DNA of 41,172 nucleotides from Modestobacter altitudinis (GTDB lineage: Bacteria; Actinomycetota; Actinomycetes; Mycobacteriales; Geodermatophilaceae), in the NCBI RefSeq assembly GCF_005930475.1, contig NZ_SJEW01000045.1:1-41172 (forward strand), read 5' to 3'. Shown in pieces: positions 1 through 41,172 of the stretch. Made by a program: the position numbers and the translations under genes. Below the pieces are notes generated by a model. That model saw only the letters and a list, made by a program, of their open reading frames with translations. It did no database searches and had not been told where the DNA came from. Every line of letters starts with the position of its first letter. Position 1 is the stretch's first letter.

Positions 1-22
1 CGGGAGGCGGTGTGGTGGTCAT
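1..22 (-). CDS. Possible start of a divergent gene running off the left edge
   Basis: A minus-strand ATG at 22-20 begins MTTTPPP and leaves the window after seven codons. A GAGGAG-like Shine-Dalgarno box lies about 10 bases upstream of it. The gene would be divergent from the dehydrogenase that starts at 127. Too little is visible to say anything about its product, and the start itself is uncertain. Confidence 0.3.
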
Positions 23-126
23 GTCGGCCAGGCTCCTCGCGCCGCTGCCGCTCCACAACGGTGTGCGCCGCCGTTCGGCCAGGACGGCGCGTCCGGCGCA
101 GTCGGAGGGTGTGGGACGGTCGGCGC

Positions 127-894
127 ATGACAGTCCTCGACAGCTTCAGGCTCGACGGCAAGGTGGCCGTGGTCACCGGCGGGAACCGCGGCCTGGGTCG
201 TGCCTTCGCCCGGGCGCTGGGGGAGGCCGGTGCGGCGATCGCGATCGTGGCACGGGACGCCGCAGCGAGCAGCGCGGTCGTCGACGAGCTGACCGCGGCG
301 GGCGTCCGGGCCGCGGCGTTCCGCGCCGACGTCGGTGACCGGGGGTCCGTCGTGGCGGTCGCCGGGGAGATCGCGGCGGAGCTGGGCCGGGTCGACGTGC
401 TGGTCAACAACGCCGGTGCGTGCATCCACCGGCCGGCGCTCGAGGTGACCGAGGACGAGTGGGACGAGGTCATGCGGGTCAACGTCAACGGTGTCTGGCA
501 CGGCTGCCAGGTGTTCGGCGAGCAGATGATCGGCGCGGGCGGCGGCGTGATCGTCAACATCGGGTCGATGTCCGGGCAGATCGTGAACCGCCCGCAGTGG
601 CAGCCGGCCTACAACACCTCCAAGGCCGCGGTGCACCACCTGACGAAGTCGCTGGCCGCCGAGTGGGCACCGCACGGCGTCCGGGTCAACGCCGTCGCCC
701 CGGGCTACGTCCGCACCGACATGACGCCGATCGACCAACCGCAGTTCAAGCGGCAGTGGGTCGACGACGCACCGCTGCAGCGCGCGGCCGAGCCCGAGGA
801 GATCGCCCCGGCGGTGGTGTTCCTGGCCAGCCCGGCGTCGTCGTTCATGACCGGCTCGGTCCTGGTGGTCGACGGCGGCTACACCGTCTTTTGA
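127..894 (+). CDS. SDR-family NAD(P)-dependent oxidoreductase
   Basis: This 255-residue protein is a classical short-chain dehydrogenase/reductase that reduces or oxidises a carbonyl/alcohol pair with NAD(P). The Rossmann motif TGGNRGLG is at residues 17-24, the structural NNAG at 94-97, and the catalytic set is Ser149, Tyr162 and Lys166 in YNTSK. The C-terminus has the usual PEEIAPAVVFLAS and VDGGYT segments. Length is normal for the family. The ATG at 127 places the Rossmann motif at the usual distance from the N-terminus, so a longer open frame back to base 10 is not used. It ends only 12 bp from the stop of the convergent FAD monooxygenase. The substrate cannot be read from the sequence. 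Confidence 0.93.
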   Translation: MTVLDSFRLDGKVAVVTGGNRGLGRAFARALGEAGAAIAIVARDAAASSAVVDELTAAGVRAAAFRADVGDRGSVVAVAGEIAAELGRVDVLVNNAGACIHRPALEVTEDEWDEVMRVNVNGVWHGCQVFGEQMIGAGGGVIVNIGSMSGQIVNRPQWQPAYNTSKAAVHHLTKSLAAEWAPHGVRVNAVAPGYVRTDMTPIDQPQFKRQWVDDAPLQRAAEPEEIAPAVVFLASPASSFMTGSVLVVDGGYTVF

Positions 895-906
895 GCCGCG
901 CTGGTC

Positions 907-2094
907 TCAGGCCGGTGTCCGGCCGGGAGCGGCGCCGGCGTCCCAGTCGACGTGGTGCTCGCGCACCCAGGCACGCGGGTCCCGGTACCGCAGCACCACC
1001 GGCATGACCAGGTCGCGGACGACCCGCCCCACTGCCGGCGGCGACTTGGCACTGCTGGTCCGGAAGCCCTGGGCGACGACCCGCTGGGCGCGGTCGCGTC
1101 GCGCGTGCTCGTACGCCGACAGCGCCTCGGGCACGGGCAGGTCGCGGAGACAGCGGGCGAGGACGACGGCGTCCTCGATGGCCAGCGACGACCCCTGACC
1201 GGCGGCCGGGGAGGTGGCGTGCGCGGCGTCCCCGATGAGCACCACGCGCCGCCCGTCGTGCCAGCGGCGCACAGAGGGGACGTCGTACGTCGACCACCCC
1301 CGCAGCTCGTGCGGCGTCGCGTCGACGAGGGCGACGGCGGGGGATCGGTCGACTCCGTGGAGGTCGCGCAGCAGGGCGCGCCACTCCGCGTCGGACCGGG
1401 CGGCGACCGCGCCGTCCGCCGGCTCCTGTCGCGCGGGCGGGTTGGCGAACCACCACGTCCGGCCGTCCGGTGAGGGGAGCCAGCCGAAGAAGGACCGACG
1501 GCCCATGACCATCGTCAGCCGGCCCACCTCCGCGCCGGCCGGCGTGTGGTCCGAGTAGCCGGCGGTGTTCAGCACCGGGACGAAGCGGGGCGGTGGGGCG
1601 TCCGGGTCGAGCAGTGCGCGCACCGACGAGCGGACGCCGTCGGCACCGACGAGCAGGTCGGCCGACTCGGTGGTGCCGTCGGCGAAGGTCGCGGTCACGC
1701 CGTCGGGGGTGCTGCGGGCGTCGACCAGCCGGGAGCCGTAGCGCACCTCGATGCCCCGGCGCAGCGCCTCCGCGTGCAGCGCCCGGTACAGCTCGGAGCG
1801 CTGCACGGAGACACCGACGACACCGTCGCGACCGGTCGGGAGCTCGCCCAGCCGCCTGCCGGTGCCGCTGCGGAACTCGATCACCGGCGTCGGGTGGCCG
1901 ACCTCGCGGACCACCGTGTCCGCCTCGATCACCCGCAGCGCGTCCAGGCCGTTGACCTGGACGCCCAGCCACGCCCCGACGTCGCCGGCGGGAGCGGGGT
2001 GCGCCTCGTGGACGGTGGCCCCGATGCCCGCCTTCTGCAGGGCCATGGCGGCGACCGGTCCGGCCACCCCACCACCCACCACGAGTGCTCTCAT
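907..2094 (-). CDS. FAD-dependent monooxygenase (PHBH/salicylate hydroxylase type)
   Basis: This 395-residue flavoprotein belongs to the group A aromatic hydroxylase fold. The FAD ADP-binding motif GGGVAG is at residues 7-12, the DG motif is LLVGADGVRSSVR in the middle, and the GD motif VLIGDAAHATSP is at about residue 288. Such enzymes hydroxylate aromatic or polyketide rings using NAD(P)H and oxygen. The ATG at 2094 begins MRALVVGGGVAG, exactly at the first beta strand; a longer frame back to 2202 is low-complexity and not used. It is divergent from the dienelactone hydrolase-like gene at 2268, so both may serve one aromatic pathway. That link is inferred from position only. Confidence 0.9.
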   Translation of the reverse strand: MRALVVGGGVAGPVAAMALQKAGIGATVHEAHPAPAGDVGAWLGVQVNGLDALRVIEADTVVREVGHPTPVIEFRSGTGRRLGELPTGRDGVVGVSVQRSELYRALHAEALRRGIEVRYGSRLVDARSTPDGVTATFADGTTESADLLVGADGVRSSVRALLDPDAPPPRFVPVLNTAGYSDHTPAGAEVGRLTMVMGRRSFFGWLPSPDGRTWWFANPPARQEPADGAVAARSDAEWRALLRDLHGVDRSPAVALVDATPHELRGWSTYDVPSVRRWHDGRRVVLIGDAAHATSPAAGQGSSLAIEDAVVLARCLRDLPVPEALSAYEHARRDRAQRVVAQGFRTSSAKSPPAVGRVVRDLVMPVVLRYRDPRAWVREHHVDWDAGAAPGRTPA

Positions 2095-2267
2095 CGCGTC
2101 CCCCCGATCCCGCGTCGAGTCCGCCCCCGAGGGAGCCGGGTGCATTCCCCCACACCCGGCCACCCGCTGCCAGCCCCTGCGGCGCGCCGTGCGGGGTGAC
2201 ACGCGGGCGAGCCTCTGCCAGCATCGCTCCTCTCCGCAGCGGGAGCAGGCAGCAGGGAGGCCGGACG

Positions 2268-3050
2268 ATGACCGATCCCCAGGGTCCGCGACTGCAGGAC
2301 GTCGAGCTGACCAGTGGCGCGGGCGGGACGCCGGGACTGCGGGGCGTGCTCGGCATCCCTCCGGGTCCGGGACCCTGGCCGGGCGTGGTGCTGGTGCACG
2401 AGCTGTTCGGCATCGACGACGTCATGCGCCGGCAGGTGCAGCGGATGGCCGCTGCCGGCTACCTGTCGCTGATGCCCGACCTGTTCACCGCCGGCGGGGT
2501 GCGGCGCTGCCTGGTGCCGACGTTCCGCGCGATCGCCGCCGGGTCCGGCCGGGCGTTCGTCGACGTGGAGGCGGCCCGCACCCACCTGGCGGCGCTGCCG
2601 GACTGCACCGGGCGGATCGGGGTGCTCGGGTTCTGCATGGGCGGCGGCTTCGCGCTGCTGACCGCGCCGCGAGGCTTCGACGTCTCCTCGGCCAACTACG
2701 CCCGTCTGCCGGAGGACCCGGACCGTGCCCTGGCCGGCGCCTGCCCGATCGTGGCGAGCTACGGCGGTCGCGACCCCGCGCTGCGCGGGACCGCGGCGCA
2801 GCTGAAGGGGGTGCTGACCCGGCTGGGCGTGCCGCACGACGTCCGCGAGTACCCGACGGCCGGGCACGGGTTCCTCGACGACGCCGACCCCGGTCCCCGG
2901 GTGCTGCGCCCGCTGCTGCGCCGGGTGCTGAAGTTCGAGCCCGACCCGGTCGCCGCCGCCGATGCCTGGACGCGCATCGAGGCGTTCTTCGCCGAGCACC
3001 TCCGCGATGACGCATCCGCAGCACGGGACGGCGACGCCCGGGGGGCCTGA
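2268..3050 (+). CDS. Dienelactone hydrolase family protein
   Basis: This 260-residue cytoplasmic alpha/beta hydrolase has the dienelactone hydrolase signature. The nucleophile is Cys123 in GFCMGGG, the acid is probably Asp169 in GGRDP and the base His200 in AGHGFLDD. HELFGIDD near residue 47 is the conserved oxyanion-side segment. Dienelactone hydrolases open lactone rings in aromatic breakdown, but many family members have other ester substrates. ATG 2268 follows an AGGGAGG box at the right distance. It is divergent from the FAD monooxygenase with about 170 bp between them, and no convincing operator is seen there. Family assignment is firm; the substrate is unknown. Confidence 0.9.
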   Translation: MTDPQGPRLQDVELTSGAGGTPGLRGVLGIPPGPGPWPGVVLVHELFGIDDVMRRQVQRMAAAGYLSLMPDLFTAGGVRRCLVPTFRAIAAGSGRAFVDVEAARTHLAALPDCTGRIGVLGFCMGGGFALLTAPRGFDVSSANYARLPEDPDRALAGACPIVASYGGRDPALRGTAAQLKGVLTRLGVPHDVREYPTAGHGFLDDADPGPRVLRPLLRRVLKFEPDPVAAADAWTRIEAFFAEHLRDDASAARDGDARGA

Positions 3051-3176
3051 GGACCGCGCGCCGTCGGGCGCGGCCGGTGCGGTCAGCGGTGACGCGGTGG
3101 TGACGCCTGTGCCGCTACACCTCGCCCAACTCCGAACGAGGCCGACCGCAAGCGTCCAGACCGAGGGGGGCCTCTG

Positions 3177-4205
3177 ATGGCGGGCTTCACGCTCACCGGC
3201 TCCATGAGCGCCGGCCGACACCTGCGGTCCGCCGCGCTCCTCGCGGACGGGCGGGTCCTGGTCGCCGGTGGCCGTGACCTGCAGGGCCCGCCGCTCCTGA
3301 CGGCGGAGGTCTACGACCCGCAGGCGGGCCAGTGGGCTCCGACGGGGTCCCTGCACCGCTCCCACGAGCGCGGGCTCCTCGTCGCGACGGCGGACGGAGC
3401 CGCCCTCGTCGGTGGGGACGAGCCGGGGGAGGACACGTTCCTGGAGACCTGGAGCTCGGCCACCGAGCTGTGGACGCCGACGATCGTGCCGCCGTTCATG
3501 TCCCGCGTCGACGGAGCGTGGCGCGACGGCGACCACCTGCTGGTCCTGTGCCTCCCGGAGGGGCTGCTGGACGACATGGAGTTCCGCGCCGTCGACCTCA
3601 CGACCGGCCAGCTCGACAAGCTGCCGTCGCCGATCACCGCTCGCCACAACTCGCTGAACTGCCAGTTGTCCGACGGCCGGGTCCTGCTCACCGCGGGAGT
3701 GTCCTACGGGCTCGGCGGAGGTGGCGGGCCGGTCGAGTTCGTGACCCGTGAGTGCGAGGTGTACGACCCCGGGGCAGGGGGATGGGACGCGGTCGGCGAC
3801 CTGACCGTGCCCCACATGAGCACCGACAGGTCCGGACAGAGCCTGGTCGCACTCCCCGACGGCGGCGCCCTGATGGTGGCCGGCAGCGGCCTGGGTGCCC
3901 CGAACTACACCGACGTGGTGGAGCGTTGGACGAGCGCCACGGGCGGGTGGGACACCAAGGAGCCGCTGACGCAGCGGCGGGACGCGCACACCACCACCGT
4001 GTTGCCGGGCGGCTCGGTCCTGGTCACCGGCGGGGAGGGTCCCAGCGGAGTGCGGTCCGACTGCCACACCTACGACCTCGACAGCGACTCCTGGAGCAGC
4101 GCCGACTCACTCACGCATCCCCGCCTGACCCACCTCGCCGTGGCCCTGACCGGGGGCAGGGTCCTGATCATCGACGGGGACGGGAGCTGCGAGCTGTTCG
4201 CCTGA
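3177..4205 (+). CDS. Kelch-repeat beta-propeller protein
   Basis: This 342-residue protein is built of kelch-type blades. Repeated cores look like GRVLVAGG, then TAEVYDP and W.PTGSL, and recur as GGALMVAGSG / VVERWTSATGGW, GSVLVTGG / CHTYDLDSDSW and GRVLIIDGDG. Five to six blades are recognisable along the whole length, with no other domain. There is no signal peptide, so it is probably cytoplasmic unless exported by another route. ATG 3177 has a GAGGGGGG box six bases upstream. Kelch propellers usually bind protein or sugar partners; bacterial stand-alone copies have no general function. It sits alone between the hydrolase and the stress protein. Confidence 0.85.
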   Translation: MAGFTLTGSMSAGRHLRSAALLADGRVLVAGGRDLQGPPLLTAEVYDPQAGQWAPTGSLHRSHERGLLVATADGAALVGGDEPGEDTFLETWSSATELWTPTIVPPFMSRVDGAWRDGDHLLVLCLPEGLLDDMEFRAVDLTTGQLDKLPSPITARHNSLNCQLSDGRVLLTAGVSYGLGGGGGPVEFVTRECEVYDPGAGGWDAVGDLTVPHMSTDRSGQSLVALPDGGALMVAGSGLGAPNYTDVVERWTSATGGWDTKEPLTQRRDAHTTTVLPGGSVLVTGGEGPSGVRSDCHTYDLDSDSWSSADSLTHPRLTHLAVALTGGRVLIIDGDGSCELFA

Positions 4206-4414
4206 ACGCCGCCACGGGGCGAGTGGTCGGCGGCCCGGCCGGCTCGACGACGGGGGCCGATGACCCTGGTGGGACCCGCGCGGTCGGAGGACCATCCGGG
4301 TGACGGCACGCGGGCGGTACCCGTGAACCGTCGACGTGGTGGCCGGCCCGACGGCTCCGCCCCGGAGGCCCCCGTCCGACCCGACCGGTGCGGCGGAGCG
4401 GAGGAGGTGGCGTG

Positions 4415-5011
4415 GTGCACGACGAGGAGGAGTCCCTGTACGTGGACCGGCCCTCGGCCGGACACGAGGTCATGAGTGGGCCCCGGGTGGTGGTGGCGGT
4501 CGACGGCTCGGCGGGCTCGGAGGCGGCGATGAGGTTCGCCCTGGAGGACGCGGCGCGGCGCGGCGTGCCGGTCGTGGCGGTCATCGCCTACCGGGTGCCG
4601 GACTGGCAGGGGGAGTTCAGCGGACTCGGCGCGACCGAGGAGGCGCGGATCCGGGACACGCTGAGGAGCCAGTGCGTGGACAGGGTCCGCGTGGTGGTCG
4701 ACGCGGCCGGGCGCGGGTCGGCCGACGCGCTGCGGGACGTGCAGGTCCGTGCGGTGCCCGGTTCACCGGCGGACGTGCTCGTCCGCGAGTCGGACGGCGC
4801 GGACCTGCTGGTGGTGGGCAGCCGGGGGCACGGTGGCTTCCACACCATGCTGCTCGGCTCGACGAGCATCCAGTGCGCGACGCACGCCACCTGCCCGGTC
4901 ACCGTGGTCCACTCGCCCGAGGCCCGCCGCCACCGGCTGCGCCTGCACCGGCAGCGCCAGGACCAGCGGGAGCACCAGGACGTCGCCCGGGTGGCCGCGG
5001 ACAGCCGCTGA
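4415..5011 (+). CDS. Universal stress protein (UspA family)
   Basis: This single-domain universal stress protein has about 198 residues. The N-terminal beta strand is RVVVAVDGSAGSEAA and the ATP-binding signature GSRGHGG...GST (G-2x-G-9x-G-S/T) is present near the C-terminus, so nucleotide binding is expected. A charged, arginine- and glutamine-rich tail follows the domain. GTG 4415 is chosen because AGGAGG lies seven bases upstream. GTG 4412 is the nearest alternative, and ATG 4472 would start right at the domain but has a poorer box. Actinobacterial Usp proteins respond to hypoxia or dormancy in several species. No such regulation is visible here. Confidence 0.88.
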   Translation: MHDEEESLYVDRPSAGHEVMSGPRVVVAVDGSAGSEAAMRFALEDAARRGVPVVAVIAYRVPDWQGEFSGLGATEEARIRDTLRSQCVDRVRVVVDAAGRGSADALRDVQVRAVPGSPADVLVRESDGADLLVVGSRGHGGFHTMLLGSTSIQCATHATCPVTVVHSPEARRHRLRLHRQRQDQREHQDVARVAADSR

Positions 5012-5029
5012 GCCGGCGCGGGTCGCCGG

Positions 5030-5728
5030 TCAGGTCGGCAGGCCTCCGAGGAGGTCGGCGATCGCCTGCGGCTGGGAGAGGAAGGGGTGGTGCCCGGTGT
5101 CGAGCTCGACGACGGCGCCGGCGCGCCGCGCGAAGTCCCGCTGCGCCGAGGCGGGCGTCCCCCTGTCCTGAGCGCAGACCAGGTAGGTCGACGGCACGTG
5201 CTGCCACGCCGCCGCCGTCACCGGCTGTCCCACGATCGACAGGCTCTGCCGGGCCAGCCGCCTGCCGGCGTCGGCGGCCACCTCGGGGCAGTCCTGCAGG
5301 AACGTGTCGGTGAGGAGCTCCGGGCGGACGCCGAGGGTGCCGGCCCGGACGTCGATGTCGAGGAACGGCGCCGGTTCCGAGGAGCTGAAGGTGGACAGGC
5401 TCTCGCCGACCTCGGGCAGGTAGCTGGACACCAGGACCAGGTGCCGCACCGAGTCCACGCCCACCGCGGCCTCGGCGGTCACGATGCCGCCGTAGCTGTG
5501 CGCCACCACGACGGTCGGCTCGTCGCCGTCCCGCAGCACCTGCCGGACCGCGGCGACGTCCTCGCCGAGTCCTGGTCCGTCGGGACCTGGTGCCGAACCG
5601 GTCTCGCCGCAGCTGGGCAGCCCGGGCGCCACGCTCGCGATCCCGCGCCGGTCCAGCAGGGCGGCGGTGCGGTGCCACCACCACGCCCCGTCCCGGACGC
5701 ACGCTCCGTGCACGAACACCACTCGCAT
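5030..5728 (-). CDS. Alpha/beta hydrolase (small esterase, EstC-like)
   Basis: This is a 232-residue alpha/beta hydrolase. The oxyanion segment FVHGACVRDGAWWW is at the N-terminus, the nucleophile elbow AHSYGG has Ser78, and the base is His213 or His214 in DTGHHPFLSQP. This is the pattern of EstC/salicylate-esterase-like enzymes, which cleave small esters. The GAGGAGG box is just upstream of the ATG. It is divergent from the TetR gene at 5804 with a 75-bp shared control region, so it is the likely target of that repressor. Confidence 0.88.
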   Translation of the reverse strand: MRVVFVHGACVRDGAWWWHRTAALLDRRGIASVAPGLPSCGETGSAPGPDGPGLGEDVAAVRQVLRDGDEPTVVVAHSYGGIVTAEAAVGVDSVRHLVLVSSYLPEVGESLSTFSSSEPAPFLDIDVRAGTLGVRPELLTDTFLQDCPEVAADAGRRLARQSLSIVGQPVTAAAWQHVPSTYLVCAQDRGTPASAQRDFARRAGAVVELDTGHHPFLSQPQAIADLLGGLPT

Positions 5729-5772
5729 CGGGACCTCCTCGGGAAGGGCGGCAGAACGCCCTGAACGCTAGA

Positions 5773-5788
5773 CGTACCGGGCGTTACG
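5773..5788. promoter_or_regulatory. Candidate TetR operator between hydrolase and regulator
   Basis: Half-sites CGTA and TACG flank an 8-bp centre, with six of eight symmetric positions paired. The dyad is in the short gap between the divergent hydrolase and TetR genes, where an autoregulatory operator would be expected. This is a weak dyad supported mainly by its position. Confidence 0.35.
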
Positions 5789-5803
5789 CGAAAAAATCCC
5801 GCC

Positions 5804-6361
5804 ATGGGGCGGGCCAAGCAGCCGGAGATCCGGGAACGCCTGCTGGACGCGTGCACCGACCACGCACTGGCCGGCGGCCTGCCCGACCGCCTCGAGGCGT
5901 TCGCCGTCGCCTCCGGCACCTCGCCCCGGATGCTGCTGTACCACTTCGGTACCAAGGAGGCGCTGCTCCGCGCGGTGCTGCAGCGAGCCCGAGGGCGCCA
6001 GCGGCAGGACTTCGAGGCGCTGCTGCGGGTGCAGCCGGACGAGGACTACCTGACGACGCTGAGCCGCGCGTGGGCCGGCATGACCAGCGCGCAGGGGCGG
6101 CGCTACCTGGACATGTTCGGGCGGTTGCGCGAGGACGCCGAGCAGCGGCTGTGGCCCGGCTTCCGGCGGGAGGCGACGACGGACTGGCTGGGACCGTTGG
6201 AGGACGGGCTGCGCACCCTCGGGCGTCCGGAGCTCGCGACGCTCGTCCTCGCCGTCATCCGCGGGTTGATCATGGACCTGGACGCCACCGGCGACACCGA
6301 CCGCGTCGACCGCGCCTTCGCCGACCTCCTGGCGTCCCTGCGGGACCCGCTGTCCGGGTGA
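5804..6361 (+). CDS. TetR-family transcriptional regulator
   Basis: This 185-residue protein has an N-terminal helix-turn-helix at about residues 28-52 (AVASGTSPRMLLYHFGTKEALL), the usual TetR recognition-helix pattern ending in YHFG.KE. The C-terminal helical ligand domain is unlike any I can name. It is divergent from the alpha/beta hydrolase and probably represses it and itself. ATG 5804 has no clear Shine-Dalgarno box, which may mean a very short leader. Confidence 0.9.
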   Translation: MGRAKQPEIRERLLDACTDHALAGGLPDRLEAFAVASGTSPRMLLYHFGTKEALLRAVLQRARGRQRQDFEALLRVQPDEDYLTTLSRAWAGMTSAQGRRYLDMFGRLREDAEQRLWPGFRREATTDWLGPLEDGLRTLGRPELATLVLAVIRGLIMDLDATGDTDRVDRAFADLLASLRDPLSG

Positions 6362-6489
6362 GGCATCGCACGGTCAGCCGACACGCCGGGACGACTCGCC
6401 AGGCGTGACCGGTCGGCGCCTCGCGAGGCTGCGTCCCGGACCAGCAGAAACGCCGCACGAGACGGAAAAGTGACGCGCATCACGACGAC

Positions 6490-6505
6490 AGTCGACAAGT
6501 CGACT
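6490..6505. repeat. Inverted repeat AGTCGAC-AA-GTCGACT
   Basis: Seven-base arms are separated by AA, and GTCGAC occurs twice. It lies about 50 bases upstream of the riboswitch aptamer, in the likely promoter region of the Rpf gene, so it may be an operator. A second small hairpin, GCTCAC/GTGAGC with a seven-base loop, follows at 6522-6540. Confidence 0.4.
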
Positions 6506-6550
6506 CATAACTTCTTGTGGCGCTCACCCAACACGTGAGCGTGGCGCCGG

Positions 6551-6710
6551 ACCGCCGAGCTCTGCCCACCGGCCGCCTCATCAGAACCCAGGGCAGGGGT
6601 GGGGGACCCACGAACTCGGCGCGCATGCCCACGGCAGCGCGCCTCGGGGTGAAGCCGCAGACCGCGGCCGGGCACCGATCGCCCGAACCCGACAGCTGAC
6701 CCCGCAGGCG
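6551..6710 (+). ncRNA. c-di-AMP riboswitch (ydaO/yuaA class)
   Basis: The untranslated leader of the Rpf gene carries the hallmark pieces of the ydaO aptamer in order. GCCGAG at 6554-6559 pairs with CTCGGC at 6615-6620, and CTGCCC pairs with GGGCAG at 6591-6596 next to the conserved AACCCAGGGCAGGGG block. The CGGGGTGAAGCCGC block at 6645-6658 is closed by CGGGGT pairing with ACCCCG at 6699-6704, and the conserved CCGAACCCGACAGCTGACC lies just before that. This class binds c-di-AMP and in Actinobacteria is commonly found before genes for cell-wall-remodelling Rpf/NlpC/P60 proteins, which is the arrangement here. Ends are approximate. Confidence 0.88.
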
Positions 6711-6726
6711 GTGATCGGAGATCACC

Positions 6727-7767
6727 ATGGCCAAGCACCGCGCACCCCGCTATGTCCGCACCAAGCACGCTCTCGCCGGCGTCCCCGTCGCCGCAGGCGC
6801 GACCGTCGTCGGGCTCAGCGTCCTGAGCACCCCGGCGGCACAGGCCGCCACCACCCACGACTGGACCGGGGTCGCCCAGTGCGAGTCCGGCGGCGACTGG
6901 GACATCAACACCGGCAACGGCTACTACGGCGGCCTGCAGTTCAGCCAGTCGACGTGGGCCGGGTACGGCGGCACCGCCCTCGCGCCCCGCGCGGACCTGG
7001 CGACCCCGGCCGAGCAGGTCCAGATCGCCGAGAAGGTCCTCGTCGGCCAGGGTGTCGGCGCCTGGCCCACCTGTGGCAAGCGCCTGACGGACGGCACCAC
7101 CGCAGCCGCCGTCGCCGCGCCTGCTGCCGTGCCTGCTCCCGCGCCTGCCGCAGCACCGGTGGCGATCGCGGCCGACGCGGGCAGCTACACCGTGGTCCGT
7201 GGGGACACCCTCGCGAAGATCGCCGCCGCCCACGGGCAGTCCTGGCACGAGCTCTACCAGCTCAACGTCGGCGTCATCGGCAGCAACCCGAACGTGCTCG
7301 TCCCGGGTCAGGTGCTGGTGACCTCCGGGGTCGCGCCGGCCGCCGCGCCTGCCGCGGTCGCGCCCGCCGCCGTCACGACCCACACCCTCGTCGCGACCAC
7401 CACCGACGCGCACATCACCAACAGCGCCGGTGCCGTGAAGCCGCAGGCGCAGGCCGCTGCCGACGCCGTCGTCAGCAACGTGCCGGGCGCCGACAGCATC
7501 ACCCTCGGCGGCACCCGCGCCAGCGCCGTCGACCCGGGCGGCCACCCGTCCGGGCTGGCCGTGGACTACATGGTGCTCAGCAACGCCACCCTCGGCGACG
7601 AGATCGTCGCCTACCACCTCGCCCACTGGGACGAGCTCGGCGTGGACTACATCATCTGGGAGCAGCGGATCCTCACCTCGCCGACCGGCTCCTGGAAGCA
7701 GATGGAGGACCGGGGCGGCATCACGGCGAACCACATGGACCACGTCCACGTGAACTACGAGGGCTGA
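6727..7767 (+). CDS. Secreted Rpf-like transglycosylase with LysM domain
   Basis: This 346-residue exported cell-wall hydrolase has a basic N-terminus and hydrophobic stretch ending near AQAATT (residues 37-43), which form a signal peptide. A transglycosylase/resuscitation-promoting-factor domain follows at about 43-120, with catalytic Glu53 in CESGGDW and the GGLQFSQSTW core. An Ala/Pro linker leads to a LysM domain at about 152-200 (YTVVRGDTLAKIA). The last 120 residues form a third domain with HPSGLAVDY and HMDHVHVNYEG, resembling the C-terminal domain of ARB_07466-type proteins. It should cleave peptidoglycan glycan strands, and family members promote exit from dormancy. The c-di-AMP riboswitch upstream and strong terminator downstream make it a single-gene unit. 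Confidence 0.93.
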   Translation: MAKHRAPRYVRTKHALAGVPVAAGATVVGLSVLSTPAAQAATTHDWTGVAQCESGGDWDINTGNGYYGGLQFSQSTWAGYGGTALAPRADLATPAEQVQIAEKVLVGQGVGAWPTCGKRLTDGTTAAAVAAPAAVPAPAPAAAPVAIAADAGSYTVVRGDTLAKIAAAHGQSWHELYQLNVGVIGSNPNVLVPGQVLVTSGVAPAAAPAAVAPAAVTTHTLVATTTDAHITNSAGAVKPQAQAAADAVVSNVPGADSITLGGTRASAVDPGGHPSGLAVDYMVLSNATLGDEIVAYHLAHWDELGVDYIIWEQRILTSPTGSWKQMEDRGGITANHMDHVHVNYEG

Positions 7768-7786
7768 GCCACCCAGCTCCAGCACT

Positions 7787-7826
7787 GACAGCGACCCCCA
7801 CCCGTCCGCGGGTGGGGGTCGCTGTC
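7787..7826 (+). terminator. Strong hairpin terminator, 17-bp perfect stem
   Basis: Arms 7787-7803 and 7810-7826 pair perfectly around a six-base loop (GTCCGC). It lies 20 bases after the Rpf gene and before the convergent MarR gene, so it can serve both strands. There is no clear T tract, as is common in high-GC actinobacteria. Confidence 0.85.
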
Positions 7827-7878
7827 CGTTCGCCGACGTCCTGGACGCGCTCCCCCCGGCTCCTGCCGGGCCGGGCCG

Positions 7879-8322
7879 CTAGCCCGAGGGTCTCTGCAGG
7901 GCGGTGACGCAGCGGAGCAGGTCGCCGTGCAGTCGGCGTTCCTCGTCGGCGGAGAAGGCCGCGAGCATGCGCTGCTCCACCTCCGCGACGACAGAGCTCG
8001 CCTCCCGCAGGAGGGCGTGGCCGGCGGACGTGAGCTCGGTGGGCAGTGCGCGTCCGTGCAGTGCGGTCTGCGGTCGGGTCAGCAGACCGCGTGCGGCCAG
8101 CCCCTGGAGCACGCCCTGCATCGACTGCCGGGTGACGAAGGTGCGTCGAGCGAGCGCGGCGGCGGAGAGCCCGGGGTGTTGTCCGAGCACCTCCAGCAAG
8201 GAGTACTGCGGCACCGACAGGTCGAGCGGTCGCAGCGCGTCGTCCAGCGCGCTCCGCAACGCCGAGGCGGCCTGCTTGAGCGCATAGCCGACTGATTCCC
8301 CCAGGTTCCCCACTTGCTTCAC
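7879..8322 (-). CDS. MarR-family transcriptional regulator
   Basis: This 147-residue winged-helix regulator has its helix-turn-helix at about residues 50-75 (LSAAALARRTFVTRQSMQGVL) and the wing after it (LTRP...HGRALPTELT). It is divergent from the VOC gene at 8384. The start is GTG at 8322. A perfect 14-bp palindrome begins at the very next base upstream, so there is no room for a normal leader; the mRNA is probably leaderless or the true start is slightly inside. The two palindromes in the gap should be its binding sites, giving autoregulation plus control of the VOC protein. Confidence 0.9.
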   Translation of the reverse strand: MKQVGNLGESVGYALKQAASALRSALDDALRPLDLSVPQYSLLEVLGQHPGLSAAALARRTFVTRQSMQGVLQGLAARGLLTRPQTALHGRALPTELTSAGHALLREASSVVAEVEQRMLAAFSADEERRLHGDLLRCVTALQRPSG

Positions 8323-8336
8323 GTCAGGATCCTGAC
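8323..8336. promoter_or_regulatory. Operator 1: 14-bp palindrome GTCAGGATCCTGAC
   Basis: This perfect palindrome directly abuts the GTG of the MarR gene. The same core recurs in the larger palindrome at 8339-8374, and the two centres are 27 bp apart. It is the likely MarR operator controlling the regulator's own transcription. Confidence 0.75.
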
Positions 8337-8338
8337 AT

Positions 8339-8374
8339 ACGGTGTTGATGTCAGGATCCTGACATCAACACCGT
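8339..8374. promoter_or_regulatory. Operator 2: 36-bp perfect palindrome
   Basis: The left half is ACGGTGTTGATGTCAGGA and the right half is its exact reverse complement, so all 36 bases are symmetric. The centre repeats the GTCAGGATCCTGAC core of operator 1. It ends one base before the GGAGGA box of the VOC gene and probably covers its promoter. Perfect symmetry over this length is far more than a single MarR dimer contacts. Confidence 0.75.
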
Positions 8375-8383
8375 GGAGGAACC

Positions 8384-8755
8384 ATGCCCGTCACCGGACC
8401 GGACTTCATCGCCCTGCAGGTGCGCGACGTCGAGGCCGCAGCCACGTTCTACGAGGAGCGGCTCGGCCTGCGCCGCACGCCGGTCGCTCCACCAGGGGCG
8501 GTCGTCTTCGCCACCGAACCGATCGCCTTCGCGGTCCGGACACCGCTCCCGGGCACCGACCTGGATGCCGTCACCCCCCGGCCGGGCGCCGGGGTCGCGC
8601 TGTGGCTGGCTGCCGATGACGCGCAGGCGCTGCACGACGACCTGGTGGACGCCGGCGTGCCGGTCCTCGCTGCACCGTCCGACAGCCCCTTCGGGCGGAC
8701 CTTCACCTTCGCCGACCCGGACGGCTACGCCGTCACCGTCCACGACCGGGGCTGA
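8384..8755 (+). CDS. VOC-family (glyoxalase-like) protein
   Basis: This 123-residue vicinal-oxygen-chelate protein is made of two beta-alpha-beta-beta-beta modules. The first is FIALQVRDVEAAATFYEERLGL and the second ends in FTFADPDGYAVTVHD. Family members include glyoxalases, dioxygenases and antibiotic-binding proteins. The residue pattern alone does not show a full metal site, so a binding or resistance role is possible. It starts at ATG 8384 behind GGAGGA and is divergent from the MarR gene, separated by two palindromic operators. MarR-controlled detoxification is therefore a reasonable inference. Confidence 0.88.
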   Translation: MPVTGPDFIALQVRDVEAAATFYEERLGLRRTPVAPPGAVVFATEPIAFAVRTPLPGTDLDAVTPRPGAGVALWLAADDAQALHDDLVDAGVPVLAAPSDSPFGRTFTFADPDGYAVTVHDRG

Positions 8756-8774
8756 GGCGCTCCCGGCTGCCCAT

Positions 8775-8807
8775 CACGACGTCTCCCGCACCGCGGCAGG
8801 CGTCGTG
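8775..8807. terminator. Bidirectional hairpin between convergent genes
   Basis: CACGACG (8775-8781) pairs with CGTCGTG (8801-8807), and an inner CCGC/GCGG stem sits in the loop. The hairpin lies in the 67-bp gap between the stops of the VOC gene and the convergent SRPBCC gene. Confidence 0.5.
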
Positions 8808-8822
8808 TGCAGGCTGTCGGGC

Positions 8823-9284
8823 TCATCCTTCCCGGACGTCGGCGCCCGGGCCGCCGGCCAGTGCCGCGGAGTCGGTGAGCCCAGCGACGAACTGCTCGGT
8901 CGCCCGCCGGAGGGCGCTGACGTAGAAGCGCCCGGTGCCTGGCACCTTCGGGACGAACGTCGTGTGCCAGCGGACGTCGGTCCCGCCGTCCGCACGCTCG
9001 GACAGGTCGACGTCGGCGCGGTAGTCGCGCACCGCCAGACCGGACAGCAGCGTGTAGCTCAGGCGCCGCAGGGGCCGGGACTCGATGACCTCCTCGCGGA
9101 GCGTGTACCGGCCGTTCCGGAACACGCGTACCTCGCCGCTGCCGTCGGCGCCGCCTGCTCGCTCCTGCCGGTGGGTGTCGATCGGCGTCCAGTCGGGCCA
9201 GGTGGCGCTGTCCCCGAGCAGTCGCCACACGGCCGTCGGAGAGGCGGCCGTCGTGCCGTTCACCTCGAACTCCCGCATGCGCAT
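8823..9284 (-). CDS. SRPBCC-family (polyketide cyclase/START-like) protein
   Basis: This 153-residue protein has the SRPBCC pattern: an N-terminal strand then the TTAASPTAVWRLLGD helix, W..W near residue 30, and a long C-terminal helix (FYVSALRRATEQFVAGL). The fold forms a hydrophobic pocket for lipids or aromatic ligands. Many such small proteins are uncharacterised, and no catalytic residues stand out. ATG 9284 has a GGGAG box upstream. It is transcribed away from the MarR/hydrolase pair that begins at 9463, with 178 bp between them. Confidence 0.82.
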   Translation of the reverse strand: MRMREFEVNGTTAASPTAVWRLLGDSATWPDWTPIDTHRQERAGGADGSGEVRVFRNGRYTLREEVIESRPLRRLSYTLLSGLAVRDYRADVDLSERADGGTDVRWHTTFVPKVPGTGRFYVSALRRATEQFVAGLTDSAALAGGPGADVREG

Positions 9285-9425
9285 CTGGACGCTCCCTCGC
9301 TCGGTGACCAGATGGAGGCTGCCACCTCGCGGGCTCGGGGAGGGGGCACCGGAACACCCGTGCCTGCTCTTCCCGGTGTGCCCGCGGGGCGCCCGTGCGC
9401 TGCCCCAGGTGGTGTGGGTGCGCCC

Positions 9426-9462
9426 TTGACAGGCTAGCTGTCATGGCGACAGACTGCCTGTC
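9426..9462 (+). promoter_or_regulatory. Leaderless promoter with two tandem GACAG-N5-CTGTC operators
   Basis: TTGACA at 9426-9431 is a consensus -35 box, and a weak -10 (CAGACT, 9450-9455) lies 18 bases on. This would place the transcription start at or next to ATG 9463, with no Shine-Dalgarno box. Two dyads GACAG-N5-CTGTC (9428-9442 and 9448-9462) overlap the -35 and -10. Their centres are 20 bp apart, about two helical turns, so bound dimers would sit on one face of the DNA. Confidence 0.72.
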
Positions 9463-9999
9463 ATGAAGCTGACGACGGCGGATGACCCTGACGTCCTGGC
9501 CGGGGCGGGGACGCCCGGAGCGGAGGACGCCAGTGACGGCCCCGGCACCGGCGGCACCGCGTACCAGGTGCTCAGGCAGGTGCGCCCGCTCTACCAGGCC
9601 TCCGAACGCGCTGTGGACCATGTGCTGCGCGGCACCGACGTGACGGTGCCGCTGCGCGCGGTGCTGGAACTCGTGCTGACTCGGGGGTCGATGACCGTCC
9701 CGCAGGTCGCCCGGGAGTTCGGGATCACGCGGCAGAGCGTCCAGGCGCTCGTCGACACCGGTGCAGCCCGTGGGCTCGTCGGGTTCGAGGACAACCCGCA
9801 GCACCGGCGCTCCCGCCTGGTCGGGGCGACCGAGCGCGGCAGGCGGACCTTCACCGAGGTCCACCGACGCGAACTCGCGAACCTCGACCGCGTCACCGCC
9901 GACTTCGACGTCGAGGACCTCGCAGCGTGCGCCCGCGTGCTGGCGGTCCTCACCGACCGCATCCGCCAGATCGACGACCAGGACCAGGAGCCCTCGTGA
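9463..9999 (+). CDS. MarR-family transcriptional regulator
   Basis: This 178-residue winged-helix regulator has a 30-residue acidic N-terminal extension. The helix-turn-helix is at about residues 75-100 (MTVPQVAREFGITRQSVQALV), followed by the wing (NPQHRRSRLVGATERG). Two tandem dyads cover its promoter, arguing for autoregulation. The hydrolase gene overlaps its stop codon (GTGA), so the two are translationally coupled and the hydrolase is the probable target function. Confidence 0.9.
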   Translation: MKLTTADDPDVLAGAGTPGAEDASDGPGTGGTAYQVLRQVRPLYQASERAVDHVLRGTDVTVPLRAVLELVLTRGSMTVPQVAREFGITRQSVQALVDTGAARGLVGFEDNPQHRRSRLVGATERGRRTFTEVHRRELANLDRVTADFDVEDLAACARVLAVLTDRIRQIDDQDQEPS

Positions 10000-10748
10000 A
10001 CCAGCAACCTGACCTCATCCTCCCGACCCGCCTCATCGATCCGGTGGACCACGGCGACTTCGACCTCTACCTGCCTGAGCGGGGCGGACGACCGCCCGTC
10101 GTCCTGCTGGTGCACGGCCTGTTCCAGCAACCACCGCCGGTGAGCCCGCGTTGGACGCCGTTCTTCCGTGCCTACGCCTCGCAGCTCGCGCACCGCGGCA
10201 TGGCCGCCGTGGTGTTCGACCACGAGCTGACCGGCGGTGTGCGCTATCCCGAGGCCGCAGCGACGCTCGACCGGGTGCTGTCCGCGGTGCGCGGCAGCAG
10301 CGACGTCGACGGTGACACGGTGGCGCTCTGGTTCTTCTCCGGCGGCGGTCCGCTCGCCTACCCACCCCTCGCCGCCGGCCACGACTGGCTGCGTTGTGTC
10401 GCACTGACCTACCCCCTGCTGCCCACCGAGGACATCCCCGGCTGGCCGTCACTGTCCGACGCCGTGCGGGCGCTGGATGACACCCCTGTGGTGCTCACCC
10501 TGGTCGAGCACGAGCTCCCCGCGTTCGCAGCCGGTCAGCGGGCGCTGCTCGAGGCGCGGCCCGTCGGCCTGACGACCATCGACGTGCCGGCGGCACAGCA
10601 CGGCTTCGACACCGGCCCGGACACAGCGCACGGCCGGGCAGCAGTCCTCCAGGCCCTGGACGCTGTCGCCGGCCACCTGGTCGCGGCGCAGGTCGGTGCC
10701 GACCGCGTCGAACGTCCCAGCGGTGTGCCGGGTCTCAAGCTCAGGTGA
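9996..10748 (+). CDS. Alpha/beta hydrolase (dienelactone hydrolase-like)
   Basis: This is a protein of about 250 residues with the alpha/beta hydrolase core: VVLLVHGLFQQ after strand beta3, ALWFFSGGGPLAY as the nucleophile elbow (Ser in FSGGG), and AAQHGFDTG carrying the probable catalytic His. The serine elbow lacks the usual GxSxG form, so activity should not be assumed. GTG 9996 overlaps the MarR stop by the GTGA arrangement and has AGGAG upstream; a longer frame back to 9927 lies inside the MarR gene. It is probably induced with the regulator when the MarR ligand is present. Confidence 0.82.
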   Translation: MNQQPDLILPTRLIDPVDHGDFDLYLPERGGRPPVVLLVHGLFQQPPPVSPRWTPFFRAYASQLAHRGMAAVVFDHELTGGVRYPEAAATLDRVLSAVRGSSDVDGDTVALWFFSGGGPLAYPPLAAGHDWLRCVALTYPLLPTEDIPGWPSLSDAVRALDDTPVVLTLVEHELPAFAAGQRALLEARPVGLTTIDVPAAQHGFDTGPDTAHGRAAVLQALDAVAGHLVAAQVGADRVERPSGVPGLKLR

Positions 10749-10800
10749 CGACTGCTCCGGCGGCCTCGGGAACGGTGCCGCTCCCTCCAGCCAGGTCTCG

Positions 10801-11184
10801 CTACTGGTCCAGGCTGTAGTCGAGGGTCAGGACCCCAGCCTGCATCTCGCTGGCCTGGCCCCGGAGCCCTGCGAGCTCGTCCGTGCCGGAGGCGGGCACG
10901 ACGGCGCCGAAGGTGGACGGTGTCCCCGCGTCCATCGAGCCGCCGTGCTGGATGACGAAGCTGCCCCGCCTGCCGTCCAGGCTGCCGACGACACGCTCGC
11001 TCGCGACGTACCCGGCGCCACCCTCGCCCTGGGCGGTGAGCACGTGCGCGACGCCGTGTCCCTCGATGACCCCGGAGTAGCGCTTGCGGATCGTGACCCG
11101 AGTGAGGCGCGGACCGGCCTCGGGCTGGTCGTAGACCTCCTCGGAGTCGTCCACGATCTCGAAGGTCGCCTCGATGCGCGCCAT
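10801..11184 (-). CDS. DUF3224 domain-containing protein
   Basis: This 127-residue protein matches the DUF3224 family in length and pattern: a VTIRKRYSGVIEGHG strand pair, then YVASERVVGSLDGRRGSFVIQHGG, and a C-terminal GVLTLDYSLDQ. The fold is a small beta barrel, and members are found across Actinobacteria without a known biochemical role. ATG 11184 begins MARIEATFEI, directly at the domain. It is convergent with the hydrolase at 9996 and appears monocistronic. Confidence 0.85.
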   Translation of the reverse strand: MARIEATFEIVDDSEEVYDQPEAGPRLTRVTIRKRYSGVIEGHGVAHVLTAQGEGGAGYVASERVVGSLDGRRGSFVIQHGGSMDAGTPSTFGAVVPASGTDELAGLRGQASEMQAGVLTLDYSLDQ

Positions 11185-11656
11185 CGCCGAAGGGTAGCCA
11201 TCTCGCAGACGCTGAGCAGGTTCCCGTGGTGTCCCTGGATGGGCCGCTCGGAGACGTCGCCCGTCGGGCGACCGGTCAGCGGGCCCGCACGGCGATGCCG
11301 GGGTGGGCCAGCACGAAGCCGGTCTCGCCGTGGACGAGTCGACCGGAGAAGCGGACGCGGGGGGCGGTACTCCTGGCGTTGGTGCCCGTCCCGGTCGCTG
11401 ACCGCGTCGTCGATCACCGGCATCCCGGGGAGCGGCACGCGCACTGGTCATGGAGCCCTGCACCGCCGGTGCAGGCGGCGGTACGCATGAGCCACCGGAC
11501 GGAGGCAAGCAGGTCCTCGAGCCGGAGCGGCATCCGCCGGAGGTCGGCTACAACCCACACCATCCCCAGCTGGGGTCACCGCCAGCGGACACCACCTGCG
11601 CCAGTTGTCGCGGTGATCGGTCCGCCGCGACTCGGCGCAGTGTGCCACCGTGGCTC
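11185..11656. other. Gap without an intact gene (472 bp)
   Basis: No complete gene is seen. On the minus strand a short frame ending at about 11279 reads RVRFSGRLVHGETGFVLA then HPGIAVRAR and stop. This looks protein-like but is isolated and unrecognised, so it may be the end of a decayed gene. The rest holds the promoter regions of the two flanking divergent genes, with no clear boxes. Confidence 0.4.
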
Positions 11657-12292
11657 ATGAGGCCTCGCACGGTGGTCGTCGTCGCGGCAGCCTGGGGACT
11701 GGTGCTGCCAGCCGTTCCCGCTCAGGCGGCACCGGAGCCGTGTGCGGCCGGCCACGTCCGCCTGACCTTCGACGACGGTCCCCACCCCACCGCTACGCCG
11801 GACATCCTCGACACCCTCGCGGAGCACGGGGTGACCGCGACGTTCTTCGTGGTCGGCCGGATGGCCGGTGCCCATCCCGCTCTCGTGCGGCGCGAAGACC
11901 ACGAGGGCCACACCGTCGGCAACCACTCGTGGGACCACCCGGACCTCACCACGCTGGACCGGGCCCGGGTGGTCACGGAGCTGCAGGAGACCAACGACGT
12001 GATCGAACAGGTGACCGGTACGACTCCGACGCAGTGGCGCCCGCCGTACGGGGCGACGAACTCTGCGGTGGAGGCTGCGGCCGCGGATGTCGGGCTGACC
12101 TCGATGGTGCTGTGGACGGTGGACCCGCGTGACTGGGCGGATCCGCCGGCGACGACCGTCCGGGACCGCGTGCTGCAGGCGGTGCGGCCGGACAGCACCA
12201 TCCTGCTGCACGACGGCACCGGAGCACACACTCCCGAAGCACTGCCCATGATCCTCGCGGGGCTGGCCGACATGGGGTTGTGCGTCCGCTGA
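11657..12292 (+). CDS. Secreted polysaccharide deacetylase (NodB domain, CE4)
   Basis: This is a 211-residue protein with a signal peptide of about 24 residues ending PAQA. The NodB domain follows at once: motif 1 TFDDGPHP (Asp39, Asp40), motif 2 HTVGNHSWDHPDL with zinc ligands His90 and His94, motif 3 RPPYG at 128-132, and a late LLHDG motif carrying the base His. CE4 enzymes remove N-acetyl groups from chitin, peptidoglycan or xylan; a peptidoglycan GlcNAc deacetylase is most likely outside a symbiosis context. All metal and catalytic residues appear present. ATG 11657 is preferred; a GTG five codons upstream is possible. Confidence 0.92.
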   Translation: MRPRTVVVVAAAWGLVLPAVPAQAAPEPCAAGHVRLTFDDGPHPTATPDILDTLAEHGVTATFFVVGRMAGAHPALVRREDHEGHTVGNHSWDHPDLTTLDRARVVTELQETNDVIEQVTGTTPTQWRPPYGATNSAVEAAAADVGLTSMVLWTVDPRDWADPPATTVRDRVLQAVRPDSTILLHDGTGAHTPEALPMILAGLADMGLCVR

Positions 12293-12839
12293 CGGCGGAT
12301 CGGTTCCCGCACGCCGCGGTGGCCCCGGGCGACCGCGGACAGATGCGTGCTGCGCCCGGTGGCCGGCACCCGGACCCGCGGCCCCGAACGGACGGACCGT
12401 GGACCCATCTGCTCCTCCACCCGGCCATCCCGGCGCACGAGCGGGTGGTGGTGTCAGGCGTCCTCGCTGGCCGGCATCTCGGCACGGCTCGGCTGCACCC
12501 TCATCGGTTCTCCCGGCATCTTCGGGGAGCGGACCCGCTGAGCGATGTGCATCCCCAGCACCGCTGTGGCAGCCGATGTGAGGTCACGCGTCGGGCGGAG
12601 CGTCGTTCCCCCTCGGACTGTCGACCCGGGGACCTCCTCACGGGTTGATGACCCTGCGTGACCTCGATGGGCTGAAGAACTCGCAGGGGTGTCACCCGAT
12701 CGGCGAAGTGTGACGCTCGGTGGTGGGAAAGCGAGCACGCAAGTGGGTGGAACACCTGATCGGGGGGCGCCGGGGCTGCCTAGTCTCCGTCCACCGACCG
12801 TCGCCCTCGTGGGCGAGCGGTCACGACGAAGGAGGAGCG
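12293..12839. other. Gap with a gene fossil (547 bp)
   Basis: Apart from the Prim-Pol C-terminal fragment described separately, no gene is seen. A 7-bp stem CCCTGCG/CGCAGGG (12652-12688) with a 23-base loop is present. A TAGTCT box at 12781-12786 could be the -10 for the small gene that starts at 12840. Confidence 0.35.
12454..12535 (-). pseudogene. C-terminal fragment of a Prim-Pol (LigD polymerase-like) gene
   Basis: Read on the minus strand, this stretch encodes PKMPGEPMRVQPSRAEMPAS and a stop a few residues later. The intact Prim-Pol protein at 36615-37685 ends PKMPGEPMRVQPSRAKRPDS with a stop at almost the same distance. Nucleotide similarity is clear over about 45 bases (roughly six mismatches) and then disappears upstream and downstream. 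The fragment has no start, ribosome site or rest of the gene, so it is a remnant of a duplicated or lost copy. Confidence 0.7.
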
Positions 12840-13058
12840 TTGCGCGCCTTGATCCGATGTACGAACGCCCGCCTCACCGCCGTCGCCCGGCGTGCGCTGG
12901 GCGACGACCCCGAGCGGGGCGACGTCCAGGGCTGGGCCGCGCTCGGTGGCCTGGCTGCGGTGAGCACCGTGGTGATGGTGGCGAAGTACCAGGAGCTCCT
13001 GGTCCAGGCCATGTCGAAGGTGGCGGACGCGACCCTCGGCGGGCCGCCTGGCGTGTGA
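12840..13058 (+). CDS. Small protein with one predicted membrane helix
   Basis: I do not recognise this 72-residue protein. It has a basic N-terminus (MRALIRCTNARLTAVARR), then ERGDVQGWAALGGLAAVSTV, where the stretch after GW is a probable membrane helix, and an amphipathic tail. The ERGD..GW junction followed by a hydrophobic helix recalls Flp-pilin-like or DUF4244-type small actinobacterial proteins, but the match is loose. The TTG start at 12840 is chosen for the AAGGAGG box at 12829-12835. A longer frame to 12720 has no such site. Confidence 0.5.
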   Translation: MRALIRCTNARLTAVARRALGDDPERGDVQGWAALGGLAAVSTVVMVAKYQELLVQAMSKVADATLGGPPGV

Positions 13059-13224
13059 CGCCCTCGACTGCGACGGCGCCTCCCTCAGGTCGAGACAAGG
13101 GCCGTTGTGTGGGTCAGGAGCGCTGGGGAGTCTCGCAGAGCATGCGGTCGCTCACCGATGGGGAGGCGGGCCGTTGACCTTGGCAGTCGAGCGCGGTGTC
13201 GAGGGGGACGTCGCCATGGCGTCT

Positions 13225-13242
13225 CTACTATGAACGTAGTAG
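13225..13242. promoter_or_regulatory. TetR-type operator CTACTA-N6-TAGTAG over a -10 box
   Basis: Perfect six-base arms flank a six-base centre, ten bases before the ATG of the FAD monooxygenase. The left arm contains TACTAT (13226-13231), a good -10 box, so a bound repressor would block initiation. The TetR gene at 14379-14960 is the obvious candidate to bind it. Confidence 0.65.
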
Positions 13243-13251
13243 CGTCGGTGC

Positions 13252-14316
13252 ATGACGCGTTCAGCTGCGATCGTGGGAGCGGGCGTGGGCGGCCTGTCGG
13301 CGGCGCTGGGATTGAGCCGTGCCGGTTGGCGGGTGTCCGTGCTGGAGAAGTGGCCACAGGTGGTCGGCACGGGCGCCGCACTGGGATTGTGGCCCGACGC
13401 CCAATCGGCGTTGGAGCGGCTGGGGTTGGGCGATGAGCTGCGGCGGACCGCTGTGCCGTACGAGCACGGCGAGATCCGTACCTCCGAGGGCCGACGACTG
13501 ACGCCCCTCCCCGTTTCCCGCATCCGTCGCACGACCGGGAGGTTCGTACTGCTGCTGTCTCGGACGTCGCTGATGAACATGCTTTTGGGGGCCGTGACTC
13601 GGCACGGCGTGACGGTCGAGACCGACGTCCGCATCACCGACCCGCAGCAGCTCGCGACCGAGCACGATGTGGTCGTCGGCGCCGATGGCCTGCGCAGCGC
13701 CGTCCGTCGGGCGTACTTCGGCGATGCCACAGCGCCACGGGATGCGCAGTTCACGGCCTGGCGTGGCTCCGTGGAGACCGAGACGAACTGGTACGGAGAA
13801 ACGTGGGGGAAGGGGCAGATCTTCGGCATCACGCCGATGGAGCCCGGGCGGACCAACTGGTACGCGGCCGTTCGGCACGAGAGTCCCCGAGACGACGCGG
13901 GTCTGGCGCTGCAGCACCTGCTGGCCTTGTACGAGGGCTGGCCGGCGCCCATCGAGGAAGTCCTGTCCTCGAGCAAGCCGGAGGCGCTGCTCCAGCACCA
14001 GGTCTTCGACCTGACGCCCCCGCTCCCGTCCTACGTCCGCGGCAACGCGGTCCTCGTCGGTGACGCGGCGCATGCCATGACGCCATCGCTCGGACAAGGG
14101 GCATGCCAGGCGGTCATCGATGGTGTTGCGCTGGCCGGCGCACTGGCCCAGGGGGATGACGTGGCAGCCGCGCTCCGCGCCTACGACGACGAGCGTCGTC
14201 GGCCGACGCAGCGTCTCGTGGTCGGCTCGGCCCGGGCCTCCCGCATCGGTCTGGCGGAGCAGTGGCTCGGCCTGCGATCAGCCGTGTTGCGCATGAGCGC
14301 TCCCGTCGCCCGCTGA
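13252..14316 (+). CDS. FAD-dependent monooxygenase
   Basis: This 354-residue flavoprotein of the group A hydroxylase type has GAGVGG at residues 9-14 (FAD), VVVGADGLRSAVRRAYF as the DG motif, and VLVGDAAHAMTPSLGQGA with Asp271 as the GD motif. It is shorter than most PHBH enzymes at the C-terminus but complete. ATG 13252 sits ten bases after a strong dyad; the leader is too short for a clear Shine-Dalgarno box. The convergent TetR gene follows 62 bp after its stop, a common repressor/tailoring- or detoxification-oxygenase pair. The substrate is unknown. Confidence 0.9.
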   Translation: MTRSAAIVGAGVGGLSAALGLSRAGWRVSVLEKWPQVVGTGAALGLWPDAQSALERLGLGDELRRTAVPYEHGEIRTSEGRRLTPLPVSRIRRTTGRFVLLLSRTSLMNMLLGAVTRHGVTVETDVRITDPQQLATEHDVVVGADGLRSAVRRAYFGDATAPRDAQFTAWRGSVETETNWYGETWGKGQIFGITPMEPGRTNWYAAVRHESPRDDAGLALQHLLALYEGWPAPIEEVLSSSKPEALLQHQVFDLTPPLPSYVRGNAVLVGDAAHAMTPSLGQGACQAVIDGVALAGALAQGDDVAAALRAYDDERRRPTQRLVVGSARASRIGLAEQWLGLRSAVLRMSAPVAR

Positions 14317-14378
14317 ACCCCGTCCATGGGCGCTGTGCCAGGGAGCGGTGGTGTGCTGCTGGTGTCCCGCTGCTCCGC

Positions 14379-14960
14379 TCAGCGGCTGTCCAGCGTCTCC
14401 GAGACCGAGCCGGCCAAGGCGGTCACGAGGGGCTCGAGTGTCGACCGGGCATCGAAGTCCTGCTGTGGCCGGATCAGCTGGTCGATGATGACCCCGTCGA
14501 TGCAGGACAGCAGCGTGCGTGCCGCCGCCTGGGGAGTCGGCGCTCCGATGCTGGTCAACCGGTCAGCCAGCAGCTCCCAGAACGGGACGGTTGCGGCCAA
14601 GAGGCTCGGGCGGAGCTCTGGCCGCCACGCGGCCTCGAGGAAGATCGCGTGGCGGGCGAGAGTCTGCGTCCGCCCTGGGCCCAGCAGGAAGGCGACCATG
14701 CTGGCCGCCTCGTCCACGAGTGATGCGACCGATGATCCGCTGTGCTGATCGGTTCCCAGGGAGGCGATGAGACGCAGTTCCCGGCGCGCGAGGTGCTCCA
14801 GGACGCCGGACAACAGGGCGTCGCGGGTGCGGAAGTAGTTCGACGCAGTACCGGGAGGGAGTCCCCCGTGCCGGTCGACCGCTCCGTGCGTCAGGGCTCG
14901 GATGCCGGCCTCACCCAGGAGGTCCAAGGCGGCGTCGAGCACCTGTGCCCGCCGGCTCAC
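14379..14960 (-). CDS. TetR-family transcriptional regulator
   Basis: This 193-residue protein has its helix-turn-helix at about residues 26-46 (GAVDRHGGLPPGTASNYFRT), in which PGTASNYF is the recognition helix. The C-terminal half resembles TetR_C domains of small-molecule-responsive repressors. The start is GTG at 14960. It is convergent with the FAD monooxygenase at 13252, whose promoter carries the CTACTA/TAGTAG dyad. No copy of that dyad is seen before this gene, so autoregulation is not indicated. Confidence 0.88.
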   Translation of the reverse strand: MSRRAQVLDAALDLLGEAGIRALTHGAVDRHGGLPPGTASNYFRTRDALLSGVLEHLARRELRLIASLGTDQHSGSSVASLVDEAASMVAFLLGPGRTQTLARHAIFLEAAWRPELRPSLLAATVPFWELLADRLTSIGAPTPQAAARTLLSCIDGVIIDQLIRPQQDFDARSTLEPLVTALAGSVSETLDSR

Positions 14961-15135
14961 GCTGACCCCACCCCGGCAACGCTACCTGCGCCCGGACAGC
15001 GGCATCCAAGTCAGTGCAGCGACGTGGCCAGGTGGCGCTGGATGGTGGGTCCCGACTCATGGCGGTGTCGCAGCTGCCTGCGCTGGGTCGACGGTGCGGG
15101 CACGTGTCCTCGACCAGCAAGCGACAGGGGTCAGC

Positions 15136-16578
15136 TCAGGTGGACGTGTCCCAGGCCCGCCGCCGCTGTCCGGCGGGGTCCGACTCGACCCGCGACGTCG
15201 CGTCGAAGACGGCGGTGCAGCGGGCGGCGGGCTCGTACGGTACCCAGTCCACCAGCTCACCGGTCGCCGGTGTGCCGGCGCGCACCATGCCGAGGACGGC
15301 GTCGTGCAGCACGGCGGTCACCGCCTGGTCGGCGTCGGTCATGTCCGCGGCGGGCCGGGCCAGCAGCGGGCGCTCCACGAAGCGCGGCGGGTGGGCCCAC
15401 AGGCAGGCGTTGTCCGCGCCGTGCGTCGGGCCCAGACGGTCGTACGGCGGCAGACCGGGGGAGTGGTCCCAGCGGCTCACCCAGGCCCGGCCACCCGCCG
15501 ACACCTGGGCCTGCGCCAGCTCCCACACCGGCTGCACCCACATCTCGTCGGTGAGCAGGGCCTGGACCGGGTCCTCTCCCGGCCGGGCGGTTGCTGCGTA
15601 GACCGCGTGCAGCCGGTCAAAGCGAGCGCCGCCCACCCGCGCCCGGGCGACCGCGACGGCGTCGCCGCTCCCGTGCTGCAGGAACATCGTCATCTCGTCG
15701 CGGCAGGAGCCGAACCACAACGCGGTGTCCCGCAGCGCGCCGGTGGCGACCGCCACGGCGGGCTGGACCGCCAGCACGGTGCCGTCGAGCACCGGGCCCC
15801 ACACCACCCCGCCGAGCCGCTGCCGGCGCGACTCGCGAGCGACGGTCGCCGCCGCTGCCATGACCGCCTCGGCCGGCAGGGTCCGCAGAGCGGCCAGGTC
15901 GGTGCGCGGCACGCCGAGCTGGTGCAGCGTGCGCGCAGCGACGTCCACCGCCTCCGCGGGCTCCAGCACGGGGCCCCCGACCGAGAAGGCCACCGCGGCG
16001 CGCGCCCGTTGCCCGGCCGAGGTGGCGAGCAGGGCGCACACCAGGCTCGCCCCGGCCGACTGGCCGACCAGGGTGATCCGGTCCGGATCGCCACCGAAGG
16101 CGGCGATCTCCCGGCCGACCCAGTCCAGGGCGGCCAGCAGGTCTGTGAGGGCCGGGCTCGGGTCGGGCGCCTCGGCGGTGCCCAGCTGCAGGAACCCGAA
16201 GGGGCCGAGCCGGTAGGACACCGCCACGACGACCGCCGGCCCGGCGGCAGCGAGCACCGAGCCGTCGTAGTCGGCCGCCGCCCCGGTCTGGAACGCCCCG
16301 CCGTGCACCCAGAACAGCACGGGCAGCGGGCCAGGGACGTCGTCCGGCGCGTACACGTCGAGGGTCAGGCAGTCCTCGGTACCGGTGAGCGACCCGGCAG
16401 GTGTCCACTGCACGCCGACCGGGCCGGGAGCGGTGGCGTCGCGCGTGCCGGCCCAGCTCGGCGCCGGGCCGGCCGGCCCGAAGCGCTCGGCCGTGGCGTA
16501 GGCGATTCCGCGCCAGCTGCGGACGGTCCCGGCCACGCGGCCGACGACCGGTCCGGAGCCGGTGGGGACGAGGGACAC
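15136..16578 (-). CDS. Type B carboxylesterase (para-nitrobenzyl esterase family)
   Basis: This 480-residue carboxylesterase type B protein carries EDCLTLDVYAP near residue 70, the oxyanion hole HGGAF at 92-96, the nucleophile Ser174 in GQSAGAS, and the probable catalytic His386 in PTHGADNACLW. There is no signal peptide, so it acts in the cytoplasm. The start is GTG 16578 behind GGAGGT. It lies 65 bp downstream of the MFS transporter on the same strand, with no terminator visible, and so is probably co-transcribed with it. In this setting it may hydrolyse an imported quinate or shikimate ester; that is inference from context, as the family has very broad substrates. Confidence 0.92.
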   Translation of the reverse strand: MSLVPTGSGPVVGRVAGTVRSWRGIAYATAERFGPAGPAPSWAGTRDATAPGPVGVQWTPAGSLTGTEDCLTLDVYAPDDVPGPLPVLFWVHGGAFQTGAAADYDGSVLAAAGPAVVVAVSYRLGPFGFLQLGTAEAPDPSPALTDLLAALDWVGREIAAFGGDPDRITLVGQSAGASLVCALLATSAGQRARAAVAFSVGGPVLEPAEAVDVAARTLHQLGVPRTDLAALRTLPAEAVMAAAATVARESRRQRLGGVVWGPVLDGTVLAVQPAVAVATGALRDTALWFGSCRDEMTMFLQHGSGDAVAVARARVGGARFDRLHAVYAATARPGEDPVQALLTDEMWVQPVWELAQAQVSAGGRAWVSRWDHSPGLPPYDRLGPTHGADNACLWAHPPRFVERPLLARPAADMTDADQAVTAVLHDAVLGMVRAGTPATGELVDWVPYEPAARCTAVFDATSRVESDPAGQRRRAWDTST

Positions 16579-16643
16579 GGGCTACCTCCGGGGATGGACG
16601 CGACTGCGGGCCCCGGCACGGCCGGGGCCCGCAGGGTGAGCGG

Positions 16644-17990
16644 TCAGGCGTGGGTCAGCTGCTGATCCCGGTCGGCGGCCCGGGTGCCCAGGTCGGCGAG
16701 CGGCACGTGCGCGGTCTCCCGGGCGGTGAGCGCGCAGAGGCCGGCCACGGTCGCCGCGCCCGCGGTCAGCAGGGCGACCGGCAGCCAGCCGTCCACGCCG
16801 TCGCCGACGATGGCAGCGGCGATCGTCGGGGAGAAGCCGCCCAGAGCGAAGCCGATCTGCGTGCCGATGGCGGTTCCGGAGTAGCGCACCTTCGTGTCGA
16901 ACATCTCGCCGTACAGGGCCGGCCAGACTCCGTTGGCCGCGGAGTAGACGAGCCCGGCCAGCAGGATCCCGAACAGGAAGATGAGCCCGACCCGGCCGTG
17001 CTGCAGCGCCCAGAGGAACGGGAAGACCATCACCGCGGAGCCCAGCGCCCCGATGGCGAACACCGGGCGTCGGCCGATCCGGTCCGACAGCATCGCCCAG
17101 AGCGGGAGCGCGGCGAGCGCCAGCACGTTGGACAGGATGACCATCCACAGCAGCGTCGTCCGCTCCAGACCCACCACGTTGGTCCCGTGGGCGAGCGACC
17201 AGGTGCCGACGATCGTGCTCACGGTCGAGACCAGCGCGCAGAGGACCACCCGGATCACGGCCGGCGAGTGGTCGCGGAAGAGCACGGCGACGGGCAGCTT
17301 GGCGACCTCGTGGGCCTGCTCGGCCTTCTCGAACTCGGGGGTCTCCGGCAGCGAACGCCGCACCCAGTAGCCGACCGCGACGACGAGGGCGGACAGGAAG
17401 AAGGGGATCCGCCAGCCCCAGCTGAGCAGCTGGTCCTCGGGGAGCTGGGCGACGGCGAGGAACACCAGGTTGGCCAGGATGAGGCCGGCCTGGGTGCCCT
17501 CCAGGGTGAAGCTGGTGAAGAAGCCACGCCTGCCTTCCGGCGCGTGTTCCAGCGTCATCGAGTTGGCACCGCTCTGCTCACCGGCGGCTGAGAGCCCCTG
17601 GAGCACGCGGAGCAGCACCAACAGGATCGGCGCGGCGACGCCGATGGACTCATACGACGGGACCAGTCCGATGGCGAACGTGGAGACGCCCATCAGCAGC
17701 AGCGTCGCCACCAGCATCTTCTTGCGGCCCAGCTTGTCGCCGTAGTGGCCGATGATCACCGCGCCGACCGGGCGGGCGACGTAGGCGACGCCGAAGGTCG
17801 CCAGTGAGAGCAGAGTTGCCGTCGCCGGGTCGCTGTCGGGGAAGAACACCTCCGGGAAGACCAGCCCGGCGGCGGCCCCGTAGATGAAGAAGTCGTAGTA
17901 CTCCAGCGCGCTGCCGACGAAACTGGCGAGCGCCGCCTTGCGTGGCACGTGCACGGGCGCGGCGCCGCCCGGCTCGGGGGTCGAGCTCAT
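16644..17990 (-). CDS. MFS transporter, metabolite:H+ symporter (MHS) type
   Basis: This 448-residue, twelve-helix permease belongs to the MHS branch of the major facilitator superfamily. The N-terminus ASFVGSALEYYDFFIYGAAA, the ARPVGAVIIGHYGDKLGRKK loop between helices 2 and 3, and RVLQGLSAAGEQSGA are typical of that branch, which includes shikimate (ShiA), alpha-ketoglutarate and proline/betaine carriers. With quinate/shikimate enzymes next door, an import role for quinate, shikimate or an ester is the best inference. ATG 17990 follows AGGAG. The promoter region upstream (18150-18180) holds paired operator dyads shared with qsuD. Confidence 0.92.
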   Translation of the reverse strand: MSSTPEPGGAAPVHVPRKAALASFVGSALEYYDFFIYGAAAGLVFPEVFFPDSDPATATLLSLATFGVAYVARPVGAVIIGHYGDKLGRKKMLVATLLLMGVSTFAIGLVPSYESIGVAAPILLVLLRVLQGLSAAGEQSGANSMTLEHAPEGRRGFFTSFTLEGTQAGLILANLVFLAVAQLPEDQLLSWGWRIPFFLSALVVAVGYWVRRSLPETPEFEKAEQAHEVAKLPVAVLFRDHSPAVIRVVLCALVSTVSTIVGTWSLAHGTNVVGLERTTLLWMVILSNVLALAALPLWAMLSDRIGRRPVFAIGALGSAVMVFPFLWALQHGRVGLIFLFGILLAGLVYSAANGVWPALYGEMFDTKVRYSGTAIGTQIGFALGGFSPTIAAAIVGDGVDGWLPVALLTAGAATVAGLCALTARETAHVPLADLGTRAADRDQQLTHA

Positions 17991-18155
17991 GAGTTCTCCT
18001 GGGGGCCAGCGGCAGGGACCGGTGTCCCTGCGGGGTGGGCGACCGGGGGGCTCCCGGTGCGGTCAGCGGTGCGGCGTTGCAGAGCTGTGCGTGCGGTCCG
18101 GGGTCCCCGGCTCGGCACGCCCGCCCTTCTCGGGCTGGTGCTCCCAGCGGTATGT

Positions 18156-18180
18156 ACCAACTGGTTACGTACCAGATGGT
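18156..18180. promoter_or_regulatory. Operator pair upstream of the transporter-esterase operon
   Basis: Two dyads ACCA-N2-TGGT lie at 18156-18165 and 18171-18180, 15 bp apart. The first extends to the 13-mer ACCAACTGGTTAC, which recurs exactly before qsuD at 19923-19935. This is the probable site for the TetR protein encoded just upstream. Confidence 0.7.
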
Positions 18181-18277
18181 GAGGTGATGGCGGTCACGAT
18201 GTCAAGCGGGCACGGCCTGACCCGGATGCAACGGACGGAAAGGTGCAGGTGGACGGCGGTGCGCCGGCCGGGCGGGG

Positions 18278-18961
18278 TCAGCCGGCGGTCAGGTAGGCGA
18301 CCACGAGGTCGCCGAGCATGCTCCGCTGGTGGTCCCGCCGGGCCGGGTCGAGCAGGTCGCGGCCGAAGATGGCACCGAACGTGTGCCGGTTGGCGGTCCG
18401 GAAGACGCAGAACGCGCTGATCACCTGGTGCACGTCGAGGGCGTCCACGTCGTCCCGGAAGAGCCCGGCGGTCCAGCCCCGCTCCAGGATGGTGCCGAGC
18501 ACGTCGACCGCGGGGTTGGCCAGCCCGGTGAGGACCTCCGAGTGCGCGATGTGCTCGGCGTGGTGGATGTTCTCGATGCTGACCAGCCGGATGAACTCCG
18601 GGTGCGACTCGTGGTGGTCGAAGGTGAGCCCGGCGAGCTCGCGGATCGCTTCCACCGGGTCGAGGTGCTCGACGTCCAGTTGCTGTTCCAGGCTGCGGAT
18701 CCGGCTGTACGCCTGCTCCAGGACGGCGACGTAGAGCTGCTCCTTGCCGCCGAAGTAGTAGTAGATCATCCGCTTGGTGGTGCTGGTCTTGTCCGCGATC
18801 TCGTTGATCCGGGCACCGGCGTAGCCCCGGTCGGCGAACTCGCTGGTGGCCACGGCCAGGATGTCGGCCCGGGTGCGGTCGGCGTCCCGGGTCCGCTCAC
18901 CGGGACCGGCGGCGGCGGGGTCGCGGTGGACTGCCTCGGCGTCGGACGGCTGCGCGGTCAC
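18278..18961 (-). CDS. TetR-family regulator of the quinate/shikimate island
   Basis: This 227-residue TetR protein has its helix-turn-helix at about residues 48-75 (INEIADKTSTTKRMIYYYFG) and a long C-terminal ligand domain rich in His and Asp. The start is GTG 18961. It stands between the transporter-esterase genes (same strand, downstream) and the divergent TIM-barrel gene at 19053. In Corynebacterium glutamicum the analogous cluster is controlled by a LysR protein, QsuR; none is seen here, so this TetR is the natural candidate. Its link to the shared ACCAACTGGTTAC dyads is inferred. Confidence 0.9.
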   Translation of the reverse strand: MTAQPSDAEAVHRDPAAAGPGERTRDADRTRADILAVATSEFADRGYAGARINEIADKTSTTKRMIYYYFGGKEQLYVAVLEQAYSRIRSLEQQLDVEHLDPVEAIRELAGLTFDHHESHPEFIRLVSIENIHHAEHIAHSEVLTGLANPAVDVLGTILERGWTAGLFRDDVDALDVHQVISAFCVFRTANRHTFGAIFGRDLLDPARRDHQRSMLGDLVVAYLTAG

Positions 18962-19052
18962 GCACGGAGCCTAGGACGGCGGCCCGGGTGCTCGGTCAGT
19001 ACGCTCGCGGACCGCACCCGGGCGCCGCACGGCGCAGAGAGGCGGCACCGAC

Positions 19053-19850
19053 GTGAACCGCATGGTCGTCCACCAGTCCGTCGTCCACCCGCTCGATCCA
19101 CTGCAGTTGACCGAGCTGCTGCCCGGCACCGGCTGGGACTCCCTGGGCCTGCACGTCGGGGCCGCCGAGGAGGTCGAGCACTGGTGGTCGGGTGGGACGG
19201 GTGAGCAGAACCTCGCCCGCCTGGTGGACCTGCTGCTGCAGACCCGGGTGACGGTCCTCGACGTCGGCCGGGTGCGCCTGGACGGCCCGCTCCCGGCGGA
19301 CGACGTGCACGCCGCACACGGCCGGGTCCTCGACCTCGGTGCGCGCTTCGGAGCGCGCTTCGTGACCGCCCGCTTCGGCGCCCCGAGCACGCCGGCCGGC
19401 CGCGGCCTCGCCGAGCGGGTGGAGCTCTTCGGGCAACTGGCCGACCAGGCCCGGCCCTACCGGCTGCGCCCGCTGCTGGCCCCGGTGCCGGCCGACCGGC
19501 TCGATCTGCTCACCGACGCGCTCGCGGTGGTGGCCCCCTCCCGGGGCGGGCTGGTGCTGGACGTCGCGGCGACGTCGACCACGGCCGACCAGGTCGAGGA
19601 GGCTGTCGAGCTGGTGTGGGAGCACCTCGGCTACGTCCGGCTGAGCGCCCGGGGAGTGGAGGCGGCCGCAGGGGCCGCCGCCGGTCTGCTGGCCACCCTC
19701 CCGCCGCACGTCCCGGTCGCGCTCGGCGGCGACGACTCCCAAGGGCTGCTGGCCGAGGACCCGGCACCACGGCTGCGCCGGCTGCACGCGCTCGTCGACG
19801 AGATGCTGGAGCACCCCCGGGCACGGGCTCGGCGGCTGGGCGGCTCGTGA
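19053..19850 (+). CDS. TIM-barrel protein, sugar phosphate isomerase/epimerase-like
   Basis: This 265-residue protein has features of the AP-endonuclease-2/xylose-isomerase-like barrel: an N-terminal VHPLDPLQLTELLP and GWDSLGLHVG segment, LDVGRVRLDG, FGARFVTARFG and GGLVLDVAATSTTADQ, in the strand-helix order of that superfamily. The Glu/Asp/His metal set is not fully obvious, unlike in qsuB nearby. The start is GTG 19053. It is divergent from the TetR gene (91-bp gap) and 100 bp before qsuD. Its place in the island suggests an isomerase, dehydratase or epimerase acting on a related cyclitol; no specific function can be claimed. Confidence 0.75.
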   Translation: MNRMVVHQSVVHPLDPLQLTELLPGTGWDSLGLHVGAAEEVEHWWSGGTGEQNLARLVDLLLQTRVTVLDVGRVRLDGPLPADDVHAAHGRVLDLGARFGARFVTARFGAPSTPAGRGLAERVELFGQLADQARPYRLRPLLAPVPADRLDLLTDALAVVAPSRGGLVLDVAATSTTADQVEEAVELVWEHLGYVRLSARGVEAAAGAAAGLLATLPPHVPVALGGDDSQGLLAEDPAPRLRRLHALVDEMLEHPRARARRLGGS

Positions 19851-19922
19851 CCCGGCGTGTGGAGCGCGGCGCGTCGGGGCTGGCGCCGGCGCTCCGGGTG
19901 TGGTCCTCTGGAGACGCAACTC

Positions 19923-19940
19923 ACCAACTGGTTACCAGTC
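19923..19940. promoter_or_regulatory. Operator upstream of qsuD
   Basis: ACCAACTGGTTAC (19923-19935) is identical to the dyad before the transporter gene, and a further half-site ACCAGT overlaps its end. It lies directly before the GGAGG box of qsuD, so binding would block transcription into qsuD-qsuB. The shared sequence links the two transcription units. Confidence 0.68.
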
Positions 19941-19950
19941 GGAGGCCCTC

Positions 19951-20841
19951 GTGACCCCACCCTCCCGCAGTGTTCTCGTCGGCCTGGTCGGCAGCGGCAT
20001 CGGCCCGTCGCTGACCCCGCCGATGCACGAGCGGGAGGCTGACCAGCTCGGCATCCGCTACCTCTACCGGCGGTTCGACCTCGACGACCTGCAGCTGCCC
20101 GCGGAGGCGGTCGGGGACCTGCTGGCCGCCACCCGGCTCGCGGGGTTCGACGGGCTCAACGTCACCCACCCGTGCAAGCAGCTCGTGCTGCCGCACCTCG
20201 ACGAGCTCACCGCCGACGCCGCAGCGCTGGGAGCGGTCAACACGGTCGTCTTCCGGGACGGGCGGGCCATCGGGCACAACACCGACTGGTCCGGCTTCGC
20301 CCGGTCCTTCGACCGCGGGCTGCCCGAGGCCGCCCTCGACGACGTCGTCCTGCTCGGTGCCGGCGGGGCCGGCGCGGCCGTCGCCCATGCTCTGCTGACG
20401 CTCGGCGTCGGCCGGCTCACCGTGCTGGACGTCGACGGCGAACGCGCCCGGTCCCTGGTCGACGCGCTGTCGGCGCGCTTCGCCGCCGACCGGGCGGTCA
20501 GCGGCGACCTCGACAGCCTGGAGCCGTCGCTGGCAGCGGCGGACGGACTGGTGCACGCCACGCCCACCGGGATGGCCGCGCACCCTGGCCTGCCCGTGCC
20601 GGCCGCCCTGCTCCGGCCGCCACTGTGGGTGGCCGACGTCGTCTACCGACCGCTGGAGACCGAGCTCGTCCGCACCGCCCGGGCCGCGGGCTGCCGGGTG
20701 CTCGACGGCGGGGGCATGGCGGTCTACCAGGCGGTGGACGCGTTCCGGCTGTTCACCGACGTGGAGCCGGACGCCGACCGGATGCTCGCCCACTTCACCA
20801 CCCTGGTCGGCGAGCCCGTTCCCGACGCACGGGTCGGCTGA
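19951..20841 (+). CDS. qsuD: Quinate/shikimate dehydrogenase
   Basis: This is a 296-residue AroE-fold dehydrogenase of the catabolic QsuD type. The substrate domain has GSGIGPSLTPPMHEREA near the N-terminus, the catalytic pair Lys76 in NVTHPCKQ and Asp112 in GHNTD, and the nucleotide loop GAGGAG at 136-141. The second strand ends LDVDGERA with acidic Asp160 and Asp162 instead of the NRT/R motif of NADP-dependent AroE, which favours NAD and so the oxidative direction: quinate to 3-dehydroquinate, shikimate to 3-dehydroshikimate. GTG 19951 follows GGAGG. qsuB starts four bases after its stop. Confidence 0.93.
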   Translation: MTPPSRSVLVGLVGSGIGPSLTPPMHEREADQLGIRYLYRRFDLDDLQLPAEAVGDLLAATRLAGFDGLNVTHPCKQLVLPHLDELTADAAALGAVNTVVFRDGRAIGHNTDWSGFARSFDRGLPEAALDDVVLLGAGGAGAAVAHALLTLGVGRLTVLDVDGERARSLVDALSARFAADRAVSGDLDSLEPSLAAADGLVHATPTGMAAHPGLPVPAALLRPPLWVADVVYRPLETELVRTARAAGCRVLDGGGMAVYQAVDAFRLFTDVEPDADRMLAHFTTLVGEPVPDARVG

Positions 20842-20845
20842 CCGG

Positions 20846-22672
20846 ATGCCGTTCCGTCGGTCCGTCGCCACCGTCTGCCTGTCCGGCACGCTGGAGGACA
20901 AGCTCGCCGCTGCTGCCGGGGCCGGCTTCGACGGCATCGAGGTGTTCGAGCCCGACCTGATCGCCTCCCCGTGGCGCCCCCGCGAGCTGGCGGCCCGGTG
21001 CGCCGACCTCGGCCTGGGCATCGAGCTCTACCAGCCCTTCCGCGACCTCGACTCCACCGACCCAGCCACGTTCGCCCGCAACCTGCGCCGTGCCGACCGC
21101 AAGTTCGACGTCATGGCCGACCTCGGCGTGGACACCGTGCTGGTCTGCTCGTCGGTGTCCGACGACGCCGTCGCCGACGTCGACCAGGTCGCCGAGCAGC
21201 TGGCCATCGCGGCCTCCCGGGCCGGCGAGCGCGGGCTGCGGATCGCCTACGAGGCCCTGGCATGGGGCCGGCACGTCTCCACCTGGGAACGCTCCTGGGA
21301 GGCGGTCGCCCGGGCGGACCACCCGGCGCTGGGCTTGTGCCTCGACAGCTTCCACGTGCTGTCCCGCGGCGGGGACCCGGCCGGCTTCGCCGTCGTCCCC
21401 GCCGAGAAGCTCTTCTTCCTGCAGCTCGCCGACGCCCCGCACCTGCGGATGGACGTGCTGCAGTGGAGCCGCCACCACCGGCTCTTCCCGGGACAGGGAG
21501 CCTTCGACCTGCCCGAGTTCCTGCGCTGCGTGCTCGACGCCGGTTACGCCGGGCCGCTGTCGCTCGAGGTGTTCAACGACGTCTTCCGGCAGTCGGACCC
21601 GGCCCGCACGGCGGTGGACGCGCTCCGCTCGCTGATGTGGCTGGAGGAGCAGTTGCCCGGCCCGGCCGCCGTCCCTGCGGCCCCCGAGCTGACCGGCCAC
21701 TCGTTCGTCGAGCTCGGCGTCGACGGGGTCTCCGGACCGCAGGTCGCGCAGACACTGCACGAGCTCGGCTTCGCACACACCGGACAGCACCGTTCCAAGC
21801 CGGTCCAGCTGTGGGAGCAGGGGCGCGCCCGGGTGCTCCTCAATGCCTCCGTCGTCCGCCCGGCTGCCGCCGGCATCGCCGCGGTCACCGCGCTGGGGCT
21901 GGAGAGCGTGGACCCCGGCGCGTCGGCTGCCCGCGCGGAGGCACTGCACGCGCCGGTCCTGCCCCGGGACCGTGGCACGGCCGAGGCCCACCTGTCAGCG
22001 GTCGAGGCGCCCGACGGCACCCAGGTGTTCTTCACCCGGACCGGCCCCGGCGGGTGGCCCGCGGACTTCCTGCCCACCGACGAGCCGGACGGGGGCGCCG
22101 CGGGGCTGGCCAGCATCGACCACGTCGGCCTCACCCAGCCCTTCGACGCCTTCGACGAGGCCGGGCTGTTCTACCGTGCTGTGCTCGGGCTGGCGCCTCA
22201 GGCGGTCACCGAGTTCGCCGCCCCGTTCGGACTGGTGCGCAGCCGCGCGGTCACCGGGCCCGAGCGCGCGGTGCGGCTCGCGCTGAGCGTCGCCACGCTG
22301 CGCCGCGGCGGCTGGTCGCCGGCGGTGCCGGACCCCCAGTACGTCGCCTTCGCCACCGACGACATCGCGTCCACGGCCGCCCGGCTGCGGGCAGCCGACG
22401 CGCCGCTGCTCCCGGTACCGGCCAACTACGCCGACGACCTGGAAGCCCGGCTCGAGCTCGCGCCGGAACTCCTCGGTGCGATCCGCGAGCACGGCCTGAT
22501 GTACGACCAGGACGAGCGTGGCGGCTACCTCCACCTGGCCACCCTCGTGCTCGGTGACCGGGTGTTCTTCGAGGTGGTCCAGCGGCTGGGCGGGTACGAC
22601 GGCTACGGCAGCGCCGACGCACCCGTCCGGATGGCCGCGCACCGGCAGGCACGGACCTCTCGAGCCGACTGA
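20846..22672 (+). CDS. qsuB: 3-dehydroshikimate dehydratase with C-terminal HPPD-like domain
   Basis: This 608-residue two-domain protein matches QsuB in architecture. Residues 1-285 are an AP-endonuclease-like TIM barrel with the metal ligands in order: Glu136 (YEALAW), Asp167 (CLDSFH), Gln193 (FLQLADAP) and Glu241 (SLEVFND). It converts 3-dehydroshikimate to protocatechuate. Residues from about 300 form a two-module VOC domain resembling 4-hydroxyphenylpyruvate dioxygenase, with SIDHVGLTQP and GGYLHLATL / FFEVVQR providing a His-His-Glu site. The C-terminal domain's reaction is unsettled in the family. It follows qsuD by four bases and is certainly co-transcribed. Confidence 0.94.
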   Translation: MPFRRSVATVCLSGTLEDKLAAAAGAGFDGIEVFEPDLIASPWRPRELAARCADLGLGIELYQPFRDLDSTDPATFARNLRRADRKFDVMADLGVDTVLVCSSVSDDAVADVDQVAEQLAIAASRAGERGLRIAYEALAWGRHVSTWERSWEAVARADHPALGLCLDSFHVLSRGGDPAGFAVVPAEKLFFLQLADAPHLRMDVLQWSRHHRLFPGQGAFDLPEFLRCVLDAGYAGPLSLEVFNDVFRQSDPARTAVDALRSLMWLEEQLPGPAAVPAAPELTGHSFVELGVDGVSGPQVAQTLHELGFAHTGQHRSKPVQLWEQGRARVLLNASVVRPAAAGIAAVTALGLESVDPGASAARAEALHAPVLPRDRGTAEAHLSAVEAPDGTQVFFTRTGPGGWPADFLPTDEPDGGAAGLASIDHVGLTQPFDAFDEAGLFYRAVLGLAPQAVTEFAAPFGLVRSRAVTGPERAVRLALSVATLRRGGWSPAVPDPQYVAFATDDIASTAARLRAADAPLLPVPANYADDLEARLELAPELLGAIREHGLMYDQDERGGYLHLATLVLGDRVFFEVVQRLGGYDGYGSADAPVRMAAHRQARTSRAD

Positions 22673-22692
22673 CCCCGGCGGTGATGTGCGGA

Positions 22693-22710
22693 CCACGACG
22701 TTCCTCGTGG
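22693..22710 (+). repeat. Small hairpin CCACGA-N6-TCGTGG between qsuB and qsuC
   Basis: Six-base arms with a six-base loop lie in the 105-bp gap after qsuB. It could be an attenuating or mRNA-stabilising hairpin within the operon rather than a full terminator, because qsuC follows on the same strand. Confidence 0.4.
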
Positions 22711-22777
22711 ACCGGCTCACGGTGGGCACGTCAGGTCGTCACCTCTGCCAACGCACGTCTGTGAGGAGTGCTGCTCC

Positions 22778-23236
22778 ATGATCGACGCCGATCGGCTCCG
22801 GGTCCTCGTGCTCAACGGCCCGAACCTGAACATGTTGGGCACCCGTGAGCCAGCGATCTACGGGACGCACACCCTGCGTGATGTCGAGGAGCTGGTGGCG
22901 ACGAAGGGCCGTGAGCTGGGGCTCGACGTCACCTGTTTCCAGAGCAACTCCGAAGGTGAGCTCATCGACACGCTGCACGCAGCCCGGGGCACGCATGCCG
23001 GCCTCGTGCTGAACGCCGCTGGGCTGACGCACACGTCTGTGGTGCTGCGCGACGCGGTGGCGGCCTCGGAGCTGCCCTTCGTCGAAGTGCACATCACCAA
23101 CGTGCACAAGCGTGAGCCGTTCCGGCACACCTCCTTGCTCTCAGATGTCGCGCATGCCGTCATCGCCGGCGCGGGCATACGGGGATACGCCTTCGGGCTC
23201 GAGGTGCTCAGCGACCTCCTCGGGCAGCGGCGGTGA
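22778..23236 (+). CDS. aroQ: Type II 3-dehydroquinate dehydratase
   Basis: This 152-residue type II dehydroquinase (qsuC in catabolic clusters) interconverts 3-dehydroquinate and 3-dehydroshikimate. All family blocks are present: NGPNLNMLGTREPAIYG with lid Arg23 and catalytic Tyr28, FQSNSEGELID, LNAAGLTHTSVVLRDA, and VEVHITNVHKREPFRHTS with His105. Length is exactly normal. ATG 22778 has GAGGAG upstream. Placed after qsuD-qsuB it gives the middle step of quinate breakdown. It could also be the biosynthetic enzyme, but its position favours the catabolic role. Confidence 0.95.
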   Translation: MIDADRLRVLVLNGPNLNMLGTREPAIYGTHTLRDVEELVATKGRELGLDVTCFQSNSEGELIDTLHAARGTHAGLVLNAAGLTHTSVVLRDAVAASELPFVEVHITNVHKREPFRHTSLLSDVAHAVIAGAGIRGYAFGLEVLSDLLGQRR

Positions 23237-23340
23237 GGCCGGCGGTCGCGCCGAGTACAGCAACGCGCCCCGCACGACGGCTGATCGGGTCGTCGGTGCG
23301 TCGGGTTCGGGCAACACCCCGCCGGGGAGCCACCCGCTGG

Positions 23341-23580
23341 TCAGGACTGGCCGGCGCCCGTGGGCTGTTGACTGGCCCTCTCCTGCGCGTACCGGTCGGT
23401 CGCGGCCTGGATGGCGGCGCCGTTCTTGGCGTCGAGCTCGCTGTGCTTGCTGCGCGCCCACGCCTCCGAGGCGAGCAGCCGCTTCTGAGAGGGCTGGAAG
23501 GCCGGGATCACGTGGCGGGCGAACAGCTCGAAACTGCGCTGAGTGGCCTGCCAGTCTGCACAGCCGAGCTGCGCTCCCAG
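23341..23580 (-). pseudogene. C-terminal remnant of an LLM-class flavin-dependent oxidoreductase
   Basis: The minus strand reads about 79 codons, including DWQATQRSFELFARHVIPAF and LLASEAWARSKHSELDAKNG, then a normal stop. This is the typical C-terminal end of luciferase-like (LLM) flavin monooxygenases. An in-frame TAG at 23581-23583 lies just before it. Upstream, in a shifted frame, FIADDRGGVTEANLMPSSAR may be more of the same gene. The N-terminal barrel is absent, so the gene is dead. It is convergent with qsuC. Confidence 0.65.
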
Positions 23581-23583
23581 CTA

Positions 23584-24003
23584 CGCGTGCGCTCGACGGC
23601 ATGAGGTTGGCCTCAGTCACGCCGCCGCGGTCGTCGGCGATGAAGGGGGGTCGGAACGCGGGTCGGCATGGTCGTCGTCGACCGCGGCGTTGACCTGGTC
23701 CGCGCCGATCCGGTCACGCCGGTCCACGGCTTGCCGCCAGTGAGCGCGGCGACGGGTCCATCGCGCGTGCCAGTAGCGGTGCCTGTTCCCGAGCTGAGGT
23801 GACCCTGCCGAGGGGGAACGCGCGCGGAGCGTGCGCGGCCCGCTTCCGTCTGCCTGGGTCGCCGTGGCCGCGCGCCGGGGCACTTCCGGCCCCCTCCGGC
23901 GGTGAGGACAGTCGGCCGGGTCCGGTCGGGCCTCGACCGACGGAACGGGCACATCCCGTCATCGTCGTTTCGTCGCCCTCACATCTCGTAGGGGGAGATC
24001 GTC
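23584..24003. other. Gap with decayed sequence (420 bp)
   Basis: No intact gene is recognised. The first part probably belongs to the broken flavin oxidoreductase gene, in a different frame. The last bases provide a GGGGGAG ribosome site for the acyl-CoA dehydrogenase gene. No clear promoter boxes are seen. Confidence 0.4.
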
Positions 24004-25383
24004 ATGGCCATCGACTTCACGCTCACGCCCGAGCAGAAGGTCCTCCAAGAGGCGGCTCGCGACTTTGCGGAGAACGTCCTCCGGCCGGTGGTGCGGGAAG
24101 CAGACGAAGAGCCCGATCCACTGCGCGCCTTCAACCTCACGAAGCCGGCTTACCGCGAGGCGGTGGAGCGCGGCATCGCGTTCTCGATGCTCCCCAAGCA
24201 GTACGGCGGCGGCGGCCTCTCGAACGTGGACTTCGTCATCGCCGCTGAGGAGATCTGCGCGGTCGATCCCGGTTTCGCCACCACCATCCTGGTGAACGGG
24301 CTGGGGCTCATGCCCGTCTGGTATTACGGCACGGAGGAACAGAGAGAACGCTTCATCTCCCGGGCCACGTCGGACACCTCCGGTGAGTTCATCGTCGGCT
24401 ATGCGGCCAGTGAGCCCCCCGGCTCGCCCGGCGGGACGGCCAACTTCGACGCCCCAGCGGTGAACGGCGCCGGCATGTCGGTGACCGCGACGCTGGACGG
24501 CGACGAGTACGTGGTGAACGGTCGCAAGTACTGGCCCTGCAACGTCGGCGGCTGGGACAACCAGGGCGCCGACCTGAACCTGGTCGTCGTCCGCACCGAC
24601 CGGGAGGCCGGGGGGACCCGAGCCCTGTCGGCTCTCATCGTGGAACGCGGAACGCCCGGCGTCACCTACTCGTCGATCAGCACGTCGGGTCAGCGACTGG
24701 CTCCCAACTGCGAGATCGTCTTCGACAACGCGCGGGTTCCCGCGGGCAACCTGATCGAGGGGACGCGCGGCAACGGCGACCTGCTCATCAACCGAAACTT
24801 CGCGTGGTCCGGCCCTGTCGCCGGGATCGCGGCCGTCGGGGTGGCGCGCGCGGCCTACGAGGAGGCGCTGGACTGGGCGAAGACCTACACCGCAGGCGGT
24901 CCGCAGCCCATCGTCGAGTACCAGTACCCCGGGTACGTCCTCGGTGACGTGGCGACGAAGATCGAGGCGGCGCGGTACTTCTGCTGGAAGGGCGCGCACT
25001 ACCTCGACGAGCACGACTATCACGGTGAGCTCATCGGGGCGATGAACAAGGTGCTGTGCACGGAGATGCTCTTCGACTGTGTCTACAAGTGCATGCAGGT
25101 CGTCGGGGTGAACTCTGTGGACCGCAAGCACATGTTCGAGCGTCACCTGCGCGAGGCGTCCATCCTGCCGCTCTACGACGCGGGGAACTTCGGCATGCAG
25201 CGCCGCCGCATCCACGGCGTCATGGCGCACTCCTCGTTCGATCCGCGAGCGCTCATGGACAACCGGGCAGTCGAGTTCAGCAAGGCCATGGAAGGGATTG
25301 ACACCATCCCCACCCCGCGCGCCGCGACGGCCGAGTCGTTCCGACCGGCCGGGGCCGACATGTCCGCCGCGCCGGCGAGCTGA
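24004..25383 (+). CDS. Acyl-CoA dehydrogenase family flavoprotein
   Basis: This 459-residue protein has the three acyl-CoA dehydrogenase domains: an N-terminal helical domain (FTLTPEQKVLQEAARDFAEN), a middle beta domain with YAASEPPGSPGG and KYWPCNVGGWDN in place of the usual EP.AGSD and K.WITN, and a C-terminal helical domain. The end has ILPLYDAGNFGMQRRRIHG where typical members have IYEGT. The position of the catalytic Glu therefore holds an Asp-containing variant, and a true dehydrogenase reaction is uncertain. It could be a divergent dehydrogenase or a group D monooxygenase-like enzyme. Ribosome site GGGGGAG precedes ATG 24004. A dead LLM gene is next door. Confidence 0.87.
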   Translation: MAIDFTLTPEQKVLQEAARDFAENVLRPVVREADEEPDPLRAFNLTKPAYREAVERGIAFSMLPKQYGGGGLSNVDFVIAAEEICAVDPGFATTILVNGLGLMPVWYYGTEEQRERFISRATSDTSGEFIVGYAASEPPGSPGGTANFDAPAVNGAGMSVTATLDGDEYVVNGRKYWPCNVGGWDNQGADLNLVVVRTDREAGGTRALSALIVERGTPGVTYSSISTSGQRLAPNCEIVFDNARVPAGNLIEGTRGNGDLLINRNFAWSGPVAGIAAVGVARAAYEEALDWAKTYTAGGPQPIVEYQYPGYVLGDVATKIEAARYFCWKGAHYLDEHDYHGELIGAMNKVLCTEMLFDCVYKCMQVVGVNSVDRKHMFERHLREASILPLYDAGNFGMQRRRIHGVMAHSSFDPRALMDNRAVEFSKAMEGIDTIPTPRAATAESFRPAGADMSAAPAS

Positions 25384-25858
25384 CCCGACCCCTGCCGGAA
25401 GCGCGATCTACCAGGACGTCCTCAGCCGGCCGCGTCGGGCACGTACTGCTCGGTGCGGCCGGCGTGGCCCTGGCCCGTCGTCGGCGCGCCACCCGCAAGG
25501 AGGACGAGCCGGGCCCGAGGCGGTCCGCCGGAGGCACACGGCCGCGCTGGGGTGGTGGTTCCGGACCGGCTGCTCAGCGGCAGCGACGCGTCTCGTGACG
25601 TCCTGGCCGCCGGTCACGGTCCCCGGTACGGGAGTCTTCCGCGAGCCCGTGCCCTGTCGGTTGTCGAGTTGGTCTCCGTCTGCCCGTCCAGCGATGGCCG
25701 TCCGGACCGGTGTGGCGGTTGGTCGAGGTTCGCAGTGCCTTCTCGTTCCGGTCTACCGGGTCAGCCCTGTCGGAGGCACGGGGCTGTCCTGCTGGTGGCC
25801 TCCCGCTGGCCGGGCGAAGCCTTGGGTCGGTCAGTCCACCTGTGCACCGGAGGTCGCC
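25384..25858. other. Gap without a recognised gene (475 bp)
   Basis: I see no protein-like frame on either strand with a believable start, and no strong hairpin. The last bases hold the GGAGGT ribosome site of the CPBP gene. Confidence 0.4.
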
Positions 25859-26674
25859 ATGTCCCGCACCGTCACCTGGGTCCAGCAGCACCGTCTGACC
25901 GCGTTCTTCCTCCTGGCCTACCTCGTCGCGTGGGCGCCGTGGCCCTTCTACGCCGCGAGGGTGCTGCCCGAGTCGATGTTCCTGACCTGCGGGCCGCTGG
26001 TCGCCGCGGTCGTGGTCATCGCCCTCACCGACGGCCGGGCCGGTTTCCGGATACTGCTGTCCAGGCTGCTCCACTGGCGCGTGGGCTGGGTCTGGTACGC
26101 CGTGGCGCTGGGATTCCCGGTGGTGCTCGTTGTCGTGACCGGAGTGGTCAACTCCTGGCTCGGCGCCCCCACGCCGGACTTCTCGTCGATCGTCTGGGTG
26201 GACGTGGCCCTCGTGCTCGCGGTGCGCTTGGTCAATCCGTTGGACGGGGCGCTCGGCGAGGAGCCGGGATGGCGGGGCTACGCCACACCTGCTCTCCAGT
26301 CCCGGCTGTCCCCGCTGGCCGCTGCCGCTGTGCTCGGCGTCCTGGTGGCCGGATGGCACGTGCCCCTCGTCGTGTTCGGTGACCTGGCGCTGGTCGGGCT
26401 GCCGTCGACCGTGGCGATCACCTTCCTCTACGTCTGGTTGTTCAACCGCACCGGCGGGAGTCTGCTCATGGCCCTCCTGTTCCACGCCAGCCAGGGCGCG
26501 TTCACCTACGGGATGCTCGGCTTCGAGGGGGTCGACGAGCGGCGCGCGGACGTCGTCTACCTCGGGGCCCTGGTGGTCGCCGTGGCCGCCACGATCTTGC
26601 TCGACCGGACGGCGTGGCGGACCCCGCCCCGGACGGTGGTCGAGGTCGAGCCGGCCGAGGCGGTCCGGCGCTGA
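25859..26674 (+). CDS. CPBP-family intramembrane metalloprotease
   Basis: This 271-residue protein has about eight membrane helices. The CPBP/CAAX-protease motifs are clear: GEEPGWRGY with Glu134, Glu135 and Arg139, His167 in GWHVPLVVF, and His209 in LLFHASQGAF. These residues form the membrane-embedded glutamate/histidine active site of the ABI family. Such proteins process prenylated or membrane substrates in eukaryotes and have roles in bacteriocin immunity in some bacteria; no partner is visible here. ATG 25859 follows GGAGGT. A strong terminator follows the stop. Confidence 0.92.
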   Translation: MSRTVTWVQQHRLTAFFLLAYLVAWAPWPFYAARVLPESMFLTCGPLVAAVVVIALTDGRAGFRILLSRLLHWRVGWVWYAVALGFPVVLVVVTGVVNSWLGAPTPDFSSIVWVDVALVLAVRLVNPLDGALGEEPGWRGYATPALQSRLSPLAAAAVLGVLVAGWHVPLVVFGDLALVGLPSTVAITFLYVWLFNRTGGSLLMALLFHASQGAFTYGMLGFEGVDERRADVVYLGALVVAVAATILLDRTAWRTPPRTVVEVEPAEAVRR

Positions 26675-26691
26675 CGGGCACCGTTCCTCCT

Positions 26692-26724
26692 CCGCGGCCT
26701 CTGCCCATCCGGCAGGGGCCGCGG
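26692..26724 (+). terminator. Hairpin terminator after the CPBP gene
   Basis: Arms 26692-26705 and 26711-26724 pair over 14 bp with one G-U, closing a five-base loop (CATCC). It lies 17 bp after the CPBP stop and separates it from the histidine kinase gene. Confidence 0.8.
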
Positions 26725-26852
26725 TTCGCCGCCTCGGCCAGCCAGTTGTCCCTGCACGGCTGTCGCACCGGATAGGGTTGCGCGGCCGACGTCGACGGGG
26801 GCGGGAGGGCACGCCGGCGAGGAGCCTGTCGAGGATCGTCCCGGGCGGCGTG

Positions 26853-28652
26853 ATGACGAGCGAGCTGGTCGCGGGGCCGCTGAGTCACGGCAGCGCGCGG
26901 CTGGCGAACCGGTTCGCGACGCCGGTCCGGCGCCGTACCTTCTGGCTCGGGTTGTGGGCCGCTGCTGCGGCGGCGGAGTTCGGTGCGCTCGCGCCGGTCC
27001 TGTTCCGGCACGTGCCGTTCGAGCCAGTCGACGTCGTCTTCCGCCTCGTGGGCGGGTCGTTCGCGGCGTGCGGGCTCATCGCCTGGCACCGGCGCCCGGA
27101 CAATCACAGCGGCAGGTTGATGACCGCCACCGGCTTCGCGTTGTTCGTGACCCCCCTGTTCAGCCAGCTCGGGGCGCCGCTCGCCCGGACCGTCGCGCTC
27201 TGGCTGCCCGACCTCTGGGTCCTCTTCTTCGTGCCGCTCGTGCTGACGCTGCTCACCGGCGGGCGGCTCCGGACCAGGTCGGACAGGGCGCTGGTCGGCG
27301 TGATCGTGTTCGAGCTGCTCGTCCTCGCTCCGCTGTGGCTGATGTTCTCCCCCGAGCAGGGCAACCTCTTCCTCGTCGCCCCGGATGAACGGATCGCCGG
27401 CGTCGTCGACACCGCCCAGCGCGCGGTGTTCGTGGCCGTACCGGTCGCCACTGCCGGGGTGCTCGCTGCCCGGTGGCGCGCGGCGTCGGCACCGGGTCGC
27501 CGGGCGCTGCTGCCGGGCGTGGCAGGGGCGGCCTGCCTGCTGCTGTTCGCCCTGCTGGTGGTCGTCGGCCTCGTCACCGGAGAGCGCTCACAGCTCCTGC
27601 TGTGGGTCGCAGCCTGCTCGCTCGTCAGCGTTCCGGCGGCGTTCCTCTGGGGGCTGCTGCGCTCCCGCCTGGCGCGCGGTGGCCTCGCCGACCTGTTCCG
27701 CGGCCTGCGCACCATGCGTCCAGGCGACCTGCAGGCGGCGCTGGCGCGCGCGCTGGGTGATCCGGCCCTGCTGATCGCGTACCCGCGTCACGGCGATCTG
27801 GGCTACGTCGACGGGGACGGTGCCTCCGTCGTCCTGCCTGATGCGGACGGGGAGCGGTCGTTCTCCAGGGTGGAGCGCGACGGTGACGTGGTCGCGGTCC
27901 TCGTCTACGACAGCTCTCTCGACGACGACCCTGAACTGGTGGAGGCGATCGGCGGCGCGGCGGCCCTGGCCCTGGAGAACGCCCAGTTGCACGCCGAGGC
28001 TCAAGCGCGGCTGGCGGAGCTCGAGGCATCGCGGGAACGGATCATCGCCGCCGCCGACGGTGAACGGCGCCGCATCGAACGCAACCTGCACGACGGCGCC
28101 CAGCAGCGTCTGGTCACCCTCGCCCTCCAGTTGTCGCTGATCCAGCGGCAGATCCGCCGCGACCCCGGGGACGCCGAGCTGCTTCTGACCTCGGCAGGCG
28201 ACGAGCTGTCGCGGTCCCTGGAGGAGCTGCGGGAGCTGGCCCGTGGAATCCACCCGGCAGCTCTCGACAGTGGGCTGGAGCCCGCCCTCGACGCGTTGGT
28301 CCTCCGTTCGGCGGTGCCCACCACGCTGTCCGTCGTCCCTGGTGACCGGCTGCCGGAGCCGGTGCAGTTCGCCGCCTACCTCGTGGCGTCCGAGGCGCTC
28401 ACGAACGTGGCCAAGTACGCGAACGCCACGGCCGTCACCGTCCGGGTCACCCGCGACGACGGCGGGGTCGTCATCGAGATCGCCGACGATGGCGTGGGTG
28501 GTGCCGATCCGACGCGCGGCTCAGGCCTGCGCGGTCTCACCGATCGCGTCGAGGCGCTCGGCGGACGGCTGCGGCTGGCCAGTCCGGTCGACGGCGGGAC
28601 TGTCGTCACCGCCGAGCTGCCCCACCGGGACCAGGCGGACGTCTCGCACTAG
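26853..28652 (+). CDS. Membrane sensor histidine kinase (HisKA_3, NarL-type partner)
   Basis: This is a 599-residue kinase with about seven to eight N-terminal membrane helices (residues 30-260), then a weak GAF-like region (ALLIAYPRHGDLGYVDGDGA, VVAVLVYD), a coiled-coil AQARLAELEASRERIIAAAD, the HisKA_3 phosphoacceptor His413 in ERNLHDGAQQRL, and an HATPase domain with EALTNVAKYANA, ADDGVGGAD and GSGLRGLTDRVEALGG. The CxxC-free acceptor segment is standard. ATG 26853 is preceded directly by GTG 26850, which could also serve. The NarL-type response regulator at 29702, 1 kb on, is the likely partner. Confidence 0.92.
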   Translation: MTSELVAGPLSHGSARLANRFATPVRRRTFWLGLWAAAAAAEFGALAPVLFRHVPFEPVDVVFRLVGGSFAACGLIAWHRRPDNHSGRLMTATGFALFVTPLFSQLGAPLARTVALWLPDLWVLFFVPLVLTLLTGGRLRTRSDRALVGVIVFELLVLAPLWLMFSPEQGNLFLVAPDERIAGVVDTAQRAVFVAVPVATAGVLAARWRAASAPGRRALLPGVAGAACLLLFALLVVVGLVTGERSQLLLWVAACSLVSVPAAFLWGLLRSRLARGGLADLFRGLRTMRPGDLQAALARALGDPALLIAYPRHGDLGYVDGDGASVVLPDADGERSFSRVERDGDVVAVLVYDSSLDDDPELVEAIGGAAALALENAQLHAEAQARLAELEASRERIIAAADGERRRIERNLHDGAQQRLVTLALQLSLIQRQIRRDPGDAELLLTSAGDELSRSLEELRELARGIHPAALDSGLEPALDALVLRSAVPTTLSVVPGDRLPEPVQFAAYLVASEALTNVAKYANATAVTVRVTRDDGGVVIEIADDGVGGADPTRGSGLRGLTDRVEALGGRLRLASPVDGGTVVTAELPHRDQADVSH

Positions 28653-28667
28653 CGCCGGTCGCCCGGT

Positions 28668-28683
28668 CACCGTGCGCACGGTG
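28668..28683. repeat. 16-bp perfect palindrome CACCGTGC/GCACGGTG
   Basis: It lies between the convergent stops of the kinase and the lipoprotein gene. It can fold as a short hairpin and serve as a bidirectional terminator, or bind a dimeric protein. Position favours the first. Confidence 0.45.
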
Positions 28684-28740
28684 TGGATGAGCAGATCGGG
28701 GCGCCGCCGACGACGACCTGGGTCTCGGGACGGCCCACGG

Positions 28741-29232
28741 TCAGATCCCGCACTCGTCGCTGAGGTAGGTGTCCACGCTGTCACTGGAGGCGGTGAGGTC
28801 GCCCTCGGCCTCGTCCAGGGACTCCAGCGAGCCGAGGTCGGTGACGTCGACGTCGCCCAGCGCATCGGCCATCCGGTCGAGGCCGGCCGCCATCGCATCC
28901 CAATCGGAGGTGATCGCGGCTGGCGCGGTGATGCCGCGCAGCTCGACGGCGATCTGGTGGAACGCGTCGGAGAGCGACGCGTCGCCGTCGTCCAGGTCGG
29001 AGAGGGCGGTGTCGACTCGCTCGTCGATGGTGGCGGCCTGGTTGCAGAAGTCGGCTGCATCCGGCGCGGCGGTCGGGGCGGACTCGTTGTCACCGGCGGC
29101 GCTGGAGGTCTGCGGCGAGTCGGTCGCGGTGTTCCCGCTGTCACCGCCGCAGGCGGTCAGCAGGACGACGGCGACCGCGCCGGCTACTCCGGCTCGGAAC
29201 AGCGTCGGGATCGGGCGCAGGGTGCGGGACAT
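28741..29232 (-). CDS. Small secreted lipoprotein, function unknown
   Basis: This is a 163-residue protein with a lipoprotein signal peptide: a basic start, a hydrophobic stretch and lipobox LLTAC with Cys28. A Ser/Thr/Ala/Asp-rich linker follows, then an acidic helical domain with two widely spaced cysteines (FCNQAATIDERVD and LSDECGI) that may form a disulfide. Similar small actinobacterial lipoproteins have no known role. ATG 29232 with GGAGG five bases upstream is preferred to the longer start at 29247. Its place between kinase and regulator hints at a sensor accessory function, but this is only positional. Confidence 0.82.
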   Translation of the reverse strand: MSRTLRPIPTLFRAGVAGAVAVVLLTACGGDSGNTATDSPQTSSAAGDNESAPTAAPDAADFCNQAATIDERVDTALSDLDDGDASLSDAFHQIAVELRGITAPAAITSDWDAMAAGLDRMADALGDVDVTDLGSLESLDEAEGDLTASSDSVDTYLSDECGI

Positions 29233-29349
29233 CAGAGCCTCCAGCAACAGCGGATCGGTTCGACGGTCTCGAGAGTTCGCCGTGCACCCGCCCGGGACCA
29301 GCAGGTGGTCCCTGCGGTCCTTACAGGGCTGGCCCCGTGGTCCCGCCCT

Positions 29350-29606
29350 TCACGGTCTGTTCGCCGTCACCTGCGCGAGCACCGCGCGGAGGGTGTTCCC
29401 GCTCACTTCCGCCTTGGCGACGAACCCGCGGGCGCCGCTTCCCGTGACCTGATCTCCGTAGTCGTCGCGGGAGCGGCTGGAAACCAGTACGACGGCCGGT
29501 GCCCCGGCCATCGCGGTGAGCGCTTCGGAGACGCGGAAGCCGTCGATGTCGGGGAGCTGCACGTCCAGGAGCACTGGTCGTCGACGATCAGCAGCCGCGG
29601 GTCCAT
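29350..29606 (-). pseudogene. Response-regulator receiver gene with internal deletion
   Basis: The gene starts MDPRLLIVDDQ, the first strand and acidic pair of a receiver domain. It jumps at once, in another frame, to VLLDVQLPDIDGFRVSEAL, the third strand with the phospho-acceptor Asp. The rest is normal (AVVLVSSRSRDDYGDQ, GARGFVAKAEVS). About 35-40 residues between the two blocks are missing and the frame is shifted, so no functional receiver can be made from the original start. It faces the intact regulator at 29702 in divergent orientation. Confidence 0.72.
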
Positions 29607-29701
29607 GACCTCATGGTTCTCGGCCGCGCGCCGGGCGCGTAGGGGGCTGGCCTGCACCGGATCGTCAGTACCATTCGCGGACCGGCGCGGGAGGTCCCCA
29701 G

Positions 29702-30346
29702 ATGCGCATTGCCGTGGCCGACGACGCCGTCCTGTTCCGGGAGGGACTGTCCCGGCTGCTCGCCGAGGCGGGATTCGAGGTGACCGCCCGGGTAGGGGAC
29801 GGACCGTCGCTGCTCGCACAGGTGCGGGCCGATCCACCTGACGTGGTCGTCGTCGACATCCGGATGCCTCCGACGCACACCACAGAGGGGCTCGACGCGG
29901 CCCGGGCGATCCACGACGACCATCCCGCGATCGGCGTCCTGGTGCTCTCCGCGCACGTCGAGGCGGCCTACGCGCTCCAGCTGATCGAGGACGGCGCAGT
30001 GGGAGCCGGCTATCTGCTCAAGGAGCGCGTCTCCGACCTCGGCGAGCTCAGCGACGCCGTCCGCCGCGTCGCCGCGGGCGGCCTGGTGATCGATCCGTCC
30101 GTGGTGGCGAGCCTGGTGGCCCGCAAGCGGCTGCGCAATCCCCTCGACGACCTCACCGACCGCGAGCGCGACGTCCTGTCGGTGATGGCGGAAGGCCGCT
30201 CCAACCAGGCCATCTCCGAGCGGCTCCATCTGAGTCCCAAGACCGTCGAGGCCTACGTCCGCGGGGTCTTCACCAAGCTCGGCCTGCAGCAGGGCGCGGA
30301 CGACAACCGGCGCGTGCTGGCCGTCCTGGCCTTCCTCGGCCGATGA
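29702..30346 (+). CDS. LuxR/NarL-family response regulator
   Basis: This is a 214-residue two-domain regulator. The receiver domain has acidic Asp7/Asp8, phospho-acceptor Asp52 in VVVVDIRMPP, and Lys in GYLLKERV. The C-terminal LuxR helix-turn-helix at about 149-205 includes LTDRERDVLSVMAEGRSNQA and LSPKTVEAYVRGVFTKL. GGGAGG precedes ATG 29702. It is of the kind paired with HisKA_3 kinases like the one at 26853, though the two genes are separated by the lipoprotein and a broken receiver gene. Confidence 0.93.
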   Translation: MRIAVADDAVLFREGLSRLLAEAGFEVTARVGDGPSLLAQVRADPPDVVVVDIRMPPTHTTEGLDAARAIHDDHPAIGVLVLSAHVEAAYALQLIEDGAVGAGYLLKERVSDLGELSDAVRRVAAGGLVIDPSVVASLVARKRLRNPLDDLTDRERDVLSVMAEGRSNQAISERLHLSPKTVEAYVRGVFTKLGLQQGADDNRRVLAVLAFLGR

Positions 30347-30765
30347 CCCGCAGGTCGAGGGCGGCGGTCAGCAGCCAGCGATGACTCCCCGATGGCGACC
30401 GTTCAGTCCATCCCCGAGCGCACCCCGCCGAGGTGCTGCGGCCGACGACCCGGCGATGCGCTCGTGCGTAGTCGTGCCGTCTGGTCCGGGATGGCGATCG
30501 GGGTGGAGAGGAGGCCTGGTAGTTCCACTGTGGGCCCCTCACCGCGCGAAGGAGGACGACGAGCAGGCGACATCAGCTGTGCGCGACGCGGTGGGTCCAC
30601 GGTCGGCCGATGGATCCTCCATGAGTGACAGCGGATGGTCACCGTCACCCCTCGACTCCGCGCAGATCCTCGACGTCACTGGGCCGCTGGAGGTGTCTCC
30701 AGCACGAGCAGGTTCGTTCTCGCGGCCCAGTACGACACCCACCTGGCGAGCGCTGAGCCGACGGC
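30347..30765. other. Gap with a regulator remnant (419 bp)
   Basis: The right end holds the GlxA-type fragment listed separately. The left 280 bp contain no recognised gene or strong hairpin. Confidence 0.35.
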
Positions 30766-30775
30766 TCAGTCCTCC
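30644..30775 (+). pseudogene. N-terminal remnant of a GlxA-type (DJ-1/PfpI) regulator
   Basis: One frame reads LDSAQILDVTGPLEV, the hallmark start of GlxA/FtrA-type AraC regulators. The next frame then reads SSTSRFVLAAQYDTHLASAE, which fits the following strand-helix segment of the same family. A one- or two-base indel separates them, and nothing after about 30775 continues the domain. It overlaps the end of the convergent DUF4267-like gene. Confidence 0.5.
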
Positions 30776-31143
30776 AGCGAGCGGACGGCCAGGCCGAGGG
30801 CGGCGAAGATCGCGCTCGTGGTTGCGGCTCGCACCGCAGTGGTCCCCGTAGTGCGCGCCGCGGCGAGCCCGATCAGCACGTCGACGAGGTTCATGGCCGC
30901 CGCAACGCCCAGCACACGATCGGTCTCCTCCTTCGTCCGGGCGGTGAAGGTCCACGCGGCGAGAGCGAGCATGCGGCTTCCGAACAGGCGGAGCAGCTGC
31001 GTGGTGTGGGGCGACGGCGGGACGCCGTAGGCCGTTCCGAGCGCTTGCGGGGCGAGGACGCCGGCGATCCCGAAGAGGGCAGCGCTCGCGCCCATGGACT
31101 GCACCAGTGTTCGTTTCCGCATCCCCAGCGCGGTATTCGCCAT
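30766..31143 (-). CDS. DUF4267-like small membrane protein
   Basis: This is a 125-residue protein with four predicted membrane helices. The segment LGTAYGVPPSPHTTQLLRLF followed by GSRMLALAAW resembles the DUF4267 signature (YG.P, R..G.RDLALG). Helices continue with VLGVAAAMNLVDVLIGLAAA and AIFAALGLAVRS. ATG 31143 begins MANTALGMRKRTLVQ. No function is known for this family. It is convergent with the regulator remnant, whose sequence overlaps its last codons. Confidence 0.72.
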   Translation of the reverse strand: MANTALGMRKRTLVQSMGASAALFGIAGVLAPQALGTAYGVPPSPHTTQLLRLFGSRMLALAAWTFTARTKEETDRVLGVAAAMNLVDVLIGLAAARTTGTTAVRAATTSAIFAALGLAVRSLED

Positions 31144-31609
31144 GTCGGGCCCCTCTGTGACGCAGAGAACTGCTCGGTGGCGCAGCAGCATCCTCTCGAC
31201 CGTGCCAGCCGTACAGGGGCACTGTCGTACCTTCGAGCCGACCGCTCGCGGGCGGGTTGCACACGTGTTCAGCGCGTTTTCGCATCGCACTCGAGGGGCC
31301 GGTGCCCGACGTGGTGGCGATGTAGACCCAGCGCCCGGACGTGGAGGCGTCGGGAGATCCGCTGCGGCGCGGGTGACGGAGCCGCAGCAGTTCTCGGCCC
31401 TGCGGACGGGGCTGCTCCCACTTCGATGGAGACGGTCGACGCCGATCGCAACACTCACCGTTCTGATGCCCAGCGTGACAGGTCGGTGACGGCCGAGGCG
31501 TTGACTTCCCGCCGATCACCGAGACGAAGGGCGAGGGGGTGAGCGGATCCGCTCTTGCGCCGTTCGCCGCGGTGGGAGGCATGAGCCACACGGCACGAGG
31601 AGAATCGAG
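31144..31609. other. Gap without a recognised gene (466 bp)
   Basis: Open frames here have no family features. The last 15 bases contain GAGGAG, the ribosome site of the repeat protein. No clear promoter or hairpin is identified. Confidence 0.35.
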
Positions 31610-32134
31610 ATGGGCCTGCACGTCACGTTCTATCGCGGTGACGACGGAACATCGTCCGTCGGTCACATCGACGGCTCGGTGCTCCTCCTCGAGGACCAGA
31701 GCGGCGGCGCAGCCCCCGACCGGACACACATCGTGACGATCGGCTCCGACGTCCTGTTCTACCGCAGCGACGACGGGACCTTCTTCGTCGCGCACATCGA
31801 CACTTCTGGGCATCTCAGCGGGAGCCAGAACGGCAGCACAGCTCCGAACTGGACGCACATCGTGACGATCGGCTCGAATGTCCTGTTCTACCGCAGCGAC
31901 GACGGGACCTTCTTCGTCGCACACATCGACAGTTCTGGGCACCTGGTCGAGACGCACAGCAACGTCGCAGCCCCGAACTGGACGCACATCGTGGCGGTCG
32001 GCCACAACGTCCTGTGTTACCGCAGCCACGACGGGACCTTCTCGGTCGGGCACATCGACAGTTCCGGACATCTGGTGGAGCGGCACAGCAGCGGCGTCGC
32101 TTCGAACTGGACGCACATCGTGGCGGTCGGCTGA
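31610..32134 (+). CDS. Four-repeat beta-propeller-like protein
   Basis: This 174-residue protein is Met plus exactly four 43-residue repeats plus Gly. Repeats start at 31613, 31742, 31871 and 32000 (129-bp period). The consensus is NVLFYRSDDGTFFVAHID, then SSGHL, about ten variable residues, and NWTHIVAV. Four beta strands per unit are predicted, like one propeller blade, recalling tachylectin-type lectins. There is no signal peptide or catalytic residue pattern. Repeats 2 and 3 are nearly identical even in DNA, so duplication is recent. The ATG follows GAGGAG. It lies beside a dead transposase, so it may have been acquired. A ligand- or sugar-binding role is a guess. Confidence 0.78.
   Translation: MGLHVTFYRGDDGTSSVGHIDGSVLLLEDQSGGAAPDRTHIVTIGSDVLFYRSDDGTFFVAHIDTSGHLSGSQNGSTAPNWTHIVTIGSNVLFYRSDDGTFFVAHIDSSGHLVETHSNVAAPNWTHIVAVGHNVLCYRSHDGTFSVGHIDSSGHLVERHSSGVASNWTHIVAVG
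31613..32128 (+). repeat. Tandem 129-bp coding repeat, four copies
   Basis: Units are 31613-31741, 31742-31870, 31871-31999 and 32000-32128. The length is constant and all indels are absent, so selection for the 43-residue unit is implied. The first unit is the most diverged. Confidence 0.88.
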
Positions 32135-32479
32135 CATGTATGGCTGTACCTCGCCCTGCGAGTCGGGCGGGCCCGGATACTGGCTCGCTGAAAGCGGCCC
32201 TGCCACGCAGTCACCCTGTCGCTGATGGACCGCTGCGAGACACCGCCCGCGGGGCGGCAGTGGAGACATCTCCCGTCCGATGCGCCCGCTCCTCTGTTGG
32301 GCTGACGTGAGCACTGGGCGCCAGCACCTGCCCTTCGGTCCGTGGGCGCACAGGACCATGCAGTCACCATGCCCTCCGCGGCCGAGGCGCGGTCACGGTG
32401 GCAACTCCTCGCGCCCCGGCACCCTGCGCCCCGGTGTTCCCGGTCAGGGGTCCGTCCCTGTGGTCCAGCTGATGCCCGT

Positions 32480-33010
32480 TCAGCAGTTCCGGATTACCTC
32501 CGGTTGGGACCGGTACCGCGACGACTGGGCGCGCCTGGACTGCTGGCCAGCTTCGACCCCGGTCGGGCGCGCCATGTGCTCGCCCGGCGCGCCATCCCGA
32601 CAGGCTTTGACGAGCCGGCCGAACTGGCCTGTTGCGTCTGCGCCGGGCTGGCCGGGACCACCCTCGAGCAGCTGATCGCCGTGGCCGGCGGTCGCTGGCG
32701 CATCGAGGAGTGTTTCCAGGCGGCCAAGAACGAGGCCGGCTCGGCCACCTTTCAGATGCGCGACTACACCGCCTGGTATCGGCACATCACCTTGGCCATG
32801 TTCGCCCACGCCTGTCTGAGTGCCACCCGCGCTACCGCAGAAGAGGGGGCCCCGCAGCCGGAACCGAGCAGCTCATTGCGCTGACCGTGCCCGAGCTCCG
32901 GCGGTTGCTCAACGGCTCATCCGCGCCCAACGACCCGATCCAGACGACACCGCGGACTGGTCGTGGTGGCGCCGCCGACAGTCACGATCAACATTCGTTA
33001 GTCTGCGGGC
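32480..33010 (+). pseudogene. IS701-type transposase, 3' remnant with frameshifts
   Basis: The frame to 32884 contains HVLARRAIPTGFDEPAELAC, GTTLEQLIAVAGGRWRIEEC and FQAAKNEAG...YTAWYRHITLAM, the conserved C-terminal catalytic region of IS701-family transposases. The protein then continues in a second frame (EQLIALTVPELRRLLNGS) and a third (DTADWSWWRRRQSRSTF), so at least two frameshifts are present. The first 250 or so residues are missing, and no terminal inverted repeats are seen. The element is dead. It ends directly against the mscL ribosome site. Confidence 0.78.
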
Positions 33011-33035
33011 TCGGCTTTCCTGGCGAGGAGATGTC

Positions 33036-33446
33036 ATGCGCGCGCTGCTGACCAGCTTCAAGAACTTCGCCTTCTCAGGCAGCTTGGTCGACCTCGCCGT
33101 AGGACTCGCCATCGGCGTCGCCTTCGCAGCCGTCGTGGAGTCCTTGGTTGGCGACGTCATCCTCCCTCTGGTCGCCGCCATCTTCGGCGCGCCGAACTTC
33201 GATGCCTTGGTCCTGACGGTGAACGGTTCTCAGATCCGCTACGGGGCATTCCTGACGGCGTTCGTGTCGTTCCTCCTACTGGCGTTCACGATCATGCTCC
33301 TGGTGCAGGCGATTCGTCGCGCGACCGGCAGGGAGGCGGCCGGGGCGCAGGGCAGTCGCGAGTGCGATCACTGCAAGAGCTTCGTCCCGGTCGATGCCTC
33401 GGTTTGCATGTTCTGCACCCGCGACATCGAACCCATCGCCTCCTGA
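33036..33446 (+). CDS. mscL: Large-conductance mechanosensitive channel with zinc-ribbon tail
   Basis: This 136-residue MscL protects the cell against hypo-osmotic shock by opening under membrane tension. The N-terminal amphipathic helix and first helix (FKNFAFSGSLVDLAVGLAIG, VVESLVGDVILPLVAA) and the second helix (GAFLTAFVSFLLLAFTIMLL) are typical. The usual C-terminal helix bundle is replaced by ECDHCKSF...VCMFCTRDIEP, a CxxC-X10-CxxC pattern expected to bind zinc. ATG 33036 follows GAGGAG. An IS remnant ends just upstream, so its promoter may lie in or be supplied by that element. Confidence 0.92.
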   Translation: MRALLTSFKNFAFSGSLVDLAVGLAIGVAFAAVVESLVGDVILPLVAAIFGAPNFDALVLTVNGSQIRYGAFLTAFVSFLLLAFTIMLLVQAIRRATGREAAGAQGSRECDHCKSFVPVDASVCMFCTRDIEPIAS

Positions 33447-34096
33447 CCCAACCGGCTGCTCGGCACTGGGGATCCGCTCAGCACGCACTGCAGTCTGATG
33501 TTGGAGAAACTCGGTACCTGCGTACCTGAATGGTGACTTCACCTGAGGTCGCCTGCAACGCCCGGCCCGCGTCACGCGCTGCCGTGGCGACCATCGCCGC
33601 CCTGGCCGACCCGTCGGCCAACTCATGTCAGTTCGCACAGATGTCGCTGGTCGGAGCAACGGCTGGGTGCGTGCGTGGACATCCGCGACCGGAAGAAGCT
33701 CGGTCGATTCAGCCACCATCGGATCGACCCGCCCTATCGGCTGTGGGTGTGGGTGTGGGATCTCGACGAGGCTCGCCGCGTACTTCACCTCGTCGACGCG
33801 TAGGGCCACATACGTCCGATAGGTGCCGCGCCCCCGGCGGCGGTGAGGGGATTCCGGGCGGCTCCCAGGGTGACGGCGAAGCTGCTGCAGCTGGGCGGAA
33901 CGGGGTGGCGTCGTAGATGGTGATGCGCAGCGCCGGATGGGCCACGAGCGAGGCGTAGATGTCCCGTTCACCGACACCGTCCGCGGGAGCGGGGCACAGC
34001 AAGGCATCCCGCTGACCCCGCACGAGGTCGTCAGTCGCACACCCCGCCCTTCCTCACTGGAGGACGGGAGGGCTCGGCGGCGTCGGACGAGGGCCA
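33447..34096. other. Gap without an intact gene (650 bp)
   Basis: A plus-strand frame ending at TAG 33801-33803 reads DIRDRKKLGRFSHHRIDPPY then RLWVWVWDLDEARRVLHLVD. It is protein-like but unrecognised and lacks a start, so it may be a remnant. A minus-strand frame reads GERDIYASLVAHPALRITIY near 33950 and is equally isolated. The region seems decayed. Confidence 0.4.
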
Positions 34097-34125
34097 TTGT
34101 CAGACTCCTGTGGCCTTCCTATGCT
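34097..34125 (+). promoter_or_regulatory. Sigma70-type promoter of the SGNH hydrolase gene
   Basis: TTGTCA (34097-34102) and TATGCT (34120-34125) are separated by exactly 17 bases, giving a transcription start near 34132. This is about 45 bases before the ATG at 34177. The match is good for a GC-rich genome. Confidence 0.75.
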
Positions 34126-34139
34126 TCCGGCACGCTCTG

Positions 34140-34155
34140 GACCCCCCGGGGGGTC
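34140..34155. repeat. 16-bp perfect GC palindrome in the 5' leader
   Basis: GACCCCCC and GGGGGGTC are exact complements with no loop, lying just after the predicted transcription start. It could be an operator or a leader hairpin influencing the SGNH hydrolase gene. Confidence 0.5.
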
Positions 34156-34176
34156 GCTGCTTCAAGGGGGAACAGC

Positions 34177-35610
34177 ATGAGAGTGCGACCTGTGACCACA
34201 GCCGCCGTCGCGGCGATCCTGTGCCTGTTGTTCGCGGCACCGGCCTCGGGGGTGACGCCACTGCACGCACGTCCCGCGGCGGCATCGCAAGACTCCGGTG
34301 CGGCGCCGTGGGTGGGGTCGTGGACCACCTCGCCGCAGGGCGTCTACCCGATCGGCTACGCGGTGGGGCAGCCCGGGCCGCTCGGGGAGGTGGCGCCCGG
34401 GATCGAGCAGCCGCTGCTCGAGTACGCCTTCCCCGACGAGCAGGCGCACGACCAGACCCTGCGCATGGTCGTGCACCCGAGCATCGGCGGTGACGCGTGG
34501 CGGGTGCGGCTGAGCAACAGATTCGGCACCCAGCCGGTGACCTTCGGCCCGGCGACGGTCGCCCTGCAGCAGAGCGGCGCCACGGTCGTCCCGGGCAGCA
34601 GCCGGCGGCTCGCCTTCGACGGGCAGCCGTCGGTGACGCTGCAGCCGGGTGAGGAGCTGTACAGCGACCCGGTCGCCATCACACTCAGCGACGAGGAGGC
34701 GCAGCGGTCCAACCTCGCGGTGAGCCTCCACGTGCAGGGTGACAGCGGACCGATGACCTGGCACGCGGCGTCCTTCACCACCTCCTACGTCTCCGACCCG
34801 GGTGCGGGCGACCACACCGACGACGTGACGGACGAGGCGTTCCCGCACTCCACCACGAGCTGGTTCTTCCTGACCGGGCTGGAGGTCCAGCGGGAGGACG
34901 CCGCGACGGTGGTCGCCCTCGGCGACTCCATCACCGACGGGTTCTTCTCCACCATCAACGGCAACGACCGCTGGCCGGACGTGCTGCAGCGCCGCCTGCT
35001 GGCCGAGCGTGACGACCGCGTGCTCTCAGTGGTCAACCAGGGCATTGCCGGCAACATGGTCACCCGGGTGGGGCGTCTTCCGGGCGGATGTCAGCCGTGC
35101 GACGGCCCTCCGGCCATCGACCGGCTCGACGAGGACGTGCTCAGTCAACCCGGCCTGGGCGCGGTCATCCTCTTCGAGGGCATCAACGACATCGGCGGCG
35201 GCGGCGCGACCGCCGACCAGGTCATCGCCGGCATGCAGGAGATCATCGACCGGGTCCACGCCCGCGGGATCCCCATCATCGGCGCGACGCTGACGCCCTC
35301 GGGCGGCGCCGAGGAGGGGCTGGCGAACTACGGCACGGCCGAGACCGACGCACGGCGACGCGCGGTCAACGACTTCATCCGGACCAGCGGGATGTTCGAC
35401 GCGGTCGCCGACTTCGCGGCGGCCACCGAGGACCCGGCCAACCCCGGCCGGCTCCTGCCGTCCTACGACACCAACTCGTCGGTGGGTGGACCCGGCGACC
35501 ACCTGCACCCCAACCGTGCCGGGTTCCTCGCGATGGGCCACGCGTTCGACCTGGAGGAGCTCGAGCGGCTCGTCGAGTCCGCCGACCCCGTGGAGCAGGA
35601 GGCGGCGTGA
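34177..35610 (+). CDS. Secreted SGNH/GDSL-type hydrolase
   Basis: This is a 477-residue exported hydrolase. A signal peptide covers roughly residues 1-25 (basic RVRP, then a hydrophobic stretch to APASG). An N-terminal beta-rich domain (30-235, with GSWTTSPQG and RVRLSNRFGTQPV) precedes the SGNH domain: Ser251 in GDSITDG, Gly in QGIAGN, Asn in EGINDIGGG, and Asp441/His444 in DHLHPN. This layout is typical of large actinobacterial esterases of the GDSL family that act on carbohydrate or lipid esters. ATG 34177 lies 45 bases after a good promoter. A strong hairpin follows the stop. Confidence 0.93.
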   Translation: MRVRPVTTAAVAAILCLLFAAPASGVTPLHARPAAASQDSGAAPWVGSWTTSPQGVYPIGYAVGQPGPLGEVAPGIEQPLLEYAFPDEQAHDQTLRMVVHPSIGGDAWRVRLSNRFGTQPVTFGPATVALQQSGATVVPGSSRRLAFDGQPSVTLQPGEELYSDPVAITLSDEEAQRSNLAVSLHVQGDSGPMTWHAASFTTSYVSDPGAGDHTDDVTDEAFPHSTTSWFFLTGLEVQREDAATVVALGDSITDGFFSTINGNDRWPDVLQRRLLAERDDRVLSVVNQGIAGNMVTRVGRLPGGCQPCDGPPAIDRLDEDVLSQPGLGAVILFEGINDIGGGGATADQVIAGMQEIIDRVHARGIPIIGATLTPSGGAEEGLANYGTAETDARRRAVNDFIRTSGMFDAVADFAAATEDPANPGRLLPSYDTNSSVGGPGDHLHPNRAGFLAMGHAFDLEELERLVESADPVEQEAA

Positions 35611-35646
35611 CGCGGACGGACGCCGATCGGATCTCGTGACACCCCG

Positions 35647-35692
35647 CTCCTCCACCGGGGGCGGCGGCACATCCGCTGCCCCCGGTGAGGAG
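35647..35692 (+). terminator. Hairpin terminator after the SGNH hydrolase gene
   Basis: The left arm 35647-35667 and right arm 35673-35692 pair over about 19 bp with one bulge and one mismatch, closing on a five-base loop. It starts 37 bp after the stop codon. Confidence 0.8.
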
Positions 35693-36614
35693 GCGGCCCG
35701 TCTCGGTGGTCCGCGCAGCCGCGCGTCTCGCCCGGTCAGACGGGCGACCCGATCGTCTTCCCAGCGTGCCCGCAGTCGCGCACAGTGGACTCAGGAGGTG
35801 GCCGGCGACCGACACGAGCAGGGACGCTGGTGGATGGCTCGCCTGGAGCTCAAGGTCAAGGGTCGCAGGCCCGAATCCTGTCAGTCGACGGGAAAAACCC
35901 CAGCTCAGAGGCTTGCGTGGGAGGAATCCAAACGAGCTTCTCTGCTTCGTGCCGCGATTTGGCCACCATTGGTCGACCCTCACCCACTCCAAGCCGGTGC
36001 CCCGGGTGGGTCAGTGCCTCGCCGCGCCGAACTGATGGCGGGGGACCTGCGTCTGCTCCACTCGGCGTGGCTGGTCCAGGTCGGCAACCGTGAGGTCGAC
36101 GAGAAGGCGGTCGAGCCACTCGTCCCCTCCGGGACCGGGCCAGTCGAGCGCCGCCCTGCGCATGGTCGTCGACTTCCCGCGCATCGACGCCGACCGGCCT
36201 GCCGTGGCCGCGGACGCAGCGCTCCCATGGCCGTCGACGACAGGCTCACGGAGCGCTCCGTCGGGTTGGCGCAGCTGCCGGTGGGAACAAGGGAGCGTTC
36301 CTGCTGCGGGTCGCCCGGAGTGACGAGGCGAGGGTGCGCGCCGAGCTCTTGGCCGGCTGCTGGCCGGTGACCGCGCCGGTCCCGGTGGACGACGTCGACG
36401 ACGTCCAGCGGGGGTGCAGCCGGTGGCGTCGGGTCGGTCGGCGTCGGAATCGGCGTGGGACACGAGGACGGACCTCGGGGTCGTGGGTGGATGCCTTCGG
36501 GAGCTCCAGTCCACGCCCGGAGGTCCTCCCCGGACAAGATCTCAATCAGATCCTGTCGTCACAGCTCCTCGACCAACGTCCCCGGTCAGTACAGCTAGCC
36601 CTCGAACCACGACT
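35693..36614. other. Long gap of decayed sequence (922 bp)
   Basis: The left part contains the tRNA 3'-end fragment listed separately. Further right, plus-strand fragments such as DLRLLHSAWLVQVGNREVDE and FLLRVARSDEARVRAELLAG look coding but change frame repeatedly, and no intact gene or known family is recognised. The region resembles a decayed insertion. Confidence 0.45.
35850..35889 (+). other. tRNA 3'-end-like fragment, possible att scar
   Basis: GCAGG (35865-35869) pairs with CCTGT (35877-35881) around the seven-base loop CCCGAAT, which is a T-arm with the two conserved T residues changed to C. Seven bases that could be an acceptor strand (CAGTCGA) follow. No matching D arm, anticodon arm or 5' acceptor lies upstream, so this is not a tRNA gene. 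Integrative elements often leave tRNA 3' ends as attachment sites. The decayed kilobase around it fits that idea. Confidence 0.5.
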
Positions 36615-37685
36615 TCAGGTGCCGTTCTCGCTGTCAGGACGCTTGGCACGGCTGGGTTGCACCCGCATCGGCTCGCCCGGCATCTTCGGGTAGTCCGGGG
36701 GATAGGGCATCTCGCCCAGCCCGAGGTCGCGTTCCTGCTTGTCGGCCAGCTCGATGAGCGGCTCGATGCCGAAGGCGTGGTCGGCCAGCCCGGCGTGCTT
36801 GTCGCCGACGGCGGCGAACCGGGCCGGCATGGTGAGGACGTCGAAGTCGAACGGTGAGACGTCGGACAGCTCGTCCCAGTCGAGCGGGGCGCTGACCGGG
36901 GCGTGCGACTTCGCCCGGATGGAGTAAGCCGACGCGATCGTCCGGTCCCTGGCCATCTGGTTGTAGTCGATGAAGATCTTTTCGCCGCGCTCCTCCTTCC
37001 ACCAGTTCATCGTCACGCGGTCGGGGATCCGCCGTTCCAGCTCGCGGCCGAACGCGATCACCGCCCGGCGCACCTCGGGGAAGGTCCACCGCGGCTGGAT
37101 GGGCACGTACACGTGCACGCCGCGGCCGCCGGAGGTCTTGGGCCAGCCCTCCATGCCGAGCTCGTGCAGCAGTTCGCGCACGTGCGGGGCCACCCACACC
37201 GCGTCGGAGAAGTCGGTGCCCGGCTGCGGGTCGAGGTCGATGCGAATCTGGTCGGGGGACTCGACGTCGGTCTTCGACACCGGCCACGGGTGGAAGGTCA
37301 GCGTCCCCAGGTTCGCGCACCACGCGACGACGGCCACCGAGTCCGGCGCGATCTCGTCGGCGGTCCGCCCGCTGGGGAAGGTGATGTGCGCCGTCGGCAC
37401 CCACTCGGGCGCGTTCTTGGGCACCCGCTTCTGGTAGAACGCGTCGCCGGTGTTGTCCATCCGGGTGGAGAGCCGGGCACCCTCGAACACGCCACCGGGC
37501 CAGCGCTCCAGCGTCGTCGGCCGGTCGCGCAGCGCGAACAGGATGCCCTCGCCCACGGAGACGAAGTAGTTGACGACGTCGATCTTGCGGATGCCCTTGT
37601 CGCCGAAGTAGGGCTTCTCCGGGCTGCTGACCCGCACCTCGTGCCCGGCGACGTCCAGGACCACGGCGTCCTTGCTGCTGGCCAC
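36615..37685 (-). CDS. Prim-Pol DNA repair polymerase (LigD polymerase-like, Prim-PolC type)
   Basis: This 356-residue archaeo-eukaryotic primase-polymerase fills short gaps with ribonucleotides or deoxynucleotides. Metal-binding Asp150 and Asp152 are in RIDLDPQPG. Other family blocks are VSSPEKPYFGDKGIRKID, GVFEGARLSTRMDN, KTSGGRGVHVYVPIQP and FIDYNQMARDRTIASAYSIR. It lacks ligase and nuclease domains, like mycobacterial PolD1/Prim-PolC (Rv3730c), which is encoded beside ligC. The same partner lies here at 39527 on the same strand. GTG 37685 is chosen at the start of the conserved N-terminus. Confidence 0.92.
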   Translation of the reverse strand: MASSKDAVVLDVAGHEVRVSSPEKPYFGDKGIRKIDVVNYFVSVGEGILFALRDRPTTLERWPGGVFEGARLSTRMDNTGDAFYQKRVPKNAPEWVPTAHITFPSGRTADEIAPDSVAVVAWCANLGTLTFHPWPVSKTDVESPDQIRIDLDPQPGTDFSDAVWVAPHVRELLHELGMEGWPKTSGGRGVHVYVPIQPRWTFPEVRRAVIAFGRELERRIPDRVTMNWWKEERGEKIFIDYNQMARDRTIASAYSIRAKSHAPVSAPLDWDELSDVSPFDFDVLTMPARFAAVGDKHAGLADHAFGIEPLIELADKQERDLGLGEMPYPPDYPKMPGEPMRVQPSRAKRPDSENGT

Positions 37686-37855
37686 GAGGGGCTCCGTTCT
37701 CTCCGGCGGGCGGGGCGTGCCCGGGGAGAGCAGTCTGCCCCGCCGTCGGCCGCCGCGGCAGCACCCTCCCCTCAGGGGGTGAGCAGCTCCTGCAGACGCC
37801 GGACCACGCCGGAGAACCCGGGCGATGCCGCCAGCCGGTCGACCCCAGGACGCGA

Positions 37856-39430
37856 TCAGGCCGGGCAGGTCAGTCCGTCCTGTGGGACGACGAGGTCGAT
37901 CAGGTAAGCGTTGACCGCCGCGGTGACGCACTCGGTCCTGGGGTAGGCGGTGTGCCCGGTGCCCTGCCAGGTGAGGAGCACCCCGCTGGTCAGGTCCGCG
38001 GCCATGTCAGCGGCGCCGACCGCGGGGGTCACCGGGTCGCCCTGCGTGCCGACCACCACGATGGGCGCACTGCCCGCGGCGTCCCGGTCCGGCAGCGGGG
38101 TGCGCGGGGCGTCCCAGGCCGAGCAGGTGTACAGACCCAGCGCGGCGTCCGCCCCGAACAGCGGGTAGCGGGTGGCCCAGTCGGTGACCAGCGCGCTCAC
38201 CTGCTGCTGGGTGAACTCCTCGTCGGTGTCCGCGCACGTCACCGCGACGTTGGCGTCGACGACGTTGGTGTAGGTGCCGTCGTCGTTCCGGCCGGTGTAG
38301 GTGTCGGCGAGGGTGAGGACCCCGGCGGCGTCGCCGTTGCGGGCGTTCGCCAGCGACTGGGTCAGCTGGGGCCAGGCGCTGGGCTGGTACAGCGCCGACC
38401 GGATGCCCTCAAGGACGAGTCCGGGCGTGGCCTGCCGGGTCTCGCCCGGTCGGCTGCTGGGGATCGGGGCGGCCGCGGCCTGGTCGAGCAGGTCGGTGAC
38501 GAACAGCCGCGGGTCGAAGCCGAGCGGGCAGCCGCTGACCAGTGCGGTGCAGTTCGCGGCGAAGGCGTCGAACGCTGCCTCGAAGGCCTGCGCCTGCCCC
38601 TCGGCGAACTGCTGCTGCCCCACATCGGGGTCGACGGCGCCGTCGAGGACCATCGCCCGCACCCGGTCGGGGAACAGCTCGGCGTAGGTCGAGCCGAGCG
38701 TCGTCCCGTACGAGTAGCCCAGGTAGGTCAGCTGCTCGTCGCCGAGCGACTGGCGGACCAGGTCCATGTCCCGGGCGGTGTCCACGGTGTCGAAGGCGCC
38801 GAGTGCGTCCTCGTACTTCTCCGTGCAGCCAGCGGCCACGGCGTCCACCCGGCCGAACGCGGTGGCCAGCGAGGCCGCATCGGTGGCGCGGGGGTCGGCG
38901 GCGAACAGCTCGTCCTTCTGCTGGTCGCCGATGCAGGTGACCGCGGGGTCGGAGAGCCCCACGCCTCGGGGGTCGACGCCGACGACGTCGAAACGGCCGA
39001 GGACGTCGGTCGGCAGGGTCAGCGCGGACTGGATGGCCTCGAAGGTGGCGGGCTGGCCCGGCCCGCCCGGGTTGACCACCAGTGAGCCGATCCGGTTGGC
39101 CTGGCCGGCCAGCGTGGCCTTGACCAGGGAGAGCGTCAGCGTGCCACCGGTCGGGTCGGCATAGCTGACCGGGACCGTCGTCGTACCGCACTGGAAGGAC
39201 AGCGGTCGGTCGGCGCCGGGACGCCCAGCGATCAGGGCGGCGATGTCGCTGCTGCAGTCACGCCACTCGATCGGCTTGGCCGCGGCCGCCTCCGCGGAGC
39301 TCGCGGCCGCCGCGGAGGAGCTGGCGGCGGCCTCCTCCGCGTCGTCCCCGGACGACGTGCAGCCCGCGAGCGTGAGGGCGAGTGCGAGGAGGGCTCCTCC
39401 GGTGGCGGCCAGGCGGCGGTGCACGGTCAT
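37856..39430 (-). CDS. Lipoprotein alpha/beta hydrolase, tripeptidyl-aminopeptidase-like (S33)
   Basis: This is a 524-residue exported lipoprotein with lipobox LAGC at Cys24 and a Ser/Ala-rich linker to about residue 50. The alpha/beta hydrolase domain has VVNPGGPGQP (oxyanion side), VDPRGVGLSDP, the nucleophile Ser240 in GYSYGT, Asp465 in GTQGDPVTP and His493 in GTGHTAYP. A C-terminal TAP-like domain is included. Such enzymes release tripeptides or dipeptides from peptide N-termini outside the membrane. ATG 39430 is preferred to TTG 39436. It lies between the Prim-Pol and LigC genes on the same strand, but nothing suggests a role in repair. Confidence 0.93.
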   Translation of the reverse strand: MTVHRRLAATGGALLALALTLAGCTSSGDDAEEAAASSSAAAASSAEAAAAKPIEWRDCSSDIAALIAGRPGADRPLSFQCGTTTVPVSYADPTGGTLTLSLVKATLAGQANRIGSLVVNPGGPGQPATFEAIQSALTLPTDVLGRFDVVGVDPRGVGLSDPAVTCIGDQQKDELFAADPRATDAASLATAFGRVDAVAAGCTEKYEDALGAFDTVDTARDMDLVRQSLGDEQLTYLGYSYGTTLGSTYAELFPDRVRAMVLDGAVDPDVGQQQFAEGQAQAFEAAFDAFAANCTALVSGCPLGFDPRLFVTDLLDQAAAAPIPSSRPGETRQATPGLVLEGIRSALYQPSAWPQLTQSLANARNGDAAGVLTLADTYTGRNDDGTYTNVVDANVAVTCADTDEEFTQQQVSALVTDWATRYPLFGADAALGLYTCSAWDAPRTPLPDRDAAGSAPIVVVGTQGDPVTPAVGAADMAADLTSGVLLTWQGTGHTAYPRTECVTAAVNAYLIDLVVPQDGLTCPA

Positions 39431-39526
39431 GATCAACCAGAGTAGGAGCCCAGCCGGGATGCGGCAGCCCGCGGGACCGTGAGGAACCGCTCAGCGAGTC
39501 CCGGGAACCCGCCAGGCCCGGCCCGG

Positions 39527-40600
39527 TCAGCCGCCCAGCACCTCGGCGAGGTCGTACTTCACCGGCACCTCGAGCTGGTCGTACGTGCACGACCGGGCGT
39601 CCCGGTCGGTCCGCCAGCGCTGGAACTGCCCGGTGTGCCGGAGCCGGCTGCCCTCGAGCTGGTCGTAGCGGATCTCGACCACGAGTTCCGGACGCAACGG
39701 CACCCAGGACAGGTCCTTGCCGGCATTCCAGCGGCTGGTGGCGCCGGGCATCCGGTGCTCGCCGTCGGCGTCGGTCTGCGCGTTGGCCCAGTCCTGCCAG
39801 GGGTGCCCGTCCAGCGCCTCGGCCCGGTAGGGAGCGAGCTCCTCGACCAGCTCCGCCCGGCGCGCCATCGGGAAGGAGGCGGCGACGCCGATGTGCTGCA
39901 GGCTCCCGGCGTCGTCGTAGAGCCCGAGCAGCAGCGATCCGACGATCGGGCCGCTCTTGTGCCAACGGAACCCGGCGACGACGCAGTCCGCCGTCCGCAC
40001 GTGCTTGACCTTGGTCATCAGCCGCTGGTCGGGGGCGTAGACCTGGTCACCGCGCTTGGCGATGACGCCGTCGAGGCCGGCGCCCTCGAACTCGGCGAAC
40101 CAGCGCTGCCCGACCTCGGCGTCCTCGGTGACGGTGGAGACGTAGACCGGCGCCCGGACGCCGGCCAGCGCCTCGCGCAGCCGGGCCTGCCGCTCGGCGT
40201 AGGGGGTCTCCAGCAGCGACTCATCACCCAGCGCGAGCAGGTCGAAGGCGACGAAGGAGGCCGGTGTCTCGGTGGCCAGCTTGGTCACCCGGGAGGCGGC
40301 CGGGTGGATGCGCTGCAGCAGCGACTCGAAGTCCAGCCGGTCACCGCGGGGGACGACGATCTCGCCGTCGACGACGCACCGTTCGGGCAGGTGGGCCTTG
40401 ACCGCCTCGGCGACGTCGGGGAAGTACCGCGTCAGCGGGCGCTCATTGCGGCTGCCCAGTTCGACCTCGTCGCCGTCCCGGAAGACGATGCAGCGGAACC
40501 CGTCCCACTTCGGCTCGTAGAACCAGCCCTCGCCGGTGGGCAGCTTTGCCGCGGGCTTGGCGAGCATCGGCTTGACCGGGGGCATCACGGGCAGGTCCAT
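39527..40600 (-). CDS. ligC: ATP-dependent DNA ligase LigC
   Basis: This 357-residue ligase seals nicks using ATP. Motif I is EPKWDGFR with adenylated Lys31, motif III includes VVDGEIVV with Glu80, motif IV is LDGVIAKR and motif V is TKVKHVRTADCVV. The OB domain follows with GSLLLGLYDD and HTGQFQRWR. Length equals the mycobacterial LigC (about 358 residues). In mycobacteria LigC works with the neighbouring Prim-Pol in short-patch gap repair; the same pairing at 36615 supports this name over LigD, although the two genes are separated by a protease gene. Confidence 0.93.
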   Translation of the reverse strand: MDLPVMPPVKPMLAKPAAKLPTGEGWFYEPKWDGFRCIVFRDGDEVELGSRNERPLTRYFPDVAEAVKAHLPERCVVDGEIVVPRGDRLDFESLLQRIHPAASRVTKLATETPASFVAFDLLALGDESLLETPYAERQARLREALAGVRAPVYVSTVTEDAEVGQRWFAEFEGAGLDGVIAKRGDQVYAPDQRLMTKVKHVRTADCVVAGFRWHKSGPIVGSLLLGLYDDAGSLQHIGVAASFPMARRAELVEELAPYRAEALDGHPWQDWANAQTDADGEHRMPGATSRWNAGKDLSWVPLRPELVVEIRYDQLEGSRLRHTGQFQRWRTDRDARSCTYDQLEVPVKYDLAEVLGG

Positions 40601-40650
40601 GACGGTCAGTCAAGCAGCCCGGCTCGCTGGTGTGCCGGCAGGCAGCGGGT

Positions 40651-41049
40651 TCACAGCGCCATCAGCCCTGCTGGGGTGGGGCGGAAGCCGCAGGCGTCGA
40701 GGTAGAAGGGCGCCAGCTCGTCGGCGAAGTCGACGTGGAGCCAGTCGCAGCCGGCCGCGCGAGCGCCGTCGCGGGCGGCGTCGACCAGCCGGCGTCCGAC
40801 GCCCTGATGCCGGCTGGCTGCCGCGACCATCACGTCCTGCAGCCAGGCGTGCACCTCGCCGTCCCAGAGCACGTTGACGAAGCCGACCAGCGCCTCGCCG
40901 TCCCGGGCGGTGACCCAGCCGAGGCTGTGCGCGGCCACCTGGTCGGGCCAGTTCCACTCGGCGTCACTGAAGACCCGGGTGCCGAAGGCCTCCGCGTGCA
41001 GCTGGTTGGCCTCGCTGCTGGTGAACGGCCCACGCCACTGGATCTCCAC
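40651..41049 (-). CDS. GNAT-family N-acetyltransferase
   Basis: This 132-residue protein has a single GNAT domain. The acetyl-CoA loop is RHQGVGRRLV in motif A after strand beta4 (HAWLQDVMVAAAS), and the later FADELAPFYLDACGF block is motif B. The acceptor is unknown. ATG 41049 begins MEIQWRGPFTS. It lies 50 bp upstream of ligC on the same strand and may share a transcript, though no functional link is implied. Confidence 0.88.
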   Translation of the reverse strand: MEIQWRGPFTSSEANQLHAEAFGTRVFSDAEWNWPDQVAAHSLGWVTARDGEALVGFVNVLWDGEVHAWLQDVMVAAASRHQGVGRRLVDAARDGARAAGCDWLHVDFADELAPFYLDACGFRPTPAGLMAL

Positions 41050-41104
41050 GCCGCGCAGGGTAGGGACGCCGCCCGTGCCGCAGCCAGCGACTTCCTGCGG
41101 AGGA

Positions 41105-41172
41105 CTAGAAGGGCGGGGGGTCGTCGTCCGGTGGTGGTTGGGGTGCTTCCTCTGTTGGGGGTGGTCGCATGC
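41105..41172 (-). CDS. C-terminal end of a gene entering from the right edge
   Basis: The last 20 or so codons read MRPPPTEEAPQPPP then DDDPPPF and stop TAG at 41107-41105; the frame remains open to the window edge. Proline/aspartate tails ending in PPPF are common on DUF222/HNH-endonuclease proteins of Geodermatophilaceae, which is the best guess. The rest of the gene is outside the window. Confidence 0.4.
   Translation of the reverse strand, partial: MRPPPTEEAPQPPPDDDPPPF

What the first reader, a model, noticed from the sequence alone, without database searches (positions are those of the whole stretch)
15136..23236. Quinate/shikimate catabolic island with its own regulator, transporter and esterase
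qsuD (NAD-type Asp after the second strand), qsuB (TIM barrel plus HPPD-like domain) and dehydroquinase lie together with an MHS transporter, a TetR regulator, a carboxylesterase and an unassigned TIM-barrel protein. The core matches the qsu cluster of Corynebacterium glutamicum. The TetR regulator, esterase and extra barrel are additions to that plan. The expected flow is quinate/shikimate to protocatechuate.
Basis: partly seen in the sequence, partly recalled or inferred. Interest (0 to 1): 0.7.

Follow-up and report, generated by a model that had tools for sequence, protein, structure and literature searches.

The report
Quinate island with metal-free TIM barrel
This is a normal soil-bacterium gene island for eating the plant acids quinate and shikimate, but its unassigned protein belongs to a conserved family that appears to have lost an enzyme's metal-holding residues and often stays beside the pathway's key enzyme.

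Summary
The seven genes are real and at the stated places. The core (MHS transporter, TetR, NAD-type QsuD, two-domain QsuB, dehydroquinase) is an ordinary quinate/shikimate-to-protocatechuate island; protocatechuate dioxygenase genes lie elsewhere in the genome. The TetR is not a local addition: transporter, TetR, qsuD and qsuB occur together in 37 of 80 qsuB loci, and a 20-bp palindrome, my predicted operator, sits in 26 of 26 transporter-TetR gaps and 44 of 46 divergent gaps. The esterase is a local addition (6 of 80). The "unassigned TIM barrel" is the finding. It matches no Pfam or NCBIfam family, folds as a xylose-isomerase-like barrel, and none of 120 listed family members keeps four of the five active-site residues compared. 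Selection on it resembles that on QsuB. It occurs in 21 of 112 family genomes; 20 of these have QsuB, mostly next door; the exception carries a split copy. Metal-keeping relatives in Rubrobacteraceae sit beside quinate-type genes in genomes without QsuB and share 8 of 10 QsuB active-site residues. A more distant relative is QsuB's third domain in other actinomycetes. Best guess: a former dehydratase-like enzyme, now a metal-free partner of QsuB. Partnership is inferred, not shown.

The parts
15136..16578 (-). Type-B carboxylesterase (COesterase), Ser174 in GQSAG, no evident export signal; behind the transporter
   Evidence: PF00135 E 3.4e-70; best solved relative p-nitrobenzyl esterase 1c7j E 2.3e-63; position of Ser; absence of signal peptide judged by eye
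16644..17990 (-). MHS-type MFS transporter, candidate quinate/shikimate importer
   Evidence: TIGR00883 391.8 bits (cutoff 443.45), NF007414 shikimate transporter 337.5 bits (cutoff 538): both below cutoff
18151..18170 (.). Predicted TetR operator, site 1 upstream of transporter/esterase genes, 18.9 bits
   Evidence: PWM scan
18166..18185 (.). Predicted TetR operator, site 2 upstream of transporter/esterase genes, 19.4 bits
   Evidence: PWM scan
18278..18961 (-). TetR-family regulator (TetR_C_29), predicted repressor of the island
   Evidence: Pfam; ortholog within 8 kb of qsuB in 56 of 80 loci
19053..19850 (+). Xylose-isomerase-like TIM barrel without the metal site (265 aa), the unassigned gene
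19918..19937 (.). Predicted TetR operator between TIM gene and qsuD, 13 bp upstream of the likely qsuD start, 18.0 bits
   Evidence: PWM scan, start codon and SD
19951..20841 (+). qsuD: NAD-type quinate/shikimate dehydrogenase (likely start 19951; ORF opens at 19900)
   Evidence: NF009201 440.8 bits, cutoff 235; NF010631 quinate/shikimate dehydrogenase (NAD+) 291.9 bits, below its cutoff 515; 3jyo E 1.8e-79; residues
20846..22672 (+). qsuB: two-domain 3-dehydroshikimate dehydratase (XI-like barrel + HPPD-like domain)
   Evidence: NF042435 QuiC E 1.9e-167, 558.5 bits, below its cutoff 1200; 5hmq E 1.5e-146; active-site residues
22778..23236 (+). Type II 3-dehydroquinate dehydratase (qsuC role); a second copy lies elsewhere in the genome
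   Evidence: PF01220 E 5.4e-56; second copy G000:C81

Best explanation
Layer 1 (near certain): a TetR-controlled island for quinate/shikimate use. The MHS protein imports the acids, QsuD oxidises them with NAD, the type II dehydroquinase makes 3-dehydroshikimate, QsuB makes protocatechuate, and the pca genes elsewhere finish the job. The TetR protein represses from the 20-bp palindrome in front of the transporter/esterase genes and of qsuD-qsuB. Layer 2 (inferred): the 19053-19850 barrel descends from a metal-dependent dehydratase-like enzyme of the same fold. Its lineage lost the metal site and was kept as a metal-free partner of QsuB, binding an acid intermediate or QsuB itself to tune activity, assembly or product inhibition. 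Shown by computation: gene identities, the conserved palindrome, loss of the residues, purifying selection, co-occurrence with QsuB, fusion of a related domain to QsuB elsewhere. Not shown: binding to QsuB or to any metabolite, repression by the TetR, activity of any protein.
For: Family matches and residues. Protocatechuate dioxygenase genes in the own genome, with pobA-, pcaB- and pcaD-like neighbours named by eye. Palindrome learnt from 56 TetR-upstream regions (45 hold a site of 14 bits or more), then found in 26 of 26 loci in the transporter-TetR gap, not used for learning, and in 44 of 46 divergent gaps; 145 hits of 13 bits or more in 1.66 Mb, 143 of them within 500 bp of an end of the TetR, transporter, qsuD or qsuB match, against 5.2 hits per set for shuffled DNA. 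Barrel: of 120 listed members (of 173 found; window included) none keeps the Glu, His, Gln/His and second Glu, all keep Asp; one truncated member has a gap at two of the sites. Of 120 listed Rubrobacter-type relatives (of 666) and 120 listed QsuB third domains (of 377), all keep all five. Barrel family monophyletic 100/100; with the Rubrobacter-type form 97/93. dN/dS against two same-genus relatives 0.137 and 0.123, QsuB 0.172 and 0.179. Barrel in 21 of 112 family genomes, 20 of them with QsuB; QsuB in 51 of 112, counted by hand (Fisher p 1.7e-7, not corrected for ancestry). Distance between the matched spans is 35-162 bp in 15 of these 20, 1.0 kb in 4, 6.4 kb in 1. Adjacency holds in several gene orders. 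Third-domain fusion: 112 of 120 listed proteins are 850 aa or longer.
Against: In Pseudonocardia the barrel is next to qsuB in one genome (18 bp), 11-27 kb away in three, 1.3 Mb in one and on another contig in one. 31 of 51 QsuB-bearing family genomes lack the barrel, so QsuB does not need it. Third-domain fusions keep the metal residues and form a separate clade from the window's family, so the fusion argues only by analogy. In the window, L003 and L025 the barrel gene lies next to TetR; in the window it lies between TetR and the palindrome, and no site of 8 bits or more lies in its own promoter gap. The window's three sites score 18-19 bits, lower than many relatives' (up to 35.4). Against L125 the barrel's dN/dS (0.244) is not below QsuB's (0.240). 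Strongly conserved polar residues (H7, Q8, S9, D70, R107, D170, R196) would also suit a new metal-free enzyme.
Confidence: 0.5

Rival explanations
1. The barrel is a live, metal-independent enzyme with new chemistry on a pathway acid or lactone (for example an isomerase or hydrolase), using conserved His7/Gln8/Ser9, Asp70, Arg107, Asp170 and Arg196 instead of a metal.
For: Twenty polar or aromatic residues conserved at 95% or more in 120 listed members, several at strand ends; Gln/His replaced by Arg in 119 of 120 and Glu by Gly in 119 of 120, the last having a gap; purifying selection.
Against: The loop with the active-site Ser is deleted. Barrel-mouth positions, drawn roughly from strand ends, are not more conserved on average than the rest (0.654 vs 0.693). 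No pathway step lacks an enzyme in the window.
Confidence: 0.3
2. The barrel is a hitchhiking relic with no role in quinate use.
For: Not found in 91 of 112 family genomes; scattered placement in Pseudonocardia; split copy in G045 and copy in pieces in G519.
Against: dN/dS close to QsuB's, lower in three of four comparisons; adjacency kept through several gene orders; the G045 split copy is in the one family carrier without full QsuB.
Confidence: 0.12
3. The island's true food is a quinate ester such as chlorogenate: the transporter takes up the ester and the esterase frees quinate inside the cell.
For: Esterase lies directly behind the transporter in 6 of 80 loci, in the window behind the same predicted operators; it is a type-B esterase.
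Against: Only 6 of 80 loci; nearest solved relatives are general esterases; no specificity can be read from sequence here. Genes for the caffeate half were not looked for.
Confidence: 0.25
4. The island makes, rather than breaks down, a shikimate-derived compound.
For: Same enzyme families occur in biosynthesis (AsbF-type dehydratase serves petrobactin; PMC9324987 passages).
Against: Two-domain dehydratases are catabolic in that paper; NAD-type QsuD, importer-type transporter, and protocatechuate dioxygenase genes in the genome.
Confidence: 0.03

Closest known systems
qsu cluster of Corynebacterium glutamicum (qsuA-D, QsuR)
   Same: Same enzyme kinds: QsuD-type dehydrogenase, two-domain QsuB, type II dehydroquinase, an importer (the C. 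glutamicum gene set is partly recalled).
   Different: TetR instead of LysR QsuR; extra barrel and esterase. C. glutamicum DNA was not compared here.
Two-domain bacterial dehydroshikimate dehydratases (QuiC1/QsuB, 5hmq)
   Same: Window QsuB has both domains and all ten published active-site residues.
   Different: In the HPPD-like domain the second metal His is Tyr499, as in 27 of 81 sequences.
Xylose-isomerase-like TIM barrels (IolI, UlaE, AsbF)
   Different: Four of five active-site residues kept by none of 120 listed members; no Pfam or NCBIfam match.
Rubrobacteraceae barrel next to shikimate-dehydrogenase-like, dehydroquinase or transporter genes
   Same: Closest metal-keeping relative found (26-32% identity; 97/93 with the window family).

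Membership tests
qsu-type quinate/shikimate catabolic cluster | NAD-type quinate/shikimate dehydrogenase | tested here: met
   NF009201 440.8 bits over cutoff 235; NF010631 (NAD+ equivalog) 291.9 under cutoff 515; Asp160 aligned with the Asp of 3jyo
qsu-type quinate/shikimate catabolic cluster | Two-domain QsuB with dehydratase active site | tested here: met
   Ten of ten residues present in the window protein; below the QuiC equivalog cutoff (558.5 of 1200 bits)
qsu-type quinate/shikimate catabolic cluster | Type II dehydroquinase in the cluster | tested here: met
   PF01220 and TIGR01088 above cutoff
qsu-type quinate/shikimate catabolic cluster | LysR-type regulator QsuR as in C. glutamicum | tested here: not met
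   Adjacent regulator is TetR; QsuR is LysR (PMC11258901 passages)
qsu-type quinate/shikimate catabolic cluster | Protocatechuate ring-cleavage genes in the genome | tested here: met
   Two adjacent PF00775 genes at G000:C95, pca-like neighbours by eye
qsu-type quinate/shikimate catabolic cluster | Induction by and growth on quinate or shikimate | not testable with these tools
   Needs culture work
Dehydroshikimate dehydratase (for the 19053-19850 barrel) | Active-site Glu, Asp, His, Gln/His and Glu | tested here: not met
   Only Asp kept in the window protein; none of 120 listed members keeps the other four
Xylose-isomerase-like TIM barrel fold (for the 19053-19850 barrel) | Eight-strand barrel matching IolI/AsbF | tested here: met
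Pfam AP_endonuc_2 (for the 19053-19850 barrel) | Match to the family model | tested here: not met
   0 families at E 0.01; a Rubrobacteraceae relative matches
TetR-family repressor | TetR_N DNA-binding domain | tested here: met
   PF00440 48.9 bits, cutoff 24
TetR-family repressor | Binds a palindromic operator | tested here: inconclusive
   Conserved palindrome near its gene; binding cannot be tested here
Chlorogenate-type esterase | Cleavage of quinate esters | not testable with these tools
   Only type-B carboxylesterase membership shown

The most novel reading that the evidence does not exclude
One barrel family has three states around quinate breakdown: a metal-keeping stand-alone form that replaces QsuB in Rubrobacteraceae (a new single-domain dehydroshikimate dehydratase), a related metal-keeping third domain fused to QsuB in many actinomycetes (a three-domain dehydratase class), and in Geodermatophilaceae and Pseudonocardia a form that lost the metal site and became a dedicated pseudoenzyme partner of QsuB.
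Probability: 0.3. Interest if true: 0.7.

Novelty: new variant of a known kind. Interest (0 to 1): 0.5.

Why it matters
Most of the island is textbook. The barrel is a clean natural case of an enzyme fold losing its active-site residues while staying under selection beside a living enzyme of the same fold. That makes a pseudoenzyme hypothesis directly testable with two purified proteins. The same comparison points to a possible new class of dehydroshikimate dehydratase in Rubrobacteraceae and to a three-domain QsuB. QsuB has been used to make protocatechuate and to lower plant lignin (titles and abstract starts in the listing), so a natural partner that changes its product inhibition would be of practical use. 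The palindrome offers a candidate operator for a quinate-responsive TetR switch.

Tried and rejected
TetR as a local addition: rejected by synteny and palindrome. Barrel as a second dehydratase: rejected, active-site residues absent. Barrel as a decaying gene: not supported, except broken copies in G045 and G519. Seven-gene set as a conserved unit: not supported; seen only in the window and two same-genus genomes, among the 80 qsuB loci and the barrel-bearing family genomes. Operator near the own-genome pca cluster: none at 6 bits or more in L154-L157. Core-pattern search of the own genome: 14 matches, 2 in the window (the third window site starts with another base and is missed); a backwards-pattern control gave 10, so the short pattern alone is not specific. 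Operator in the Pseudonocardia loci L173-L180: none at 12 bits; in Rubrobacteraceae L143, L144, L145, L147 and L148 one 14.3-bit hit, in L145. L126, where the barrel also follows TetR, was not scanned.

Limits. The phylum-wide barrel search scored only 6 candidates per genome and the family search 23, so 12 of 396 and 21 of 112 are lower bounds. Two incomplete family genomes (G082, G097) show short QsuB fragments of about 70% identity and were not counted among the 51. (all-against-all ORFs) was mostly noise and cut; I took from it only impressions by eye of neighbouring aromatic-catabolism genes in Pseudonocardia. Which of the compared residues bind the metal is recalled; the paper passages seen list them as active-site residues.

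Papers. Searches for a three-domain dehydratase, Geodermatophilaceae and quinate, Rubrobacter and quinate, 'Rosetta stone', TetR and quinate in actinobacteria, pseudoenzyme barrels, and for qsuB, dehydratase variants and QuiC1 showed nothing on this barrel in their listings; passages were read of three papers only. The 2017 structural paper on dehydratase variants, recalled by DOI, is not held, so a prior description there is not excluded.
Full report
What is there. The window lies in a genome of the Geodermatophilaceae (named relatives; genome 5.18 Mb, 99.5% complete). The seven genes are confirmed. Esterase, transporter and TetR read leftward; barrel, qsuD, qsuB and dehydroquinase read rightward. 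qsuD most likely starts at GTG 19951, behind a GGAGG, not at the ORF start 19900.

Core pathway. QsuD aligns over nearly its whole length with a solved quinate/shikimate dehydrogenase (3jyo, E 1.8e-79) and has the Asp after the second strand. QsuB aligns over both domains with QuiC1 (5hmq, E 1.5e-146). A study of C. glutamicum QsuB lists ten active-site residues (PMC7442255, passages); all ten are in the window protein, and in 81 sequences (window and 80 loci) the two Glu and the Asp are invariant. The genome has a second dehydroquinase, a second shikimate dehydrogenase and protocatechuate dioxygenase genes elsewhere, with pobA-, pcaB- and pcaD-like neighbours named by eye. So flow from quinate/shikimate to protocatechuate and on into ring cleavage is complete on paper; later pca steps were not checked.

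Regulator. Among 80 qsuB loci (the best of 127 confirmed), within 8 kb of qsuB, 56 have the TetR, 54 qsuD, 44 the transporter, 18 dehydroquinase, 14 the barrel and 5 the esterase; 37 have transporter, TetR and qsuD together; 12 have none. A sixth esterase lies beyond 8 kb in L018. From 56 regions upstream of the TetR (55 loci and the window) I learnt a 20-bp palindrome, aAtgtACcAgcTgGTacaTt; 45 of the 56 hold a site of 14 bits or more, and 11, the window's among them, do not. It was then found in 26 of 26 loci in the transporter-TetR gap, which was not used for learning, and in 44 of 46 divergent gaps. The two misses, L003 and L025, are loci where the barrel gene sits next to TetR. Of 145 hits of 13 bits or more in 1.66 Mb, 100 lie in those gaps and 143 within 500 bp of an end of a TetR, transporter, qsuD or qsuB match; two lie elsewhere. 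Shuffled loci gave 5.2 hits per set, and one first-order Markov pass gave 2. In the window the sites are 18151-18170 and 18166-18185, before the transporter, and 19918-19937, before qsuD. The TetR is thus a usual regulator of this pathway in the sampled actinomycetes, whereas C. glutamicum uses LysR-type QsuR (PMC11258901, passages). Binding is not shown.

The unassigned barrel. No Pfam or NCBIfam family matches. The model is confident (pLDDT 89.4) and is a xylose-isomerase-like barrel. Search found 173 relatives, 120 listed, the window's own included. In the 120, Asp170 is kept by all; the Glu, His, Gln/His and second Glu are kept by none; Arg196 and Gly225 stand in two of the places in 119 of 120, the last being a truncated protein with gaps there. 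The loop with the active-site Ser is deleted. Selection is purifying: dN/dS for the barrel is 0.137, 0.123, 0.169 and 0.244 against L123, L124, L126 and L125, and for QsuB 0.172, 0.179, 0.204 and 0.240.

Where it occurs. It is in 21 of 112 family genomes. QsuB, counted by hand at E 6.7e-194 or better, is in 51 of 112, two of them partial or split. Of the 21 barrel genomes 20 have QsuB. The exception, G045, has only a weak match and a barrel split between frames. Fisher p is 1.7e-7 without correction for ancestry. Distances between the matched spans in the 20 genomes are 35-162 bp in 15, about 1.0 kb in 4 and 6.4 kb in 1. Gene order differs: TetR-barrel-qsuD-qsuB, TetR-barrel-qsuB, qsuB-barrel in tandem, and qsuB-barrel convergent.

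In Pseudonocardia the search gave 12 of 62 genomes at E 0.001, seven of them at E 1e-90 or better. Of nine of the 12 tested for QsuB, six have it in full, two in part or fragments and one, a 3.4 Mb assembly, shows only a weak generic match. Two of the nine barrels are themselves partial or in pieces (G533, G519). Distance to QsuB varies widely: 18 bp in one, 11-27 kb in three, 1.3 Mb in one, another contig in one. This weakens the case for a strict operon partner.

A second metal-keeping relative is fused behind QsuB: a search with the third domain of a 916-aa protein from G454 found 377 and listed 120 proteins, 112 of them 850 aa or longer, with names such as Microbacterium, Agromyces, Actinoplanes, Kribbella and Nonomuraea. 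Of the 80 loci, 10 have such a three-domain QsuB and none of these has the metal-less barrel; 14 have a two-domain QsuB plus the metal-less barrel; 56 have a two-domain QsuB and no barrel. The third domain has His for Gln191 and Ala for Ser206 (40 of 120 sampled). In the tree of 52 chosen rows the metal-less family is one clade (100/100) joined with the Rubrobacter-type form (97/93); the third domains are a separate clade, and long-branch warnings apply to the deepest joins. The Rubrobacter-type rows were not recovered as one clade, so the metal-less family may lie inside them.

Reading. Layer 1, a TetR-controlled quinate/shikimate island, is near certain (I would put 0.93). Layer 2, that the barrel is a metal-free partner of QsuB, is the best of several options (about 0.45). 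Support by analogy: the HPPD-like domain of QsuB is already proposed to serve assembly, as no activity on protocatechuate was found (PMC7442255, passages), and in this lineage its second metal His is often Tyr (27 of 81). The main rival is a metal-independent enzyme (0.3). The esterase may free quinate from esters; that is a guess from position.

Novelty. The island is known in kind. A 2022 paper divides dehydroshikimate dehydratases into four classes, with no three-domain class in the passages seen (PMC9324987). My paper searches showed no description of the barrel in their listings, but the library lacks most subscription papers.

Noticed in passing
window 20846-22672, residue 499 of QsuB: The second metal His of the HPPD-like domain is Tyr in the window and in 27 of 81 sequences in all (His 50, Cys 2, Leu 1, gap 1), mostly Geodermatophilaceae.
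   Followed up: partly
L153:6305-9052 and P0241-P0360: Three-domain QsuB (dehydratase barrel, HPPD-like, second metal-keeping barrel) occurs in Microbacteriaceae, Micromonosporaceae and others.
   Followed up: partly
L143-L149, L151 (Rubrobacteraceae): Metal-keeping barrel beside quinate-type genes in genomes without QsuB; candidate single-domain dehydroshikimate dehydratase.
   Followed up: partly
G045:C5:222356-223115 (L142): The only family genome with the barrel but no full QsuB has the barrel split between two frames.
   Followed up: no
G553:C1:7368710-7369855: A second, stop-bearing partial QsuB in a Pseudonocardia genome that also has a full copy.
   Followed up: no
window 13252-14960: FAD monooxygenase and a second TetR (TetR_C_31) lie convergently just left of the island; not part of the conserved set.
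   Followed up: no
window 24004-25383: Acyl-CoA-dehydrogenase-like gene right of the island, not conserved with it.
   Followed up: no
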